From: Aciduliprofundum sp. MAR08-339
GTDB lineage: Archaea > Thermoplasmatota > Thermoplasmata > Thermoplasmatales > Aciduliprofundaceae
Direction: 5' to 3'
DNA length: 64,000 bases
Assembly (NCBI RefSeq): GCF_000327505.1
Contig: NC_019942.1
Span: 620,001 to 684,000 of the forward strand
Shown here: positions 1 to 64,000 of the stretch, one piece after another
How the letters are laid out: each line of letters opens with the position of its first letter
Position numbering within the stretch: the first letter of the stretch is position 1
Made by a program: the position numbers and the translations under genes
Notes under the pieces: generated by a model
What the model was told of the DNA's origin: nothing
The model's database searches: none
Seen by the model: only the letters and a program-made list of their open reading frames with translations

Positions 1-281
<281 letters not shown>

Positions 282-1325
282 TTAATCCACCTCCACGATC
301 ATGCGTCTGAATTTCAGATACTGCGCATAATCGATGAACTTGCCCCTCTTCACCAGGTCCCATGTTTTTGGTGCTGCGTCTCGATTGAAATTCTCAATCT
401 CATCCGTCACCGTTATGTCAAACGCATCGCTGCCTGCGCCGCTTCCAAAGGAAACGGCGAGTATTCTGTCCCCAGGCTTTGCCACGTCAAGCACAGCGCT
501 GAGCCCTGTGGGTGTTGCACCGGAGTAGGTGTTTCCTATGTAAGGTGTGAGCAGCCCCTGCTGTATCTGCTCTTTTGTGAACCCCAGTCTCTTTCCAACG
601 CGCATTGGAAACTTGCCATTGGGCTGGTGGAAAACCACGTAGTTGTAATCCTTGGGCTTCGTGCCCATTTTATCCATAAGCATCTTCGCTGCTGTCATCA
701 CATGTTTGAAATATGCGGGCTCACCGGTGAATCTGCCGCCATGGGATGGATACCTCTGCCCCTCCCGGCGCCAGAAATCGGGGGTATCGGTAACGAATGA
801 TACGGTGTCGTTTATTTCTGCAATAACTTCCTTTTTCCCTATTATGTATGCCGTTCCCCCTGCCGAGGCTGAATAGTCAAGTGCATCTCCCGGCTGCCCC
901 TGGGAGGTGTCGGTGCCAATTGCAATTCCGTATTCAATCATACCGGCCTTAACCATGGCGTAGACATTCTGCATGGCAGCAGTGCCTGCTTTGCAGGCGA
1001 ATTCCAGATCTGCAGCATGAGCCTTATACGCGCCCACTACCTCTGCAATTAGAGATGCAGTGGGCTTAACCGCGTAGGGATGTGATTCACTACCCACAAA
1101 AATTGCACCTATTTTCTCACCGGGAATGTTCTTCCTGCGCAGTGCATTTCGAAGAGCCTCCACGGCTATTGTGGCAGCATCCTCATCGTAGGCGGGCACA
1201 CTTTTGCTCATTATGCCGAGTCCCTTCTCAGGATGCTCCGGGTTGTCACCCCATATCCTTGCTATCTCCGCAGTCTTTATCCTGTATATGGGTATGTACG
1301 AGCCATAAGTTACAATACCTACCAT
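282..1325 (-). CDS. Hydroxymethylglutaryl-CoA synthase (archaeal type)
   Basis: This 347-residue protein condenses acetyl-CoA with acetoacetyl-CoA to HMG-CoA, the committed step to mevalonate and archaeal isoprenoid lipids. The length matches archaeal HMG-CoA synthases. The thiolase-like fold shows the catalytic cysteine in EFACKAG (C111), an acid in VGSESHPY (E80) and the histidine in FHQPNGKFP (H233). The ATG at 1325 is preceded by GGTGAG as ribosome site. On the minus strand an AAGTTAAATAGG element near 1350-1362 can serve as the TATA box, giving a short leader. It is the first gene of an operon with the thiolase gene. Confidence 0.95.
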
Positions 1326-1530
1326 ATTCTCACCTGCGGTGTAGAATGAAAATGGCCTATTTAACTTTTATCGTGTTTATGTTCGTTTATTGACGAATTT
1401 TTTGCTTTTTAATTCCTTGATGATATCTCTTTTGGTGTATTTTTGTCATCATAGCCCTCATGGGAGGCAAACCTTTGAATCCACATATTTGTCCAACAAC
1501 ACTTAAAAATGATTAAATCTTCCCGCAATT
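1326..1530. promoter_or_regulatory. Divergent intergenic region with two promoters
   Basis: This 205-base gap separates HMG-CoA synthase (leftward) from sufC (rightward). A minus-strand TATA-like AGTTAAATA lies at about 1350-1360. On the plus strand, CTTAAAAAT at about 1502-1510 lies 25 bases before the sufC ATG, consistent with a leaderless transcript. I see no further gene or clear repeat in it. Confidence 0.5.
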
Positions 1531-2283
1531 ATGAAACTGCTCAAGGTGGAATCTCTCGGAGTTGCCGTGGAGGATAAGGAGATAATCAGGGATATGAATT
1601 TTGAAATGGGAAAGGGGGAAATTCATGTGATCATGGGCCCAAATGGCTCAGGTAAGAGTACCCTGGCCCTGGCTATTATGGGACATCCCTCGTACAGAAT
1701 CACGAGGGGGCACATATATTTTGAGGATAAAATCATAGATTCTCTACCCGTTGATGAGCGTGCCCGTATGGGCATACTGATGGCCTTTCAGGCACCTGAG
1801 GACATTGAAGGGGTGCGAATAATTGACTATCTCACGCTCCTCCTTGAAAAGGTAAGGGGCATGGAAACCTTGGAAGCCAAGGAATTAATATTCAAAAAAG
1901 CAAGAGAGGTCTGGTTCTCAGAAGACACGCTCTCCCGTTACATTAATGTTGGATTCTCAGGTGGTGAGCGCAAGAGATTTGAGATTCTCCAGGCACTTCT
2001 TCTTGAACCCAAACTCCTCATTTTGGATGAGCCCGATAGCGGGGTGGATGTTGACTCTCTAAGCCTCGTGTCCATGAAAATCAGGGAACTATATGAAAGG
2101 GGAACTTCCGTTATGCTCATCACCCACTACGGTAGAATTCTTGAGCACATAGATCCGAGCACTGTGAAGGTGCACATAATAAAGGAGGGCCGTATAGTTA
2201 TGAGTGGTGGGGAGGAACTTGTTGAGAGAATTGAAAAGGATGGATTCAAGAAGGTTTTTGAGGAGTGTGGTTGCAATGAATGA
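1531..2283 (+). CDS. sufC: SufC, ATPase of the SUF iron-sulfur cluster assembly complex
   Basis: A 250-residue ABC-type ATPase without membrane segments. Walker A is GPNGSGKST (residues 36-44), the signature is FSGGERKR, and Walker B is LLILDEPDSGVD; the GVDVD stretch after Walker B is typical of SufC rather than transporter ATPases. It works with SufB as a cytosolic scaffold on which Fe-S clusters are built. It overlaps sufB by 8 bases. Many Fe-S client proteins are encoded in this window (POR, IOR, a Cas4-like nuclease, MobB). Confidence 0.95.
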   Translation: MKLLKVESLGVAVEDKEIIRDMNFEMGKGEIHVIMGPNGSGKSTLALAIMGHPSYRITRGHIYFEDKIIDSLPVDERARMGILMAFQAPEDIEGVRIIDYLTLLLEKVRGMETLEAKELIFKKAREVWFSEDTLSRYINVGFSGGERKRFEILQALLLEPKLLILDEPDSGVDVDSLSLVSMKIRELYERGTSVMLITHYGRILEHIDPSTVKVHIIKEGRIVMSGGEELVERIEKDGFKKVFEECGCNE

Positions 2284-3595
2284 TGTTCAGGATGTTAGGA
2301 GTATTATTGAGGATCAGATTGAGACTCTTCGCAAAAGGAATAGGGAGCCAGAATGGATGACAAAGTTGAGGTACAAGGGGTTGAAGGCATTCTTGGAAGC
2401 ACCGCACAGCGATCCGGTAATTAAGGATCCTCTGGAATTTGTTGTTGGCGCATCGGAGGAAGTTTATCCTGAGGTGAAGAGCCTTGAAGATTTGCCACCA
2501 GAGATGCTTGCACTCTTGGATAGACTTGGCATTGCGGAGGTTGAGAAGAAATACGTTGCTGGACTTGCAGTTCAGAGTGATACGAGCATAGTGCTCAATG
2601 AATTTTTGCAGGCGTGGAGAAAGAGGGGACTCATTGTTGAGAGTATGGAGGATGCTGTACGCAACCATCCTGTCGTTAAGGATCTCTTTATGAAACTTTT
2701 CGATCCCCACGAGAGCAAGTTGGCGGCTTATCACACTGCAATATGGAACGGTGGCGTGTTTCTGCACATAAAATCAGGATTGCGTGTTCCAATGCCCCTT
2801 CATCTATTCTTTCTGATTCAGAACAGCGCAATGGCCCAGGCACCACATATAATAATCAATGCAGAGCCCCATAGCGAGTTGCATCTGATTGAGGGGTGCA
2901 CATCTCCTATTCTTCTCAGACATTCCCTTCACCTGGATATGACGGAGGCGTACATAGGAGAGGGCTCAAAGATCAAACTAAGTGTGCTGCAAAACTGGCC
3001 TGAATACGTGCATACCCGCCCCATGACCCGTGCGAGAATAGGAAAAAATGCAGAGTTCATAAACACAACAGTGGGCCTTGGAACGGGGAAGAGTAATGTG
3101 GCGAATCCTGTTTACTGGATTGATGAGGGGGGTTATGCCGAACTCAACGGGATAATCCTTGGTCAGAAAGATTTTTATGTTGATTTGGGCGGAGAGATGA
3201 ATCTTGAAGGTCCCGGTGCCAGAGGTATAAATGCCAGCAAGAGTGTGATAATGGATGGGAGCACTGTTATAACGAGAGGTGTAATAAGGGCCCGTGCACC
3301 AAAAACAAAGGGTCACATAAGTTGCGACGCTCTAATTCTAAATTCCAAGGCGAGAATGGAAACCTACCCCGGACTTGTATCCGAGGTGGACGATGCCGAG
3401 CTGAGCCACGAGGCGGCCATAGGGAAGATAAGGGAAGAGGAACTCTTCTACCTGATGTCAAGGGGCTTGAAGGAAGAGGAGGCAACGCAACTCATAGTAA
3501 AGGGTTTTGTTGATCCTCTGCTAAAGGATATACCATTGGAATTCGTTGTTGAGATAAGAAAGATAATCGAGATGGCGGTGAGTGGAGGAATGTAG
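2276..3595 (+). CDS. sufB: SufB, Fe-S cluster assembly scaffold
   Basis: A 439-residue SufB/SufD-family protein, partner of SufC. I place the start at ATG 2276 (MNDVQDVRSI) because GAGGAG lies about nine bases before it, inside the end of sufC; an open frame extends further upstream but only in the shadow of sufC. The C-terminal half is the right-handed beta-helix core, with GISCDAL- and SHEAAIGKI-like segments typical of the family (here HISCDALILNSKARMETYPG, SHEAAIGKI). No sufD, sufS or sufU follows, so this is the minimal archaeal SufBC pair. Confidence 0.93.
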   Translation: MNDVQDVRSIIEDQIETLRKRNREPEWMTKLRYKGLKAFLEAPHSDPVIKDPLEFVVGASEEVYPEVKSLEDLPPEMLALLDRLGIAEVEKKYVAGLAVQSDTSIVLNEFLQAWRKRGLIVESMEDAVRNHPVVKDLFMKLFDPHESKLAAYHTAIWNGGVFLHIKSGLRVPMPLHLFFLIQNSAMAQAPHIIINAEPHSELHLIEGCTSPILLRHSLHLDMTEAYIGEGSKIKLSVLQNWPEYVHTRPMTRARIGKNAEFINTTVGLGTGKSNVANPVYWIDEGGYAELNGIILGQKDFYVDLGGEMNLEGPGARGINASKSVIMDGSTVITRGVIRARAPKTKGHISCDALILNSKARMETYPGLVSEVDDAELSHEAAIGKIREEELFYLMSRGLKEEEATQLIVKGFVDPLLKDIPLEFVVEIRKIIEMAVSGGM

Positions 3596-3625
3596 TGAGA
3601 AAACACACCTACTTAGGGGTTTAGA

Positions 3626-3644
3626 AAGGGGGCTTCGCCCCCTT
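3626..3644 (+). terminator. Hairpin terminator after sufCB
   Basis: A perfect 8-base-pair stem (AAGGGGGC / GCCCCCTT) closes a TTC loop at 3634-3636. It starts 30 bases after the sufB stop, and a T-run follows at about 3655-3662 in AGATTTTTTTAC. This looks like an intrinsic terminator. The same T-run also overlaps the likely promoter of the next gene. Confidence 0.6.
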
Positions 3645-3684
3645 CTTGGCAAAGATTTTTTTACTACTTCCCTTTTTATGGCCC

Positions 3685-5928
3685 GTGAACATTCTTGTAA
3701 TTGCGGAAAAGCGCAATGCAGCGCAGCGTATTGCAAAGATTCTATCCGGCGGAAAATTTGAAACGGTTAAGAAGGGAAGAAACGTGTATTACTCGTTCTC
3801 AATGGGTGGTGATAGGTACTTTGTTGTGCCCCTCAGAGGGCACATTCTGCAACTGGATTATCCTGAAAAGTTCAAGAGTTGGAATTTGAAGGACCTGCAG
3901 AAACTTGTGGACGAGGAGCCCGTGAAGATCGTTAAGGAGAAGGGTGTGGCTTCAACTTTAAAAAATTTGGCCAAGGATGCTGATCTGCTGATAATAGCCA
4001 CAGATTACGATAGGGAAGGAGAATTGATAGGCGTGGAGGCCCTGAGCATCTCCGGTTACAGGGGTAAAGTAAAGAGGGCAAAGTTCAGCGCTTTAACCGA
4101 GCAGGAGATAAAAAATGCGTTTGAGAACCTTGTGGATGTGAATTACAATCTTGCAAGTGCAGCGGAGACAAGACAGAAGATAGACCTCGCATGGGGGGCC
4201 TCTCTAACTCGCTTTATCTCTCTTGCCTCCAGAAGAAGGGGTAAGGATTACCTATCAGTAGGGAGGGTACAAAGCCCCACTCTTGCCCTCATAGTCAAGA
4301 GGGAGAGGGAAATCGAGAGTTTTGAGCCCACTCCCTACTGGAACATAGGTGCCAAATTTCACAAGCGTAGAATATTCAGAGGGGAACATATTGCAAATCC
4401 GATATGGAAAGAGGAGGAGGCAAAGAAAATATATGAAAAGATAAAGGATTGCAATGTGGGGAAGGTTCTTGAATACGTTGAAGGAACGAAGAAGATAAGA
4501 CCCCCTTCGCCGTTCAACACCACGGAGTTTCTTAGTGAGGCCACTAAACTGGGATTCTCCGCAGCAAGAGCCATGCGTATCGCAGAGGATCTCTACATGG
4601 GAGGCTACATATCTTATCCCAGAACGGATAACACTGTTTATCCCAGAAGCTTGAATATAAATGCCATACTGAAATCACTTGAAAAATCAAAGTTCTCCGA
4701 AGATGTGAAAAAACTTCAGAAGGAGCGCAGGAAGTACCCAACACGGGGCAAGAAGGAGAGCAAGGATCACCCTCCAATTGTGCCTATGCGCGGTGCAAAG
4801 CTGGATGGAGAGCGCGGTAAAATTTATGAACTCATAGTTAGAAGATTCTTTGCCACCCTTGCCCCTGATATGGAATACGAAGAGAGCACTGCAAAGATAA
4901 GCATATTGGACGAGATCTTTGTAAGCAAGGGAAGGAGAATTCTGAACGAGGGCTGGCACTATTACTATCCCTATTCCAAATTTGAAGAAATCCCTATGCC
5001 CAGATTGAAGGAGGGTGAGGAGATCAGGGTGAAGGGTGTGGAAATTGTAAGAAAGGAAACAAAGCCCCCCAGCAGATACACCCAATCCTCATTGCTCAAA
5101 GAGATGGAGAAACTGAATCTTGGTACAAAGAGCACAAGGGCCGAGATAATTCAGAAACTCTTTGATAGGGGTTATGTTAGGGGGAATCCCATAAGACCAA
5201 CGGATCTTGGAAAAGCGCTGATAGATTCTCTGGAGAAGAACAAGGTTGATGTTGTAAAGCCCGATATGACCGCTAAATTGGAGAGGGATATGGACAGGAT
5301 TGAAGAGGGCTCTGTGAGTGGAGATTATGTTGTGAAGGAATCAAGAGAGATGCTGAAGAGCATATTGAGATCTCTGGAGGAGAATAAGGGAGATGTTGGT
5401 AAGAGTATCAGCAGTTCAATGCGTACCGAGATTGGCGAATGTCCCGATGGAGGAAAACTCATCTACCTTGAGAGAAAGAAACTTGTTGTATGCGAGCACG
5501 GAGAGACTGCGAAGTTTTACAACCTGCCAAAAACGGGTCATGTTGAGTTTCTAAATCGAAAATGCCCGGTGTGTGGATTGCCTCTAATAAAAGTGGTTCG
5601 TAGAGGTCAGAGCCCAGAGATCCGATGCCTGGATTCAAAATGTGAGTATAACAGGAGAAAGGACGTTGTTGGCAAGTGTCCCAAATGCGGGGGAGATCTT
5701 GTGATAAGGCAATCCCGCAATGGCAAACGTTTCATTGGATGCTCAAATTATCCAAAATGCGATGTGACCTATCCCCTGCCCCAGAAGGGTCAGATAATTC
5801 CCACAGGAGAAGTATGTCCGTACTGTGGTGCTCCGTTGATTATCATAAGAAAGAAAGGGCGCAGGGACTGGAAGATCTGTCCCAATATGAACTGCGAGTA
5901 CAACAGGAGGAAGAGGGATGAAGAGTGA
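3685..5928 (+). CDS. topA: DNA topoisomerase I (type IA) with C-terminal zinc fingers
   Basis: A 747-residue type IA topoisomerase that relaxes negatively supercoiled DNA by single-strand passage. The TOPRIM domain opens the protein (NILVIAEKRNAAQRIA, then ATDYDREGE). The active-site tyrosine sits in ISYPRTD at about residue 310. The C-terminus holds three four-cysteine zinc fingers, beginning CPVCG, CPKCG and CPYCG. I chose GTG 3685 because the TOPRIM strand begins there and a T-rich TATA-like element lies 25 bases upstream. A TTG in frame at 3646 would add 13 hydrophobic residues of no family match. The stop overlaps the next gene by 11 bases. Confidence 0.95.
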   Translation: MNILVIAEKRNAAQRIAKILSGGKFETVKKGRNVYYSFSMGGDRYFVVPLRGHILQLDYPEKFKSWNLKDLQKLVDEEPVKIVKEKGVASTLKNLAKDADLLIIATDYDREGELIGVEALSISGYRGKVKRAKFSALTEQEIKNAFENLVDVNYNLASAAETRQKIDLAWGASLTRFISLASRRRGKDYLSVGRVQSPTLALIVKREREIESFEPTPYWNIGAKFHKRRIFRGEHIANPIWKEEEAKKIYEKIKDCNVGKVLEYVEGTKKIRPPSPFNTTEFLSEATKLGFSAARAMRIAEDLYMGGYISYPRTDNTVYPRSLNINAILKSLEKSKFSEDVKKLQKERRKYPTRGKKESKDHPPIVPMRGAKLDGERGKIYELIVRRFFATLAPDMEYEESTAKISILDEIFVSKGRRILNEGWHYYYPYSKFEEIPMPRLKEGEEIRVKGVEIVRKETKPPSRYTQSSLLKEMEKLNLGTKSTRAEIIQKLFDRGYVRGNPIRPTDLGKALIDSLEKNKVDVVKPDMTAKLERDMDRIEEGSVSGDYVVKESREMLKSILRSLEENKGDVGKSISSSMRTEIGECPDGGKLIYLERKKLVVCEHGETAKFYNLPKTGHVEFLNRKCPVCGLPLIKVVRRGQSPEIRCLDSKCEYNRRKDVVGKCPKCGGDLVIRQSRNGKRFIGCSNYPKCDVTYPLPQKGQIIPTGEVCPYCGAPLIIIRKKGRRDWKICPNMNCEYNRRKRDEE

Positions 5929-6772
5929 AACTCTTGCTCAGATAAATATGATGCTCATCTTCCTTGTGGCCAACGTAATGGCCCTTCTTCTCTTTCCAGC
6001 ATACACCATATACGAGGGAGGATTGGGAGAGGAGGGTAGCAATCCTTGGGTTGCAGTTTACTATCTAATCTACGTCATAGCTGTTACCCTTTTAATAGTG
6101 TTCATAGCCAAAAAGGGCAAGAAAAATCTTCTTCGGGGTATATTTTACTTTGCGATTGCCTGGGCCATGTGGTATGCAATCTTTCCACTGCTATACTACT
6201 TTTACATACCCTACTCTGACCTGATTTCATTGGCAATATCCGTGATTCTCACAATTCTCCTCATAAAAAATTCCGAGTGGTATGTTATAAACCTTGTGGG
6301 TATTCTAACCACGGTGGGTGTGGCTCTGATATTCGGATTGAGTTTGACCTTGATACCAATTATCGTTCTCCTGAGTTTATTTGCAATTTATGATGCCATT
6401 GCCGTTTACATGAGCAAGCACATGGTTGCCCTTGCAGATTCTGCCATTGAACACAAGTTGCCTGCAATGTTCGTGGTCCCTGCAAAGAAAGGTTATTCTT
6501 TCAAGAGAGCCAAGGGCAGACCTGGAAAGGGTACCCAGAGAGAGGCCTACTATATGGGATATGGGGATGTTCTCATTCCCGGAATACTCGTTGTGGCTGC
6601 TGAGAGAAATTTTGGTATGCTTGGAGGTATATTCACGCTTGTGGGTGCTCTATCTGCCATGCTCCTTCTGTTCGTGATGGTGAACACCGGAAAGCCACAG
6701 CCCGGATTGCCGTATCTCAACGCGGGTGCCCTAGCAGGATTGATAATTTATCTGCTTCTATTCTTTTTCTGA
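5918..6772 (+). CDS. Presenilin/signal-peptide-peptidase-like intramembrane aspartyl protease (family A22)
   Basis: A 284-residue polytopic membrane protein with about nine hydrophobic segments. The two catalytic aspartates of the presenilin family are visible: YD at 158-159 (LFAIYDAIAVY) and GYGD at 214-217 (MGYGDVLIPG), each in a membrane helix. The third family motif, PAL, is represented by PGL in QPGLPYL (residues 261-267). Between the catalytic helices lies a basic soluble loop (about 189-210). It would cleave substrates within the membrane. An AGGAGG site lies eight bases before ATG 5918 inside the end of topA, so the two are co-translated. Function is inferred from motifs; its substrate is unknown. 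Confidence 0.9.
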   Translation: MKSETLAQINMMLIFLVANVMALLLFPAYTIYEGGLGEEGSNPWVAVYYLIYVIAVTLLIVFIAKKGKKNLLRGIFYFAIAWAMWYAIFPLLYYFYIPYSDLISLAISVILTILLIKNSEWYVINLVGILTTVGVALIFGLSLTLIPIIVLLSLFAIYDAIAVYMSKHMVALADSAIEHKLPAMFVVPAKKGYSFKRAKGRPGKGTQREAYYMGYGDVLIPGILVVAAERNFGMLGGIFTLVGALSAMLLLFVMVNTGKPQPGLPYLNAGALAGLIIYLLLFFF

Positions 6773-6782
6773 TTTCTGAGCA

Positions 6783-6812
6783 ATTTTTATATTTGCGTTA
6801 GGTATAACCTAA
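6783..6812 (+). promoter_or_regulatory. TATA box plus palindromic operator (DtxR/MntR-like)
   Basis: TTTTTATATTT at 6783-6793 is followed by the perfect 15-base palindrome TTAGGTATAACCTAA at 6798-6812. The start codon at 6816 is three bases further on. The layout is TATA box, operator over the transcription start, and a leaderless or near-leaderless gene. TTAGG...CCTAA half-sites resemble those bound by DtxR/MntR/SirR metalloregulators, which fits the metal-binding protein encoded downstream. The assignment to that regulator family is inference. Confidence 0.7.
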
Positions 6813-6815
6813 CCG

Positions 6816-7823
6816 ATGAGAAGAGTAGTTGTGCTCATAATTATCTTCACGTTGCTAATTTCAATTGCCTCAATCCTGCCCAATGGAAGCGCAGACAATG
6901 GGAAAAAAATAAATGTTGTGGCCACACTTGAAATTTTCTCATACTTCGCCGAGGAAATTGGAGGCTCCCGTGTAAATGTGAGTTATATTGTTCCGCAGGG
7001 TGAGGATATACATTCCTATTCTCTGACCTACGGAGATATGAAAAAATTGCAATCTGCAGATCTTATAATTTTAGCCTCCAGCCAGTTCTTTTCAATAGAC
7101 AGAAACATAAGGGAGAAGGTTGAAGGTAAGGAAATCTTGGATTTTGAGGATTATCATGCCAAGCTGTATCCTCTGGGCAGTTTCAAAAGAAATGTACATG
7201 GTTACTGGCTATATCCTCCAAATGCTCTGAATATAACAAGGGCAATTGAAAAAAAATTGGAAGAAATGGATCCTGCAAGTTCCGCCTATTATGAGGATAA
7301 CTTTATGAAATTTGAGAAAAATCTTGAATCTACCCTCAGAAATGTTAGAAATATGGCGAAAAATGCGGATTTGGAAAACAAAACCGCCCTCTTAACAGTT
7401 CCAGGGGCTTTTTATGTGGTTAAGTATCTTGGTATATCCATAGAGGGCACAATTGTGGAAGGCCCACATCAGTTCATAAGCGAGAAGGAGCTGAGCAGGG
7501 TGAAGAAGGATATTCAAAACGGAAAAATAAATTTCATAGTGGATGTTCAGTCACTTCAGAACTCAAGATCCGGACAGATAGCAATCCAGTTGTCCAGAGA
7601 AACAGGGGTGAAAATTGTTTATATTGACATATTCTCAACGTCAAATTACACCAATCTGCTTCTAAAGGATGCGTCCATACTCTCCTATGCCCGTTATGTG
7701 AATCGTTATGGAAATGAGAGTTGTAGTTGCGATTTTTATCTCATAACATCAATCCTGCTTTCCATAATAACGGTCGTGCTCTTTATCATAGCCTACGATT
7801 ACAGAAGGGAGCTGTTAAAATAA
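6816..7823 (+). CDS. Metal-binding substrate-binding protein (ZnuA/TroA family), membrane-anchored
   Basis: A 335-residue extracytoplasmic protein. It has an N-terminal signal sequence (VVVLIIIFTLLISIASILP), then a TroA-type bilobed domain beginning INVVATLEIFSYFAEEIGG. Likely metal ligands lie in GEDIHSYSLTYGD, VHGYWLYPP and VEGPHQFIS. Near the C-terminus there is a membrane helix (ITSILLSIITVVLFIIAY) followed by a basic tail, so it is held by a C-terminal anchor. No ABC permease or ATPase gene is adjacent, so it must pair with a transporter elsewhere or act alone. A palindromic operator precedes it, suggesting control by metal level (Zn or Mn). Confidence 0.85.
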   Translation: MRRVVVLIIIFTLLISIASILPNGSADNGKKINVVATLEIFSYFAEEIGGSRVNVSYIVPQGEDIHSYSLTYGDMKKLQSADLIILASSQFFSIDRNIREKVEGKEILDFEDYHAKLYPLGSFKRNVHGYWLYPPNALNITRAIEKKLEEMDPASSAYYEDNFMKFEKNLESTLRNVRNMAKNADLENKTALLTVPGAFYVVKYLGISIEGTIVEGPHQFISEKELSRVKKDIQNGKINFIVDVQSLQNSRSGQIAIQLSRETGVKIVYIDIFSTSNYTNLLLKDASILSYARYVNRYGNESCSCDFYLITSILLSIITVVLFIIAYDYRRELLK

Positions 7824-8156
7824 TCAAACTAATTTTTTGAATTTCAAAGCAATACCCTTACCCTGCTTTACAACCTTGCAAAGCACCCTGATTCGCTGAC
7901 CTTGATACAGGGAAAGGGGAGCGTGAATAAGTGTAAGTTCTCTCCTTCCATCGCTTATAACGTATGTTCTATGAGTACTATCCATGCTCAAATAAATGCC
8001 CCTCTGGAGCGGTGATGAAGAATCCACAATTATATAATTCTTGAGTCGATCTTCTTTTATGGGATAAATCGTCTCCACAAAACCCTCTGTGATTATCCAT
8101 GTGCCAATATATTTTGCAGAAATTTGAGAGAGAGGGAGAAATTTTACCCTTCTCAT
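7824..8156 (-). CDS. Conserved-looking hypothetical protein, possible OB-fold
   Basis: A 110-residue basic, beta-rich protein without membrane segments. The run of short strands (GTWIITEGFVETIYP, YIIVDSS, QRIRVLCKVV) would suit an OB-fold nucleic-acid-binding protein, but I do not recognise a family. Its ATG overlaps the AMP phosphorylase stop (ATGA), so it belongs to that operon. Its own stop lies back-to-back with the stop of the converging metal-binding-protein gene, with no bases between. Confidence 0.6.
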   Translation of the reverse strand: MRRVKFLPLSQISAKYIGTWIITEGFVETIYPIKEDRLKNYIIVDSSSPLQRGIYLSMDSTHRTYVISDGRRELTLIHAPLSLYQGQRIRVLCKVVKQGKGIALKFKKLV

Positions 8157-9670
8157 TTTTTGTAGGATGGAATACGCTCCAGCAGCATTCCCTCAATTTT
8201 TAGGGGTTTTAACATTTTGGCTAGTTTAACTGCTTCTTCCAGTTTGGCCTTGGAATCCGCATAGATCACATACAGTACTTCTCCCTTTTCAGTTTTCTCA
8301 CTCTTTTTCCTGTTGAGCAATATTCCTGCACCCTTGTCCTTTGGGGCTCCTGCAGTTCTTGCAATCTTCACCAGCGCTTTATTTGAGACTATTGAGATGT
8401 ATCCGTCTTCCGGTGAATGTATTTCTGCTTTGTATTTGCCTATGGGGACATCCTCGCTCTTTTCAATTCCCCTTGAACCCTGGGCATTGATGATTTCAAG
8501 AAACTTCTCCCTTGCCTTTCCACTTTTCAAAACATTTTTTGCCATTGCCTTTCCCTCTCCCCTCTCTGCCACATTTCCAAGTTCAAGGAGCATGCCCGCA
8601 ATGTCCGTTGCCTTTTCAATGAGCGAGTTACTTACATTTTTCCCTTCAAGGGCCTGCATCGCCTCACGGGCCTCAAGGGCTGGGCCAATGGCACGGCCAA
8701 TTGGCTGTCCACCGTAGGTCACGGCTGCCTCAATGGTTATGCCTAACCTCTCCCCAAGTTCTATGAAATCCATGGCGTATTTTCTTGCGGTCTTCTCGTC
8801 AGGCACTTTAGTTTCTGGACCCATTGGAATGTCAAGAACCATGTAATTTGCGCCCACAGCCTTCTTTTTTGCCATCACGCTTGCTAAAACCTGAGAATGC
8901 GGGTCGATTCCCAGTGGATATTCAACCTTCACAATCTTATCGTCTGCAGGTGCAAGATTAACCGCGCCGCCCCATGTGAGCGTGGCTCCAACCTCGTCTA
9001 CTATTCTCCTTATATCCTTTACACTAAGTTTAACATTTGTAAGGACTTCCATTAGATCCGCCGTGCCTGCGGCACTGCTTATGGCCCTTGATGAGGTTTT
9101 GGGTATTTTCAATCCCATGCTGGCCGCTATGGGTACAGCTATGGGTGCATACTTATTTCCGGGTACTCCTCCTATGCTGTGAACATCAAACACTGTGTAT
9201 TCAAAATCAATTGTTTCGCCTGTTTCCACCATCGCCTTTGTCATCCACTCGGTCTCATCCATGTCCATGCCACGAATCTGAATCGCCGTTACATAGGATG
9301 CCAGTTCAATGTTTGATAGACTATCATCCACAATGTCTCTCACGATCTGATATATCTCATCCTTTGTGAGTTTTTCACCGGAGATCTTTTTCTTTATATA
9401 ATCCACACTCATGGGTCTCACAGTTGGAGCGATGTTCACCTTATCTCCATTTTTTACGCTTAATTTCTCACTGATCTCAACGAACATCCCTATCTCTCCC
9501 CTTTTAATCATACTTTCAGAAATGTTCACTATGGCCGTTGTGACAGTGCCCCTCCTTGTGACCTTAACCCTGTCCTGTGGGTGGAGCCCAAGTTCCTTTG
9601 CATCTTCCTCGTTCAGTATGATCTCCAATCCTCCAACCTCAACATCAATCCTCTTTACCTTCAATTCCAA
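8153..9670 (-). CDS. AMP phosphorylase (archaeal thymidine phosphorylase-like)
   Basis: A 505-residue enzyme of the nucleoside phosphorylase II family that converts AMP plus phosphate to adenine and ribose-1,5-bisphosphate. About 85 N-terminal residues form the archaeal extension (MELKVKRIDVEVGG), which distinguishes AMP phosphorylases from bacterial thymidine phosphorylases. The core contains DVHSIGGVPGNKYAPI and LTWGGAVNLAPADD. The start is TTG 9670: no in-frame ATG fits, and a very strong GGAGGTGATGA ribosome site ends five bases before it. It overlaps the upstream R15P isomerase gene by 26 bases, placing two successive enzymes of the AMP pathway in one operon. Confidence 0.92.
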   Translation of the reverse strand: MELKVKRIDVEVGGLEIILNEEDAKELGLHPQDRVKVTRRGTVTTAIVNISESMIKRGEIGMFVEISEKLSVKNGDKVNIAPTVRPMSVDYIKKKISGEKLTKDEIYQIVRDIVDDSLSNIELASYVTAIQIRGMDMDETEWMTKAMVETGETIDFEYTVFDVHSIGGVPGNKYAPIAVPIAASMGLKIPKTSSRAISSAAGTADLMEVLTNVKLSVKDIRRIVDEVGATLTWGGAVNLAPADDKIVKVEYPLGIDPHSQVLASVMAKKKAVGANYMVLDIPMGPETKVPDEKTARKYAMDFIELGERLGITIEAAVTYGGQPIGRAIGPALEAREAMQALEGKNVSNSLIEKATDIAGMLLELGNVAERGEGKAMAKNVLKSGKAREKFLEIINAQGSRGIEKSEDVPIGKYKAEIHSPEDGYISIVSNKALVKIARTAGAPKDKGAGILLNRKKSEKTEKGEVLYVIYADSKAKLEEAVKLAKMLKPLKIEGMLLERIPSYKK

Positions 9671-10568
9671 CGTTCATCACCTCCTTTATTATCTCATATG
9701 CAAGATATGGGGAAATTACACCCTTCTCGGTAACTATTGCATCTATGTACTCCGGTGGAGTGGCGTCAAACACTGGATTTCTGAATTTCACGCCTGGAAA
9801 ATCATCAGGATTTGCAATCTCCCTGGGATCGCGCTCCTCAATCTTCACCAGTTTCCCTATTACCGTTTCCGGTGAAAATTTGTAGGTCTCAGCGCAAACA
9901 ATGAAAGGCACCCTTGCCTCATGGGCTGCCAGGGCAATCTGGGATGTACCTATTTTGTTTATAACTGCGCCGTTGCTCGCTATGGTATCCGCTCCCACAA
10001 CCACTATGTCCACATCCCTCATAAAATAACGAACTGCAGAGTCCACGATCATCGTAACGTCTATTCCTTCCTTCGCCAGAGCTCTTGCGGTTATGTGTCC
10101 CTGCAACCATGGCCTTGTCTCTGTGTTGAAAACTCGAATTTTCTTTCCATCCCTGTGTGCCTGAATTATGCACTGCAAAGCGGCTGATGAGTTGCAATGT
10201 GTAAGTATGGTTGCCCCATCTGGAATTCTCCCAGCCCCGTATTTTCCTATGATCTCAAGCGCTTCTTCGGATCTTTTTATGAAATCTTCCGCATTTTTTA
10301 TTATGGATTTGCGCAGGTCTTCCACATTTTCCCCCTTTGCCCTGTTTACCACATAGTAAACTGCATTCTTGAGAGAAACTGCTGTGGGCCTGGTGGAGAT
10401 AAGGTACTCCTTTACATTGTCAAGATCTTCGTAAAATCCCTGAATATTTCCTTCAAAATCCTCCGCAAAATATTTTAGAGCTAGGGCAGCGGCCCTACCT
10501 ATACGGCCAGCCCCCCGAATCTCCATGCTCTTTATCTTTTTCCCTATATCTTCAACTCTCGCGTACAT
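9645..10568 (-). CDS. Ribose-1,5-bisphosphate isomerase (eIF2B-alpha-like)
   Basis: A 307-residue member of the eIF2B/methylthioribose-1-phosphate isomerase superfamily. It converts ribose-1,5-bisphosphate from AMP phosphorylase to ribulose-1,5-bisphosphate. The candidate catalytic cysteine (C125, ILTHCNSSAA) and aspartate (D194, VVGADTIASNG) are both present, as in R15P isomerases. The adjacency to AMP phosphorylase makes this assignment stronger than the generic translation-factor label. In other archaea the product feeds type III RuBisCO; no RuBisCO gene is in this window. Confidence 0.88.
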   Translation of the reverse strand: MYARVEDIGKKIKSMEIRGAGRIGRAAALALKYFAEDFEGNIQGFYEDLDNVKEYLISTRPTAVSLKNAVYYVVNRAKGENVEDLRKSIIKNAEDFIKRSEEALEIIGKYGAGRIPDGATILTHCNSSAALQCIIQAHRDGKKIRVFNTETRPWLQGHITARALAKEGIDVTMIVDSAVRYFMRDVDIVVVGADTIASNGAVINKIGTSQIALAAHEARVPFIVCAETYKFSPETVIGKLVKIEERDPREIANPDDFPGVKFRNPVFDATPPEYIDAIVTEKGVISPYLAYEIIKEVMNVGIEGKED

Positions 10569-10596
10569 GGAATAAGGGATATGCCCCTTATTATAT

Positions 10597-10941
10597 TTAT
10601 TCCTTTTGCTCCTCTTCCATGGATTCCACTATGGCCTGGTTTGTGGATTCAATAAGCTTTTTGAACTTATCCTCTGCCTCTGTGTACCTCTTCATGGTTT
10701 CGCTGTTCATAATATCCTGCTCCAATTTCTGCAATTCCACCATATTGTCGTTTATGTTCTCCCCTGTCATCTGTTTGAGTTGAATTTCCTGGGCCTTGGT
10801 GTTGTAATCATTCAAAAGTTTCTGCGTCTCCTCATCCTCGTCAAGGGCCTTCTGTGCTTCAATAAGTTCCTTATACTCTTCAGACTCCTTCAGGGCCTTG
10901 CCCAGTTCCTTTGCCTTTTTTATTATCTCCTCATTACTCAT
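10597..10941 (-). CDS. YlbF/YmcA-family alpha-helical protein
   Basis: A 114-residue, highly charged, fully helical protein. The pattern SEEYKELIEAQKALDEDEET and the heptad-like second half match the YlbF/YmcA (DUF964) fold. In Bacillus these proteins affect RNA processing and development; in archaea the role is unknown. It starts at ATG 10941, and a TTTAATAAAA-rich promoter lies upstream on the minus strand. It lies 28 bases before the R15P isomerase gene in the same direction. Confidence 0.7.
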   Translation of the reverse strand: MSNEEIIKKAKELGKALKESEEYKELIEAQKALDEDEETQKLLNDYNTKAQEIQLKQMTGENINDNMVELQKLEQDIMNSETMKRYTEAEDKFKKLIESTNQAIVESMEEEQKE

Positions 10942-10981
10942 GCCTAACCTTACACTTCATATTTAATAAAACTTTGGAAAC

Positions 10982-11281
10982 CTATTCATCCATGCCAAGA
11001 AGATGGTAGAGGTCCTTAGCTTCGTTACCATCCCATATCTTGCGTGGTCCCTTCTTCTCGGCGGAGAGCATGAGAAACCTGTTCTTCTGTTTCAGAGGTA
11101 TGATGAAGTACTCCTCGTAGTCATCTCCGTTGTAGAGCACGATTTTCACTTTGTTCTCGCTCCTTTCTCCAGTTTTCGGGTCAAGGTACTCGTATCTCAC
11201 AAATTTTCCGTAATCCACAAGATTTCTCACCTCAATTTTTCCCTTCTTTGATCTTGTGAGCACATCTTCGGGATATTCCAT
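10982..11281 (-). CDS. Hypothetical protein, 99 residues
   Basis: I do not recognise this family. It is a small soluble protein rich in charged and aromatic residues with several predicted strands (GKFVRYEYLD, NKVKIVLYNGDDYEEYFIIP, RFLMLSAEKKG). Codon use resembles its neighbours. It sits between guaB and the YlbF-like gene in the same direction, so co-transcription is possible. Confidence 0.6.
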   Translation of the reverse strand: MEYPEDVLTRSKKGKIEVRNLVDYGKFVRYEYLDPKTGERSENKVKIVLYNGDDYEEYFIIPLKQKNRFLMLSAEKKGPRKIWDGNEAKDLYHLLGMDE

Positions 11282-11311
11282 GCTTCAAAAATAGTGGGAT
11301 GGGTTAAATAA

Positions 11312-12775
<1,464 letters not shown>

Positions 12776-12812
12776 TCATCGTTTTAAATTTTTCCCCAAA
12801 AAGAAGAAAAAA

Positions 12813-15800
12813 TTATAGGGAAATTGATCTGGTTGGTATGGCGCAGGTTTCTATGCTGTGCGTGTGCATTGTGTAGAGTTCCTGAAGCACATCTGTATTG
12901 CTTGATGGGTCTGTGTGGTGTGCCATTGTTGATGGGTTCACGTGTATTTCTATAGAGGTACTCTCTCCGCTCAGCCAATCCACAATAGCCTTAAGCAGGG
13001 CATTACTGGTGGACGAATCAGAATTCTGGACTGCTTCGAATGAGAAGGCAGTGAACACGGTTCTGTAGGTAGAGGTATTGACGAAGTCGCCAGTAACATA
13101 GCCATCGGAGGTTGAATAGAAGAGTGCGTGGCCATAGGAGCTGAGTCCAAGTTCATCGTCGTAGTTGGTGAAGGGGTAGTTTGAGAGAGATATGGAAGAG
13201 AAGCCAGCGGCGAATGTACCGGAGACACCAGCGACTGTGGAATAGCCCACATCGTTGGCCACGTAATCCACGCCGAGGTAATTGGTTATGAACGTGTTTG
13301 AGATGCTCTCATCGTAGCCGCCAGTGACTTCGTAGAGGAAGTCCTGGGAGCTCAGGTAGAGTGCTCCACCGTTGTTGAGGTAAGTTTCAAGGTTTGACTG
13401 GTCAGTGGAAGAGAGTATGTTTGACCAGGCAGATCCGGTGGTCCAGATAACCACAGGGTACTGTTCCAGGGTGCTGGCGGAAGGAGAGCCAGATGAGCTT
13501 ATATCCCACACGTCGTACGAGTACCCATCAGCGTCCAGTGCATCGGTGAAGTAAGATTTGTAAGAGGATGCACCATTGTCCAGTACGAGGAGTATTTTGA
13601 GTGTGGAAGGTGATGGGCTTGGAGGTGCCTGAGGAGTAGCAGATACCTCATTGCTGGCAGGAGACTCGCCAGCAGAGTTAACGGCAGTGACATAGTAATA
13701 GTACGTCTGTCCATTTGTGACAGATGTATCGTTGTATGAGAGTGATGAAGTTTCGGTCAGGTACGATTCACCACCACTGCTGGTACCACGATATATCTTG
13801 TACTCTGTTATTGCAGCGCCACCATTGTTTGAAGGAGCCTGCCAGGAAAGCTGTACATACCCATTACCTGCGCTTGCCTGGAGGTTCTGAGGTGCAGATG
13901 GTGCTGATGTGGATGCCTGAGGAGTAGCAGATACCTCATTGCTGGCAGGGGACTCGCCAGCAGAGTTAACGGCAGTCACGTAGTAATAATACGTCTGTCC
14001 ATTTGTGACAGATGTGTCAGTATAAGATAGCGTAGAACCGCTTACTTCAGCCAGATATGATTCAGAGCCGCTGCTGGTACCACGGTATATCTTGTACTCT
14101 GTGATTGCAGCACCACCATTGCTTGAAGGAGCCTGCCAAGAGAGTGAAACCTGTCCATCTCCCGCAGTAGCCTGCAGATTCTGTGGGGCACTTGGCGCTG
14201 TTGGTGAAGATGAGCCACTGCCTACTGTAAGATTCAGCTGTATGGTATTTGTGAGATTCCCCCAGTGTCCGTTTGTGTGATTGTAAGAGTATGCTTTGAG
14301 AATGAGATTGTAGGTTCCGGCAGGCGTTGATGATGAGGTTTGTATATTAACGTTAAATGACACCGATGCTCCATTTCCAGCTGGATGTACATAGTTTGTA
14401 GAATAGCTCACACTTGCCCCTGATGGCAGGCCGCTTATCTGGAAATGTCCCACATCGGTGGTCCAGTCATATGGAAACTCCACATTTATTGTGTATGTTG
14501 CGGAATCTCCTGCATTGATCGACATACTGGTTGAAGAAGAACTCAAGGTGAAACCAATATCATGAATGAAATTCCAGGCGTTTATAACTCCCCAACCAGA
14601 AACCTGATCCCAGCCTGTACCTGCGGATCCACCACCTCCAGTTGCCCCCTGGGTAACGTCAAAGTATGGGGGTGAATTGGAATACATCCCATTGTGGTAG
14701 TAATCGTATCCAAGCTTGTAGATGATGGGGTTTAGGAAACCGAGTCCATGATTTGAAATTCTGTAGTTCACTCCTACGTATGCGTCCATCATTGCCACCA
14801 TACCAGCAGTAACAGGACACGCCACAGACGTACCAGCCACTGAACTCCACTGGGTACCGCTACTGCTGCTAACATAAATGAGGGTATGATTTCCCATGGC
14901 GGAAACATCCGCCGTTACTCTACCATTGTAACTCCCAATGTAGTCACTCTGCCAGGATGGTTCGGAGTATACAGAACTCACGCCACTCTGAGTTCCCCAG
15001 TGATCCCCTGCGCTATTGGTACTTGTGGTATCGTACCATACAACCTCATTACTTCTTGGATCTGCAATGTTTGTGTTGTATCCCATGGTGGCATAATCGT
15101 CAAGGGTAGTGTGATCAACGCCGTTTGGTATGGGAGTTGTTCCTCCAACGGCAAGGAATCCATAATTATCATAGGCTGCTGTTGAAGGCTCACTTGGAGA
15201 GGTGGTGTCTCCATCATCTCCACTTGAGGCCATAACGGTTACACCCATCGCCTCCAGGGCCTTAACATCGTTCATTGTTGTACTGCTCACCTGATAATCT
15301 CCACCACCCCAAGAATTACTCACAGCAACCAGAACAGGGCTGCTTTCAGCTGCGAGTGTATTCAGAATGTAATTGTACTCATTGTCCGGGAAATTGCTCT
15401 CAGAAGGCCCACCATTGCTTCCTCCAGGCCCGTAGACGCAGAATGCATCAACTCCTGGCGCAAGGGTTCCCACCATCTCAAGATCGAGCTCATTCTCCGT
15501 GGATACCTGCCCATCTGTATTGCTTCCTGGGGCCACAGTACCACTTGTCCCGTAGTAGTGCACTGTGGACATTACTCCAAGATTTTGAATCCATGTGGGT
15601 ATCACATGCTGATAATAATATGTGACGGCATCTGGGTCAAATGGAGCGTATTGATTTCCGTAAGAATCTGCACCTTCCCAAAGGACGGTTGCAACCCTCA
15701 AACCTGTGGCGAAAATATGGGTGTTGCTTGCGGATCCGTCGGGTGTGTTGTTGTAAAGTTCGTAAACATGGTACATTTTGGATACATCTGCACCACTGAG

Positions 15801-16430
15801 GTAATCTATTCCACTTGATGCAGTGTAGTAGTGCAGTTTGAATCTGGTTGCATTATTCAAACCATTGATGCCTGAGATTATGTTTTTCAGGTCAAGTGGC
15901 ACACTGGGGGAATTTATCGCTGCGAAATAATATCTGTTCAGAGACGGGTTGTTTGATTTGAAGTACCCAAACTGCACATGCAGAAGATTTCCAATCTTTT
16001 TGAAGGTATCATGGATCACTATGGCATTTCTCATGGGATAGGTGTATGCTATGTGCACATTGTTATTCTTTATCCAGTTGAGCACCTGGATATATTCCTG
16101 TATTGGGGGCGCATATCTCTCTTTGAATTCCTGATAACTCAGGTATTTCCCAAAATTGGGCGAATAAGGATTATTTACTTCCTTCAAAAACTCATTCAGA
16201 TTTTCCTCGTTTCTCCAGTTTAATCCTATGGTTACCCATATCTTCTGGCTGGGATTCACATACCCTATGAAAGTTCCCTGATTCAGAATCTGAGAATTGA
16301 ATCCACTGGATATGGGTACCATGTTCTCTCCGTTGGCAGAGGCTGCAAAAATTGCCACAGAAAACACGCTTAAGACCATCAATGCAGCCACTATCCATAT
16401 TATTCCCATATTTTTCTTCCTGTATTTCAT
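12813..16430 (-). CDS. Secreted sedolisin-type (S53) serine protease with two FN3 domains
   Basis: A very large acid-protease precursor (1205 residues from ATG 16430; a GTG at 16442 would add four). In order: signal peptide (IIWIVAALMVLSVFSVAIFA); pro-kumamolisin activation domain to about residue 200; S53 catalytic domain with the glutamate/aspartate motif STENELDLEMVG, the oxyanion region SSGDDGD and the serine motif AGTSVACP; calcium-site region ending GWDQVSGWGVIN; a beta-sandwich; two nearly identical fibronectin type III domains (about 742-934); and a C-terminal GATase1-like domain (LKILLVLDNGASSYKSYF). Sedolisins work at low pH, so this suits extracellular peptide supply in an acidophile. 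GGTGG precedes ATG 16430, and a hairpin lies just before that site. I see no C-terminal membrane helix. Confidence 0.9.
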   Translation of the reverse strand: MKYRKKNMGIIWIVAALMVLSVFSVAIFAASANGENMVPISSGFNSQILNQGTFIGYVNPSQKIWVTIGLNWRNEENLNEFLKEVNNPYSPNFGKYLSYQEFKERYAPPIQEYIQVLNWIKNNNVHIAYTYPMRNAIVIHDTFKKIGNLLHVQFGYFKSNNPSLNRYYFAAINSPSVPLDLKNIISGINGLNNATRFKLHYYTASSGIDYLSGADVSKMYHVYELYNNTPDGSASNTHIFATGLRVATVLWEGADSYGNQYAPFDPDAVTYYYQHVIPTWIQNLGVMSTVHYYGTSGTVAPGSNTDGQVSTENELDLEMVGTLAPGVDAFCVYGPGGSNGGPSESNFPDNEYNYILNTLAAESSPVLVAVSNSWGGGDYQVSSTTMNDVKALEAMGVTVMASSGDDGDTTSPSEPSTAAYDNYGFLAVGGTTPIPNGVDHTTLDDYATMGYNTNIADPRSNEVVWYDTTSTNSAGDHWGTQSGVSSVYSEPSWQSDYIGSYNGRVTADVSAMGNHTLIYVSSSSGTQWSSVAGTSVACPVTAGMVAMMDAYVGVNYRISNHGLGFLNPIIYKLGYDYYHNGMYSNSPPYFDVTQGATGGGGSAGTGWDQVSGWGVINAWNFIHDIGFTLSSSSTSMSINAGDSATYTINVEFPYDWTTDVGHFQISGLPSGASVSYSTNYVHPAGNGASVSFNVNIQTSSSTPAGTYNLILKAYSYNHTNGHWGNLTNTIQLNLTVGSGSSSPTAPSAPQNLQATAGDGQVSLSWQAPSSNGGAAITEYKIYRGTSSGSESYLAEVSGSTLSYTDTSVTNGQTYYYYVTAVNSAGESPASNEVSATPQASTSAPSAPQNLQASAGNGYVQLSWQAPSNNGGAAITEYKIYRGTSSGGESYLTETSSLSYNDTSVTNGQTYYYYVTAVNSAGESPASNEVSATPQAPPSPSPSTLKILLVLDNGASSYKSYFTDALDADGYSYDVWDISSSGSPSASTLEQYPVVIWTTGSAWSNILSSTDQSNLETYLNNGGALYLSSQDFLYEVTGGYDESISNTFITNYLGVDYVANDVGYSTVAGVSGTFAAGFSSISLSNYPFTNYDDELGLSSYGHALFYSTSDGYVTGDFVNTSTYRTVFTAFSFEAVQNSDSSTSNALLKAIVDWLSGESTSIEIHVNPSTMAHHTDPSSNTDVLQELYTMHTHSIETCAIPTRSISL
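13629..14204 (-). repeat. Tandem 288-bp repeat encoding two FN3 domains
   Basis: Two head-to-tail units of 288 bases (13629-13916 and 13917-14204), 96 codons each, are close to identical at DNA level over long stretches; for example both share CTCATTGCTGGCAGG. The encoded domains differ at only a few positions. Such similarity points to recent duplication or ongoing gene conversion within the protease gene. Confidence 0.9.
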
Positions 16431-16444
16431 TCCATCTACCACCT

Positions 16445-16487
16445 ATGCTAGGCAATCACATGCATGCGTCATGCGAAAGCCTAGCAT
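16445..16487 (-). promoter_or_regulatory. Nested inverted repeat in the protease leader
   Basis: Perfect 9-base arms ATGCTAGGC (16445-16453) and GCCTAGCAT (16479-16487) enclose a second inverted repeat GCATG-CGT-CATGC (16462-16474). On the minus strand this folds into a two-stem hairpin that ends two bases before the GGTGG ribosome site of the S53 protease. A+T-rich TATA candidates lie further upstream at 16509-16534, so the hairpin would be in the 5' leader or over the transcription start. It could be a leader structure or a repressor site. Confidence 0.6.
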
Positions 16488-16542
16488 TGCAGGGGATATG
16501 CATTACGATTATTTATCTTTTATCTTTATTTAAATACATAGA

Positions 16543-17595
16543 TCAGGGTTCGTACAGAATGAAAGGCACATACATTTCCTCCTCGCTCAATCCTCCGTGT
16601 AACCCTCTTGCGTAGAAATTTTCGTACCATACACCTTCATGTTTTTCTGGAAGGAGAACCATATCAGGGATTCGCAATTTCAGTCTATTGTTCTCCTTTC
16701 CCGGACCCAGCAGATTTAAAAAATTCCCTCTGTCTAAAACCCTCAGATCCTCAGGTATCTGCTCCTCTCCATAGATGAACATATCCCTTGGTCCTCCTCC
16801 GGGAAGTGCGGTTTTTAATGGAATAATCCTTTTTTTCCTTATTTCTATTTGCCCGTGATCTGCTGAAACGATTATTGTTGCTCTCATATCTTTTTTTAAT
16901 TTTTCAACTTCACTGAATATCCTTTTCAACATCTCCTCTGTTTCCTTTGAATTTGGTCCATAGGCATGCTGCACAGTGTCAAGGTAGTCTATGTATAGAT
17001 AAATGAAATCACTCTTATCTCTTTTTATCTTCCTGAAAGCATCTGTGAGGTTTTCGTAGTCCTTTATCTCCGCACCTCTCAGCATGTGTGATGAGTAAGT
17101 GGCATGTGCGTATTCCTTTCTCATATAGGCTGAACATGTTATGCCCTTGGAACTCATCTTTTGGAATATTGTGGGTAGATGGAAAATGGGCTCAGGGCTC
17201 ACGCCCAGGTGCAGAAGTGCATCATTTTCATCCGAATGCATTGGTGAAAATGGGAGCGTTTTTATGATTCCCCCGTACTCTTCGTAGTACATGTACCATT
17301 CCAGCACTGCATGCTCCCTTGGGGATAGTCCCGTGTAAAGGGTGGTCAGCGCTGCCGCGGTTGTGCTTGGAAAAACGGATGTTATTTTTTTCATAGTGGA
17401 GCCGTCTGAGTGTTTTTTGATAAGGTTGTATCCCAGTGCATCCACAAGTATGAAAACAAGGGAATTTACCTGAACATCGCCAAATCCTTCCAGTGCTAAG
17501 GGGGTGTGCAAGCCCATCATGTTAAGTATGGTGTGGGGTATGTTGTAAACCCCGTTTTTGTAGTCAGGAAACACCTGCATTTTCAATCCCTTCAT
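16543..17595 (-). CDS. Type I phosphodiesterase/nucleotide pyrophosphatase family protein
   Basis: A 350-residue alkaline-phosphatase-superfamily hydrolase. Metal-ligand and nucleophile positions are recognisable: FILVDALGYN (Asp), FPSTTAAAL (nucleophile Thr), DTVQHAYG (Asp, His), SADHGQ (Asp, His) and ARGLHGG (His). No signal peptide is evident, so it appears cytosolic. It overlaps the antiporter gene by 32 bases, so it is part of the CBS-antiporter-phosphodiesterase operon. The substrate is unknown; members hydrolyse nucleotide pyrophosphates, cofactors or phosphodiesters. ATG 17580 is an alternative start. Confidence 0.85.
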   Translation of the reverse strand: MKGLKMQVFPDYKNGVYNIPHTILNMMGLHTPLALEGFGDVQVNSLVFILVDALGYNLIKKHSDGSTMKKITSVFPSTTAAALTTLYTGLSPREHAVLEWYMYYEEYGGIIKTLPFSPMHSDENDALLHLGVSPEPIFHLPTIFQKMSSKGITCSAYMRKEYAHATYSSHMLRGAEIKDYENLTDAFRKIKRDKSDFIYLYIDYLDTVQHAYGPNSKETEEMLKRIFSEVEKLKKDMRATIIVSADHGQIEIRKKRIIPLKTALPGGGPRDMFIYGEEQIPEDLRVLDRGNFLNLLGPGKENNRLKLRIPDMVLLPEKHEGVWYENFYARGLHGGLSEEEMYVPFILYEP

Positions 17596-18760
17596 ACATC
17601 TTCTTCAGAGCCAAGGGCACCGTGAGGGATGATACTATCACGTACAAAATAGTTAGGGTTATGACCTGTGTTCCCAGAATATTCCCAAATATCCCAGATC
17701 CGTATGCAAGTGTGGCTATTACAAGGGCAACTTCCATTTCAGGAACCATACCGAACCCAACCCTTAAACTTTCCCTGCTTGTTAGTGAAGATATTTTTGA
17801 ACCCAGAGCACAGCCAACAATCTTTCCCAGAAAAACGATGGGTATAACGGCAAGAAGTAAAAGATTGAACCCCTCTAAATTTTGAAATTCTACAAGAGTT
17901 CCAACCTTAACGAAAAATACGGGTATGAAGAGAGAGTAGGCAATCATCTTCACAGGTTCAACAATTTTCCTTTCCTCACGGGACTGGCCTATGAACAGGC
18001 CCACAAAGAAAGAGCCCGTTATGGTTGCTATGTGCGCTAGGTCAGCAAAGTAGGCAAAGAGGAACATGAATCCCAGAGAGATGGATACGAGTGCGTATCT
18101 GCCATGCAAACTTCTATCCACATATTTTAGAGCACGATCCATCAAATTGTATCTATACACCATATACAGGCCAGCAAAGAAAACCACCATACCTATCAAA
18201 ATTTCTATGATCTCTCCACTTCCCAGCACGATGGTTACCAGTATTATTCCAAATATATCGTCAGCTACGGCCGCTGTCAGTACTGTATTTCCAACCTTAG
18301 TGTTTAGAATGCCCAAGTCCATCATGGTGCGCACTGTAACCCCCACGCTTGTGGCTGTGAATATTGTTGCAAAAACCATGGACTGCTGTACTGACATTTT
18401 CAGGACAAAGAATGAGAAGAGATACACAAACAAGAGTGTAAGAGTGACCCCAAGAGAACCTGCAAGAAGCCCAGATTTTCCGGATTTCTTCAAGTCTGAA
18501 AAATTAGTTTCCATCCCTGATAGAAAAAGAAGCAGCAATATTCCCGTTTCGGCAAAGAAATCAAAGGCTGGATGTTTTATATCAAAATTCAATGGAAATG
18601 AGTAGTTTCCGACTATCAGACTCTGTGGCAGGGCGAAAGCTATGGCAGAAAAAATAATGCCGATGGAAATCTCTCCAATAACGGGTGGCTGTCCCTTCCT
18701 CATGAACAGCTCGTCCATGATCTTTGCCAGTATAAGGGCCAGGGCCAGTTCAATCAGCAT
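17564..18760 (-). CDS. Monovalent cation/proton antiporter (CPA2 family)
   Basis: A 398-residue membrane protein with about twelve helices, resembling NapA/KefB-type Na+(K+)/H+ exchangers. It starts MLIELALALILAKIMDELFMR, has the core segment PPVIGEISIGIIF and a TAAVADDIFGIILVT helix whose paired aspartates are the ion-binding motif of electrogenic CPA2 exchangers. There is no C-terminal RCK/TrkA-N domain. I chose ATG 18760, which overlaps the preceding CBS gene by 11 bases; an in-frame codon at 18787 lies deeper inside that gene. The separate CBS protein may supply nucleotide regulation. Confidence 0.9.
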   Translation of the reverse strand: MLIELALALILAKIMDELFMRKGQPPVIGEISIGIIFSAIAFALPQSLIVGNYSFPLNFDIKHPAFDFFAETGILLLLFLSGMETNFSDLKKSGKSGLLAGSLGVTLTLLFVYLFSFFVLKMSVQQSMVFATIFTATSVGVTVRTMMDLGILNTKVGNTVLTAAVADDIFGIILVTIVLGSGEIIEILIGMVVFFAGLYMVYRYNLMDRALKYVDRSLHGRYALVSISLGFMFLFAYFADLAHIATITGSFFVGLFIGQSREERKIVEPVKMIAYSLFIPVFFVKVGTLVEFQNLEGFNLLLLAVIPIVFLGKIVGCALGSKISSLTSRESLRVGFGMVPEMEVALVIATLAYGSGIFGNILGTQVITLTILYVIVSSLTVPLALKKMYEGIENAGVS

Positions 18761-19196
18761 TTTTGTCACTCTCAATGTGTGCCACAATAAGTTCCAATAT
18801 GCTCAGGTTACCTGTTACGTGAAGTCTCTCATCCACAACTGGAATTTCCTCTAATCTGTTCTTGAACATCTTTATCAGCGCATCTTCAACATCATCCTCA
18901 TCTCTTACGTATACCGGTGAAAGCATTATGTCCTTGGCGGTGGGGGATGTGCTCAACAGCATTGGGAATCTATAAAGTACATACTCCTGTGGGATACTCC
19001 TGTAATAGATGTACTGAATAAGTTCCATAACCGGTATTATGCCAGTCAGAACTTCATCGTCGTTTACCACATAAACCGTACGGGTTCTGGCATCCTCTAC
19101 TATTTTTTTCGCCACCTCGGCAAGTGTGCAACTCTCTTTCACGATGGAGGGTTCTGAGGTCATAAGGGATCTTATCTCTCCCACGCGTTTGGGCAT
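18750..19196 (-). CDS. CBS-domain pair protein
   Basis: A 148-residue stand-alone Bateman module: one CBS at about 8-65 (MTSEPSIVKESCTLAEVAKKI), one at about 85-143 (MLSPVYVRDEDDVEDALIKM). Such modules bind adenine nucleotides. As the first gene of the antiporter operon, with a minus-strand AAATTTTATT promoter about 25 bases before ATG 19196, it is probably a regulatory subunit of the antiporter. That role is inference from context. Confidence 0.85.
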   Translation of the reverse strand: MPKRVGEIRSLMTSEPSIVKESCTLAEVAKKIVEDARTRTVYVVNDDEVLTGIIPVMELIQYIYYRSIPQEYVLYRFPMLLSTSPTAKDIMLSPVYVRDEDDVEDALIKMFKNRLEEIPVVDERLHVTGNLSILELIVAHIESDKNAD

Positions 19197-19234
19197 GATG
19201 AATAAATGCTCTCATTCCCAATAAAATTTTCCGG

Positions 19235-20293
19235 TCATATGTTTTTCAGAACTTTTAGCAATCTTTCTGTGTTCTCCCAGCGCTGATCTATCCTCTGAGT
19301 TATACTCTCTATCCTTTCCACCTGCTCTATTATCTTTCCTTTCAGATCATCATCGTTCACCATACCTTCTGCCAATCCCATTATCACGGCCAGTGGATTT
19401 CTGATACCGTCCGCGAGAAGTGCAAAGTTCTGTATGTTACTCTCAAGTTCCTTGTAAGCCAGATCTCGGGCCAGATTTAAGTGTCTCTCCCTTATGGCTA
19501 TGCTCAGGTTGTCTGCCATTATCTTGAGAGCCTTTACATCCTCCGAGGTGAGCTCGTAAGGCTCATTTCTCAGTAGAACCACGAGTCCTATGAAATTTTC
19601 ATCTATCCCCATAGTGAGAAACAGGTAGTTTCCACCGTCTATTCTCTTTGTGTGGACCTCCTCTTTACACATATCTTCTTCAATTTCATATTTGTCTTCA
19701 AAATTCCAGTCTGCACCGTATCTGCTCACGGTTTTCAGTCCCTCCTCGCTTTTCAGAATAATCCAGGAAGCGTCAAAGTTGTCATTCTCGCATATTATTC
19801 TTGTTGCCTCTTTGAGCATCATGTCCATATTTTTTTCCCTGAGTAGCACAGAATCCATATTTATAAGGGTGCTAACCAGAGATGTGTAGCGTTGAAGGGA
19901 CTCTATGAGTTTGAGACCAACCTCCTTTACAACGGTTATGTCCCTTGCAAAGTGGAGAACCCTTCTACCCTCACCCGGGATTTCCACAGGCACAACCTCA
20001 ACTATGAAATCTCCAACTATGGTGTTCATCTCGTTTATGGCCCTTCTCTCACCCCTTTTCTTCATCTCCAAAAACGGGCAATCCTCAGGGGGATTGTCTG
20101 TGTTGTGAAAAATCCGATAGCATTTTTCTCCGACGATATCCTTTTTTTCCTTTCTCAGAAGTTTAAGGGTTGTTTCGTTTACATCAAGAATCGTTTGATC
20201 CTCATCGAGAATTATGATTGATTCGGGTGAATAGTTGAAAAGGTAATCCCATTTCAGTTTCCACAAATCATCTGGATTGACATACATTGGCAT
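19235..20293 (-). CDS. PAS-GAF sensor protein with degenerate histidine-kinase remnant
   Basis: A 352-residue soluble sensor. An N-terminal PAS domain (about 15-130, starting LFNYSPESIIILDEDQTI) contains a conserved-looking cysteine pair (EKCYRIFHNTDNPPEDCPF). A GAF domain follows (about 140-270). The C-terminus resembles a HisKA dimerisation helix, but the H-box reads DGIRNPL, with Asp 295 where the phosphorylated His belongs, and the protein ends 57 residues later with no HATPase domain. It cannot be a normal histidine kinase. A TTTAAAATAA element 25 bases upstream suggests its own leaderless transcript. A redox or ligand sensor acting through protein contact is possible. Confidence 0.8.
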   Translation of the reverse strand: MPMYVNPDDLWKLKWDYLFNYSPESIIILDEDQTILDVNETTLKLLRKEKKDIVGEKCYRIFHNTDNPPEDCPFLEMKKRGERRAINEMNTIVGDFIVEVVPVEIPGEGRRVLHFARDITVVKEVGLKLIESLQRYTSLVSTLINMDSVLLREKNMDMMLKEATRIICENDNFDASWIILKSEEGLKTVSRYGADWNFEDKYEIEEDMCKEEVHTKRIDGGNYLFLTMGIDENFIGLVVLLRNEPYELTSEDVKALKIMADNLSIAIRERHLNLARDLAYKELESNIQNFALLADGIRNPLAVIMGLAEGMVNDDDLKGKIIEQVERIESITQRIDQRWENTERLLKVLKNI

Positions 20294-20383
20294 AGCATGC
20301 CCTCATCTTATTTTAAACCTTTCAAATGTTAAGTGTGCCAAAATGGGGGATAGTATTAAGTAGTATTAATCGCATTACTAATT

Positions 20384-20596
20384 ATGGTTGCGGATCCGCA
20401 TTCTTGGTGCATTCTTGCTCTCTTGGTTTTGATTGGCATAGTGCTGCTTGGGAGAATAATACTGAAAATAGCCCTGTGGATAATAATCATACTTGTTGTG
20501 CTCATCGTAATAGGCGGGGGTGTGGCCCTCATATTCAATATATTGAGCTCTTTGAGCATAATGCAGGTTATCCCACAACTCACTGCAATTTTTTAG
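20384..20596 (+). CDS. Small two-helix membrane protein
   Basis: A 70-residue hydrophobic protein with two membrane helices (CILALLVLIGIVLLGRIILK and LWIIIILVVLIVIGGGVALI) and no recognisable domain. A GTATTAAG element about 25 bases before ATG 20384 supports a leaderless promoter. The coding end overlaps the convergent small gene by 17 bases. Function unknown. Confidence 0.55.
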   Translation: MVADPHSWCILALLVLIGIVLLGRIILKIALWIIIILVVLIVIGGGVALIFNILSSLSIMQVIPQLTAIF

Positions 20597-20744
20597 GTCT
20601 GGAGCATATGGCCTGCTCATCCCCGTCGAAAAAAACCTCTCTATCCGGATATTTTTTGGCAAGTTCCATCATAATCTCGTACAACTCGCCAACGGTGATT
20701 TCCGGATGCTCCGAGAGCCTAAGATGAACTATTTTTTCCTCCAT
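20580..20744 (-). CDS. Small acidic protein, 54 residues
   Basis: A short gene reading MEEKIVHLRLSEHPEITVGE onward, with a charged helix (LYEIMMELAKKYPDREVFF) and an ending rich in basic residues. Support for its reality is the near-ideal archaeal promoter: a TATA box on the minus strand (TATTTATACTTA read on plus, 20768-20779) 25 bases before the ATG, implying a leaderless mRNA. I recognise no family. A role as a small regulatory or stress protein would be guesswork. Confidence 0.6.
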   Translation of the reverse strand: MEEKIVHLRLSEHPEITVGELYEIMMELAKKYPDREVFFDGDEQAICSRPKKLQ

Positions 20745-20765
20745 TCAATTATGAAAATATTTTGC

Positions 20766-20779
20766 CCTATTTATACTTA
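20766..20779 (-). promoter_or_regulatory. TATA box for the 54-residue protein gene
   Basis: The minus strand reads TAAGTATAAATAGG, close to the archaeal TATA consensus, centred 25 bases before the start codon at 20744. Confidence 0.65.
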
Positions 20780-20878
20780 ACTCAAACCCGAAACCAAAAG
20801 TTAAATCGCAAATAGACAGATGACGAAGTGCAAATTTATTATGTTTAAATGCAATCACGGAAAAAGGAGGTAATTAAA

Positions 20879-23014
20879 ATGGAAAATTTAGACCCGATAT
20901 TCAAACCAAAAAGTATAGCAATCGTCGGAGCAAGCAGGGATCCAAAGGCCATAGGACATCAATGTGTTAAGAATCTCATAGATTCTGGATATGAGGGTAA
21001 GATATACCCTGTCAATCCCAAGGCCGATGAGATTGCAGGTCTCAAATGCTATCACAGTGTAACTGAGATACCTGACGAGGTTGATATTGCCCTCATCGTT
21101 GTACCGGCAAAGTATGTTCCTGCAGTTACGGAGGAGTGTGGAAAGAAGGGAGTAAAGGGACTCGTTATCATAGCCTCAGGGTTCAGTGAGGTTGGACGTG
21201 AGGACCTTGAAAGGGAGGTTGTGGAAATAGCACACAAGTACGGAATGCGCATTCTGGGTCCTAATGTTGTGGGCATAATGAACAATCCCCTTAAGATGAA
21301 CGCATCCTTTGGTCCGTATCTTCCGTATCCCGGAAAGGCAGCCATGATATCTCAGAGCGGTGCGTTGCTAATAGCCATGGATGCCCGTACCTGGGTGGAT
21401 AAGGTTGGCATATCTCATATGATAAGCATTGGAAACATGGCGGATCTGGATTTTGGAGATCTTATTGAGTATTTCAACAAGGATGAGGATACAAATGTTA
21501 TTTCGCTCTACATAGAGGGCGTTAAGGATGGGCGCAAGTTCCTCAATGCAGCCAAGAACTCCAAGAAGCCCATAATCGCGCTCAAGGCCGGTACTTCAAA
21601 AAGGGGTGCGGCTGCCGCAGCATCGCACACGGGAAGCCTTGCGGGAAGCACCAAAATTTACGAGGCAGCGTTCAAGCAGGGGCACATCGTATGGGCTGAG
21701 AACCTCAACGCTCTCTTCGATGAAACCATGGCTCTGGCCCTTCAGTCCCCAATGCGTGGCGACAATCTTCTCATAATAACAAATGGTGGTGGAGTGGGGG
21801 TTCTTGCAACTGATGCTGCTGAGAGATACGGAGTGCCTATAAAGGATGCCCCTGATGATCTCAAGCTGCTAATGTTCAAGCACATGCCTGAGTTTGGCAA
21901 TCCAAAGAACCCTGTTGACCTCACAGGTATGGCAGACAGACCTCAATACGAGGGTTCAATAAGGGATGCCCTCAAGCACGACTGGGTTGATGGCGTGGTT
22001 GTTCTCTACTGCGAGACATCATTCACGGACCCGATGAACATAGCCGAGGGCATTTACAAGGCTTACAAGGATAGTGGTGCCAGCAAGCCAATAGCCGTGA
22101 GCCTTGTGGGTGGAGAGCGTAGTGTCAAGGCCGGAGAGTGGCTGATAGAGCATGGCATACCCTATTACGATAGCCCCCATGCAGCCGTGCGTGCTCTTGC
22201 TGCCCTGAGAACTTACGGAAGGTATCTTGAGAAGGCATCCAAGGAATTCGTGCCCTACAAGGTTGACAAGCAGAAGGTTGAGGCGATCATAGGAAAGGCA
22301 AAGGCCTGTGGAAGATCCCTGTTAACGGAGCCCGAGGCAAAGGAGGTATTTGCCGCCTATGGCCTGCCCGTGCCAAAGGGTAAGATGGCCAAGAATGTGG
22401 AGGATGCGGTGAAGATTGCCCGTGCAGTTGAGTATCCTGTGGTTATGAAGATAGTCTCGCCCAACATAGTGCACAAGAGCGATGCCGGAGGAGTGAAGGT
22501 GAACATAAAGAGCGATGATGAAGTTCGTAGAGCATTTGAGGAGATCATAGAGAACGCACAGCGCTACGATCCCCGCGCGGAAATACTGGGTGTTTATGTG
22601 CAGCATATGGAACCATGGGGCACGGAAACAATAATAGGAAGCGTCAATGACTCGCAGTTTGGACCCACAGTGATGTTCGGTCTCGGAGGCATATTCGTGG
22701 AAATTTTGAAGGATGTCACATTCCGCATAGCGCCGTTCAGCAAGGATGAGGCCCTTGACATGGTGAAGGAGATAAAAGGATACGGAATACTCCGCGGCGC
22801 TAGGGGTGAGAAGCCTAGGGATATAGAGGCCATAGCGGATGCGGTTAGCAGATTATCGCAATTGGTCTGGGACTTCAGGGATTACATAAAGGAGGTGGAT
22901 GCTAATCCAGTGATTGTTTACGAGAAGGGTCTCAGCGTGGTGGATGCCAGAATAATACTGAAAACTGAGAAGAGCTCCAAGGTGACTCCCAAACCCTTGG
23001 ACAAGTGCGCTTAA
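20879..23014 (+). CDS. ADP-forming acetyl-CoA synthetase, fused alpha-beta
   Basis: A 711-residue acyl-CoA:acid ligase that makes ATP from acyl-CoA, ADP and phosphate, ending peptide or sugar fermentation. The alpha part (about 1-455) has a CoA-binding domain (SIAIVGASRDPKAIG) and the phosphohistidine H250 in AAASHTGSLAG; the beta part (about 480-700) is an ATP-grasp domain with VVMKIVSPNIVHKSDAGGV. ATG 20879 is chosen because GGAGGT at 20866-20871 sits eight bases before it. A TTTAAATG promoter element is near 20844. The gene ends in a hairpin terminator that includes its own stop codon. Confidence 0.95.
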   Translation: MENLDPIFKPKSIAIVGASRDPKAIGHQCVKNLIDSGYEGKIYPVNPKADEIAGLKCYHSVTEIPDEVDIALIVVPAKYVPAVTEECGKKGVKGLVIIASGFSEVGREDLEREVVEIAHKYGMRILGPNVVGIMNNPLKMNASFGPYLPYPGKAAMISQSGALLIAMDARTWVDKVGISHMISIGNMADLDFGDLIEYFNKDEDTNVISLYIEGVKDGRKFLNAAKNSKKPIIALKAGTSKRGAAAAASHTGSLAGSTKIYEAAFKQGHIVWAENLNALFDETMALALQSPMRGDNLLIITNGGGVGVLATDAAERYGVPIKDAPDDLKLLMFKHMPEFGNPKNPVDLTGMADRPQYEGSIRDALKHDWVDGVVVLYCETSFTDPMNIAEGIYKAYKDSGASKPIAVSLVGGERSVKAGEWLIEHGIPYYDSPHAAVRALAALRTYGRYLEKASKEFVPYKVDKQKVEAIIGKAKACGRSLLTEPEAKEVFAAYGLPVPKGKMAKNVEDAVKIARAVEYPVVMKIVSPNIVHKSDAGGVKVNIKSDDEVRRAFEEIIENAQRYDPRAEILGVYVQHMEPWGTETIIGSVNDSQFGPTVMFGLGGIFVEILKDVTFRIAPFSKDEALDMVKEIKGYGILRGARGEKPRDIEAIADAVSRLSQLVWDFRDYIKEVDANPVIVYEKGLSVVDARIILKTEKSSKVTPKPLDKCA

Positions 23015-23031
23015 GCGCACACACTTTTTTT
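23005..23031 (+). terminator. Intrinsic-type terminator spanning the stop codon
   Basis: GTGCGCTTAAGCGCAC (23005-23020) is a perfect 16-base palindrome whose central TTAA contains the TAA stop codon of the acetyl-CoA synthetase. A run of seven T begins at 23025. The combination of a stem and T-run is a bacterial-style terminator. Confidence 0.7.
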
Positions 23032-23086
23032 ATTGATGTTTATAACCGATATATATAGCAAAGTTATACCTACTCTTGGTGATTCC

Positions 23087-23901
23087 ATGAAAAGACAAAA
23101 AAAGTCTTTATGGAATAACCGGAATTATAGGGACTACAGTGATTACACTTATGCTACTTTCTGTGTTGATACCATTCAGCGCCTTTGCTGAAAATAATAA
23201 TTTAGGAACAACGCATGGGAACGCTATATTTCTAAAGAAAGTTACCCTAGAAAGAAAGGATGTCTATGGGAATGCCGTGGACTGTGTTTTGGAGGCGTAT
23301 TTCGTTTATGGGGATTACGGAGAGAATTCAATTGTTTATATATGTTTATATATAAAGAATACCTATCTCCTTCTACCGATGATTCTAATTGGTACCTTAA
23401 AAAGGCATCTTCAACGGATCCAACAACGATAATTGTATTAAGTTCTCCGTATTCTGGTGGCCATCACAATTCCGTATAGGTACCATCACACCCTCTTTGA
23501 TAGAGAAAGAAGAGCAGGCAGGTACTGTAACTTATTCATTTGGTATCTCTGCAAGTGCTTCAGTTTATGCAGAAGCAGCATCTGTGACCATGTCGGCATC
23601 TTCTTATGTTACATGGAGCATCTATGTTTACTATTATAAATTCGGCTGGAGACAGCATACTGAGGATACTTCCTCATGGTATGGGGAGGTAACTGGAGAT
23701 CTGGAGTTTGGTAGATCCTTCACTGGAGGAGTGGCCATGGCCTATTTAAGTTCTGGTGAACAGAGTATACATTACTCTTTCGAGGGAAAATTTCATCATG
23801 ATTGCTGGTATGATCCTTTTGATGATTTTGATAGTGATATAACCCTGAATGGAGATTTTACAGTATACCTCAGTGGTGGCGGTGGTGGAGTTATTGAATA
23901 A
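23087..23901 (+). pseudogene. Frameshifted gene for a secreted beta-rich protein
   Basis: A GGTGAT ribosome site and a GATATATATAGC promoter element precede ATG 23087 (MKRQKK). Coding potential then moves between frames: a clear signal peptide (VITLMLLSVLIPFSAFA) is in the frame entered after the A7 run at 23097-23103; a second segment (EYLSPSTDDSNWYLKKAS) appears after the TATATA stretch near 23350; the last segment, to TAA 23901, runs from about 23480 (QAGTVTYSFGISASASVY). Stitched together it would be a secreted protein of about 270 residues, Ser/Tyr/Gly-rich, ending in a glycine run. Three frame changes in 400 bases indicate a decaying gene, unless they are sequencing errors. It stands directly before an ABC transporter cassette. 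Confidence 0.7.
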
Positions 23902-23969
23902 TTTTTTTACTTTTTTTCCAAAAAAAAAAATAAATATATCTACATGTATTAGGTAGGTGAGTGATTTAT

Positions 23970-24803
23970 ATGATGAGCAAGAAAACCCTCACTATAGTAA
24001 TAATCCTGATACTGCTGGGTGCGGGAGCTGGTTATTACATGTACACCCACCATGGTAGTGGTTTGGTGATTCTAACTGTGGAAAGTGAAAAGAGCAGGTA
24101 CTCCATGGGCGAGAACGTGAATATCATTGTAAAGGTGAAAGCAATAAATGTTGATAATTTTGAGGTTGTTGCCTCTTCAAAATATCCATGTGTTGATGGA
24201 ATCTACATATTCTATTTCCCTTCCCTTAAGGAGTTAAAAAATGTAACCTCACAGATTTCACAGGGTGTCTATTATTCTATCCCTCCTGGAAGTGAATATT
24301 ATGGATTAATTCATTTTGATATTACAAAGCAAAAAACTTATAGGTATCTCTGGAACGACTCAGTTTTTTATGTAGACGATGTTAATTCAGATCCGGAGAA
24401 TGTACATTATTATAGGGCCCCCGCAGGTTATTACCTCTTGTACATAGAAGGCATACAAAAGTGGAAGCTCTGGGGTAATAATACTGACTTTAAGGTTGTA
24501 TACAACAATATGTCCTATTTTTATCTTGGAGGTTTAAATTATACAATAAAAAATAATTTGCTACATATTAACTCCTCCAGCCCTCTTAAATTTGAAGGAA
24601 AGTTGGAAATATGGCAGTACAATGAACTTAATAATAGTGAGAGTTATTATAGAACCATATCCTTTAATTATTCGGGAATGGGTATTTCTCTGAATCTTTC
24701 CAAGTATCTTTCTCTAGGAAAGGATTATATATTATACCTTGACACACCGTATGGAAAATATAAGGTGGGATCCTATGAACCTTCTGCAGGTAAAAAATCT
24801 TAA
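23970..24803 (+). CDS. Membrane-anchored extracellular protein of an ABC cassette
   Basis: A 277-residue protein with an N-terminal membrane anchor (TLTIVIILILLGAGAGYYMY) and an extracellular, aromatic-rich beta region that contains several N-glycosylation sequons. I recognise no family; the first 100 residues (VILTVESEKSRYSMGENVNI) have the look of an Ig-like fold. ATG 23970 follows the GGTGAG ribosome site. An AAATAAATATATC promoter element is near 23927-23940. It overlaps the ABC ATPase gene by 29 bases. The stretch is visibly A+T-richer than its surroundings. Confidence 0.7.
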   Translation: MMSKKTLTIVIILILLGAGAGYYMYTHHGSGLVILTVESEKSRYSMGENVNIIVKVKAINVDNFEVVASSKYPCVDGIYIFYFPSLKELKNVTSQISQGVYYSIPPGSEYYGLIHFDITKQKTYRYLWNDSVFYVDDVNSDPENVHYYRAPAGYYLLYIEGIQKWKLWGNNTDFKVVYNNMSYFYLGGLNYTIKNNLLHINSSSPLKFEGKLEIWQYNELNNSESYYRTISFNYSGMGISLNLSKYLSLGKDYILYLDTPYGKYKVGSYEPSAGKKS

Positions 24804-25620
24804 AAAAACATACTCCAAATGGAGGCATCCGGTAAGGGCTTTAAGAGGCGTATCATTTAGCATAGAGAGGGGTGAAGTTGTGGGTCTTGTCGGTCCAAAT
24901 GGAGCAGGCAAGAGTACCCTGATAAAGATAATTGTTGGTTTTCTGAGGGAAGATGGCGGCAGGGTTGAACTCAGGACAAAAAAACCGATAGGGTATGTTC
25001 AGGAGTACCCCACATTTTTTGATTCATCTGTGGAATTAAATTTAAAATACATTGCGGAACTCACTGATGTACCCGTAGAGAATGTGTATTCTCTTATTGA
25101 AAAGTTCGGGTTGCATGGAAAGGAGAAGATAAACCCTTCAAATCTTTCCAAGGGACAGCAAAAAAGGCTGGCCATAATAAGGGCCCTAATCCACAATCCT
25201 GATTTTATGGTTATGGATGAGCCATTTTCTGGTTTGGATCCGTCTATGGCGATAGGGATAAGAAAAATCATTGAAGAATTAAAAGATAAAAGGAAGACGA
25301 TTTTTATATCCTCCCACAATCTTCTTTATTTAACGCCCGTATGTGATAGAGTAATTTTTATGAACCAAGGGAAGATTGTTGGCGATTATAATTTTGGAAG
25401 ATCTGTTATTTTGAAAGTTATTTTTAAGGGTGAGTTGCCAGAGGATTTTAAGAAATATTCCAATGGTGAGGAGGAACTCCTAATTGAAACCAACAGAGAA
25501 AACATACCGGGAATAATAAGAGAACTGGTGAATGGGAACCTGGATATATACGAGGCGAAAATAGAGGGTTTGGACAGGATATATGAAAGAATTTATATGG
25601 GTGGTGAAGATGAAAAATGA
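24775..25620 (+). CDS. ABC transporter ATP-binding protein
   Basis: A 281-residue exporter-type ATPase. Walker A is GPNGAGKST, the signature is LSKGQQKR, Walker B is FMVMDEPFSGLDP and the switch histidine is in FISSHN. A C-terminal domain of about 70 residues follows. ATG 24775 is chosen for the preceding GGTGGGATC; the upstream open frame lies within the preceding gene. Layout resembles ABC-2 exporters of the CcmA/NosF type. It overlaps the permease gene by 11 bases. Confidence 0.9.
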   Translation: MNLLQVKNLKKTYSKWRHPVRALRGVSFSIERGEVVGLVGPNGAGKSTLIKIIVGFLREDGGRVELRTKKPIGYVQEYPTFFDSSVELNLKYIAELTDVPVENVYSLIEKFGLHGKEKINPSNLSKGQQKRLAIIRALIHNPDFMVMDEPFSGLDPSMAIGIRKIIEELKDKRKTIFISSHNLLYLTPVCDRVIFMNQGKIVGDYNFGRSVILKVIFKGELPEDFKKYSNGEEELLIETNRENIPGIIRELVNGNLDIYEAKIEGLDRIYERIYMGGEDEK

Positions 25621-26509
25621 CTTTCTTACAAATATTAAATACATATTTATATTCAACAAATATTATATTTTAATATCGCTAACACTTGTATTTTTTATCA
25701 GTTTAATAGCCTCTTACGATCAGGCAAATTCCTTCAGTCAATGGTATTTCTATTATATAGCGCATTCTAAAAATATAAATTACCAGGACATAATCAATCA
25801 AATTGAAAATAGTTTCTCTATGTTTTGGTTTAATAGTATTTTTATGATATCAATATTTGTATTTCCAATAGCGAGCATTGTAACATCTAAGTATGAAGTG
25901 AATGACATGAATCAGTATGTTCTTATGTTTAATTATTCCAGAATATCCGTATTTCTCTCTTATTTGATATCATTAATTGTTATGGGGTTTTTGATAATTT
26001 TAGTTAATTGGATTATTTTTATCTTTATATTCTATTATTTAACAGGATTTTTGGAATTTTATTTCAGTTTATTCTTTTTTGCCGTTGTGACATTTATTCT
26101 TCTTCTATTTCTCGGGGGTGCAATTGGCTTTTTAATTAGAAAAACTTCATGGAGTGTTATAATATCAATTTTTCTCTTTATTTTATTATTAATGGTGAGT
26201 GCTATGGCCTATAATAATGGCATCAATTATTTAGAACATCTACACAATATAAGTAGCGTTCAGGAGTATAGAAATGCTTTTCCATTGGTGTGGAAAATTT
26301 TGGTTTTTCTAAATCCAATTTATATATTCCGTAATGTAGTGAATTTACTGCTTTATCCTCAAACCATTTCTATTTCTTCTCAGATATCCTTGGTAGATTT
26401 TCCTTCGATAATTTTTCTTTATTTAGTTTGGTATATATCTGTCATATTGGTGGGATATTTCATCTTTGTGTACAGACATCCCATAAGGAAGGTGGTGAAA
26501 AATGAGTAA
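25610..26509 (+). CDS. ABC-2 type permease
   Basis: A 299-residue membrane protein with six hydrophobic segments and a long extracellular loop after the first helix (about residues 35-70, SYDQANSFSQW onward). This topology fits ABC-2 exporter permeases. ATG 25610 follows GGTGGTGAAG. The gene is extremely A+T-rich, unlike the flanking acetyl-CoA synthetase genes. It pairs with the preceding ATPase; the exported substrate is unknown. Confidence 0.8.
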   Translation: MKNDFLTNIKYIFIFNKYYILISLTLVFFISLIASYDQANSFSQWYFYYIAHSKNINYQDIINQIENSFSMFWFNSIFMISIFVFPIASIVTSKYEVNDMNQYVLMFNYSRISVFLSYLISLIVMGFLIILVNWIIFIFIFYYLTGFLEFYFSLFFFAVVTFILLLFLGGAIGFLIRKTSWSVIISIFLFILLLMVSAMAYNNGINYLEHLHNISSVQEYRNAFPLVWKILVFLNPIYIFRNVVNLLLYPQTISISSQISLVDFPSIIFLYLVWYISVILVGYFIFVYRHPIRKVVKNE

Positions 26510-26972
26510 GAAAGGATATATTTTTTTAATAATCATAATCGTTGGAATAGTGGTTGTTGCAGCGGCGATAAATATGCAGCAGAAGCCAAAGAGAAGAAGT
26601 CAGTTACCTCCTGAGTTCAGGCCCAGTGGAACACTTGTTGAAACCTTCAGCATATCCGGAGTTGGAGAAAAGGGATTTTATGTGAACAAAACATGGAAAT
26701 ACATGGAGGTTTGGATAAGTTACGATGCTTCTACTGTGAGTCCAAACAGTTCTGTGCTGCTTTACGATAGCGAGGGACATCTTCAGAATAAATTCAATAT
26801 TGAATATTTAAATAAACCTGGGACTAAATTAGAGGAAAGTGCAGAAATTACTCTATATAGTCCTCCTTTAATAAAAGGGCCCTATGGAGAGTGGAAAGTG
26901 GTGTACAACCTACCCAAGGATGCTGATTTCAAAGTATCCATATACGAAACGCCTCTAAATTCAACCAAATAG
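26502..26972 (+). CDS. Membrane-anchored extracellular protein closing the ABC cassette
   Basis: A 156-residue protein with an N-terminal helix (GYIFLIIIIVGIVVVAAAI), a basic linker (KPKRRS) and a beta-rich domain (TWKYMEVWISYDASTVSPN). No family recognised. Its ATG at 26502 overlaps the permease gene and follows GGTGGTG. Together with the first gene of the cassette it gives the exporter two anchored outside partners. Confidence 0.65.
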   Translation: MSKKGYIFLIIIIVGIVVVAAAINMQQKPKRRSQLPPEFRPSGTLVETFSISGVGEKGFYVNKTWKYMEVWISYDASTVSPNSSVLLYDSEGHLQNKFNIEYLNKPGTKLEESAEITLYSPPLIKGPYGEWKVVYNLPKDADFKVSIYETPLNSTK

Positions 26973-27011
26973 TAGGCAATCTTTTTAATTCTCCTCGCCA
27001 TTCCCTTTTTT

Positions 27012-28406
27012 ATGTTTGAGAGACTCATAGCCCCTGAGAGCATAGCAGTCATAGGAGCATCACACAATCCCAAGAAAATTGGCTATGTGGTGCTTGAAAA
27101 TTTAAAAAACAATGGTTATGCTGGAAGAGTTTATCCCGTAAATCCAAAGGGCGGCGAAATTTTGGGTTTCAGGGTTTACAGGGATGTGGAATCTCTGCCC
27201 GAGGATGTTGATCTGAGCGTTATAACACTTCCAGCTGAACTCACTGTAAATATTTTTGAGTCCGTGGCAAGGAAATCAAGGTTCATAATACCCATTGCTG
27301 GCGGCTTCGGAGAAACCGGGCCCAGGGGAAAGGAAATGGAGAGAAAGATACTTCAGGACGCGAGGAAACATGGGGCCAGGATTATAGGGCCAAACACGGT
27401 GGGCATATATGTTCCAAGCACAGGGGTGAACACGGCACTGGTGGTTCCTGAGCGCTCAAGATTTCCGGGGGATGGTGATATAGCCTTCATAACTCAAAGT
27501 GGAGCTCTCGGCCTTCTAACCATGGATTCCTTTGCAATGTACGATGTTGGTTTTAGGGCATTCGTAAATCTGGGCAACAGAGTTGATGTTAACGAAAACG
27601 AGCTCCTGAAGTATTTTGGTGAGGATGAGAAAAGCAGGGTGGTAATTCTTTACATCGAGAGCTTCCGCGATGGAAGGGACTTTATGCGCATTGCAAGGAA
27701 GGTGAGCAAAAATAAGCCCATTGTTGTGCTCAAGGCTGGAAGGACTAAGCGAGGGTCCAAGGCAGCGAGTTTACATACCGGGGCGTTGGGAGGCAGCGAT
27801 GCCGTTGCCAACGGAGCCTTCAAGCAATGCGGAGTGATACGCGCCTACGATGAAGTTGAACTTGTCGATTATGCTCGTGCTCTTGCTTATGGAAAGCCCA
27901 TAGGGGGAGAGAGAATCGCCGTTGTCACCTCTGCGGGAGGTGTTGGAGTTGTAACCACAGATTACATCGAGAGCAATGTTCGTGGTATAGGTATGAAAAT
28001 GGCTGAATTGAGCGAGGAGATCAAGCGTAGAATAAAGGAAGAGGTTGTGCCCTTTGCATCGGTGGAGAATCCTGTGGATATGACTGCACAGGCAAGCGAT
28101 GATGACTACGATGGTGTGCTTGCCGCTTTGAACGAGGACCCAAATGTGGATGCCATTCTCGTGTATGCCCTCTTTCAGACTCCTCTGATAAGCGAGAAAC
28201 TGGTGGATATAATTACAAAATGGCACAGAGAGGGTAAGAAGCCCATTGTTGTGGGTACCATTGGGAGTGAATTTGCCATGAATATGTTTCGGAAGTTTGA
28301 GAAGAATCGCGTTCCCGTGTTTATGGGAATAGAGCGCAGTGTCAAGGCTGTGAAGGTCCTTCATGAAAGGGCCAGAATTCTGGATTATCTGGAGGGAGAG
28401 GAATGA
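27012..28406 (+). CDS. ADP-forming acyl-CoA synthetase, alpha subunit
   Basis: A 464-residue alpha subunit homologous to the first two-thirds of the fused enzyme at 20879. It has the CoA-binding Rossmann start (SIAVIGASHNPKKIG), the ligase region (FITQSGALGLLTMD) and the phosphohistidine H255 in ASLHTGALGG. CTTTTTAATT lies about 25 bases upstream, so a leaderless start at ATG 27012 is likely. The beta gene overlaps it by four bases. Substrate range may differ from the fused paralogue (aryl or branched acids), but this cannot be read from sequence. Confidence 0.93.
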   Translation: MFERLIAPESIAVIGASHNPKKIGYVVLENLKNNGYAGRVYPVNPKGGEILGFRVYRDVESLPEDVDLSVITLPAELTVNIFESVARKSRFIIPIAGGFGETGPRGKEMERKILQDARKHGARIIGPNTVGIYVPSTGVNTALVVPERSRFPGDGDIAFITQSGALGLLTMDSFAMYDVGFRAFVNLGNRVDVNENELLKYFGEDEKSRVVILYIESFRDGRDFMRIARKVSKNKPIVVLKAGRTKRGSKAASLHTGALGGSDAVANGAFKQCGVIRAYDEVELVDYARALAYGKPIGGERIAVVTSAGGVGVVTTDYIESNVRGIGMKMAELSEEIKRRIKEEVVPFASVENPVDMTAQASDDDYDGVLAALNEDPNVDAILVYALFQTPLISEKLVDIITKWHREGKKPIVVGTIGSEFAMNMFRKFEKNRVPVFMGIERSVKAVKVLHERARILDYLEGEE

Positions 28407-29008
28407 ATGAATATGATGCAAAGGAAATGCTCAAAAAATACGGAATAAAGGTGCCAAATGGTGCCCTTGTTGAAAATCTGGATGATCTGGAAAAATTGAA
28501 TTTGAAATACCCCCTTGTTGCCAAGGTTGCAAGCGAGAAAATTCTTCACAAGACAGATGTTGGAGGGGTGATTCTAAACATTGGCAGCAGGGAAGAATTG
28601 AAAAATGCAGTGAAAAATCTCATGGACAAATTCCATGCTCCAGTGCTTGTGGAAGAGATGCTCCATGGGGGTGTGGAGATAATAGTTGGTGTGACAAAAG
28701 ATCCATCCTTTGGCCACGTCATAATGTTCGGCCTTGGGGGCATATTCACCGAGATTCTCAGGGATGTTACATTCAGGGTTATTCCCATAGGCAGGAAGGA
28801 TGCAGAGATGATGCTCTCAGAGATCAAGGGAAGAAAAATACTTGAAGGATACAGGGGAACGAAGGTTGACAGGGAATCTATTATTGAGTTGCTTCTCAGA
28901 ATCTCAGAACTCGTAGAAGAGAATCCAGATATTGAGGGCATTGACCTGAATCCAGTGCTTGCAAGGGAGAAAGATTGTGTTGTGCTGGATGCCAAGATAA
29001 TACGATAA
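28403..29008 (+). CDS. ADP-forming acyl-CoA synthetase, beta subunit
   Basis: A 201-residue ATP-grasp subunit (family ATP-grasp_5). Recognisable segments are YPLVAKVASEKILHKTDVGG and MFGLGGIFTEILRDVTFR, both also found in the beta half of the fused paralogue. ATGA overlap with the alpha gene implies coupled translation and a 1:1 complex. It carries the nucleotide-binding step of the reaction. Confidence 0.92.
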   Translation: MNEYDAKEMLKKYGIKVPNGALVENLDDLEKLNLKYPLVAKVASEKILHKTDVGGVILNIGSREELKNAVKNLMDKFHAPVLVEEMLHGGVEIIVGVTKDPSFGHVIMFGLGGIFTEILRDVTFRVIPIGRKDAEMMLSEIKGRKILEGYRGTKVDRESIIELLLRISELVEENPDIEGIDLNPVLAREKDCVVLDAKIIR

Positions 29009-29037
29009 ATTTAAGAGCGTGTGTGAGATGCTCTATC

Positions 29038-29853
29038 ATGCAGGAGATGAGAGTGGATGGCCTTTACGGCAGGTACTATTCTGGAGATAAAGGAACCATA
29101 GTGATGCTCCACGGCCTTCTTTCTTCCATGGGTGAGTTTGGTGATTATCCTGAGAAATTCAACTCCTCTGGCTACGCGGTCCTCATAATTGATTTTGAAG
29201 GCCATGGAAAAAGTGCAGGAAAGAGGGGATATGAGAGCATTGAGAAGAACATAAAAAACCTAGAAAAATGGATTGAGCATCTAAAGAATGGGAATCTGCT
29301 CAATAGGCCTCTGATCATAATGGGCCACAGTTTGGGAGCAGCCACAACAATATATGCGCTTGCCCGAGGAATTGGCGATATGGGTGTGGCCTTGGCTCCT
29401 CCATCCTCAATAAAGGAGGAGTTGAATGCGGGGGAGAGAATTGGATTGCCCCTGATTTATGCATTTGGAAAACTCGTTGAGAAGATAACTGGCAGAGATT
29501 ATTACATAAACTATCGTGTTGATTACTCCTCTTTATTTACCGATGAGAAATTGGCCGATAGAGCAAGAAAGTTAAATTATCTGGAAAACAAACTCTGGAT
29601 TGGCTCTTACAAACCACTTATGTCCGTAGATACCTTGACTCAGGCGAGGAAGGTCCACAGACCCTGCATGGTTGTTATTCCCTCCGAGGATAGGGTTGTG
29701 AAGCCGGAGAACGGGAGGAGGGTCTACGATGCACTTTCAGGTCCAAAGGAAATATATATTGCTGAGGGATACGGACATTCCATAATGCTTGCAGACAGGG
29801 GCGATGTATTTGAGAGAATTTTAAAATTCATAGAGAGGCAAAGAAATAAATAA
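29038..29853 (+). CDS. Alpha/beta hydrolase (monoacylglycerol lipase/esterase-like)
   Basis: A 271-residue serine hydrolase. The nucleophile elbow is GHSLG, the oxyanion region is VMLHGLLSSMGEF, the acid is in VIPSEDRVVKP and the histidine in GYGHSIM. DFEGHGKSAG is the classic hydrolase-4 motif. ATG 29038 is preceded by CGATAAATTTAAG about 25-35 bases upstream, so it has its own promoter even though it lies 29 bases after the ACD beta gene. Substrate unknown; no signal peptide. Confidence 0.85.
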   Translation: MQEMRVDGLYGRYYSGDKGTIVMLHGLLSSMGEFGDYPEKFNSSGYAVLIIDFEGHGKSAGKRGYESIEKNIKNLEKWIEHLKNGNLLNRPLIIMGHSLGAATTIYALARGIGDMGVALAPPSSIKEELNAGERIGLPLIYAFGKLVEKITGRDYYINYRVDYSSLFTDEKLADRARKLNYLENKLWIGSYKPLMSVDTLTQARKVHRPCMVVIPSEDRVVKPENGRRVYDALSGPKEIYIAEGYGHSIMLADRGDVFERILKFIERQRNK

Positions 29854-29862
29854 TTAGGGATA

Positions 29863-30582
29863 TTGGAGTGTGTGGAAGAGATAAATCTGGGGGATATCAC
29901 TCTTACGAGGTACTTCATGCTCTACCTTGAAGATTACGAGACCGCAGTTATGGCTGATTTTCATCTGGGCTACGAGGATGTGATGGCCCAAAAAGGAGTT
30001 TTCCTTCCCAAATTGCAATATCCCTACATCATGGACATGCTCGAAAAAATTTTTGAGAGGTACGACCCCCGAAGTTTTATTATAGATGGTGATTTAAAGC
30101 ACGAATTCTCCAGAAACATGCCCCAGGAATGGAAAGAAATTGAGAGCGTAGTTGATTTCATCAGGGATAGAAGTAAACTAACTGTTGTTCGGGGAAATCA
30201 CGATAATTTTCTGAGAAGCATACTGAAGCGTCGGGAAGTACCCTTGGTGGATTCCTTTGTTCTTGGAAACTATGTTTTTACCCACGGCCACAGGTATTTG
30301 GATGTACCGGAGGGGAAGACCCTCATAATGGGACATGAGCATCCATCCATAACTCTGAGAGATGAGATTTATGCATCGGCCAAGTATCCCTGTTTTCTCC
30401 TAACAAGTAAACTTATTGTTTTGCCCGCATCAAGTCTTTACGCCTACGGGACGGACATAACGAGGAATGATTACATATCACCAATACTTAGAACCACATC
30501 CCCTGATTTTGAAATATTTGTCATAGATGAGAGGGAAGGCCTCGTTGCTCTTGGAAAAATGCACGGTGAAAAATTTATTTAG
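29863..30582 (+). CDS. Calcineurin-like phosphoesterase (ICC-like)
   Basis: A 239-residue metallophosphoesterase with the full motif set: MADFHLGY, IDGDLKHEF, VRGNHDNF, FTHGHRYLD and MGHEHPS. It resembles the archaeal and bacterial group often found beside large helicases, though none is next to it here. The start is uncertain: TTG 29863 or GTG 29872; an AAATAAATAATT element near 29842-29853 favours the GTG as leaderless start. It would hydrolyse a phosphomonoester or phosphodiester, possibly nucleic acid. Confidence 0.85.
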   Translation: MECVEEINLGDITLTRYFMLYLEDYETAVMADFHLGYEDVMAQKGVFLPKLQYPYIMDMLEKIFERYDPRSFIIDGDLKHEFSRNMPQEWKEIESVVDFIRDRSKLTVVRGNHDNFLRSILKRREVPLVDSFVLGNYVFTHGHRYLDVPEGKTLIMGHEHPSITLRDEIYASAKYPCFLLTSKLIVLPASSLYAYGTDITRNDYISPILRTTSPDFEIFVIDEREGLVALGKMHGEKFI

Positions 30583-30602
30583 TGAAAAAAACATAGGGGC
30601 AT

Positions 30603-30884
30603 ATGAAATACTCCATAGCCTCAAGGTGCATTTACTATCGCGATGGTATGTGTTATTTTCTCGCCTCTGACCCACGCCCCTGCACACTCTGCTTCAACTT
30701 TGCCTCTGCTGATCCAAAATTGAAGAGGGAACTGAAAATTGATAAGCCGGTGATAACCTTTTACGATTTGATAATGGGCGATTCCCGTTACAGGGCCCTG
30801 TTTCCCAGTTCCGGTACTTCCGTTCAGATGAGCCTTGGCTCTCTATATCCTGGGTCCAACGAATTGCCAGATGATGAGGATTAG
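30603..30884 (+). CDS. Small cysteine-containing hypothetical protein
   Basis: A 93-residue protein with four N-terminal cysteines (SRCIYYRDGMCYFL and CTLCFNF), a possible zinc or Fe-S site, and a polar C-terminus. I recognise no family. An AAATTTATTTAG element lies about 25 bases before ATG 30603. The 3' end overlaps the convergent site-2 protease gene by 42 bases. Confidence 0.6.
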   Translation: MKYSIASRCIYYRDGMCYFLASDPRPCTLCFNFASADPKLKRELKIDKPVITFYDLIMGDSRYRALFPSSGTSVQMSLGSLYPGSNELPDDED

Positions 30885-32378
30885 GACCATAAAACTGAAA
30901 AACGTTGTTATGGCATCTCCCATTTTCTTCGGATTTTTTAATTTTAATTTCTCGCAGAGGTATGTGATAAAGTCCCTGAACACATAGCCCCCATCCAGAG
31001 GTACCGCTGGGAGTAGATTGGTCATTCCAAGCATGAGGTTGAGCCAGAATATCCAGTAGAGAGAGTTTACCAGTATCCAGAATCCTGTGAAAGGTGTGTT
31101 GAATAAATGCTGAAGGTTCTGTGGAAAGGGCATGAGTCCCATAAATGGCAGTGCTATGTAGGCCATGGTAGCTCTGAAGAAATCGTACGGATTTCTCACG
31201 TCTGCGTATGGATTTCCTATCAGGTTTTTGAGGTACTTGGAGTCTCCGAGCCCTATGCCAAGATATCCCGCGTTAATTCCCAGAAACCCCTTACCCCTGT
31301 ACCAGGGCCTGTTAAGTTGAGGTGCGTATTTTTCAAAGTAGGCGTACTTGTCAGCTAGCACGACGGTCACGTTCATCCACCTGTTTGGGGGCTTGAACAT
31401 ACTTATATGTACAGGCGTTCCACTGCGCGTTTTGTTGAGAATCTTGAAAAACTCCTGCTCGTTTTTCACAACACTCCCGTTTATTGAATAGAATATCCAT
31501 CCGGGTCTTATTCCTGAATCGTAGGCAGGATATCCCTTGAGGGCTGAGATCACAACTACTCCACTGTAAACGCTAATATTCTCAATTTTTCCGTTGTATA
31601 TTTCAACGCTGACCTTTTTTCCGGGACTTGGAGCATTTACATTGATGAAATCTTGGATGTTATTTATGGATGTGCCGTTTATTTTCAGTATTACTGTTCC
31701 CACCGGAAGTGCATTGAAGTTGGGATTGTCCTCAAAATTTGAAGCCACATAAAATGCATTGTATTTCGGAGTTATCCCTCCCACCAGGAGTGCAATTACC
31801 ACGATGATCACGGCTGCCAGGATTATGTTGGATGTGGGTCCCGCTGCGAAAACTCTCATTCTCCTCCTCTTGGAAGTTTTCATAAGTTGCTCCTCGTCCG
31901 GTTCCACGAAGGCTCCTATGGGTATTACGAACAGAAGGACCCCTATGGATTTTAATTTTAGTTTCTGGGCTACCACAAGAAATCCGTGGGAGAACTCGTG
32001 TATGACTATTGCAACAATTAGCCCCAGTATCCCGTACCACAGTGGGATCACAGGGTTTATGCCGGGTATACCTAGGGCCTTTAGGGGAGATGGTGCCTCA
32101 GATGGAGGAATTGTTGTAACCAGAAAGGCCTGCCACAGAACCAGTAGAAATACGGCCACCATAATTATGAGAGAGAGCCCAACCCCAAAATTTCCATAAT
32201 AAATCCAGAATTTTGATTTTGCGAGTTTTTTTATTGTCCCGAGTCCCCTTTTTGTTTTGAGCATGAGGGCTGGTCCGTAGAGCGAGAGCGGACCCTTGAT
32301 CTTTCCATATCTGTAAAGTGCGTAGAGCCCAAGAATCCAGGCTACTATGAGGACAAGTGCAAGTAGCCAGCCGTTCAT
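30843..32378 (-). CDS. Site-2-protease family zinc metalloprotease (M50) with PDZ domain
   Basis: A 511-residue polytopic membrane protease. The zinc site HEFSH (residues 127-131) and the second ligand motif NLLPAVPLDGG near residue 455 are intact, both in helices. A PDZ-like domain occupies the extracytoplasmic middle (about residues 270-330, VISALKGYPAYDSGIRPGW). Such proteases release membrane-bound regulators or clear signal peptides. A presenilin-like protease lies in the same window at 5918, so two different intramembrane proteolysis systems are encoded nearby. Candidate substrates are not evident. Confidence 0.92.
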   Translation of the reverse strand: MNGWLLALVLIVAWILGLYALYRYGKIKGPLSLYGPALMLKTKRGLGTIKKLAKSKFWIYYGNFGVGLSLIIMVAVFLLVLWQAFLVTTIPPSEAPSPLKALGIPGINPVIPLWYGILGLIVAIVIHEFSHGFLVVAQKLKLKSIGVLLFVIPIGAFVEPDEEQLMKTSKRRRMRVFAAGPTSNIILAAVIIVVIALLVGGITPKYNAFYVASNFEDNPNFNALPVGTVILKINGTSINNIQDFINVNAPSPGKKVSVEIYNGKIENISVYSGVVVISALKGYPAYDSGIRPGWIFYSINGSVVKNEQEFFKILNKTRSGTPVHISMFKPPNRWMNVTVVLADKYAYFEKYAPQLNRPWYRGKGFLGINAGYLGIGLGDSKYLKNLIGNPYADVRNPYDFFRATMAYIALPFMGLMPFPQNLQHLFNTPFTGFWILVNSLYWIFWLNLMLGMTNLLPAVPLDGGYVFRDFITYLCEKLKLKNPKKMGDAITTFFSFMVLILIIWQFVGPRI

Positions 32379-32451
32379 CGGGATAGCATGAACTCCTTGT
32401 ATTTAAATTTCCACCCGCTACCTTAAAATATCAGAATTTTTTTTTGAAACT

Positions 32452-33162
32452 GTGAGAATCGGTATAGCAATGGAAGATTACAAACTTGAATATGAGGTGG
32501 AGCGTGCTCTCAAGGAGGAAGGTTATAGGTTCAAGGTAGTTACGGATAATTTTGACGGTTGCGATGTAGTTCTCACCGATCATCTTGAGGGGGATATTTT
32601 TGTGCTCTGTCATGATGCGAGGGAATGCATAAGGAAATTGCAGTCAAGGTTCTATGGAAAGAAGAGATTTGAGAAGCTTATTGTCGGCATAGACCCTGGC
32701 CCCAAGCCGGGTATTGCCGTTGTCGGAGATGGAAACGTCGTTGAAGAGATCCAGTTGTCCTCTGTGGAGGAAGTGCGCACAGTTGTAAATTCAATAGAAT
32801 TGGGATACGAACCCCGTGTAATGATTGTTAGGGTTGGAGATGGGGATATAACGAACAGAAACAGAATAATAAACTCCCTCTTGGATGGTTACATGGTTGA
32901 GATGGTAAATGAGGAAAACACCTCAGAATCCATATCCAACAGGAATGTTGAGGCGGCCAAGGTGATTGCATTTACCCGGGGGAAGCGGATCAGAGAGAAA
33001 ATGAATATTGTGATAACGGAGGGGTACCTGCGTGAGATACAGAGAATGAGCAGAATTGAAAGCGAGGGCCTTCTCACCATATCCAAAACTCTGGCAAGGA
33101 GAGTTGCTCTTGGTGAGATCACCTTGAAAGAGGCCATTGAACTTGCGAGGGGTGGGCAATGA
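32452..33162 (+). CDS. RuvC/RNase H-fold protein of unknown function
   Basis: A 236-residue protein. Residues about 78-100 read LIVGIDPGPKPGIAVVGDG, the first strand and acidic residue of the RNase H/RuvC fold, and later segments (VMIVRVGDGDI, RNVEAAKVIAFTRG) keep spaced acids. An N-terminal domain of about 75 residues precedes it and the C-terminus is helical. It may be a nuclease or an inactive resolvase-like protein. GTG 32452 is the start, with TTAAAATATC about 25 bases before it. It overlaps the next gene by four bases. Confidence 0.7.
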   Translation: MRIGIAMEDYKLEYEVERALKEEGYRFKVVTDNFDGCDVVLTDHLEGDIFVLCHDARECIRKLQSRFYGKKRFEKLIVGIDPGPKPGIAVVGDGNVVEEIQLSSVEEVRTVVNSIELGYEPRVMIVRVGDGDITNRNRIINSLLDGYMVEMVNEENTSESISNRNVEAAKVIAFTRGKRIREKMNIVITEGYLREIQRMSRIESEGLLTISKTLARRVALGEITLKEAIELARGGQ

Positions 33163-33482
33163 AGAGGGAGGAAGCCATAAGGAGGATAGATAACCTTGTT
33201 AATGTTCTGGCAGTTGAAATTCCCGATGAAATTGAGATATACGGCAGGGTTTATTCTCTGAAGGAGGATATATCCTCTCCAGAAGAAAATACGATTATAA
33301 AATATCAGTCTCTCTACAAGCAGATAATGGAGGATATACATTCAATGGAAGATGTGCCTGAGGAAATTGTTCAGAAGGCCATAATTCTCAGAAGAATCGT
33401 TCTTTTTCTAAAGGAATACGAGCATAGTGGTGATATTGAAGACAAAAAGAGATGGATAAATTTTGTAAAAAGAATGAAATGA
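33159..33482 (+). CDS. Small helical hypothetical protein
   Basis: A 107-residue charged protein translated from ATGA overlap with the RuvC-fold gene, so the two probably act together. It contains EIPDEIEIYGRVYSLKED and ends in a basic helix (KKRWINFVKRMK). It may belong to a small euryarchaeal family of unknown function, but I am not certain which. Confidence 0.65.
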   Translation: MKREEAIRRIDNLVNVLAVEIPDEIEIYGRVYSLKEDISSPEENTIIKYQSLYKQIMEDIHSMEDVPEEIVQKAIILRRIVLFLKEYEHSGDIEDKKRWINFVKRMK

Positions 33483-34256
33483 TTATTTTTTCCATTTTGG
33501 AGCAGGTCCACTTTTCTTTCCCTGTCTGCCCAAGAAGAACAGGGTGAAAAGAACGATGACCAGAATGAGAAGACCCCAACTCAGGTATGTTATGTACTCG
33601 TATGATGGAGGTGTGCCGTAATAGAAACGATACTCATAGGTTTTCTGGCCATTTGCGAAGACCACTCCGTTGTTGGATATCTTCACGGTTAGAACATGCT
33701 CTCCGCTGTACAGCCCGTGTGGAATCCATTTGTAAGTCACGTCCTTTGTTGAATTTGCCTTGATGACCTTAACCGTGGTGTTGCCTATGTATCTTCCATC
33801 CAGATAGAAGGATAGCATAGTGTTGTACAGGTCATAATTTTCAGGGTTCTTTATTTTTACATTGACATCCATGGCCCTTTTTACCTGAACTGCCAGAACC
33901 CTGGATGTGGTTGCTCCTATCTTTGTGTTGTTTATCATACCGTATGCAACGAAGTTCAAATATATTGTTTGGGGTAAGTTTGGAGCGGTTACGTTGAACA
34001 CAAAGTAACCATCCTTACTTGATGTGACATACTGGTTCAGGGGCTTTGCACCTGTGAGATTGTATCCACTAATTAGGATGCCGCATCTGTAAAGCGGAAA
34101 ATATCCTTCCACATATACCTTGTACTGTACCGTTTGGTTGGTGCCTATTATTGTTGGACCATCTATATGTATATTTAACTGGCTGGCATGGACACCCAAG
34201 GGTATGGTTCCCAAAAGGAGAAGAGAGATTAATATTGCAATTTGCAGTTTTTTCAC
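33483..34256 (-). CDS. Surface-anchored protein encoded with AglB
   Basis: A 257-residue protein: signal peptide (LQIAILISLLLLGTIPLGVHAS), extracellular beta domains with several N-X-S/T sequons, then a C-terminal helix (YLSWGLLILVIVLFTLFFLG) and basic tail. The GTG start at 34256 overlaps the AglB stop as GTGA and follows a GGAGGTG ribosome site. This coupling suggests a job with AglB, perhaps as an accessory or a substrate, but no family is recognised. Confidence 0.7.
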   Translation of the reverse strand: MKKLQIAILISLLLLGTIPLGVHASQLNIHIDGPTIIGTNQTVQYKVYVEGYFPLYRCGILISGYNLTGAKPLNQYVTSSKDGYFVFNVTAPNLPQTIYLNFVAYGMINNTKIGATTSRVLAVQVKRAMDVNVKIKNPENYDLYNTMLSFYLDGRYIGNTTVKVIKANSTKDVTYKWIPHGLYSGEHVLTVKISNNGVVFANGQKTYEYRFYYGTPPSYEYITYLSWGLLILVIVLFTLFFLGRQGKKSGPAPKWKK

Positions 34257-37200
34257 TTCTTCCACCTCCAAAGTACTACGAATGCTGCAAATATGGCTAT
34301 CGTGAATCCCCACAGAACGTACCATGTTGTTGATATTGTGAACGCCGTGTAATTGGACACACCAGGAGCTTGGATGTACACCTGGGTGGTACTCACAGAA
34401 ACCTCCCTAAGGGGCATACTCACCGTTATGGTTTTCTGAGGCCCAACTATGGCCATCTGCACGGGTATGGAGAGTCCCGGTCTGCTCTTGGTGGCAACAA
34501 GACGGATCTCTATTGATCCCTTGCCCTTTGAAGATACGTTTAGATAATTTACCTCTCCAAGTTTACCGTATATTTCCACGTTCCAGCCCCTGAGATGAAG
34601 TTCCTCTATGTTAAGCACGTTGAAGGTGTAGTTTACCCAAGTGTTTCCATTGTTGGTTATGTCTATCTTGTATATCAGGGCATTATCGTTCCAGGAAACC
34701 AGGGTGTATTTTGCAGTAGTATTGTAGTATTTTGCAATGTTCACGTGGAAATAGGCATCTGTAAATTGAGTGTACTTTGCCCTGAGATGAACCTCATTGT
34801 CTCCCGCCTTCGCAAGGGGTACCTTCAGGCTAACGCTCACGATTTTCGTATCCCCTGGATTTAACCTGTACGTTTGAGGATTGATTACCTTCCATCCCGA
34901 GAAAGTTTCAAATTTAACTTTTTCAGGAGTATTTCCCGTGTTCTTCAGTTTCACAAGGACCCATATACTCTTGTAGGGCACGGCATATTTGTCAAAGCCC
35001 ATAACGTGCACTGTGACCATATGCACGCTGTTTCTCTTGAGAGCCAGGTCCATGTATGTGTCATGGGATATACTGATTTTCTCGTTGATGGAGTATTTAA
35101 CCGTCTGACCGTATTCAATGTCAGAAGAACTTGCTCTTATCGTGTAATTTCCTGAAGGCAGTATGAAATAGTAGGATCCATTTGCCATCTCGCTGAGCGT
35201 TCCGTAGGGAGTATCAAGATACACGTAGGTGGATATCGTTTTGTTCTTCATATAAACCTGGCCTGTGAGAAGGTATGCATCACTGTACTCTATGTTGAAG
35301 GTCAATTTCTCTTCCACATTTACACTCCCAATGTATGCGTACCTGTGACCTCCCATAATGTAGTATGTGTAAACTGTGTACTCTCCAGGGGTAAGTTTTA
35401 CATTGTAGTATCCTGCAGAATCCGTTATGGCCGTTACATTTTTAAGTTCAGTATCCACAGGTATGAACTGCACAACCGCATTTGCTACGCCCCTTCCATT
35501 GAGTGTAACAACGCCCTGTACCTCTGCCAGAATCTTCTCTGTAGAAACATGAAGAATAACCACGGTATCCTTATTTATGAATTTGAGCACCTGTGTGAAA
35601 TAGAGGTAGTAGTTTCCATAGACCATCTTCTTCACATGTATCTCAAAGAGGTACTGACCCTGAGGAAGCACGATGGTGGAATACTTCCAGGTTATATTTC
35701 CTGCTGTTGTGTTTATTTTCACAGGGAGTTGATATGAGAAATTTTCTTGGTTTATCTTTACAAAGTATCCATTTTCAAGGTTGACCTTCGTAGACATATT
35801 TTCGTTCACATTTATCTTAACAAGTGCTGCCTTTTCATATCCTCTCAGGTATACCGTGTACTCTCCCGGTGCGATATTCACACTCTTTCCCATCGTCACC
35901 AGCGTGCCATTCTTGTACCAGTAAACATTATCTGCAGGGGAGATAATGCTCACGTGGGCTATGGCCTTTATGTTGAGATTTTTGACAACTTTTACATCTC
36001 CAACATTTGCAGTCACAGATATTTTTCCGTATTCATACTTAATGTTATTTCCGGAAATTTCAAATCTATACGTACCCGGCAGAACATTTATTGAGTATGA
36101 GCCAAAAACATTTTCTATTGTGTATGTTCTGTCCTCTGAGATCAGCCTTATGGTGAGAGGCCTTGTGTTTGTTGAGTTATCCACTATAACCCTACCTGTG
36201 ACGGTTACCAGATTTGGAGACATCTGAATATAAGACTTTGAATTTTCCGTATAGATCTTTACCATGTGGTATCCATAGACCTCTGCACTAAGGGTATACG
36301 TGAGTGTGGTTCCCAGGGTGAATTCTCCAGCAGGAGGTATGCTTCTGACCTCATAGTACCCCTTGCTATCTCTTAGCATAACCAGACCACTTTTTATCGT
36401 TTCATTGCTGTCCATAATCCCGTTGCCGTTCTTATCGTAGTACACGTAGCCCTTTATTGACTCTGCCTGTTGAAGGAACGGGTTTATCTCAACATCTCTG
36501 TAAAGTTTAACGATTTCTCTGCTGAAATATGGAGAGTAACTGTTGTTGAACCCTATGAACCCTATTGAATAGGTTCCCTCCGGAAGATATATGTTGAAGT
36601 ACCCAGTTTGATTTACAAACCATGTTGTGAATGTGGATCCCCTGAATGCGGATATTTCTATGTCTCCCACTATTTTATCCTTGGATGTAACCTTGCCATA
36701 CACCATGTAGGCCTTCTCCATACTCATTTTTATCTGCATATCTCCGTACAGGGTGACATCTCCTGCATAGGCTATCTTCTGTGCCCCATAATTTGAAAGG
36801 GAGTAAACTGTGTATATTCCTCCGGGTAATTTGAGGGAGAATCTGCCGTTTTTATCCGTCTGGAGGATGTAAACGTTGTATCCCTCAGTGCTCTTAACCT
36901 TCACAACAGCATCCCTCACTGGTTCTCCATTGTAAGTTAAATATCCTGTGAGGGTGAATCCCTGGGTGAGGGTTACATTATCGCTTATGGTTTTGTTCCA
37001 GTCTCCTACGGGGGCATCCTGAGGCTTTGAATAATAATCACCCTTGCTTGCCGTAAGCGTGTAATTATCTGGCACAACCATTACATTGAACGAACCTGTG
37101 GAATTTGTCTTTGCGGTGTACCTGGCGTAAATGCCAGTGAGTTCCACCGTTGCATTTGCCGCGGGTGTTCCATTGGAGTAGGTGACCACACCCTTAACGA

Positions 37201-40200
37201 ATGAGGGCAGCAGTTTTATATCCTTGGTTAGATTTATTCCCGCGTGGAGAGTTACCGTATCTATCTTTTGGAACGTTTTTCCATTTATTATGAGTCCTAT
37301 GTTGTAGGCGTGTGGGGGAATATCCTTAATTGAGTACTGTCCGTTCTTTATTGGGACCTCCACATGGTATCCATAGGTTGAATTTGAGAGTATGAATGTG
37401 GCGTTATTCAGTTTGATATCTCCCTGATCCAGTTTGTTATTGTGGTTCATATCGTAATACACCACACCATCAAGATTTGCAGGCTTGATCACTATGTTCT
37501 TTACTATGGTGAAATTTGGTTTAAGGCGCATTGCCTGCTCCTCGCTCACATTTATCTTTATCTGTGCCAGGATTGTTTTATCCACCATTTTTAACTTGTT
37601 GTACCCTCCGTCAGTGGAGACCACCAGGGTCATATTACCAGCCACTGAAAGTATTTTGAAGTATCCCGTGTCATTTGTGAATGTTGTATCGTGAGGTATC
37701 CCGTACTCATCAAATAGAGTCACCCTCACATGCTTCATGGGTTCCCCAGTTGCCAGTCTGATGTGTCCCTCTATAACTGCACCCTCATAGAATTTGACCA
37801 TGACCACATCGTTGGGAAGAACCTGATATGCCGGGGGATTGAGCTCCACAGTGCCCTTCTTCTCCTTCAAATATTTCAGGGCCAGGTCTATGGGTATGGG
37901 CTTCCATGCCTTGGTGTGGTTTTTGTAGTCTTTGTAAGGGTTCCAGTATGCCGTCTTGTAAACCAGTTTGAAATGAGTCATATTCCACGCCTGCATTGGC
38001 TGATAACTTCCCAGATCTGGAGAGAACCCAGGAATTCCATCTCCCTTCCCAATATCCTGACCCGAATATCCTATGAACGTGCGATACAGCATTGAGTGGT
38101 AAAACATTGGTTTGTAAATTATCTTGTAACCCACTATTCTAACATTTCCGGGAATCTTGTCTAAATCGTAGGTGTTTCCATTTGAATCAACCGCCTTGAG
38201 TTGGTAGAAGTCGTAGGGTACAACTGTTCCCCCATAGTTATAGACTCTTCTGTCTCCAAGTTTTGCAGGTGCGTAGAATATGCCCGTTCTTGTGCCAGAG
38301 AATGGGAACAGTCTATAATCAACTGCAAAGTATCTTATATCCCACCCCGTGTTGTTTCGAATCGCATCGTAAATGGATAGAAGATCATGCTGAGGTAGAT
38401 AGGCGAGTGTTCCCTTTATTGCCACATAGAGTGCGTTTTTTGAGGATATGTCGCTTGAATAAAGTCCGTAAATCTGGGGATTATCAACGATGATCTTCCT
38501 GTACTTATCGGGGTCATTGAGGATATCAACGATCTTTGCAGCTTTATCCTTTCCAGCGTATTTGATGAGAGCGTTCATTATTGGCTGGCTTAGTGACCCA
38601 TTATTCTTGTGAAAATCTCCCTCAAGCAATCTGGCTATGAAAAGCGAGATAACCTCACTCTCGTTCTGTGCCGTTATTATCTGGGCCGCAATTTGATAAC
38701 CATCCTGGAAATTATCCGCAATGGCCGGATGTTTGCCCTGTGCCACAGCTTGGAAGCCGTAATCCCACCAGGACACGAAGGCAGGTCTATCTGCCGGAGG
38801 TGTTGAATTGTCCTGCTCACTTAACCATTTCCAAGCCCGTTGCCAGGGGTATTCCGGTTTTGGAATGGAGTATCCAAATGCTCCGAGGTACCACGGAGCA
38901 GATTTGTTGTAGGTTGTCTCGTTGGGTCTCATAAAGGAGGGCATGCTGTTGTAAATCTGCTTGTCAAACTTGTCCTTTGTTTCGTAGGGGATTCCGGCGT
39001 CAACAGCACTCCACATGGTGGGGAATATGACAAGTAGAGCCACCACGAGTACAACAGTTATCTGGGAGATTTTCAGACTCTTCCTCAGGGATTTTCTCCA
39101 GGAGCCACCGTATTTTTTGAATTCCTCCATGGATTTGCGTATATCCACAAGATCTATTAGCCAGATCAGGGCAACAGCCGCGGTGAGGGCCACTGCAGGG
39201 GAGGCATTGAACATGAACCTCGCTGCGGATATGGCCATAAATATGGCTATTGCGGTATAAAGAACAATGAACACGTAGTAATCTGCTGATTTTTTTCGGA
39301 GAGATAGGAGGAGGTAAATTATTCCGGCAATTGAGAGGAGGAAAATTCCAATTCCAAAGGACATTGTCAGAACTCCCATTGTTACGGGTTGTGCCTCTGC
39401 TATGGTGGAGTACAATTTGTTATGGACAAAGTAGCCCTGACCGCTCACCAGTTTGCCCCATATGTCGGGCAGGAAAATGTTCATTATCAAGGCGAACGCA
39501 CCTAGCCCACCAGCTCCTACGGTGAATACCAAGGGCCAGGGGTATTTGTTTGTTAACTCGAAATACAGCGCTGTCAGAAGTGGAATTAGTATGACGATCA
39601 ATGGCACCTCGTACCAACTTTCAAGTCTGTGGGTGGCATAGTACCATGGAAACATCATCAAAAACCCGACGAGTGTGTAAATTGCTGTGAATACCAAGAT
39701 GTGGAAGTTTGACCTGTTCCTGAACCTGTTTACTATGACCTGAATGAAAAGATAAATGGCGAGAATTGAAAGTGCATAGGTGTAACCCTTCCATGCAAGT
39801 CCAAGGGCTCCAAGAGAGGCCCCCGCAAGTGCACTGTATATGACTCCTTTTTTATTCTCTACGAAAAATGCTCTGAGCCCATTTTTCAACTCTTTCCCGT
39901 CAAACCAGTTCTTTATCCATTTTCTTGAAGGAGTTTCCTTCAGGGCCTTGAGGAAGAAATAAAACATCCATGTTATGAAGAATATATCAAATGCGTCCCA
40001 GTCCGCTTGGGTGGCAACGCTTCTCATTATGTATGCGGGCATAATGGAAAGGAGAAAAGCCGAAACAAGGCCAACTCTCCTGCCAAACGCTTCTCTTCCC
40101 ATAAGGTACACAGGAATTAGGGTTAGTGTTCCCCATATTGCCGGGAATAGTATGAGCATAAGTACCGCTGAATGGTACGCATCCAGAAATGGATAAAATA

Positions 40201-40498
40201 TCATGCTGGCAAGTATTATGGACCAGTGAAAGAGGGGAGGCCTGGGATTATCGAGCCCCAAGGGATAATTCAGCATGGGATCATTAAGAAGTTGATGCTT
40301 GGCTGTGAGAATGTATTTTAGAATTCTCTCATGGTAATAGGAATCCGAACCTCCAGACACCGAATATCCGTACTGTATCGATGGCCCAATTGCCCAGTAA
40401 ACCCTTATGAAAAAAGCGAGGGCCATGATAAGGGCAAGGGCCACAACGACAAGCACTGTTTTTCTGTCCATATTAAATCCAAGTTTATCCCGTAGCAT
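34253..40498 (-). CDS. aglB: Oligosaccharyltransferase AglB (STT3) with giant C-terminal repeat region
   Basis: A 2081-residue protein that transfers lipid-linked glycans to Asn in N-X-S/T outside the cell. Residues 1-500 are multi-spanning, with acidic loop motifs SDSYYHE (D52) and ADWDAFD (about 165). The catalytic motif WWDYG is at about 575. Known AglB proteins end near 800-1000 residues. Here about 1100 more follow: roughly nine carboxypeptidase-regulatory/Cna-B-like sandwiches (about 920-1750), two with calcium-loop look (YYDMNHNNKLDQGD, YYDKNGNGIMDSNE), a NEW3-like domain, and a second C-terminal helix (YVLWGFTIAIFAAFVVLW). The tail is full of sequons and so may be its own substrate. 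GGTGAT precedes ATG 40498. Confidence 0.92.
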   Translation of the reverse strand: MLRDKLGFNMDRKTVLVVVALALIMALAFFIRVYWAIGPSIQYGYSVSGGSDSYYHERILKYILTAKHQLLNDPMLNYPLGLDNPRPPLFHWSIILASMIFYPFLDAYHSAVLMLILFPAIWGTLTLIPVYLMGREAFGRRVGLVSAFLLSIMPAYIMRSVATQADWDAFDIFFITWMFYFFLKALKETPSRKWIKNWFDGKELKNGLRAFFVENKKGVIYSALAGASLGALGLAWKGYTYALSILAIYLFIQVIVNRFRNRSNFHILVFTAIYTLVGFLMMFPWYYATHRLESWYEVPLIVILIPLLTALYFELTNKYPWPLVFTVGAGGLGAFALIMNIFLPDIWGKLVSGQGYFVHNKLYSTIAEAQPVTMGVLTMSFGIGIFLLSIAGIIYLLLSLRKKSADYYVFIVLYTAIAIFMAISAARFMFNASPAVALTAAVALIWLIDLVDIRKSMEEFKKYGGSWRKSLRKSLKISQITVVLVVALLVIFPTMWSAVDAGIPYETKDKFDKQIYNSMPSFMRPNETTYNKSAPWYLGAFGYSIPKPEYPWQRAWKWLSEQDNSTPPADRPAFVSWWDYGFQAVAQGKHPAIADNFQDGYQIAAQIITAQNESEVISLFIARLLEGDFHKNNGSLSQPIMNALIKYAGKDKAAKIVDILNDPDKYRKIIVDNPQIYGLYSSDISSKNALYVAIKGTLAYLPQHDLLSIYDAIRNNTGWDIRYFAVDYRLFPFSGTRTGIFYAPAKLGDRRVYNYGGTVVPYDFYQLKAVDSNGNTYDLDKIPGNVRIVGYKIIYKPMFYHSMLYRTFIGYSGQDIGKGDGIPGFSPDLGSYQPMQAWNMTHFKLVYKTAYWNPYKDYKNHTKAWKPIPIDLALKYLKEKKGTVELNPPAYQVLPNDVVMVKFYEGAVIEGHIRLATGEPMKHVRVTLFDEYGIPHDTTFTNDTGYFKILSVAGNMTLVVSTDGGYNKLKMVDKTILAQIKINVSEEQAMRLKPNFTIVKNIVIKPANLDGVVYYDMNHNNKLDQGDIKLNNATFILSNSTYGYHVEVPIKNGQYSIKDIPPHAYNIGLIINGKTFQKIDTVTLHAGINLTKDIKLLPSFVKGVVTYSNGTPAANATVELTGIYARYTAKTNSTGSFNVMVVPDNYTLTASKGDYYSKPQDAPVGDWNKTISDNVTLTQGFTLTGYLTYNGEPVRDAVVKVKSTEGYNVYILQTDKNGRFSLKLPGGIYTVYSLSNYGAQKIAYAGDVTLYGDMQIKMSMEKAYMVYGKVTSKDKIVGDIEISAFRGSTFTTWFVNQTGYFNIYLPEGTYSIGFIGFNNSYSPYFSREIVKLYRDVEINPFLQQAESIKGYVYYDKNGNGIMDSNETIKSGLVMLRDSKGYYEVRSIPPAGEFTLGTTLTYTLSAEVYGYHMVKIYTENSKSYIQMSPNLVTVTGRVIVDNSTNTRPLTIRLISEDRTYTIENVFGSYSINVLPGTYRFEISGNNIKYEYGKISVTANVGDVKVVKNLNIKAIAHVSIISPADNVYWYKNGTLVTMGKSVNIAPGEYTVYLRGYEKAALVKINVNENMSTKVNLENGYFVKINQENFSYQLPVKINTTAGNITWKYSTIVLPQGQYLFEIHVKKMVYGNYYLYFTQVLKFINKDTVVILHVSTEKILAEVQGVVTLNGRGVANAVVQFIPVDTELKNVTAITDSAGYYNVKLTPGEYTVYTYYIMGGHRYAYIGSVNVEEKLTFNIEYSDAYLLTGQVYMKNKTISTYVYLDTPYGTLSEMANGSYYFILPSGNYTIRASSSDIEYGQTVKYSINEKISISHDTYMDLALKRNSVHMVTVHVMGFDKYAVPYKSIWVLVKLKNTGNTPEKVKFETFSGWKVINPQTYRLNPGDTKIVSVSLKVPLAKAGDNEVHLRAKYTQFTDAYFHVNIAKYYNTTAKYTLVSWNDNALIYKIDITNNGNTWVNYTFNVLNIEELHLRGWNVEIYGKLGEVNYLNVSSKGKGSIEIRLVATKSRPGLSIPVQMAIVGPQKTITVSMPLREVSVSTTQVYIQAPGVSNYTAFTISTTWYVLWGFTIAIFAAFVVLWRWKK

Positions 40499-40648
40499 GC
40501 TACATCACCGTGCTGGGAGCGATATCACATTTCCTATAAAAAAGTTATTGCTATTTTCCCGTTATTTTTTGGGAAAAGTATATGTACAACCTTGCAAGGG
40601 GTAATTTTTCGCAAAAGGTTAAAATATTTTGTATATTTGCCACAGTTT
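40499..40648. promoter_or_regulatory. Divergent intergenic region (aglB / speE)
   Basis: These 150 bases hold the GGTGAT ribosome site of aglB (40503-40508) and, on the plus strand, GGTTAAAATATTTTG at 40617-40631, a TATA region 25 bases before the speE ATG. I see no strong repeat. Confidence 0.45.
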
Positions 40649-41464
40649 ATGGAACTCTGGTTCTCGGAAATGCATACAGATAACGTTAAACTTGGGTTCA
40701 GGATAAGGAGGGAGATTGAGCATGTTCGCTCTCCCTACCAGGATATTCATATTTTTGAGACGTATGACTACGGAAAGCTTCTAGTTATAGATGGCACGGT
40801 TCAACTCACGGAAAGGGATGAATTTGTGTACCACGAGATGATCGTGCACCCACCCATGCTCACCCACCCTGATCCAAAGAGGATACTCATAATTGGTGGA
40901 GGTGACGGTGGCTCAGCCAGGGAGGTCCTGAAACACGATCCTGACGAGGTTCACGTGGTTGAGATAGATGAAGAGGTTGTGAGATTATCGAGAAAACACC
41001 TTCCATTTGTTGCAAGGAGTTACGATGATCCAAGGGTTCACATTCACATAGAGGACGGAATTGAATTTGCGAAGAGGGAAAAGAATTTTGATGTTATAAT
41101 AATAGATTCCACGGATCCTGTTGGCCCAGCAGAAAAACTGTTTTCTGGAGAGTTTTACAGATACCTGAGAAACACCCTGGCTCCAGGAGGAATAATTTCT
41201 CAGCAGTGCGGTACACCAGTTTACCACCCTGAGGAGGTTTGTAATGTGCATGCCCTGTTATCTAGGGAGTTCAGGTATGTGCGTCTGTATTTTGCCTATA
41301 TTCCCACTTATCCATCGGGAATGTGGGCCTTTTCAATTGCCAGTGATGAGCCAATAAGGATAAGGAGAAAGATGGATTTTCCGACACGGTATTTTAACGA
41401 GGAAATTTATAGTTCATCCATGGTCCTTCCAAATTTTGTAAAGGAAAAGTGCCACCAGGAGTAA
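40649..41464 (+). CDS. speE: Polyamine aminopropyltransferase (spermidine synthase)
   Basis: A 271-residue class I methyltransferase-fold enzyme that moves aminopropyl groups from decarboxylated S-adenosylmethionine to a diamine or polyamine. The binding loop ILIIGGGDGGSAREVLKH and the catalytic aspartate region DVIIIDSTDPVGPA are intact. ATG 40649 is preferred over the upstream in-frame codon at 40592 because a TATA element stands 25 bases before it. Polyamines stabilise nucleic acids in thermophiles. The 3' end overlaps a convergent gene by 51 bases. Confidence 0.93.
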   Translation: MELWFSEMHTDNVKLGFRIRREIEHVRSPYQDIHIFETYDYGKLLVIDGTVQLTERDEFVYHEMIVHPPMLTHPDPKRILIIGGGDGGSAREVLKHDPDEVHVVEIDEEVVRLSRKHLPFVARSYDDPRVHIHIEDGIEFAKREKNFDVIIIDSTDPVGPAEKLFSGEFYRYLRNTLAPGGIISQQCGTPVYHPEEVCNVHALLSREFRYVRLYFAYIPTYPSGMWAFSIASDEPIRIRRKMDFPTRYFNEEIYSSSMVLPNFVKEKCHQE

Positions 41465-43234
41465 TATTATGGGGATACGCAGGTCAAAATGGGAATCGGG
41501 CAAGTTAACCACCCTGCATATTGATCTTTCGTTGCCCCATAAATCTTCCACCCTTATCTCTATTTTATGTGTGCCAGAAGCAACGTTGATGGTGAATACC
41601 GGTGCTTTTCCCCTATGTACCAGATTTCCGTCAACGTAAACGTAATAGGTCAGATCTTTCCCTATGCTCTTGGATAGATCAAAGTGGATCCTGTTGCCCT
41701 GAATATTCATTTTCACAACAGGAAAGGGCTTAAACTCTCCCTTCCAGTCGTAGTTGAATATTTTTGTTAGGTAGGATACTGCTCTCTCGCTTCTTATAAT
41801 AAGGGAAAATTCCCTGTTGTTCTCCATTGAAGACACGCCAAAATTCATGCTTCCCACGAGCACCTCAGAGTCTCCTATTATGAGTTTGGCATGTAGGTAT
41901 CTGATGTAATGCTCCATGCCGTCAAATCTTTTTACATTCTCACCTGTATAGGGATGTTGAACAAGAGCAAGGGTTGTTTTGTTACTGATCTCCTTCCATA
42001 TATCCTTTCCGATGTAAAGCGCTTCAATCTTCAGATCTCTCTGTGAATCCACAAAATTTTTGAACGAGTACGGAGCAAAATCCGGAGCTATCACCGGTTC
42101 TAGGGAAGCCGTGATGTTTATACTCTCAAACACAACCCTACGAAGTTCATATTCGTATTTGAAACTCGCATCTGTTGAGTTGAACTCCCCATCGTATATC
42201 TTTATATCCTGAACGTTCTTGTCATCATCCTTAAAGATTTTGGAGACATAATATGCAAACTCCTCATCTCTAACTATGATTCCATAGCCACGATTTCCGC
42301 AGGGTGAGAGGGCCGAGTGCCCGAAGTTCTCCGTTGATATCAATACTGCACTTCCATCCCTCACTATGAATTTGGCGTGAAGAAATCTGTATCTATCGTA
42401 TATTCCATCCTTTGGGTCGTTTACCATGAAACCGATGTTTGCACCGTTCTTCCAGAGTTCATTTACGATGTATTTTTCTTCGTCACTCATGCCTCCTATG
42501 GGATTTCCATCAAGGAGAATGCTTACCCCCACACCCTCTCTTAATTTTTTAAGGAGAACGCCTTCAAATGGTAAGCTATCCATCGTGTAGGATTCAATCA
42601 TAATACTCCTCTTGGCAGAATTTAAAAATCTCAGGACCTCCCTCCATTTATCTGGATAGGGAAAGATCTCTATTGATGCTTTGAACTCCCTTTTTTTGAA
42701 GTCACTCTGACCTATCACGTGATAGTTGCTCCAGTCTCTAGATGTGTTTGTATCATCCATGCCTATCCTTCTGAGAATGTGGCCCGTGCTCACGTGAACG
42801 GATGCTCCGTTCCATCCGGGTCCAGAGTATCTCGAATCACCGTAAACAAGCAGGTCTATCATTCTCGATTTGTAGAATAGTGCAACCTCGTCTCCCCTAT
42901 TGGCCAGAGCAAAACGGTCAACGTAGGTAAAATTTGGATAAAATCCAAAAAATTTGAAAAAAGATGTTGAATTCTGGGCTATGTAAATTTTGGAATGCGG
43001 AGCGATACTCCCATTTAAGGGGATTCTTCCCTCAAAATCGCTGATGTAATATCCAGAGAGTTCAACTCTCTGTGAGAGGGGATTTAAAATGCAGACGTAT
43101 TCCATATTTGTGCCTGGGTAGGGTGATGGACTAACTTCATAGATCAGCAGGTGCTGGTGCTCAACCGGGGCAGAATTTGCATAGGTAAGTGGGAGAATGA
43201 GGAGAACCAGAAGAATGGCTACTTTACTCTCCAT
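41414..43234 (-). CDS. Secreted phospholipase D-like protein with lamin-tail domain
   Basis: A 606-residue extracellular protein. Signal peptide (VAILLVLLILPLTYANSA); a lamin-tail-like domain (LLIYEVSPSPYPGTNMEYVC, about 28-130); two phospholipase D modules with HKD motifs HAKFIVRDGS (about 286) and HAKLIIGDS (about 448), each followed by an asparagine/phenylalanine segment; an Ig-like domain; and a C-terminal helix (IPIILLLVALFLYKIW). Both active sites appear complete. PLD proteins with lamin-tail domains can be nucleases or phosphodiesterases. Its start overlaps the upstream membrane gene by 16 bases. Confidence 0.88.
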   Translation of the reverse strand: MESKVAILLVLLILPLTYANSAPVEHQHLLIYEVSPSPYPGTNMEYVCILNPLSQRVELSGYYISDFEGRIPLNGSIAPHSKIYIAQNSTSFFKFFGFYPNFTYVDRFALANRGDEVALFYKSRMIDLLVYGDSRYSGPGWNGASVHVSTGHILRRIGMDDTNTSRDWSNYHVIGQSDFKKREFKASIEIFPYPDKWREVLRFLNSAKRSIMIESYTMDSLPFEGVLLKKLREGVGVSILLDGNPIGGMSDEEKYIVNELWKNGANIGFMVNDPKDGIYDRYRFLHAKFIVRDGSAVLISTENFGHSALSPCGNRGYGIIVRDEEFAYYVSKIFKDDDKNVQDIKIYDGEFNSTDASFKYEYELRRVVFESINITASLEPVIAPDFAPYSFKNFVDSQRDLKIEALYIGKDIWKEISNKTTLALVQHPYTGENVKRFDGMEHYIRYLHAKLIIGDSEVLVGSMNFGVSSMENNREFSLIIRSERAVSYLTKIFNYDWKGEFKPFPVVKMNIQGNRIHFDLSKSIGKDLTYYVYVDGNLVHRGKAPVFTINVASGTHKIEIRVEDLWGNERSICRVVNLPDSHFDLRIPIILLLVALFLYKIWKDHG

Positions 43235-43629
43235 TTTCTCTTCGTTTCTTCCAATCTCTCCTGGTACTTCTTGCCCAATTTGTAGGATATTTCCTCAAGT
43301 TCGCGAAGATTGTTCACGAACTCCCTCTTGCTCTCAGAATCTATATACTCCTCAAATTTCAGTCGCTTTCTGAGGGTATCGAATGTGAACCAGCCACCTG
43401 CTATCACAAATATTATGCCCAGAACCAAGAGCCAGTAGTTCCAGTTTCCCGCCCATGCGGTTAGATAGTCCATTCCCGGATCCTTCTGGATAAATTTTGT
43501 GGAGGCCAGAACCCAGTATCCGCTTGTTATGAGTAGGTATATCCCAATTACAAATAGCGCGAGGCTTATGTGCAGTATGTATTCCCTCAACTTGCTCCAT
43601 GACATTGGGAGAGGATATTCTTTATTCAT
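43219..43629 (-). CDS. Two-helix membrane protein with coiled-coil tail
   Basis: A 136-residue protein: two membrane helices (ILHISLALFVIGIYLLITSG and YWLLVLGIIFVIAGGWFTF) then a charged coiled-coil of about 50 residues. ATG 43629 is supported by an AAATTTTTATTT element about 25 bases upstream; an in-frame codon at 43677 lies above the promoter. It forms an operon with the secreted PLD gene. Function unknown. Confidence 0.65.
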   Translation of the reverse strand: MNKEYPLPMSWSKLREYILHISLALFVIGIYLLITSGYWVLASTKFIQKDPGMDYLTAWAGNWNYWLLVLGIIFVIAGGWFTFDTLRKRLKFEEYIDSESKREFVNNLRELEEISYKLGKKYQERLEETKRKWRVK

Positions 43630-43657
43630 AAAGTATTTTCGCTTGAAAAATAAAAAT

Positions 43658-44341
43658 TTAGAAGGAGAAACTCTCACCCGGTTTTAGGACAACCAATTTT
43701 ATTCCATCTCTTTCCAGATCTTCTCGCATTTCCTCTGGATTTGCAGTTATTGGGGGCCATGTATTGTAGTGCATTGGAATCACGTACTTTGGTTTGATCC
43801 ACCTTGCCGCTATGGCTGCGAGTTTCGGATCCATGGTGAACAATCCACCCACCGGGAGAAGTGCAACATCGGGTTTATAGATTTCACCTATTATCTTCAT
43901 ATCTCCAAAGAGGCCTGTATCTCCTGCGTGGTAAACCTTCTTTCCATTTATCTCAATTATGAATCCGGCAGGTATGCCTCCATCGTGGGTGAAATTGCTC
44001 TCCGTTATGCCAGAGGAATGAAGTGCAGGAACCATGCTCAGTTTTATTCCATCTTGCTCGTATGTGCCACTGAAATTCATTCCAATGGCATTGGCACCCT
44101 TTGATGCAATGTACTGCGCCACCTCGTAGATTGCCACAACAGGCACGTTCTTGCGCTTGGATATGAACACGGCATCTCCAAGGTGATCCCCATGCCCGTG
44201 TGTCACGGCTATGATGTCACAATCTATTTCATCAGGCTTAACGGGAGCCATATCGTTTCCCGTTATAAACGGGTCCACAAGCACTCTCTTTCCATTCTCC
44301 TCGATTAGGAATGCTGAATGTCCCAACCATGTAATCTTCAT
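43658..44341 (-). CDS. UPF0173 metallo-beta-lactamase-fold hydrolase
   Basis: A 227-residue metal-dependent hydrolase. It opens MKITWLGHSAFLIE, has the zinc motif THGHGDHLGDA, a further histidine in YHAGDTGLFGD and one in IPMHYNTWPPI, as in the UPF0173 family. Substrate unknown. ATG 44341 follows GGTGAT; a GTG nine bases upstream is less well placed. Confidence 0.9.
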   Translation of the reverse strand: MKITWLGHSAFLIEENGKRVLVDPFITGNDMAPVKPDEIDCDIIAVTHGHGDHLGDAVFISKRKNVPVVAIYEVAQYIASKGANAIGMNFSGTYEQDGIKLSMVPALHSSGITESNFTHDGGIPAGFIIEINGKKVYHAGDTGLFGDMKIIGEIYKPDVALLPVGGLFTMDPKLAAIAARWIKPKYVIPMHYNTWPPITANPEEMREDLERDGIKLVVLKPGESFSF

Positions 44342-44390
44342 ACCCATCACCTCGCCCCAAATATCTCATCATTGAATTTTAAACTTTCTC

Positions 44391-45383
44391 TCACGCAAGC
44401 CTCTCCGGGCAAATATTCCTTCTGGAGCAGTGGATGCATTTTCCAACCTTGTGGTGATTCCTGTGAACCTCTCCCGTTTCAAGGGCTCTTCTCATCTCTT
44501 CAACCTTTTCAAGCATAATATTTCTCAGATCCTCCTCATACTCAATTTTGTATACCACAGGTCCATATTTTAGAAGCCCATAGGGAGGAGTTTTGTAGTT
44601 CTCCTCAACGAGCACCATGTATGCTGTTAACTGCATTATGTGGGAGAACAAAGGGCCACGGGGTACGCGCCCAGTTTTGATCTCCACGGGTATGTAGTCA
44701 TCGCCTTTTTTAATGAGTAAATCCGGTCTTCCCCATATCTTGTATTTTTCGCTCTTAAGAATTGGGCTCTGCTGTAGGTCGTCCACGTATATTATCTCCC
44801 CGTCTGGGAGTTTGAGTTTTTTCTTTAGTTCATTGTACTGGAACTCGCTTTTTAGGGAGATGTACAGAAAGTACGTGGCGAATATGAGCCACAGAAGGGA
44901 GAGCACCTCCATCACATATCCAAGGGCGAAGTTTGGGGGTAGAACGAAAGTCACGGCGAATATGGAGAATATCGTTGCCGCCCCTGAAGCTATGACCATA
45001 ACCCTCTCCACATCCTTCCTTTCCCAGAGTAAAACGTATTTCTCAAATTTCCAGAGGAGGTATAGGGAAAATAGAAGCCATACGATGGCAAGAATCATGA
45101 ATATCCTGCTTAGTATGGGGGAGGAGTAGAGAAACGATATGCCAACAAGTGCAATGAGTGTTGCTCCAATGGAGTAGTATATTGCCATGCTTTCAGAATC
45201 CTTCATTTTGGAGTAACTCTTCTTCATTTTCTTTGCCTCTTCACTTATTTCCCTGTGCTTTCTGACCCCCTCATTTTCCGTGTGCTTCTCCTTCCTGCTC
45301 AGCCACCAGCTAAGTGGGCAGTACGAATATTTCTCAATGTCTCCCGCAGAGATGTAATCCACGATGCAAATATGCACGGACAT
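44391..45383 (-). CDS. Cas4-like PD-(D/E)XK nuclease with four inserted membrane helices
   Basis: A 330-residue RecB/Cas4-family protein. The Fe-S cysteines are C22, C316, C319 and C325. Nuclease residues are H43 (GVRKHRE), D221 (GRPD), E234 and K236 (PVEIKTG) and the QxxxY motif at 251-255. All match Cas4. Between H43 and D221 lie four hydrophobic helices (about 68-88, 90-112, 128-148, 152-176), absent from ordinary Cas4. So the nuclease should face the cytosol while held in the membrane. No cas gene or CRISPR array is near. A divergent membrane-protein gene shares its promoter region. Confidence 0.87.
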   Translation of the reverse strand: MSVHICIVDYISAGDIEKYSYCPLSWWLSRKEKHTENEGVRKHREISEEAKKMKKSYSKMKDSESMAIYYSIGATLIALVGISFLYSSPILSRIFMILAIVWLLFSLYLLWKFEKYVLLWERKDVERVMVIASGAATIFSIFAVTFVLPPNFALGYVMEVLSLLWLIFATYFLYISLKSEFQYNELKKKLKLPDGEIIYVDDLQQSPILKSEKYKIWGRPDLLIKKGDDYIPVEIKTGRVPRGPLFSHIMQLTAYMVLVEENYKTPPYGLLKYGPVVYKIEYEEDLRNIMLEKVEEMRRALETGEVHRNHHKVGKCIHCSRRNICPERLA

Positions 45384-45441
45384 TATTTAATTCCTTCGCA
45401 AACGGAAAACGTTAATATAGTTCATTGAAATCTGAATAGGT
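45384..45441. promoter_or_regulatory. Shared promoter region, nuclease / membrane protein
   Basis: A 58-base gap between divergent starts. GTTAATATAG at 45412-45421 can serve as TATA box for the rightward gene at 45442; its reverse is placed about 32 bases from the leftward start at 45383, so both genes may share the element. Confidence 0.45.
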
Positions 45442-45921
45442 ATGGGAAAATACACGCTATTGCTTGTCTTGGGTCTCGCTTTAATTCTTTCAGCCTCAAT
45501 AACCCTGGGGGCCCTTCACATTTGGGCTTCAGGTAATTCTCACAGAATTGTTATCTCTGGAATTTCGATGGAGAATATCCCCTTGAATCTTAGGGAGAGA
45601 GAGCATGTGCTCATTTCCTCGTATTCCAATTTTTCCTACGAGGTTCTGAATTCAGCGGGAGTAGTTAAAACTGCAGGGAATGCGAGCAATGCCGATATAA
45701 TCCTTGATCCCGGTAATTACACTATAAAAATAGAAAATCCAAATGATTTCAAAATAAATGTATCCATAGCCATGGTTGGGGAGGCCGAACTCCAAAAATT
45801 TGCTCTGCTTAGCTACGTATCCATTGCCATATTTTTCGTAGGAGCGCTATTGACCATTATCTCCTTGGGGCTTCTTCTCTGGGAGAGAAAAAAGGAGGAA
45901 AAAATCTACACGAGGTATTAG
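45442..45921 (+). CDS. Membrane protein with extracellular domain
   Basis: A 159-residue protein with an N-terminal helix (LLLVLGLALILSASITLGAL), an extracellular domain of about 90 residues with several sequons, a C-terminal helix (SYVSIAIFFVGALLTIISLG) and a basic tail. Family not recognised. Its 3' end overlaps the convergent iorB gene by four bases. Confidence 0.65.
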   Translation: MGKYTLLLVLGLALILSASITLGALHIWASGNSHRIVISGISMENIPLNLREREHVLISSYSNFSYEVLNSAGVVKTAGNASNADIILDPGNYTIKIENPNDFKINVSIAMVGEAELQKFALLSYVSIAIFFVGALLTIISLGLLLWERKKEEKIYTRY

Positions 45922-46499
45922 AGCTTAAGGGCCTCGTAGCCCATCTCAAAAGCTCTCAAATTCATCTCATGGAACCTTGGAGATATTCTTTCCTTTATTG
46001 CCTCCACCAGGACATCCTTTTCAATGGGGAACTCTGGAATCCTAGCAAGGGCACCGAGCATAACTATGTTTGTTGCTATTGAATTTCCAGCCCTTCTCGC
46101 CAGTTCCGTGGCCTCAAGAGGCAAGACTTTCAGCCCTTCCATCGCGTTTAGAAGATCATCAACCTCTGGATACTTTGACTCTCCGAGGGATGCGGTTATG
46201 GGTACAATGGGTTCTGTGTTCACGATGACATAAGATCCCGTATGTGCCTTGCTGAGAACCCTGTAGGCCTCCACCGGTTCAAAGGCCACTATTATATCGG
46301 CCTCTCCCCTTCCTATCAGGGGGCTTTTTGCCTCTCCTATCTTCATCTCCGTGACCACGACTCCTCCTCTCTGGGCCATTCCGTGAACCTCGCTCATAAC
46401 AACGTTTATGTTGGAGAGCAACGCTGCTTTTCCAACTATGCTTGATGCGGTGAGCACACCCTGACCGCCAACTCCTGCGAATATTATGCCCGTGCTCAT
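45918..46499 (-). CDS. iorB: Indolepyruvate:ferredoxin oxidoreductase, beta subunit
   Basis: A 193-residue subunit of the gamma-type 2-oxoacid oxidoreductase fold (GIIFAGVGGQGVLTASSIVG, then SEVHGMAQRGGVVVTEMKIG). With IorA it oxidises aryl pyruvates from aromatic amino acids to aryl-acetyl-CoA, reducing ferredoxin. It is last in a six-gene operon; ATG 46499 overlaps the iorA stop as ATGA. Confidence 0.93.
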   Translation of the reverse strand: MSTGIIFAGVGGQGVLTASSIVGKAALLSNINVVMSEVHGMAQRGGVVVTEMKIGEAKSPLIGRGEADIIVAFEPVEAYRVLSKAHTGSYVIVNTEPIVPITASLGESKYPEVDDLLNAMEGLKVLPLEATELARRAGNSIATNIVMLGALARIPEFPIEKDVLVEAIKERISPRFHEMNLRAFEMGYEALKL

Positions 46500-48388
46500 C
46501 TTATCACCTTCTTCTCAATTGCATTGAATGGACATACTGTGGCACAAACTCCACAGCCATCGCAGAGGGCATCGTTTATCTTCACCTTTGGCTTTCCATT
46601 GGGAGCGAGATCATCCTTGTCCTTGTATATGGCAACACAGGCAAGCCAGTCGGAGCATATCCCGCATTGGGTGCACTTATCCTGATTTATCTCGTAGACC
46701 CACCATTCTCCCTGCTTCCTGCGTGCTGCGTCCCATAGCAGGGCGCATTCCCTCTTGGCGATTATAACCGATATTCCCTCGTGCTGTATTGCCTCTTTGA
46801 ACACCTTAATTGTTTCCTTCACATCGTAGGGATCCACCGTGCGCACGAAATCTATGCCTATTCCCCGCACCAGTTTCTCAATGTCCACATAGGGTGCCTT
46901 GTTGCCCATACCGTCCATTGGCAATCCGGGATGTGGCTGATGCCCTGTCATTGCGGTGGTGCGATTGTCAAGCACAACATAAACCAAATTTGCGTTGTTG
47001 TGGTATGCGTCAATCAATCCGGGAATGGCCGCGTGGAAGAATGTGGAATCTCCAACGAAACCAATAACCTTCTGCTCCGTGGCCTTTGAAAAGCCCACCG
47101 CGGTTCCTATGCTGGAGCCCATGCACAGCAGGTAGTCGGCCATCTCGTATGGTTTCTGAATACCGAGGGTGTAGCAGCCAATGTCCGTGGTTATTATGGC
47201 GTCCTTTATTTTGAGTTGCTTAAGAGCCATCATGGCCGCGTAGTATGTGGCACGATGCGGGCATCCGGGGCATAGCACAGGTGGTCTTGATGGAAGTTCC
47301 ATGGGTTTCGGCTTGTAGGCATTTCTCTTTATTTCAATTCCCAAAATTTTCTCCAGTGCGTCCTTTATTATGTCTGGGTTGTACTCGTAGGCCCTCGGGA
47401 AATAACCATTTAACTTGCCGTATATTCCCACATCAAGCCCGTGCATCTGGGCCACGAGCCTCGTTTCCTTTTCAAGATATGGCTCAAGTTCCTCCGCAAT
47501 TATTATCTTTTTATGCTTCTGTATGAACTCTCTCACCAGCTCATCGGGAAATGGATGCGTGAATCCAAGTTTAAGGATGTTCGCCTTTATCCCGAGTTGA
47601 TGAATGACATCGTAAACGTAATTGTAGGCCACACCGCTTGTTATTATTCCCACCTCTCCATCATTCCATTCCACCCTGTTAAGAGGTGAGGAATTTGCCA
47701 TCTTTCTGGCTCTCTCAATCTTCTCAAGGAGTTCTTTATGCATTCTTCTGGAATTTGCAGGTACGGGCACATACCTGTCTGGATCCTTCTTGAAGTATCC
47801 CTTTCCCCTCTTCTCCCTCATCTCACCGTATTCAACTATGCCACGAACATGGTTCACACGGGTTGTTGTGCGGAAAAGAACGGGAAGTTTTAGGGCTTCA
47901 GATATTTCAAAGGCTTCCTTTATGAAATCCTTCATTTCTTGGGCGATGGATGGTTCTATCATTGGCATTCCCGAAATTTGAGCGTAGTACCTGTTATCCT
48001 GCTCGTTCTGAGATGAGTGCATGCTTGGGTCATCTGCCGTTAAAATCACGAGCCCGCCATTTGTGCCAAGGTATGCGGTGCTCATAAATGCATCAGCCGC
48101 CACATTAAGGCCAACATGCTTGAAGAACACCAGTGCTCGGAGTCCCGAGGCTGCTGCAGCAGCGCTCACTTCCATTGCAACTTTCTCATTTGTGGAGAAC
48201 TCAAAGTATATGCCCGCCTTCTTTGCTATGTAGAAAAGAGTATTTCCTATCTCGCTTGACGGAGTACCGGGATATGTGGATGCGAAATCCAGGCCCGCTT
48301 CAAGAGCTCCTCGCACCACAGCCTCGTTTCCCAGGAGGAATTCCTTCCTACCCGGTTCATTGAGCAATATGTGCTGGAATTTCATCAT
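46496..48388 (-). CDS. iorA: Indolepyruvate:ferredoxin oxidoreductase, alpha subunit
   Basis: A 630-residue subunit with a pyrimidine-binding domain (YPGTPSSEIGN), a thiamine diphosphate domain (GDSTFFHAAIPGL, then NRTTAMTGHQPHPG) and a C-terminal ferredoxin-like domain with two cysteine clusters (CTQCGICSDWLAC and CDGCGVCATVCP). The first cluster has an altered spacing before its last cysteine (CSDWLAC), as is usual for IorA. ATG 48388 or 48385 overlaps porB. Confidence 0.93.
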   Translation of the reverse strand: MMKFQHILLNEPGRKEFLLGNEAVVRGALEAGLDFASTYPGTPSSEIGNTLFYIAKKAGIYFEFSTNEKVAMEVSAAAAASGLRALVFFKHVGLNVAADAFMSTAYLGTNGGLVILTADDPSMHSSQNEQDNRYYAQISGMPMIEPSIAQEMKDFIKEAFEISEALKLPVLFRTTTRVNHVRGIVEYGEMREKRGKGYFKKDPDRYVPVPANSRRMHKELLEKIERARKMANSSPLNRVEWNDGEVGIITSGVAYNYVYDVIHQLGIKANILKLGFTHPFPDELVREFIQKHKKIIIAEELEPYLEKETRLVAQMHGLDVGIYGKLNGYFPRAYEYNPDIIKDALEKILGIEIKRNAYKPKPMELPSRPPVLCPGCPHRATYYAAMMALKQLKIKDAIITTDIGCYTLGIQKPYEMADYLLCMGSSIGTAVGFSKATEQKVIGFVGDSTFFHAAIPGLIDAYHNNANLVYVVLDNRTTAMTGHQPHPGLPMDGMGNKAPYVDIEKLVRGIGIDFVRTVDPYDVKETIKVFKEAIQHEGISVIIAKRECALLWDAARRKQGEWWVYEINQDKCTQCGICSDWLACVAIYKDKDDLAPNGKPKVKINDALCDGCGVCATVCPFNAIEKKVIR

Positions 48389-49287
48389 TCCTCCTCCTGA
48401 GAGCAGCGCTCCTTCTTGAGCAGGGCTTTCCAGTTCTCGTTAACGTACTCCTGAATCCTCGCAATTTCCTCCTCGGTGAGATGTCTGAACCTTCCCTGTA
48501 GGCGGAGGTACTCCTTTATTGGTTTGGGATTCTTTGGCCTCACAGTTATTCTGTATTTGCCATTGACCACTTCGTAGAGAGGAAATGCATTTGTCTGCAC
48601 TGCCAAGCGTGAGATTTCCACGGTTTTATCCGGACTGTGTTTCCATCCCGTTGGGCATGGGGAGAAGATCTGAATGAATTTGGGACCCTTTATCTCCTTT
48701 GCCCTCCTCAATTTTGCGATCATATCCTCAGGATACGCTATTGTTGCGGTGGCCACATAGGGGATGTGGTGGGCAACCATGATCTCAGCCACGCTCTTCT
48801 TCGGCTCCCACTTGTACATCCTTTTCTTTCCTCCAGGGGTTGTTGTGGTCCACGCACCTGGAGGTGTGGAGCCAGAGCGCTGAATACCCGTGTTCATATA
48901 CGCCTCGTTATCGTACATTATGTAGAATACATCATGACCGCGCTCCATTGCTCCGCTCAGGGCTTGGAGGCCAATATCGGCCGTGCCTCCATCTCCTGCA
49001 AATCCAACAACGTTCACATCCTCCTTGCCCATGGCGTTGAGTGCCTCCCTTATGCCGGATATGGCAGCACCCGTTACCTCAAAGGCTGTGTATAGCAAAG
49101 GCACCTCAAGGGTACGGTGAGGGTAAACTCCAGGTATAACGGCCCAGCAGCAGGCAGGTATGGATAATATGGTGTTCTTTCCCAAGGCCTTGAGAACATA
49201 GCGCATTGCTATGGTTGCTCCACATCCAAGGCATGCGGTGTGCCCCGGGAGCATATATTCTTCCTCAGGTATTGTTAATTTACGCAT
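48385..49287 (-). CDS. porB: Pyruvate:ferredoxin oxidoreductase, beta subunit
   Basis: A 300-residue thiamine diphosphate subunit. It has GHTACLGCGATIAMRYVLKA near the N-terminus, FAGDGGTADIGLQALSGAME (ThDP-binding GDG) and YDNEAYMNTGIQRSG. Start ATG 49287 shares one base with the porA stop (TAATG) and follows GAGGTGG. It binds ThDP and one 4Fe-4S cluster; cysteines in CLGC and CCW are visible. Confidence 0.93.
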   Translation of the reverse strand: MRKLTIPEEEYMLPGHTACLGCGATIAMRYVLKALGKNTILSIPACCWAVIPGVYPHRTLEVPLLYTAFEVTGAAISGIREALNAMGKEDVNVVGFAGDGGTADIGLQALSGAMERGHDVFYIMYDNEAYMNTGIQRSGSTPPGAWTTTTPGGKKRMYKWEPKKSVAEIMVAHHIPYVATATIAYPEDMIAKLRRAKEIKGPKFIQIFSPCPTGWKHSPDKTVEISRLAVQTNAFPLYEVVNGKYRITVRPKNPKPIKEYLRLQGRFRHLTEEEIARIQEYVNENWKALLKKERCSQEEE

Positions 49288-50477
49288 TATGACCACCTCT
49301 CATCGCCGTGCAGTCCAACCCATTCAATTTCCCTATCCACATGTTCTTCCTTGGCAATTTTGAGCATATCATCAAATACCTTTATCAGGATGTTGGGAGT
49401 GATATCCCTTCCACCCAAACCCATAACGTAATTCTTCACGGGGACACCCGAATGTCCATAGAGGGCCGCCTTGCTCTCGGTGTAGAGATCCGCCCCGTAG
49501 CCGAAGGTGTAACTTCTGTCAACTATGCCGAGCATTTTCGTTTTCTTCGCCAGACTCCTTATTTCCTCGTAGGGGAAGGGCCTGAAGTATCTAACCCGGG
49601 CAAGGCCAACCTTCTTTCCCTTCTCCCTCATTCTATCCACTATGTCCTTGGCGGTTGAGCCTATGGTGCCAAGCACCACCATTATTGCATCTGCATCTTC
49701 TGTTCTGTACTCCTCAATGAGGGGTGCATACTCCCTGCCAAACACCTCGGCAAACTCCTCCACCGTTTTCCTTATCTCTTTCCTGGCATCGTCCATCGCA
49801 CGGGCCATCTTATAGCGGAATTCCATATAGGGACCCTCGGGCATTATGAGAGAGCCGTAACCTTCTGGATTTCCGGGCTCAAGTTTGAATGCAGGATCAT
49901 ACTCCCCAAGGAAATCATCCACAAGTTTTTGCTCGGGTACATCCACACCCTCTGATGTGTGGCTCAGGATGAAGGCATCCTCCATGACCATCGTGGGTAG
50001 GAGAATGTGATGCTTCTCCCCTATCCTGTAGGACATTATTATCGAATCAAGAACCTCCTGGTTGTTCTCCGTGTAAATCTGAATCCAGCCCGTATCCCTC
50101 TGAGCCATGCTGTCCATCTGATCAGTCCAGACGCTCCAAGGCGGGGCCATTGCACGGTTCACAACACTCATAACTATGGGCAATCTCGCTCCCGAGGCCC
50201 ATATTAGCAACTCGTGCATAAGCGTAAGACCATGGGCACTTGTTGCCGTGAATGTCCTCACCCCTGTGTTCTGTGCTGCTATGCACGCTGCCATGGCGGA
50301 ATGCTCAGATTCAACGCGTATGTATCGGGCATCCATTTCACCGTTGGCTATGAAATCTGCAATCGTTTCAATTATGCTCGTCTGAGGGGTGATGGGATAT
50401 GCGGCCACAACCTTGGGTCTTGATAATCTTGCGCCCCACGCGGCAGATTCATTTCCTGTAAGAATCATCTTCACCAT
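49287..50477 (-). CDS. porA: Pyruvate:ferredoxin oxidoreductase, alpha subunit
   Basis: A 396-residue subunit with AAYPITPQTSIIETIADFI, ESEHSAMAACIAAQNTGVR and TATSAHGLTLMHELLIWASG, all hallmarks of PorA. It makes the pyrimidine side of the ThDP site. ATG 50477 is chosen for GGAGG located six bases upstream; the frame is open higher up only inside porD. Between pyruvate and branched 2-oxoacids, pyruvate is the likelier substrate on sequence feel alone. Confidence 0.92.
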   Translation of the reverse strand: MVKMILTGNESAAWGARLSRPKVVAAYPITPQTSIIETIADFIANGEMDARYIRVESEHSAMAACIAAQNTGVRTFTATSAHGLTLMHELLIWASGARLPIVMSVVNRAMAPPWSVWTDQMDSMAQRDTGWIQIYTENNQEVLDSIIMSYRIGEKHHILLPTMVMEDAFILSHTSEGVDVPEQKLVDDFLGEYDPAFKLEPGNPEGYGSLIMPEGPYMEFRYKMARAMDDARKEIRKTVEEFAEVFGREYAPLIEEYRTEDADAIMVVLGTIGSTAKDIVDRMREKGKKVGLARVRYFRPFPYEEIRSLAKKTKMLGIVDRSYTFGYGADLYTESKAALYGHSGVPVKNYVMGLGGRDITPNILIKVFDDMLKIAKEEHVDREIEWVGLHGDERWS

Positions 50478-50478
50478 T

Positions 50479-50796
50479 TCAATCCTCCTCCATCTCCTCA
50501 AGAACCATATCAATGGCCTTTACGGGGCATTCGTTGGCACATATGCCGCAGCCCTTGCAGTAATCGTAATTGATCTCCACAGTGTCAAATTTTTCCAGTG
50601 CCGCCTTGGGCGCCGGATGCTTGTCAGGCGGGGCAAAGTATATGGCGGGTTCCGGGCAGAACTTCCAGCATATGTAGCACCTTATGCACTTCTCGTAGTT
50701 TATCACGGGCCTGAAGGTTCTCCATCCACCCGTCTTGTTCTCCGTGCTCGCGACCTTTGCTATTGGTGTTGGTTCCGCGGGTAGAATTATGGGCAT
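50479..50796 (-). CDS. porD: Pyruvate:ferredoxin oxidoreductase, delta (ferredoxin) subunit
   Basis: A 105-residue ferredoxin-type subunit with two 4Fe-4S motifs (CIRCYICWKFCPEP and CKGCGICANECPVKA), which relays electrons from the ThDP site to external ferredoxin. The start follows directly on the porC stop behind a GGAGGTGATTGA site. Confidence 0.95.
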   Translation of the reverse strand: MPIILPAEPTPIAKVASTENKTGGWRTFRPVINYEKCIRCYICWKFCPEPAIYFAPPDKHPAPKAALEKFDTVEINYDYCKGCGICANECPVKAIDMVLEEMEED

Positions 50797-51357
50797 TCAA
50801 TCACCTCCTAAATTTGTATGCTCGTAGGCCTCCTTGGCGGCCTGGGCATTATCCTCCTTCTTTACGGGAGCACCCTCGCGAATTGCGTCCATAACGGTTT
50901 CTATCTTCACGAGTCCGCTTATTCTGGCAAAGGCACCAAGAATTGCGGTATTCACAATTGGTGCGGCCTGGGAGCCTAGGCGATGTCTTATCGCTATCGT
51001 GGTTGCATCCACAGTTGCCACCTTGGGAAAATCTAGCATCTTCTTTAGTTCCTTTGGGCTCTTCATGGTATTTACGAGAACCCAGCCATCCTCTTTTATT
51101 CCCCTAAGAACATCCACAGCCTTTATGAGCGATGGGTCTAGAACTATGACGTAATCAGGGTCGTATATCTGATACTTTGCCCTTATCGGCTTATCATCCA
51201 CCCTGGTGAACGCAGTCACAGGTGCACCGCGACGCTCAACACCGAAGTAGGGGAAGGAGGACACGTACTTACCCTCCATAAAGAAGGCCTTTGCCAGGAT
51301 CTTTGATGCTATGACAGATCCCTGTCCACCTCTTCCGTGAAAACGTATTTCTATCAT
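50797..51357 (-). CDS. porC: Pyruvate:ferredoxin oxidoreductase, gamma subunit
   Basis: A 186-residue gamma subunit ([39 protein letters not shown]). It is the first gene of porCDAB-iorAB. ATG 51357 is preceded by GGTGATTGA. The downstream genes in this operon all overlap or abut. Confidence 0.94.
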
Positions 51358-51385
51358 TCAATCACCATGGGGTAATCGCATTATC

Positions 51386-52393
51386 CTATTTATGGCCTTC
51401 TCCATTTATTATTTCCTTGACAATGTTTGGCGGGGCATCGCTTCTTATGCCCTGATGTGAGAACTGGGTGGGTGCGGCATAATACCCCATGCTCACAAGT
51501 TCTTCAATCACCCTTTTAGGTGACGGTGTTGATACGTGCAGCTCCCTGGATATTGATGGAATGTGGTAAAACAGAAAACCTCTTTCATCTGACCATATTT
51601 TTAGGTATTTTTCCAGAAGGTTTCTGGTGGGAAGCCAATCTGGAATCTTTGCATTTTTCAGAAACTCAAAATCATGCAATTCTCCCTTCCACAGAGGCCC
51701 TCCAAACTCGCAGATGCCCACCCTCTCCAATGACCTTCTTGCCCACCTAACTCCGCGAATGACCTTTACGTAGACCCTGTAAAAATGTCCGCGCCACACG
51801 CTTAACAATGGCTCAATTCCCAGGTCCGACCTGCCGGCCATTCTCGCAATGTAACCCAGAAGCACCCTCACGCCTATCTCGTGAACCAGTTCCACAGGGG
51901 CCTTCACTTTTGAAAGGTACCTCCTCTCTATTCTGCGATTTCTTCCTCCAAGGGTGGCCGTATCCGTGGCCGTTATGCCGAGAACCCTGCCCGATAGTAG
52001 GGCCATATCTATGAAGGGTACGGGAGTGCCAAAGGGGTCTATGTCCACATATCCGAATCTTCTCTGGGCCATGAGGGCATTTGCGTTGGTATTTTCAATT
52101 TTCACATCAACCTTGTTCATGTCCGCATTTTTTCTCATCACCTTCACTGCCTCTGGATTTACATCGTTCAGAGTAACCTCCATGCCTATCTCCTTTGCTA
52201 TTCTTATTCCCCGCACCCCGGTTGCTGCCAGGGCATCCAGGGCATCTCTCAGGTTCAAATTGTAAAGAATGAATATGCTCGTGTCCCTGTTAAAAACCAT
52301 CTCTCTGTTATAAAACACACCCCCTGCACTTCCGGGGCCTCTCTCGTTCACGTTTGGAGCGAGCACCTTGACAAGTCCTTCTTCAACTATCAC
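51386..52393 (-). CDS. trm1: tRNA (guanine26-N2)-dimethyltransferase Trm1
   Basis: A 335-residue AdoMet-dependent tRNA modification enzyme that dimethylates G26. The AdoMet loop is ALAATGVRGIRIAKEIG and the catalytic motif DIDPFGTPVPFIDMA. A C-terminal RNA-binding domain follows. Start is GTG 52393, overlapping the stop of the NTPase gene as GTGA, so it is the third gene of mptD-NTPase-trm1. Confidence 0.94.
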   Translation of the reverse strand: MIVEEGLVKVLAPNVNERGPGSAGGVFYNREMVFNRDTSIFILYNLNLRDALDALAATGVRGIRIAKEIGMEVTLNDVNPEAVKVMRKNADMNKVDVKIENTNANALMAQRRFGYVDIDPFGTPVPFIDMALLSGRVLGITATDTATLGGRNRRIERRYLSKVKAPVELVHEIGVRVLLGYIARMAGRSDLGIEPLLSVWRGHFYRVYVKVIRGVRWARRSLERVGICEFGGPLWKGELHDFEFLKNAKIPDWLPTRNLLEKYLKIWSDERGFLFYHIPSISRELHVSTPSPKRVIEELVSMGYYAAPTQFSHQGIRSDAPPNIVKEIINGEGHK

Positions 52394-52929
52394 TGCCTCT
52401 CCCCTTTTATGAGTTGTACTATCTTGAAGGGAAGAAGGTTGCGATTTATGGGTGTGACCTCCAGCATCCTTATGTCATCGCGGCGACGGATCTCCTGCAG
52501 GAGTGGATTTCTGGATTTCTTGTGGAGTGTCATTATGAGGTGCTTATCCATATCAAGGATCTCCCTAACCGTTTGAACGAATTTCTTGCTCTCCACTTCC
52601 ATTTTTCCGATCTCATCTATGACGATAACATCCGCCTTCTCCATAGCATCTTCCAGGGCCTTTATTCCGACCTCCTCCAAAATTTTCACATCCACACCGT
52701 ACTTTCCAACCCTGTGGCGAGATTCAAAATCCTTATGGGCGAAGACCTTCCTCTCCTTGCTCATCCAGTCAAGAACGTAGAATCCCGTTCTCTTTCCTCC
52801 CTCCCTAAGTTCCTCCGTGATCATACCTCCAACAACAAAGCCCTCCTCCTCCAAAATTTCAATCGTTTTTATTAGCGTCGTGGTCTTACCCACACCGGGT
52901 AATCCACTCAGGCCTATCTTACTGTACAT
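52390..52929 (-). CDS. THEP1-type nucleoside-triphosphatase
   Basis: A 179-residue P-loop NTPase of the THEP1 family. Walker A is GLPGVGKTT, Walker B is VIVIDEIGKMEV. THEP1 proteins hydrolyse all NTPs slowly and their role is unknown. ATG 52929 follows GAGGTG; it overlaps the end of mptD by 11 bases. Confidence 0.9.
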   Translation of the reverse strand: MYSKIGLSGLPGVGKTTTLIKTIEILEEEGFVVGGMITEELREGGKRTGFYVLDWMSKERKVFAHKDFESRHRVGKYGVDVKILEEVGIKALEDAMEKADVIVIDEIGKMEVESKKFVQTVREILDMDKHLIMTLHKKSRNPLLQEIRRRDDIRMLEVTPINRNLLPFKIVQLIKGERQ

Positions 52930-53308
52930 CTTCAACACCTCTAATTTCCTTTATGTACATAAGGGGATAATCCATATCCTCCACATACTCAAGTTTGCAG
53001 ACCGCAATTTTATCCTCATACTGTACCACAAGGTCAACATCGAGCATGTCCCCCGTCAGGGTCAGGTACTTGTAAAATCCGCTCTTCTTTTTTATTCTTC
53101 TTCTATCAATTCTCACCTTTGCATCCACGACAAAGGGTTGAACCTTCAAACTTGCTTCAATTGCCCTTTCAAGGGCATCCACATTTTCTAAACTGAGAGG
53201 CGTGCCCACGAATTGATGATACACGGTGCCCATCTTTATACCCGCCTCAAAGGCAGCTCTCTCCGAAGAAGAGCAGTTGAAATACCTCTTTGCCCTGTCA
53301 ATTTTCAT
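52919..53308 (-). CDS. Dihydroneopterin aldolase MptD-like
   Basis: A 129-residue protein that contains the family core KRYFNCSSSERAAFEAGIK followed by GTVYHQFVGTP. MptD cleaves 7,8-dihydroneopterin in the archaeal tetrahydromethanopterin-type pathway. ATG 53308 is chosen: an ATAATATT promoter element lies 25 bases upstream and the open frame above it shows no coding character. Confidence 0.82.
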   Translation of the reverse strand: MKIDRAKRYFNCSSSERAAFEAGIKMGTVYHQFVGTPLSLENVDALERAIEASLKVQPFVVDAKVRIDRRRIKKKSGFYKYLTLTGDMLDVDLVVQYEDKIAVCKLEYVEDMDYPLMYIKEIRGVEDVQ

Positions 53309-53401
53309 TGTGGAAGGGGTATGGCAAACACGAATATTATTGTTTCGTGCATGAATGCAAATAATTAAATATGCAATCCAAATATCGTGCTGGGGATTAA
53401 A

Positions 53402-54349
53402 ATGGAGAAAGGAGACATAATTCGCTGGGAATTCGAGGCCTGGGTTGTTGAGAATGGAGAGGAGGTTCTGTTTGATACCACGAAGGAGGATCTTGCAAAG
53501 GAGCATGGCATTCATGATCCAAATATGAAGTACGGGCCCATGGTCTCCGTCGTGGGTGCAGGAAGATTAATAAAGGGCATAGATGAGGAGTTGCTCAAGG
53601 CCGAGGTAGGCAAGGAGTATGAGGTGACGATAGAGCCCAAGGATGCCTATGGAGAGAGGGATCCCAAACTTGTAAAGATTCATTCATACAGGGAACTTGC
53701 GAGGCAGAAGATTGAGCCAGAGGTTGGTAAAGAAGTTATAATAAACAACAAGCGTGGGAGGATAGTCACAGTCACTCCCGGAAGGGTTGTTATAGATTTC
53801 AATCATCCCCTTGCAGGTAAGACTCTCAAGTACAGATTCAAGGTTGTTGAGAAGGTTGAGGGGGATGTGGATAAGGTCCGTGCCATAATTGAGATGGATT
53901 ACGGAAAGGAAGTGGACAAGTTCGGTGTGGAGATAAAGGATGAAGATATCCTCATAACCCTACCGGATGTGTGCAAGTACGATAACAACTGGAGCATAGC
54001 CAAATATGCAATTGTGGGAGACATAAGGGACTACGTTGGCAACAGGAATGTGAAGTTCATAGAGGTCTATCCAAAGAAGGAGGAACCCAAGGAAGAGGCG
54101 AAAGAGGGCGAAGAGGAGCAGGGTGAAAAGGAGAGTGCCATTATTGAAGATAGAGCAAACAAGGCGGAGATCTCCAAGGACAGGGTCATTATAAATGGTA
54201 AGGAAATAAATATGGAGGATTATGTTTACACCAACAGCGGCAGGTTCAAGGTCTCGAAATTTGCAGAGGATTTTGGCTACGAGGACACCAAGAAGGCAAG
54301 GGAATTTCTGAATAAAATATGGGAGAAGTACAAGGAAATCAATCAATAG
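53402..54349 (+). CDS. FKBP-type peptidyl-prolyl isomerase (long archaeal form) with C-terminal extension
   Basis: A 315-residue slyD-like FKBP: FK506-binding core (GAGRLIKGIDEELLKAEVGK), insert-in-flap domain (NNKRGRIVTVTPGRVVIDF, then FNHPLAGKTLKY), and a further domain to about 230. After an acidic linker (KKEEPKEEAKEGEEEQGEK) comes a C-terminal module of about 65 residues (IIEDRANKAEISKDRVIING) not found in short FKBPs. It folds proteins and may act as a chaperone. The ATG at 53402 is placed by the family core and a GGGGATT site. Confidence 0.9.
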   Translation: MEKGDIIRWEFEAWVVENGEEVLFDTTKEDLAKEHGIHDPNMKYGPMVSVVGAGRLIKGIDEELLKAEVGKEYEVTIEPKDAYGERDPKLVKIHSYRELARQKIEPEVGKEVIINNKRGRIVTVTPGRVVIDFNHPLAGKTLKYRFKVVEKVEGDVDKVRAIIEMDYGKEVDKFGVEIKDEDILITLPDVCKYDNNWSIAKYAIVGDIRDYVGNRNVKFIEVYPKKEEPKEEAKEGEEEQGEKESAIIEDRANKAEISKDRVIINGKEINMEDYVYTNSGRFKVSKFAEDFGYEDTKKAREFLNKIWEKYKEINQ

Positions 54350-54708
54350 CCATTTTCCACATTTTTCTCTATTATCTCGTGAATTTTACCATCAAGGAAT
54401 TTCTTCAGCACATCTTCAATTTTCCCGGATATCCCGCTCAAAACCTTTATGCGCATGTGATTGAAAAACTCCACCAGTTGTGGAGGGATACTCTGAGCCA
54501 TCAGTAACTCTCCATCATGCTCCTTTATGAACATTGGAAGGTCCCCTGGATCCAGAAAATCAAGGGGCATTTCCAAAATTTCCCATTTTATTAACTCTCC
54601 TTTCTCTAAATCCACATCTGCAAAAAGGTAGTACTTTGCCTTGAAAAGGTCCCCATGCACTTGGCTCTCCAGCCCGTTTTTCCCTTTGCAGGGAAACACA
54701 ACTTTCAT
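54343..54708 (-). CDS. NifX/NafY-family protein
   Basis: A 121-residue protein of the dinitrogenase iron-molybdenum cofactor-binding family (VVFPCKGKNGLESQVHGDLF, GELLMAQSIPPQLVEFF, RIKVLSGISGKIEDVLKKF). In archaea without nitrogenase, members probably carry Fe-S or Mo-Fe-S clusters for other uses. The 3' end overlaps the converging FKBP gene by seven bases. Confidence 0.8.
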   Translation of the reverse strand: MKVVFPCKGKNGLESQVHGDLFKAKYYLFADVDLEKGELIKWEILEMPLDFLDPGDLPMFIKEHDGELLMAQSIPPQLVEFFNHMRIKVLSGISGKIEDVLKKFLDGKIHEIIEKNVENGY

Positions 54709-54717
54709 TTTTTCACC

Positions 54718-55494
54718 TCAAAATTCCACCTTTTCAACAATTCTCTCCTCATGCTCACCCACAACCTCTGCCTGTACCTCCACCAGGTGCCTTATACCCG
54801 AGGTTTCAATCTTGTTCTTTAGGAGTTCATCAACCTGAAATATGCCCGCAGAGTTTCGCATCTTTATCCTTATCTTCAATGGTTTTTCCCCTCCCTCCAT
54901 AACGCTAACTTCCTTTATGGCCATGGCGGACACAGAATGTATGTTGACCTCTCCCATCTGGAACGGAATCCTTGCGCGGCCCTTCTCCATGTCAAGGGCA
55001 TCTGCAATTTTCACCACTCCCGCCTCCAGTGTCAGGGGAATGATCTCTGCCCTGTGGGAAAATATGGCATGCAGGATTTCCGCCTTTACTATAGCCTTCT
55101 CCTCACCCTCGTATATGCCCTCAAGAAGCCTGTCAATTATTGGAATGGAGAGGGGTAAACTGTTCTGCTCGTGTTCGGTGCGATGTATGGCGTGTCCTAT
55201 ATCGTGAAGGGCCGAGGCAAGCACAACGATTATTTCCGCGTCATCGTTGGTCATATTGTAGTCCCTAACAATGTTTGGCTTCACGCCCCTCCCAACGAGG
55301 ATTCTTAGCATCTTCAATGCGAGGTTGGCTACAATTTTAACATGCACCGGCCCATGATCGTTGTACCCCAGGCGATCAATGGCGATTATATTTGAAGCCT
55401 TCCAGAGCGTGTTGAGTTCCACGTCTTCCTTTATTTTCTGAAGCAGAATTTTGAGTTTTTGGTTATCTCCGCATGGTACCGAAAATTCTACCAT
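54718..55494 (-). CDS. HD-domain phosphohydrolase
   Basis: A 258-residue HD-superfamily protein. Metal ligands: NDHGPVHVK, ASALHDIGHAIH (HD pair) and KIADALDMEKGRA (last Asp). Substrate unknown; related proteins hydrolyse nucleotides. ATG 55494 is supported by TTTTTAATATG about 23 bases upstream, consistent with leaderless transcription. It sits nine bases before the NifX-like gene, forming one operon. Confidence 0.85.
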   Translation of the reverse strand: MVEFSVPCGDNQKLKILLQKIKEDVELNTLWKASNIIAIDRLGYNDHGPVHVKIVANLALKMLRILVGRGVKPNIVRDYNMTNDDAEIIVVLASALHDIGHAIHRTEHEQNSLPLSIPIIDRLLEGIYEGEEKAIVKAEILHAIFSHRAEIIPLTLEAGVVKIADALDMEKGRARIPFQMGEVNIHSVSAMAIKEVSVMEGGEKPLKIRIKMRNSAGIFQVDELLKNKIETSGIRHLVEVQAEVVGEHEERIVEKVEF

Positions 55495-55615
55495 GGGTGT
55501 ACATGCGCGCATCATATTAAAAATGCCCTTTTTGCATCAAAACGCAAAGAATTTAATACATCCGGAATTTTACCTCACTGTGCACAGAGAAGGCATTTTC
55601 AGGGAGATCACGAAC

Positions 55616-56812
55616 ATGAGGCTTTTGCATCTCTCATTTGCATTTCTGCTCATAAACATGGGCTGGGGCATGGCCTGGCCGTACCTGCCAAACCTCATAA
55701 AGCTTCTGGGAGGTGGGGTTCTCGCAGTTGGCATGCTATCCATACTTTTCAATCTCGCATCGTCCTTCGGGCAGTTTTTCTGGGGGAGGAAATCCGACAG
55801 GATGGGTAAGAGAAAGATATTCGCGGTATTTGGCGTTTTCTCAAGCGGATTTTTCTTCCTCCTGATGGGCTTTGCCACCTCCGTGATCGTAGTTTTAACC
55901 CTCCGAACCCTTCAGGGATTTTTCGTGTCTGCACAAACTCCTGCGGTGAGCGCCCTGGTATCTGAAATATCCAGGGATGTGGGTAAGGGATTTGCCGTGT
56001 TTAACTCCTTCTCCAATGTGGGTTTCATGCTCGGAAACTTCGCAGGGGGTGCAATAACTTCCGCATTCCCAATTCAATATGTCTATTACTTTTCCGCATT
56101 ACCCATATTCTCGGGGATGGCAATTCTCATATTCTTCCGGGAAGAAAGAAAGAACCCAGAGGATCTTCGTCTTCTGATGCGTTATGATCGTCCCGGAAGA
56201 ACGGTGTTCAGGTGGAAGAATGCCAGGGAATTCATAAGGAGGAACAGGAACATTTCACTTTTCTCCGTTTCAATATTTGTGAGTATGCTCGGGTCCGGAA
56301 TGGTTTACACTTTCCTTTCGCTTCTAATAGGCGATAGGTTTGGGGATGCATGGGTGGGTACCTATTTCGGTGTTGATGGTCTTGTGTCTATACCTATGAT
56401 CTTGCTTTTCGGGTACATAGCCGATAAGTACGGAAGCAAACCCGTTTTGATTTACGGACTCCTTGGCTATGCGCTTACCTTCTTTCTCTATTACTCTGCC
56501 ACGAGCATACCCATTCTCATTCTCGCGGCCATAGTTTCAGGAAGCAAGTGGGGCTCGTACTTCAACTCTGCCAACACATATGTGGCAAGGATGAGCACGA
56601 AGGGGGAAAGGGCCACCGCCCTTGGGCTTATGAACTCTGCTATGGCCGCAGGATGGGTTATAGGACCGCTATTTGGGACGTATCTTATCCCAGAGATGGG
56701 CCTGGCAGAGACCGTTCTTGTTGCCATATTGCCCGAGATCGTATCCCTGGCTATTGTTCTTTTCCTGAGAAACGACAGGCTCTTCCGCGATGGAATGCCT
56801 GTGGAATCATAA
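55616..56812 (+). CDS. Major facilitator superfamily transporter
   Basis: A 398-residue twelve-helix carrier. Motif A (GRKSDRMGKRK) in the first cytoplasmic loop and its repeat (GYIADKYGSKPV) between helices 8 and 9 are visible. ATG 55616 follows GGGAGATCA; AATTTAATACATCC at about 55548-55562 is a possible promoter. Substrate unknown: tempting to relate to molybdenum genes after it, but this is not supported. Confidence 0.88.
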   Translation: MRLLHLSFAFLLINMGWGMAWPYLPNLIKLLGGGVLAVGMLSILFNLASSFGQFFWGRKSDRMGKRKIFAVFGVFSSGFFFLLMGFATSVIVVLTLRTLQGFFVSAQTPAVSALVSEISRDVGKGFAVFNSFSNVGFMLGNFAGGAITSAFPIQYVYYFSALPIFSGMAILIFFREERKNPEDLRLLMRYDRPGRTVFRWKNAREFIRRNRNISLFSVSIFVSMLGSGMVYTFLSLLIGDRFGDAWVGTYFGVDGLVSIPMILLFGYIADKYGSKPVLIYGLLGYALTFFLYYSATSIPILILAAIVSGSKWGSYFNSANTYVARMSTKGERATALGLMNSAMAAGWVIGPLFGTYLIPEMGLAETVLVAILPEIVSLAIVLFLRNDRLFRDGMPVES

Positions 56813-56843
56813 ATTTGATATGCTTCTTGGTGCATATCCCTCT

Positions 56844-58052
56844 ATGAAGCCATTCACCAATCTGATTCCCTTTGAAGAGGCCAGAAGAATCGTGCTGGAA
56901 AATGTCAAGCCTGTTGTGGATATTGAGGAGGTCCCACTTCTGGATGCCCTGCATCGTGTTCTCGCCGAGGACATAGTTGCCGGGATAAATGTTCCCCCAT
57001 TTGCAAGGGCCGCAGAGGATGGCTATGCTGTTCGTGCGGAGGACACATTTGGAGCGGGGCAATACTCTCCCAAAGAATTGAAACTCGTGGGTGAGATAAA
57101 CACGGGAGAGAGCAAGAAGATAAAAATAGGCAGGGGGGAATGCGTTAAGATAGGTACTGGAGCGATGCTCCCATCGGGAGCAGATGCCGTCGTGCGTGTT
57201 GAAGATACTGAGGAGGAAGATGGCATTGTGCGCGTTTACAGACCCGTCCATCCTGGCTTTGATGTGGCGCCTGAGGGTGAGGACATAAAAAAGGATGAGA
57301 TCGTTCTTGCGAAGGGTACGTTTCTGAATCCTCCGAAGATCGGAGTCCTTGCAGCCCTGGGAATTGCCAGGGTCAGGGTTTACAGAAAGCCCAGAATTGC
57401 GGTGCTTCCATCTGGCAACGAACTCAAGATGCCTGGGGAAGAATTGGAACCTGGAAAAATCTACGATGTGAACACCTACACCATTTCTTCCGTGATAAAA
57501 GAAAACGGTGGAAAGCCTGTTATCTTTCCATTTGTGATGGATGATAGGGAGGATATAAGGAAGAAGTTGAAGGAGGCGATGCAGTACGATATGGTCGTGT
57601 TTTCCGGTGGCTCTTCCGTGGGGGACAGGGATTTGCTAATAGATGTTGTGAAGGAACATGCCCGGGTGCTCTTTCACGGTGTGCAAATCAAGCCGGGAAA
57701 GCCTACATGGTGCGCTGTGGGAGATAGGATGATATTTGGTATGCCCGGATTTCCCACCTCTTGCCTGAACGATTCATACCAGTTCCTCGCGCCAGCGGTG
57801 CGGAAGATGGCACATCTTCCTCCCAAGGAGGAGAGGCTTGTGAGGGCGAGAATGGCCAGGCGCATAACATCCACACTGGGCAGGATGCAGTTCTTCACTG
57901 TGCGTGTTGAGAATGGATATGCTTATCCGGCATACAAAACATCCGGGGCTATAACAAGCATGGCCTATTCAGATGGATACATAATCATTCCCGCAAATTC
58001 TGATCTTGTTGAGAAGGATGTGGAGGTTGAGGTACATCTCTGGGGTGATTGA
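56844..58052 (+). CDS. moeA: Molybdopterin molybdenumtransferase MoeA
   Basis: A 402-residue protein that inserts molybdate or tungstate into adenylated molybdopterin. Family segments: PPFARAAEDGYAVRAED, GTGAMLPSGADAVVRVED, FSGGSSVGDRDLL and GMPGFPTSCLNDS. ATG 56844 is about 30 bases after a TAAATTTGATATG element. It is followed without gap by mobB. In a hyperthermophile the metal may be tungsten; this is inference. Confidence 0.93.
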   Translation: MKPFTNLIPFEEARRIVLENVKPVVDIEEVPLLDALHRVLAEDIVAGINVPPFARAAEDGYAVRAEDTFGAGQYSPKELKLVGEINTGESKKIKIGRGECVKIGTGAMLPSGADAVVRVEDTEEEDGIVRVYRPVHPGFDVAPEGEDIKKDEIVLAKGTFLNPPKIGVLAALGIARVRVYRKPRIAVLPSGNELKMPGEELEPGKIYDVNTYTISSVIKENGGKPVIFPFVMDDREDIRKKLKEAMQYDMVVFSGGSSVGDRDLLIDVVKEHARVLFHGVQIKPGKPTWCAVGDRMIFGMPGFPTSCLNDSYQFLAPAVRKMAHLPPKEERLVRARMARRITSTLGRMQFFTVRVENGYAYPAYKTSGAITSMAYSDGYIIIPANSDLVEKDVEVEVHLWGD

Positions 58053-58727
58053 ATGTACCTTGGAATATGCGGCTATTCAAATTCCGGAAAGACTGCGCTC
58101 ATATGCGAGATAATCGAGCATCTCAGGGATTACAGAATTGCGGTTGTGAAACACACTCCGCATGGAATAGACCTTGAGGGCAAGGACAGCGATAGGTTCA
58201 AAGAATCGGGTGCGAGGGAGGTTGTGCTTCTCAATGAAGAGAGGGTTCATTTTAAGCAAAGCGCATCTCTTTTTGAAGTTTTGAAGGAATTGGAAGGGTA
58301 CGATGTGGTCCTTGTTGAGGGTTTCAAGAAATACAAATTCCTTCCCAAGGTGTGCCTTGGAGACGCCCCCTGCGAGGCCTGCGTGATGAGGGACCCAGGT
58401 TTGGATGAAATTTTGGAATACATAGAGAGGGAGGTTGAAGTGGAAAGAATAATGCGCCAGCTTCCAAACTTCAACTGCGGAGAGTGCTCGCACAGAAATT
58501 GCAGGGAGATGGCCGAGGCAATATACCGTGGCGAGGATGATTTCTCCGGATGCAGGTACTGGAATCCCGATGCTGTTATAAGTGTAAAGGTGAATGGCAG
58601 GGAGATATACATGGGTAGATTTGCCCAGGATGTTGTTGTTGGCACAATTTCTGGCCTCCTATCTTCCTTCAAGGGAGTTGGTGAGATTGAGGAGGTGGAA
58701 ATAAGGTACAGAAAGAAAACTAAATGA
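58053..58727 (+). CDS. MobB-like GTPase with C-terminal Fe-S domain
   Basis: A 224-residue protein. N-terminal P-loop GICGYSNSGKTALICEI, then the MobB segment KHTPHGIDLEGKDSDRFKESG and VLVEGFKKYKFLPKV. From about residue 135 it carries a cysteine-rich segment (CGECSHRNCREMAEAIYRG and a later Cys in DFSGC) that fits the Fes four-iron-four-sulfur domain. The start codon abuts the moeA stop, and the end overlaps the convergent GNAT gene by eight bases. It probably helps make the guanine-dinucleotide form of the cofactor. Confidence 0.85.
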   Translation: MYLGICGYSNSGKTALICEIIEHLRDYRIAVVKHTPHGIDLEGKDSDRFKESGAREVVLLNEERVHFKQSASLFEVLKELEGYDVVLVEGFKKYKFLPKVCLGDAPCEACVMRDPGLDEILEYIEREVEVERIMRQLPNFNCGECSHRNCREMAEAIYRGEDDFSGCRYWNPDAVISVKVNGREIYMGRFAQDVVVGTISGLLSSFKGVGEIEEVEIRYRKKTK

Positions 58728-59325
58728 TATCGTTCAGATATTTCAGATACTCCTTGCCTTCATCTCCCAATACCTTCATAATCAATTTTTCCCTCTCCTC
58801 CATGTATTCCTCCCTGAGTATGTCAAAGCAGTACCAGTCCCATTTCCTTCCCAGGACAAATGCCGCCTTCCTTGATTTTCCGTAGAGTTTGAAACCGCAG
58901 GATTCAAGTACCCTGTGTGCCCTTTTATTGTACTCGATGCTGCATGCCTCGCATTTTTCCAGGTTTTTGTGGTAAAAGCATATCTCAAGAAGGGAGAGGG
59001 TTATAATTTTCCCCAGTCCCCTGTTCCAGTACTGCCTGTCAAGATAGGTACCTATGTTGCCCCTTGGGACATTCCCCCAGTTCTGTAGCCTTATAACTGC
59101 GGTTCCGATGGGCTCCATGCTCTCTCTCAGCAGAACAATGTAGTGCAACCTATCATCCCTCTTAATTTCCTCCTCAAAGTACCTTTCAATTTGCTCGAGA
59201 CCCTTTGCATGATGGGGCGTTCCTCTGGAGTATAGCATGGTTTCAAAATCATTCTCCCACCTGTGCACGTATTCCAGATCCTTTCGCTCCCATGCTCTCA
59301 TTATTATAGGGCCCAGTTGGATCAT
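58720..59325 (-). CDS. GNAT-family N-acetyltransferase
   Basis: A 201-residue acetyltransferase (RimJ/RimL-like). Acetyl-CoA loop GTYLDRQYWNRGLGKIITL, then the C-terminal ACSIEYNKRAHRVLESCGF. ATG 59325 is preferred: a TTTTATACC TATA box lies 25 bases upstream. Acceptor is unknown (amino group of a protein or small molecule). Confidence 0.88.
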   Translation of the reverse strand: MIQLGPIIMRAWERKDLEYVHRWENDFETMLYSRGTPHHAKGLEQIERYFEEEIKRDDRLHYIVLLRESMEPIGTAVIRLQNWGNVPRGNIGTYLDRQYWNRGLGKIITLSLLEICFYHKNLEKCEACSIEYNKRAHRVLESCGFKLYGKSRKAAFVLGRKWDWYCFDILREEYMEEREKLIMKVLGDEGKEYLKYLNDII

Positions 59326-59528
59326 TGTTATGCATGATTTTGGTGGTATAAAAGAGTTTGCAAACATTGGTAGAATAGAGATAGAGGGCCTGACTTTCAG
59401 ATTTTTCATAGGCCTCCCATATAACATGCTTGCAGATGGGAGCGGAATTCTTCCAGTTCAGTTCTCACCTTCCTCGTGCTCGGTGTGAAGAGGGTAATTT
59501 TTTATACTCCCATTCTTTTTCAATTTTC
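59326..59528. promoter_or_regulatory. Divergent intergenic region (GNAT / glmU)
   Basis: This 203-base gap contains the TATA box of the GNAT gene on the minus strand (GGTATAAAAG on plus, 59345-59354) and TTTTTTATACTCCC at 59497-59510, about 25 bases before the glmU ATG. A 52-codon open frame (59331-59489) is present, but it covers the GNAT promoter and shows no family match. Confidence 0.5.
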
Positions 59529-60689
59529 ATGCACGCCATCATACTTGCAGCGGGGGAAGGCATGAGGTTAAGGCCTCTCACAACATACATGCCAAAGGTC
59601 ATGCTCCCCGTGGGAAACAAGCCAATAATGGAATATGTTATAGATGCTCTTAGAGAGAATGATGTGAAGGACATAACAATTGTCGTGGGCTATCACGCGG
59701 ATAAGGTAAAGCAGTACTTTGGAAATGGAGCCGATTTTGGAGTGAAAATAAAATATGCTCTGCAGAGAAAGCAGATAGGAACGGCCCATGCTCTCTACCA
59801 GGCTAAAATGGATGGAGAGTTTCTTCTTCTTTACGGGGACAATATGATAGATGCCCAATGTGTCAGGGAAATTTTGCAAAGTGGGGTTAATACAATTTTG
59901 GGTGTTAGGAGTGAAAAACCATTCAGGTACGGGATCATTGAGATGGGAAGAAGGAATATAATTAAACTTGTTGAGAAAAGGGATTATGGGGAGGCCGTTG
60001 TTTTCACAGGGTTGGGACATTTTGACTCTGAGATATTCAGGAGAATTGAGGAGATGATGCAGAGCGAGATCTACGATTTGCCAGGAGTTTTGAATGCCAT
60101 GGATATAGAAGTGAAGGTATCAAATTGCGGCTGGAGAGACGCACTCTATCCCTGGGATTTGCTTGATCTAAATTCTGTGACTTTGAGTTCCAATGTTAGA
60201 AGAATAGCGGGTAAGGTTGAGGAGTCCAATATAATTGGAAATGTGGAGATAGGGAGTGGCACCAGGATTGGTGCGGGTTCCTATATCTATGGGAATGTTA
60301 AGATTGGAGAAAACTGCAACATAGGACCCAACACGGTGATCATGGGTGATACGAGCATAGGGGATGGCGTTGAGATAGGAGCATTCGGATACATTGAAAA
60401 TTCAATAATAATGGGGGGCACCAAAATAGGTGTGGGTTCCGTGGTAAAGAACAGTGTGATAGGAAGGGAGGTGGCTATAGGTGATAAATTTGTTGTGCTA
60501 TCTGGCAATAGAAAAAGGATCTTCGTTGATGAGATCATGAGCGTGAACGGAGGGGCAATTGTGGGAGATGGGGCCACCATAGGGGCAATTGTTGTTGTTG
60601 CAGAGGGATGCATTGTGGGGGCGGATAGTAGAATTGGAAGCATGAAATTCATTCGGAGCGATTTGGGAAATGGTGAGAGAGTGGTTTAA
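59529..60689 (+). CDS. glmU: Bifunctional sugar-1-phosphate nucleotidylyl/acetyltransferase (GlmU-like)
   Basis: A 386-residue protein with nucleotidyltransferase domain (AIILAAGEGMRLRPLT...MPKVMLPV, LYGDNMI) and a left-handed beta-helix of hexapeptide repeats from about residue 235 to 380. This two-part build matches archaeal GlmU-like enzymes that make UDP-GlcNAc from glucosamine-1-phosphate. ATG 59529 is placed by a TATA box 25 bases upstream. glmS follows without a gap, which supports the assignment. Confidence 0.88.
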   Translation: MHAIILAAGEGMRLRPLTTYMPKVMLPVGNKPIMEYVIDALRENDVKDITIVVGYHADKVKQYFGNGADFGVKIKYALQRKQIGTAHALYQAKMDGEFLLLYGDNMIDAQCVREILQSGVNTILGVRSEKPFRYGIIEMGRRNIIKLVEKRDYGEAVVFTGLGHFDSEIFRRIEEMMQSEIYDLPGVLNAMDIEVKVSNCGWRDALYPWDLLDLNSVTLSSNVRRIAGKVEESNIIGNVEIGSGTRIGAGSYIYGNVKIGENCNIGPNTVIMGDTSIGDGVEIGAFGYIENSIIMGGTKIGVGSVVKNSVIGREVAIGDKFVVLSGNRKRIFVDEIMSVNGGAIVGDGATIGAIVVVAEGCIVGADSRIGSMKFIRSDLGNGERVV

Positions 60690-62450
60690 ATGTGTGGCAT
60701 TGTGGGCTACGTTGGGTTCAGAAGTGCAAGGGAGGTGCTCATAAGATCCCTAAAGAGGCTTGAGTACAGGGGCTACGATTCTGCAGGGATTGCCATAGTC
60801 AATGGGCAGCTGAATGTTGAGAAGAAGAAGGGCTACATTTCAAATTTGAAGGTTGATTTTGATGGCACGATCGGAATAGGACACACAAGATGGGCTACCC
60901 ATGGAAATCCGGAGGATAGGAATGCGCATCCCTTTGTTGATTGTAGGGGTGAGATTGCAATAGTTCACAACGGGATAATTGAAAATTATGCTAGACTCAA
61001 GGGAGAGTTGATCAGCAGGGGACATGAATTCAAATCCGATACGGATAGTGAGGTTATTGCCCATCTCATTGAGGAGCATTATAAGGGTGATTTCAAGGAG
61101 GCATTTTTTAAGGCCATAAAGAATCTTGAAGGATCCTTTGCCATTGCAGCGATTCACAAAAAAGAGCGCAGGATAATGGCTGTGAAGAAGGAAAGTCCCC
61201 TTGTTGTGGGAATTGGAGACCATGAGAATTTTCTTGCCTCCGACATACCTGCATTTCTGGAATACACAAACAGGGTTATTGTGCTCAAAGATGGAGAGGT
61301 TTGTGAACTCACAGACGATTTTGCAAGGTTCTACACCATGGAGGGCAAGAGTATAAGAAAGAGAGTGGAGTATGTGAACTGGAGTGTTGAAGATGCGGAA
61401 AAATCGGGATATGAACATTTCATGCTCAAGGAGATATTCGAGCAGCCAAAGGCCCTTTACGATACCCTTACTTCCCTGGAATCGAGAAACGAGTGGCAGG
61501 TAGATTTTGGAAGGATCACAATGGTGGCATGCGGCACATCGTACCATGCGGCTCTTGTGGGAAAATATGTTATTGAGGAGATATTGCAGGTTCCTGTTGA
61601 TGTTTACTATGCCTCCGAGTATCGCCACAGGCCTGAGATTGTCGAGGACTCCATGGGCATATTCATAACCCAGAGTGGGGAGACTGCAGATACAATAGCA
61701 GCTGCAAAAAAGGCGAAGGAGCTGGGATACTTTACACTCGGTATAACCAATGTGGTTGGAAGTTCCATAACAAACTATGTGGATCGGGTTCTATACACCA
61801 GTGCAGGTCCGGAAATTGGTGTGGCAGCCACCAAAACTTTCATAACCCAGATTTTAACACTCTATTATTTTGCCATAAAAATGGCCAGAATCAGGGGGAG
61901 GATATCCACAAGGAAATACCATGTTCTCAGGGAGAATCTGAGGCGGGTGCCCCATGATGTTGAGAGGACTTTGAAGATGAATGAAAGAATCATGAAGGAA
62001 TCAGAGAAAATATCCCGCGCCAGAGATGTGTTCTTCATAGCCAGGGGCGTAAATTATCCTATTGCCCTTGAGGGAGCGTTGAAGATGAAGGAAATCTCCT
62101 ATATCCATGCAGAGGGCTATCCTGCAGGAGAGCTCAAGCACGGTCCCCTCGCACTGATCTCCCAGGGTGTGCCTGTTATAGCCCTTGTTCCAGAGGATAA
62201 AACATATAGCAAGATGCTCTCAAATGTGAAAGAGGTAAGTGCGAGGGGGGCCTACGTCGTTGGTGTATCGCCAAGCAAGGATGTGGAAAAGTACGTGGAT
62301 ACTCTCCTGAAAGTCCCCGAAACGGATCCATTGCTTTCTCCCTTTGTGAATGTGGTTACTCTCCAGCTTCTGGCCTATCACACAGCCCGGATACTTGGAA
62401 GGGAAATTGACAAGCCTAGAAATCTGGCAAAAAGCGTAACTGTGGAATGA
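60690..62450 (+). CDS. glmS: Glutamine--fructose-6-phosphate aminotransferase
   Basis: A 586-residue enzyme that makes glucosamine-6-phosphate from fructose-6-phosphate and glutamine. The N-terminal nucleophile amidotransferase domain begins MCGIVGYVG with catalytic Cys2, GHTRWATHG and GDHENFLASD. Two SIS isomerase domains follow (MVACGTSYHAALVGKY, QSGETADTIAAAKKA). Ends in the conserved PRNLAKSVTVE. Start codon abuts glmU, one operon. Confidence 0.95.
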   Translation: MCGIVGYVGFRSAREVLIRSLKRLEYRGYDSAGIAIVNGQLNVEKKKGYISNLKVDFDGTIGIGHTRWATHGNPEDRNAHPFVDCRGEIAIVHNGIIENYARLKGELISRGHEFKSDTDSEVIAHLIEEHYKGDFKEAFFKAIKNLEGSFAIAAIHKKERRIMAVKKESPLVVGIGDHENFLASDIPAFLEYTNRVIVLKDGEVCELTDDFARFYTMEGKSIRKRVEYVNWSVEDAEKSGYEHFMLKEIFEQPKALYDTLTSLESRNEWQVDFGRITMVACGTSYHAALVGKYVIEEILQVPVDVYYASEYRHRPEIVEDSMGIFITQSGETADTIAAAKKAKELGYFTLGITNVVGSSITNYVDRVLYTSAGPEIGVAATKTFITQILTLYYFAIKMARIRGRISTRKYHVLRENLRRVPHDVERTLKMNERIMKESEKISRARDVFFIARGVNYPIALEGALKMKEISYIHAEGYPAGELKHGPLALISQGVPVIALVPEDKTYSKMLSNVKEVSARGAYVVGVSPSKDVEKYVDTLLKVPETDPLLSPFVNVVTLQLLAYHTARILGREIDKPRNLAKSVTVE

Positions 62451-62939
62451 TCAAAGACCTGCAAAATCTGCAAATCTAATAAAATATCTTGTCTTCTTGC
62501 CAGATTTGGTGATGAACCCCCACCGAATTAGTGTGTTTTGAAAATCTTCACATTTTCCGAATTTTTTGCAGGCGTCTTCAAAATCCCTAGAATTTGCCAG
62601 AATTTTCAAGAATGTATAGCCAGATCTTCCTAAATTATTGTTGAAATAATTCTCTAGGAAATCTTCGTTGATTTTTCTGGAAAAAATTGCTCCCTTTCTG
62701 GATAGTTTGTAGTATGTGTGATGTTTGTGTACCTCGCTTGCCCTCTTGAACCTTGCTCTTGATCTCTTTATTGCAGAGCCAGAATCCCTTTCAAGAATTC
62801 CTAGGGATATGAGGTAATTTATTGCCTCTTCAATCCTTTCAAGGTCAACCTGGGTCATTTTCATAATCATCTTTGCGTACTCAACACCTGCCCTTTTTAT
62901 ATGAAGAATTATGTAAATTTGAAGAGGAGTCAGTTCCAT
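62451..62939 (-). CDS. DUF2250-family winged-helix-like protein
   Basis: A 162-residue protein whose first half resembles a winged helix and DUF2250 (YAKMIMKMTQVDLERIEEAI, SEVHKHHTYYKLSRKG). Second half is a second helical region. A DNA-binding role is likely but unproven. Its stop codon lies directly against the glmS stop; its start lies 74 bases from the divergent glmM gene, so it could regulate these sugar genes. Confidence 0.75.
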   Translation of the reverse strand: MELTPLQIYIILHIKRAGVEYAKMIMKMTQVDLERIEEAINYLISLGILERDSGSAIKRSRARFKRASEVHKHHTYYKLSRKGAIFSRKINEDFLENYFNNNLGRSGYTFLKILANSRDFEDACKKFGKCEDFQNTLIRWGFITKSGKKTRYFIRFADFAGL

Positions 62940-63013
62940 GGTGGATAATGGGAGAGTGATTTAAAATGTTTGGTTCTGCAAATTCTTTTATACCCAATAT
63001 CCATTCATTCAGC

Positions 63014-64000
63014 ATGAAATTCTCAGGCTCGTCTGGTATAAGGGCAAGGTGGAGCTCGGAGATTCTTGATATTGCCTATAAAATGGGCTTGTTCCTTGGA
63101 AATATCAGCCAATCCGTGGTGATCGCATCGGATTTTCGTGAAACATCAGATTCTCTTCTCTCCATTCTTTCAGGGGGGCTTATGGCAGGAGGAGCAGATG
63201 TTTATTATGCAGGAAAAGTTCCCACTCCCACGCTTGCCTATGCTGCAAGAAACCACGATGCGGGAGTTATGGTCACAGCATCTCACAATCCTCCAGAGTA
63301 CAATGGGATCAAGTTGTGGAACCCGGATGGATCTGCCTTTACGGATGAGCAGATTTCAAATCTCGCGGGGAAAGTTGTGGAATGGAGCAGGGTTGGAAAA
63401 TGGCATGTGGAAGATGCATTGAATGGGCATTATGAAGCTCTTTTGCGGGAGTTTGGGCACCTGGATTTGAAGGTGGTTATTGATTGTTCAAATGGTGCTG
63501 CAAGTGTTATCTCTCCCTTTATTTTCAGGGAGCTGGGGGCGAAGGTAACCACGCTTAACTGCCACCCTTCGGGCTTGTTTCCTGGACATCCCAGCGAGCC
63601 CAGTGAGGAAAATTTGAAAGATTTGAAGAAAATGGTACTCACCTCACATGCCGATTTGGGCATTGCCCATGATGGAGATGCCGATAGATTTGTGGCAATA
63701 ACTTCCTCTGGAAGGTATCTGAGCGGGGATCACATCCTCGCCATATTTGCCAGGGTACTTGGATTTCGCAAAATAGTTGCTCCGGTGGATTCATCCATGC
63801 TCCTTGAGAATTTTGCAGAGGTTATAAGGTGCAAGGTGGGAGATGCCAATGTATCCTCTGCGATGAAGAAGTTGGGTGTGGAGTTTGGAGGTGAGAACAG
63901 CGGCACGCAGATATTTGCAAAATGGAGATACACCCCTGATGCAATATATGCAGCCTTGAAATTTGCGGAGATTACCTCGAGGGAGGATATAGATGCTGTT
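63014..64000 (+). CDS. glmM: Phosphoglucosamine mutase / phosphohexomutase (partial, N-terminal 329 codons)
   Basis: The reading frame is open to the right edge. The phosphoserine motif TASHNPPEYNG (S90) and metal loop AHDGDADRFVA mark an alpha-D-phosphohexomutase; the archaeal GlmM branch is preferred because glmS and glmU are adjacent. It would convert glucosamine-6-phosphate to the 1-phosphate. TTTTATACCC at 62985-62994 lies 25 bases before ATG 63014, indicating its own leaderless transcript. Confidence 0.88.
   Translation, partial: MKFSGSSGIRARWSSEILDIAYKMGLFLGNISQSVVIASDFRETSDSLLSILSGGLMAGGADVYYAGKVPTPTLAYAARNHDAGVMVTASHNPPEYNGIKLWNPDGSAFTDEQISNLAGKVVEWSRVGKWHVEDALNGHYEALLREFGHLDLKVVIDCSNGAASVISPFIFRELGAKVTTLNCHPSGLFPGHPSEPSEENLKDLKKMVLTSHADLGIAHDGDADRFVAITSSGRYLSGDHILAIFARVLGFRKIVAPVDSSMLLENFAEVIRCKVGDANVSSAMKKLGVEFGGENSGTQIFAKWRYTPDAIYAALKFAEITSREDIDAV

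Follow-up and report, generated by a model that had tools for sequence, protein, structure and literature searches.

Cas4 encoded beside cas1/cas2 (CAS-Cas4) is represented by the structures 7mi4, 8d3l and 4ic1 (SSO0001), and Cas4 encoded outside CRISPR loci (solo-Cas4; COG1468/DUF83) is common in archaea and has no known function. In the main text of Hudaiberdiev et al. (2017; PMC5704561), archaeal solo-Cas4 is mostly vertically inherited, its presence has no functional tie to that of CAS-Cas4, and in some DPANN archaea it lies beside restriction-modification genes. The same main text mentions neither Thermoplasmata nor membrane helices or split genes; Thermoplasmatota sequences may be listed in its supplements simply as solo-Cas4. 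Open-literature searches for membrane, transmembrane or split Cas4 returned nothing relevant. Dna2, MGME1 and ACE1 have a related PD-(D/E)XK exonuclease fold, with other partners and another set of domains. We know of no membrane insertion between the same motifs in these three enzymes.

The gene described here lies in a 64,000-nucleotide stretch (the window) of the chromosome of Aciduliprofundum sp. MAR08-339 (NC_019942.1, positions 620,001 to 684,000). Its product (the query) shares with solo-Cas4 the Cas4 motifs, the four cysteines, the lack of cas neighbors and broad retention in archaea, but in the membrane form the core is interrupted by two to eight transmembrane (TM) helices or split into two genes. 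The nuclease core and Fe-S cysteines are also common to the query and CAS-Cas4, which provided the best structural matches; CAS-Cas4 lies beside cas1/cas2 and was TM-free in the controls, whereas the query is neither. UvrD-Cas4 and other PF12705 (RecB-like) nucleases have the C-terminal PF12705 match in common with the query, which carries a membrane module instead of a fused helicase; one protein of this type is encoded elsewhere in the query genome. The usual Cas4 is soluble with an uninterrupted core, a property that does not define the family; the query core is interrupted by four TM segments.

A Cas4-Family Nuclease with Predicted Membrane Helices

The query gene was divided into three parts (positions are those of the window):

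44391-45383, minus strand: predicted membrane-inserted Cas4-family nuclease, 330 aa (TIGR00372, PF12705, PF01930; AlphaFold, AF2; Foldseek)
45195-45383, minus strand: N-terminal half, residues 1-63, with C22 (45318-45320) and a GxxxH motif containing H43 (45255-45257) (conservation)
44814-45194, minus strand: predicted membrane module, residues 64-190, two homologous hairpins (hydropathy, AF2 helices, hhalign)
44391-44813, minus strand: C-terminal catalytic half, residues 191-330, with D221, E234, K236, Q251, Y255, C316, C319 and C325 (alignment, Pfam/NCBIfam)

Against the 330-aa protein TIGR00372 scored 89.8 bits (cut-off 65) and PF01930 (DUF83) scored 29.4 (cut-off 22.7; E = 1e-6), and the RecB-type PF12705 matched at 4.5e-15. 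These Pfam and NCBIfam matches all lay in the C-terminal half, at residues 203-325. The active-site set comprised H43, D221, E234-x-K236 and Q251-xxx-Y255, and the cysteines were arranged as in the Cas4 family, with one N-terminal (C22) and three C-terminal (C316, C319, C325). In an alignment of 44 full-length homologues, reaching down to 29% identity, C22, C316, C319, C325, D221, K236 and Y255 were invariant. H43 was present in 42 of the 44 homologues (Gln in the other two), and position 234 was Glu in 42 and Asp in two.

The AF2 model of the query (mean pLDDT 87.7, pTM 0.70) retained the Cas4 nuclease core, from which the TM helices emerged as a stalk without breaking it. The best PDB matches of the model in Foldseek were Cas4 (E = 3.9e-4, probability 1.00), namely the Cas4 of Cas4-Cas1-Cas2 complexes and SSO0001, followed by Dna2, MGME1 and ACE1. 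By profile score, active site, four cysteines and predicted fold, the query belongs to the Cas4 family.

TM helices were called throughout by hydropathy. Four hydrophobic segments (mean Kyte-Doolittle 1.9-2.2) lay between H43 and D221:

TM1, query residues 67-85
TM2, query residues 90-108
TM3, query residues 130-148
TM4, query residues 157-175

All segments scoring at least 1.6 in the 44 homologues fell between the positions of H43 and D221 and none fell outside; 38 sequences had four segments and six had three. Among 1000 shuffled versions of the query, one had four such segments. The AF2 helices of this region covered residues 38-83, 89-111, 122-147 and 152-190 and were followed by the strands of the nuclease core, with both H43 and TM1 borne on helix 38-83. 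The predicted module is a duplicated hairpin, since hhalign found TM1-TM2 and TM3-TM4 to be homologous (probability 98.2, E = 3e-13). A Trp was conserved in each returning helix (W102 and W165, 91% each).

Mean Lys plus Arg counts were 5.3 before TM1, 0.55 in the loop between TM1 and TM2, 4.4 between TM2 and TM3, 0.9 between TM3 and TM4 and 4.0 after TM4. This pattern fits the established positive-inside rule, so that both nuclease halves are predicted to face the cytosol. A preliminary description of this DNA, made from the letters alone, had listed the Cas4/RecB landmarks (C22, H43, D221, E234-x-K236, QxxxY and C316/C319/C325), all of which were found in the reading frame. It had also placed a membrane segment of four helices between H43 and D221, which hydropathy, the AF2 model and the 44 homologues confirmed, with the nuclease core intact in the predicted structure despite the helices. 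The tether to the inner face of the membrane that it had proposed agrees with the charge pattern.

Distribution and Layouts in Thermoplasmatota

In an initial search, most genomes of the query's family had the gene, at 62-80% identity, and other members of the order had full-length relatives at 32-42%. When named genomes were scanned, 57 loci were recovered under the titles Aciduliprofundum, DHVE2 group, Thermoplasmata, Methanomassiliicoccales or unclassified Euryarchaeota. At E <= 1e-6, a profile search matched 190 of 293 Thermoplasmatota genomes, representing 97 of 138 genera. The catalytic residues and the helices were kept together across the phylum, which answers the question of homologues with the same insertion that the preliminary description had raised. 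Several genera of family f6 lacked the gene in the phylum profile search; it is thus dispensable there.

The survey of layouts took in another 27 families (codes f8-f45), with 39 loci. A hydrophobic stretch lay between the GxxxH and GxPD...ExK motifs wherever the frame held both. Two helices in one chain were found in f17, f23, f24, f26, f31, f35, f40 and f45. Four helices were found in f8-f14, f16, f18, f19, f33 and f39, and likewise in f1, f3 and f4. Eight helices were found in f22, f38 and f42, and the longer f28 and f36 proteins gave three or four helix calls. An even number of helices would leave both nuclease halves on the same side of the membrane.

Some members deviated from these layouts. 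Two f3 members (L017 and L018) had Gln instead of the motif His, and one f6 copy (L029) had lost the E and K of ExK; these are possibly inactive copies. In an f37 copy (L161:5142-6887), the Cas4 part was followed by a TRAM domain at the C-terminus (PF01938, 1.1e-10). The 899-aa (f26) and 497-aa (f40) frames were rejected as fusions, their N-terminal parts resembling an upstream extension of the frame from an internal start.

Split Forms in Archaea and Bacteria

In f6 and f27 the gene was split at the membrane point into two adjacent ORFs, as were the second copies carried by f3 and f4. The archaeal N-half (~82-100 aa) carried the cysteine and the GxxxH motif and ended in a helix. The C-half (~155-195 aa) was the catalytic half and had an N-terminal helix in most cases; in some f27 and f3 copies this helix was cut by the chosen start codon.

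Bacterial sampling covered plasmid, phage and viral collections. On Bacillus subtilis plasmids, an 81-aa N-half annotated as hypothetical and ending in a helix was followed by a 162-aa C-half that was annotated "Dna2/Cas4" and began with one. The two halves matched TIGR00372 at positions 1-44 and 61-179, respectively, and are therefore complementary parts of one Cas4 model. In the plasmids of Paludisphaera and Singulisphaera the two genes of the pair overlapped by 4 bases. On plasmids of Marinobacter, Microbulbifer, Aeromonas and Thioalkalivibrio, a CFI-box-CTERM protein was paired with a one-helix PD-(D/E)XK C-half. The CFI-box-CTERM proteins held the cysteine and GxxxH motif in their N-terminal part, and this N-half was without a clear TM segment. 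In Thioalkalivibrio, a DUF4326 gene lay between the N-half and the C-half. The bacterial split forms were located as follows:

L208:1185-1430 and 1435-1923: split, predicted membrane-anchored Cas4 halves, B. subtilis and Planctomycetota plasmids
L210:1091-1366 and 1363-1872: as above
L212:7624-7890 and 7887-8396: as above
L215:313-1247: CFI-box-CTERM N-half, gammaproteobacterial plasmids
L219:299-1223: as L215
L221:5513-6429: as L215
L223:7576-8510: as L215
L224:3197-4447: as L215

A further C-half, on a plasmid of Planctomyces sp. SH-PL62 (L213:8837-9336), was frameshifted beside an IS701 transposase and is an apparent relic.

Sequencing error was rejected as the source of the split, which recurred across several bacterial phyla as well as in four f6 genera, f27 and the second copies of f3 and f4; the 4-base overlaps in some pairs and the DUF4326 gene between the Thioalkalivibrio halves also argue against it. 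A phage or viral origin was likewise rejected, relatives being absent from the viral contigs and phage records searched. Annotation overlooks half of the split enzyme, the N-half being called hypothetical or a CFI-box protein and only the C-half being named as Cas4 or PD-(D/E)XK nuclease.

Active-site residues were conserved in the bacterial split forms too. This conservation, together with that in nearly every phylum member, makes it very improbable that the query is a former nuclease that now acts as a structural or regulatory membrane protein, binding DNA or a cluster without cutting, even though H43 or ExK is occasionally lost (L017, L018, L029) and the gene is dispensable in several genera.

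Phylogeny of Split and Fused Forms

A tree of 56 proteins was built with the membrane region left out and rooted on CAS-Cas4. CAS-Cas4 was set apart (84/77) and the fused forms made up one group (94/98), with two changes sufficing between split and fused states. The tree suggests, and we hold this loosely, an older split form and a single fusion in Thermoplasmatota, the number of hairpins changing later. Support for the root was only moderate, and the branch of the CAS-Cas4 from the query genome was very long.

Gene Neighborhoods

The neighbors of the query in the window were:

45384-45441: divergent intergenic region, 58 bp
45442-45921, plus strand: small, predicted membrane-anchored protein, divergent; no family match above cut-off
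43658-44350, minus strand: metallo-beta-lactamase-fold (MBL) hydrolase, 40 bp downstream of the query (PF13483, 3.5e-30)
43219-43677, minus strand: DUF3198 membrane protein, overlapping the MBL-fold hydrolase gene (PF11433, 3.6e-24)
41414-43234, minus strand: protein with two PLD-type domains (PF13091, 5.6e-26) and a lamin-tail-like domain (PF00932, 4.5e-8, just below cut-off), predicted to be secreted and anchored at its C-terminus (PLD/LTD)

The small divergent gene had been described as sharing its promoter region with the query. It does lie 58 bp away on the opposite strand, but it was a neighbor only in this genus. The MBL-fold hydrolase, DUF3198 and PLD/LTD genes formed a same-strand run after the query; as a fixed operon this run was rejected, being kept in the genus only. 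The PLD domains of the 41414-43234 protein also matched the PADLOC DrmC profiles (best 1.8e-20).

The PLD/LTD gene raises the possibility of DNA uptake or use of environmental DNA, in which the surface PLD/LTD protein would cut outside the cell and the membrane Cas4 would degrade or trim the incoming strand. PLD/LTD relatives also occurred near the Cas4-type gene in f14, f16 and f31, in differing arrangements. Other f1 genera had their PLD/LTD genes elsewhere, most other families were without such a neighbor, and PLD domains may equally act on lipids. A profile search for ComEC (PF03772) gave no match in the 99% complete query genome, while the same search matched 10 of 14 control genomes. ComEC-linked uptake was rejected on this ground, and uptake as a whole is considered improbable.

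No neighbor common to the whole phylum was found at the loci compared; accordingly, no partner is firmly tied to the membrane Cas4. In four f6 genera the split pair directly followed SMC and kleisin-like genes and preceded a tyrosyl-tRNA synthetase gene in a tight same-strand run (L046-L049), the kleisin-like assignment being based on weak PF02616 and PF04824 matches. A TPD-family gene (PF14811) was directly upstream in f8-f12 members, overlapping in some (L145, L146, L148, L151). On the B. subtilis plasmid a DinG/YoaA-type helicase was encoded just upstream of the split pair. These neighbors (SMC-kleisin, TPD family and DinG-type helicase) suggest a link to DNA metabolism but do not single out a pathway.

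Some surroundings of the split relatives would also suit a defense nuclease acting at the membrane to destroy foreign DNA on entry, whether injected by viruses or conjugated. Split relatives were on conjugative or mobilizable plasmids, and DNA methyltransferase genes were near the split pair in Paludisphaera, Singulisphaera and Thioalkalivibrio; a membrane site suits interception of entering DNA, and the main text of PMC5704561 places some DPANN solo-Cas4 genes beside restriction-modification genes. Defense is nevertheless unlikely as the role of the query, although it deserves consideration. The Thermoplasmatota gene is chromosomal, broadly kept in the phylum and set in ordinary neighborhoods rather than defense islands; no defense gene lay next to the query in the window, and PADLOC matches reflected shared Cas4 and PD-(D/E)XK homology only.

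Relation to CRISPR Adaptation

A Cas1 gene with its own adjacent, TM-free Cas4 was located ~711 kb from the query in the same genome, which makes a role for the query in CRISPR adaptation unlikely. The genome further has a RecB-like gene of 255 aa, and a 926-aa open frame includes a Cas4-like domain. None of the CAS-Cas4 controls, from four plasmids and the query genome, had such a TM segment. The query locus is chromosomal, with no cas or mobile-element neighbors at the loci viewed, as in solo-Cas4, and it is not beside cas1/cas2, as CAS-Cas4 is. Its placement away from any CRISPR locus in the preliminary description was right as far as cas genes go. A membrane-bound CRISPR adaptation partner, supplying prespacers from entering DNA, could draw on the Cas4 fold and active site and on the Cas1 gene in the genome. 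Such a role is scarcely credible given the separate TM-free Cas4 beside Cas1 and the functionally untied presence of solo-Cas4 and CAS-Cas4 (main text of PMC5704561).

Discussion

The reading that we prefer, at a probability of roughly one half, is that the query is a membrane-anchored Fe-S PD-(D/E)XK DNA nuclease of the Cas4 family, most likely serving in housekeeping DNA processing apart from CRISPR adaptation. A membrane-tethered, CRISPR-unlinked Fe-S nuclease of Cas4 type was the central claim of the preliminary description, and the homologues, the predicted structure and the charge pattern support it.

In this reading, the start of the chain, which carries the first Fe-S cysteine and the H43 motif, would be cytosolic. 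One long helix would then run into the membrane, followed by two hairpins, and a second long helix would return to the catalytic half, which holds D221, E234, K236 and the three remaining cysteines. On the inner membrane face the halves would come together to form a single active site and a single cluster. Relatives would do the same with one, two or four hairpins, or as separate half-proteins that must meet at the membrane. The job would most likely be the trimming of single-stranded DNA ends or flaps near the membrane, in repair, replication or segregation intermediates.

The enzyme family is known, but a core interrupted by membrane segments, and split into two genes in relatives, is a layout new to it. 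Solo-Cas4 of archaea has had no known function, and the membrane build and split core of this phylum-wide branch offer handles on where it works, which halves must meet and which genes it neighbors. For the branch as a whole, in archaea and bacteria, we tentatively propose a history that we regard as possible but short of probable. The older form would have been two membrane-anchored half-enzymes, an active Fe-S nuclease only once they had met; one fusion in Thermoplasmatota would have joined them through a hairpin, which was later duplicated to give four and eight helices. If this is true, the nuclease would be turned on by assembly at the membrane and thereby at a selected location, for example a site of DNA transfer or chromosome segregation.
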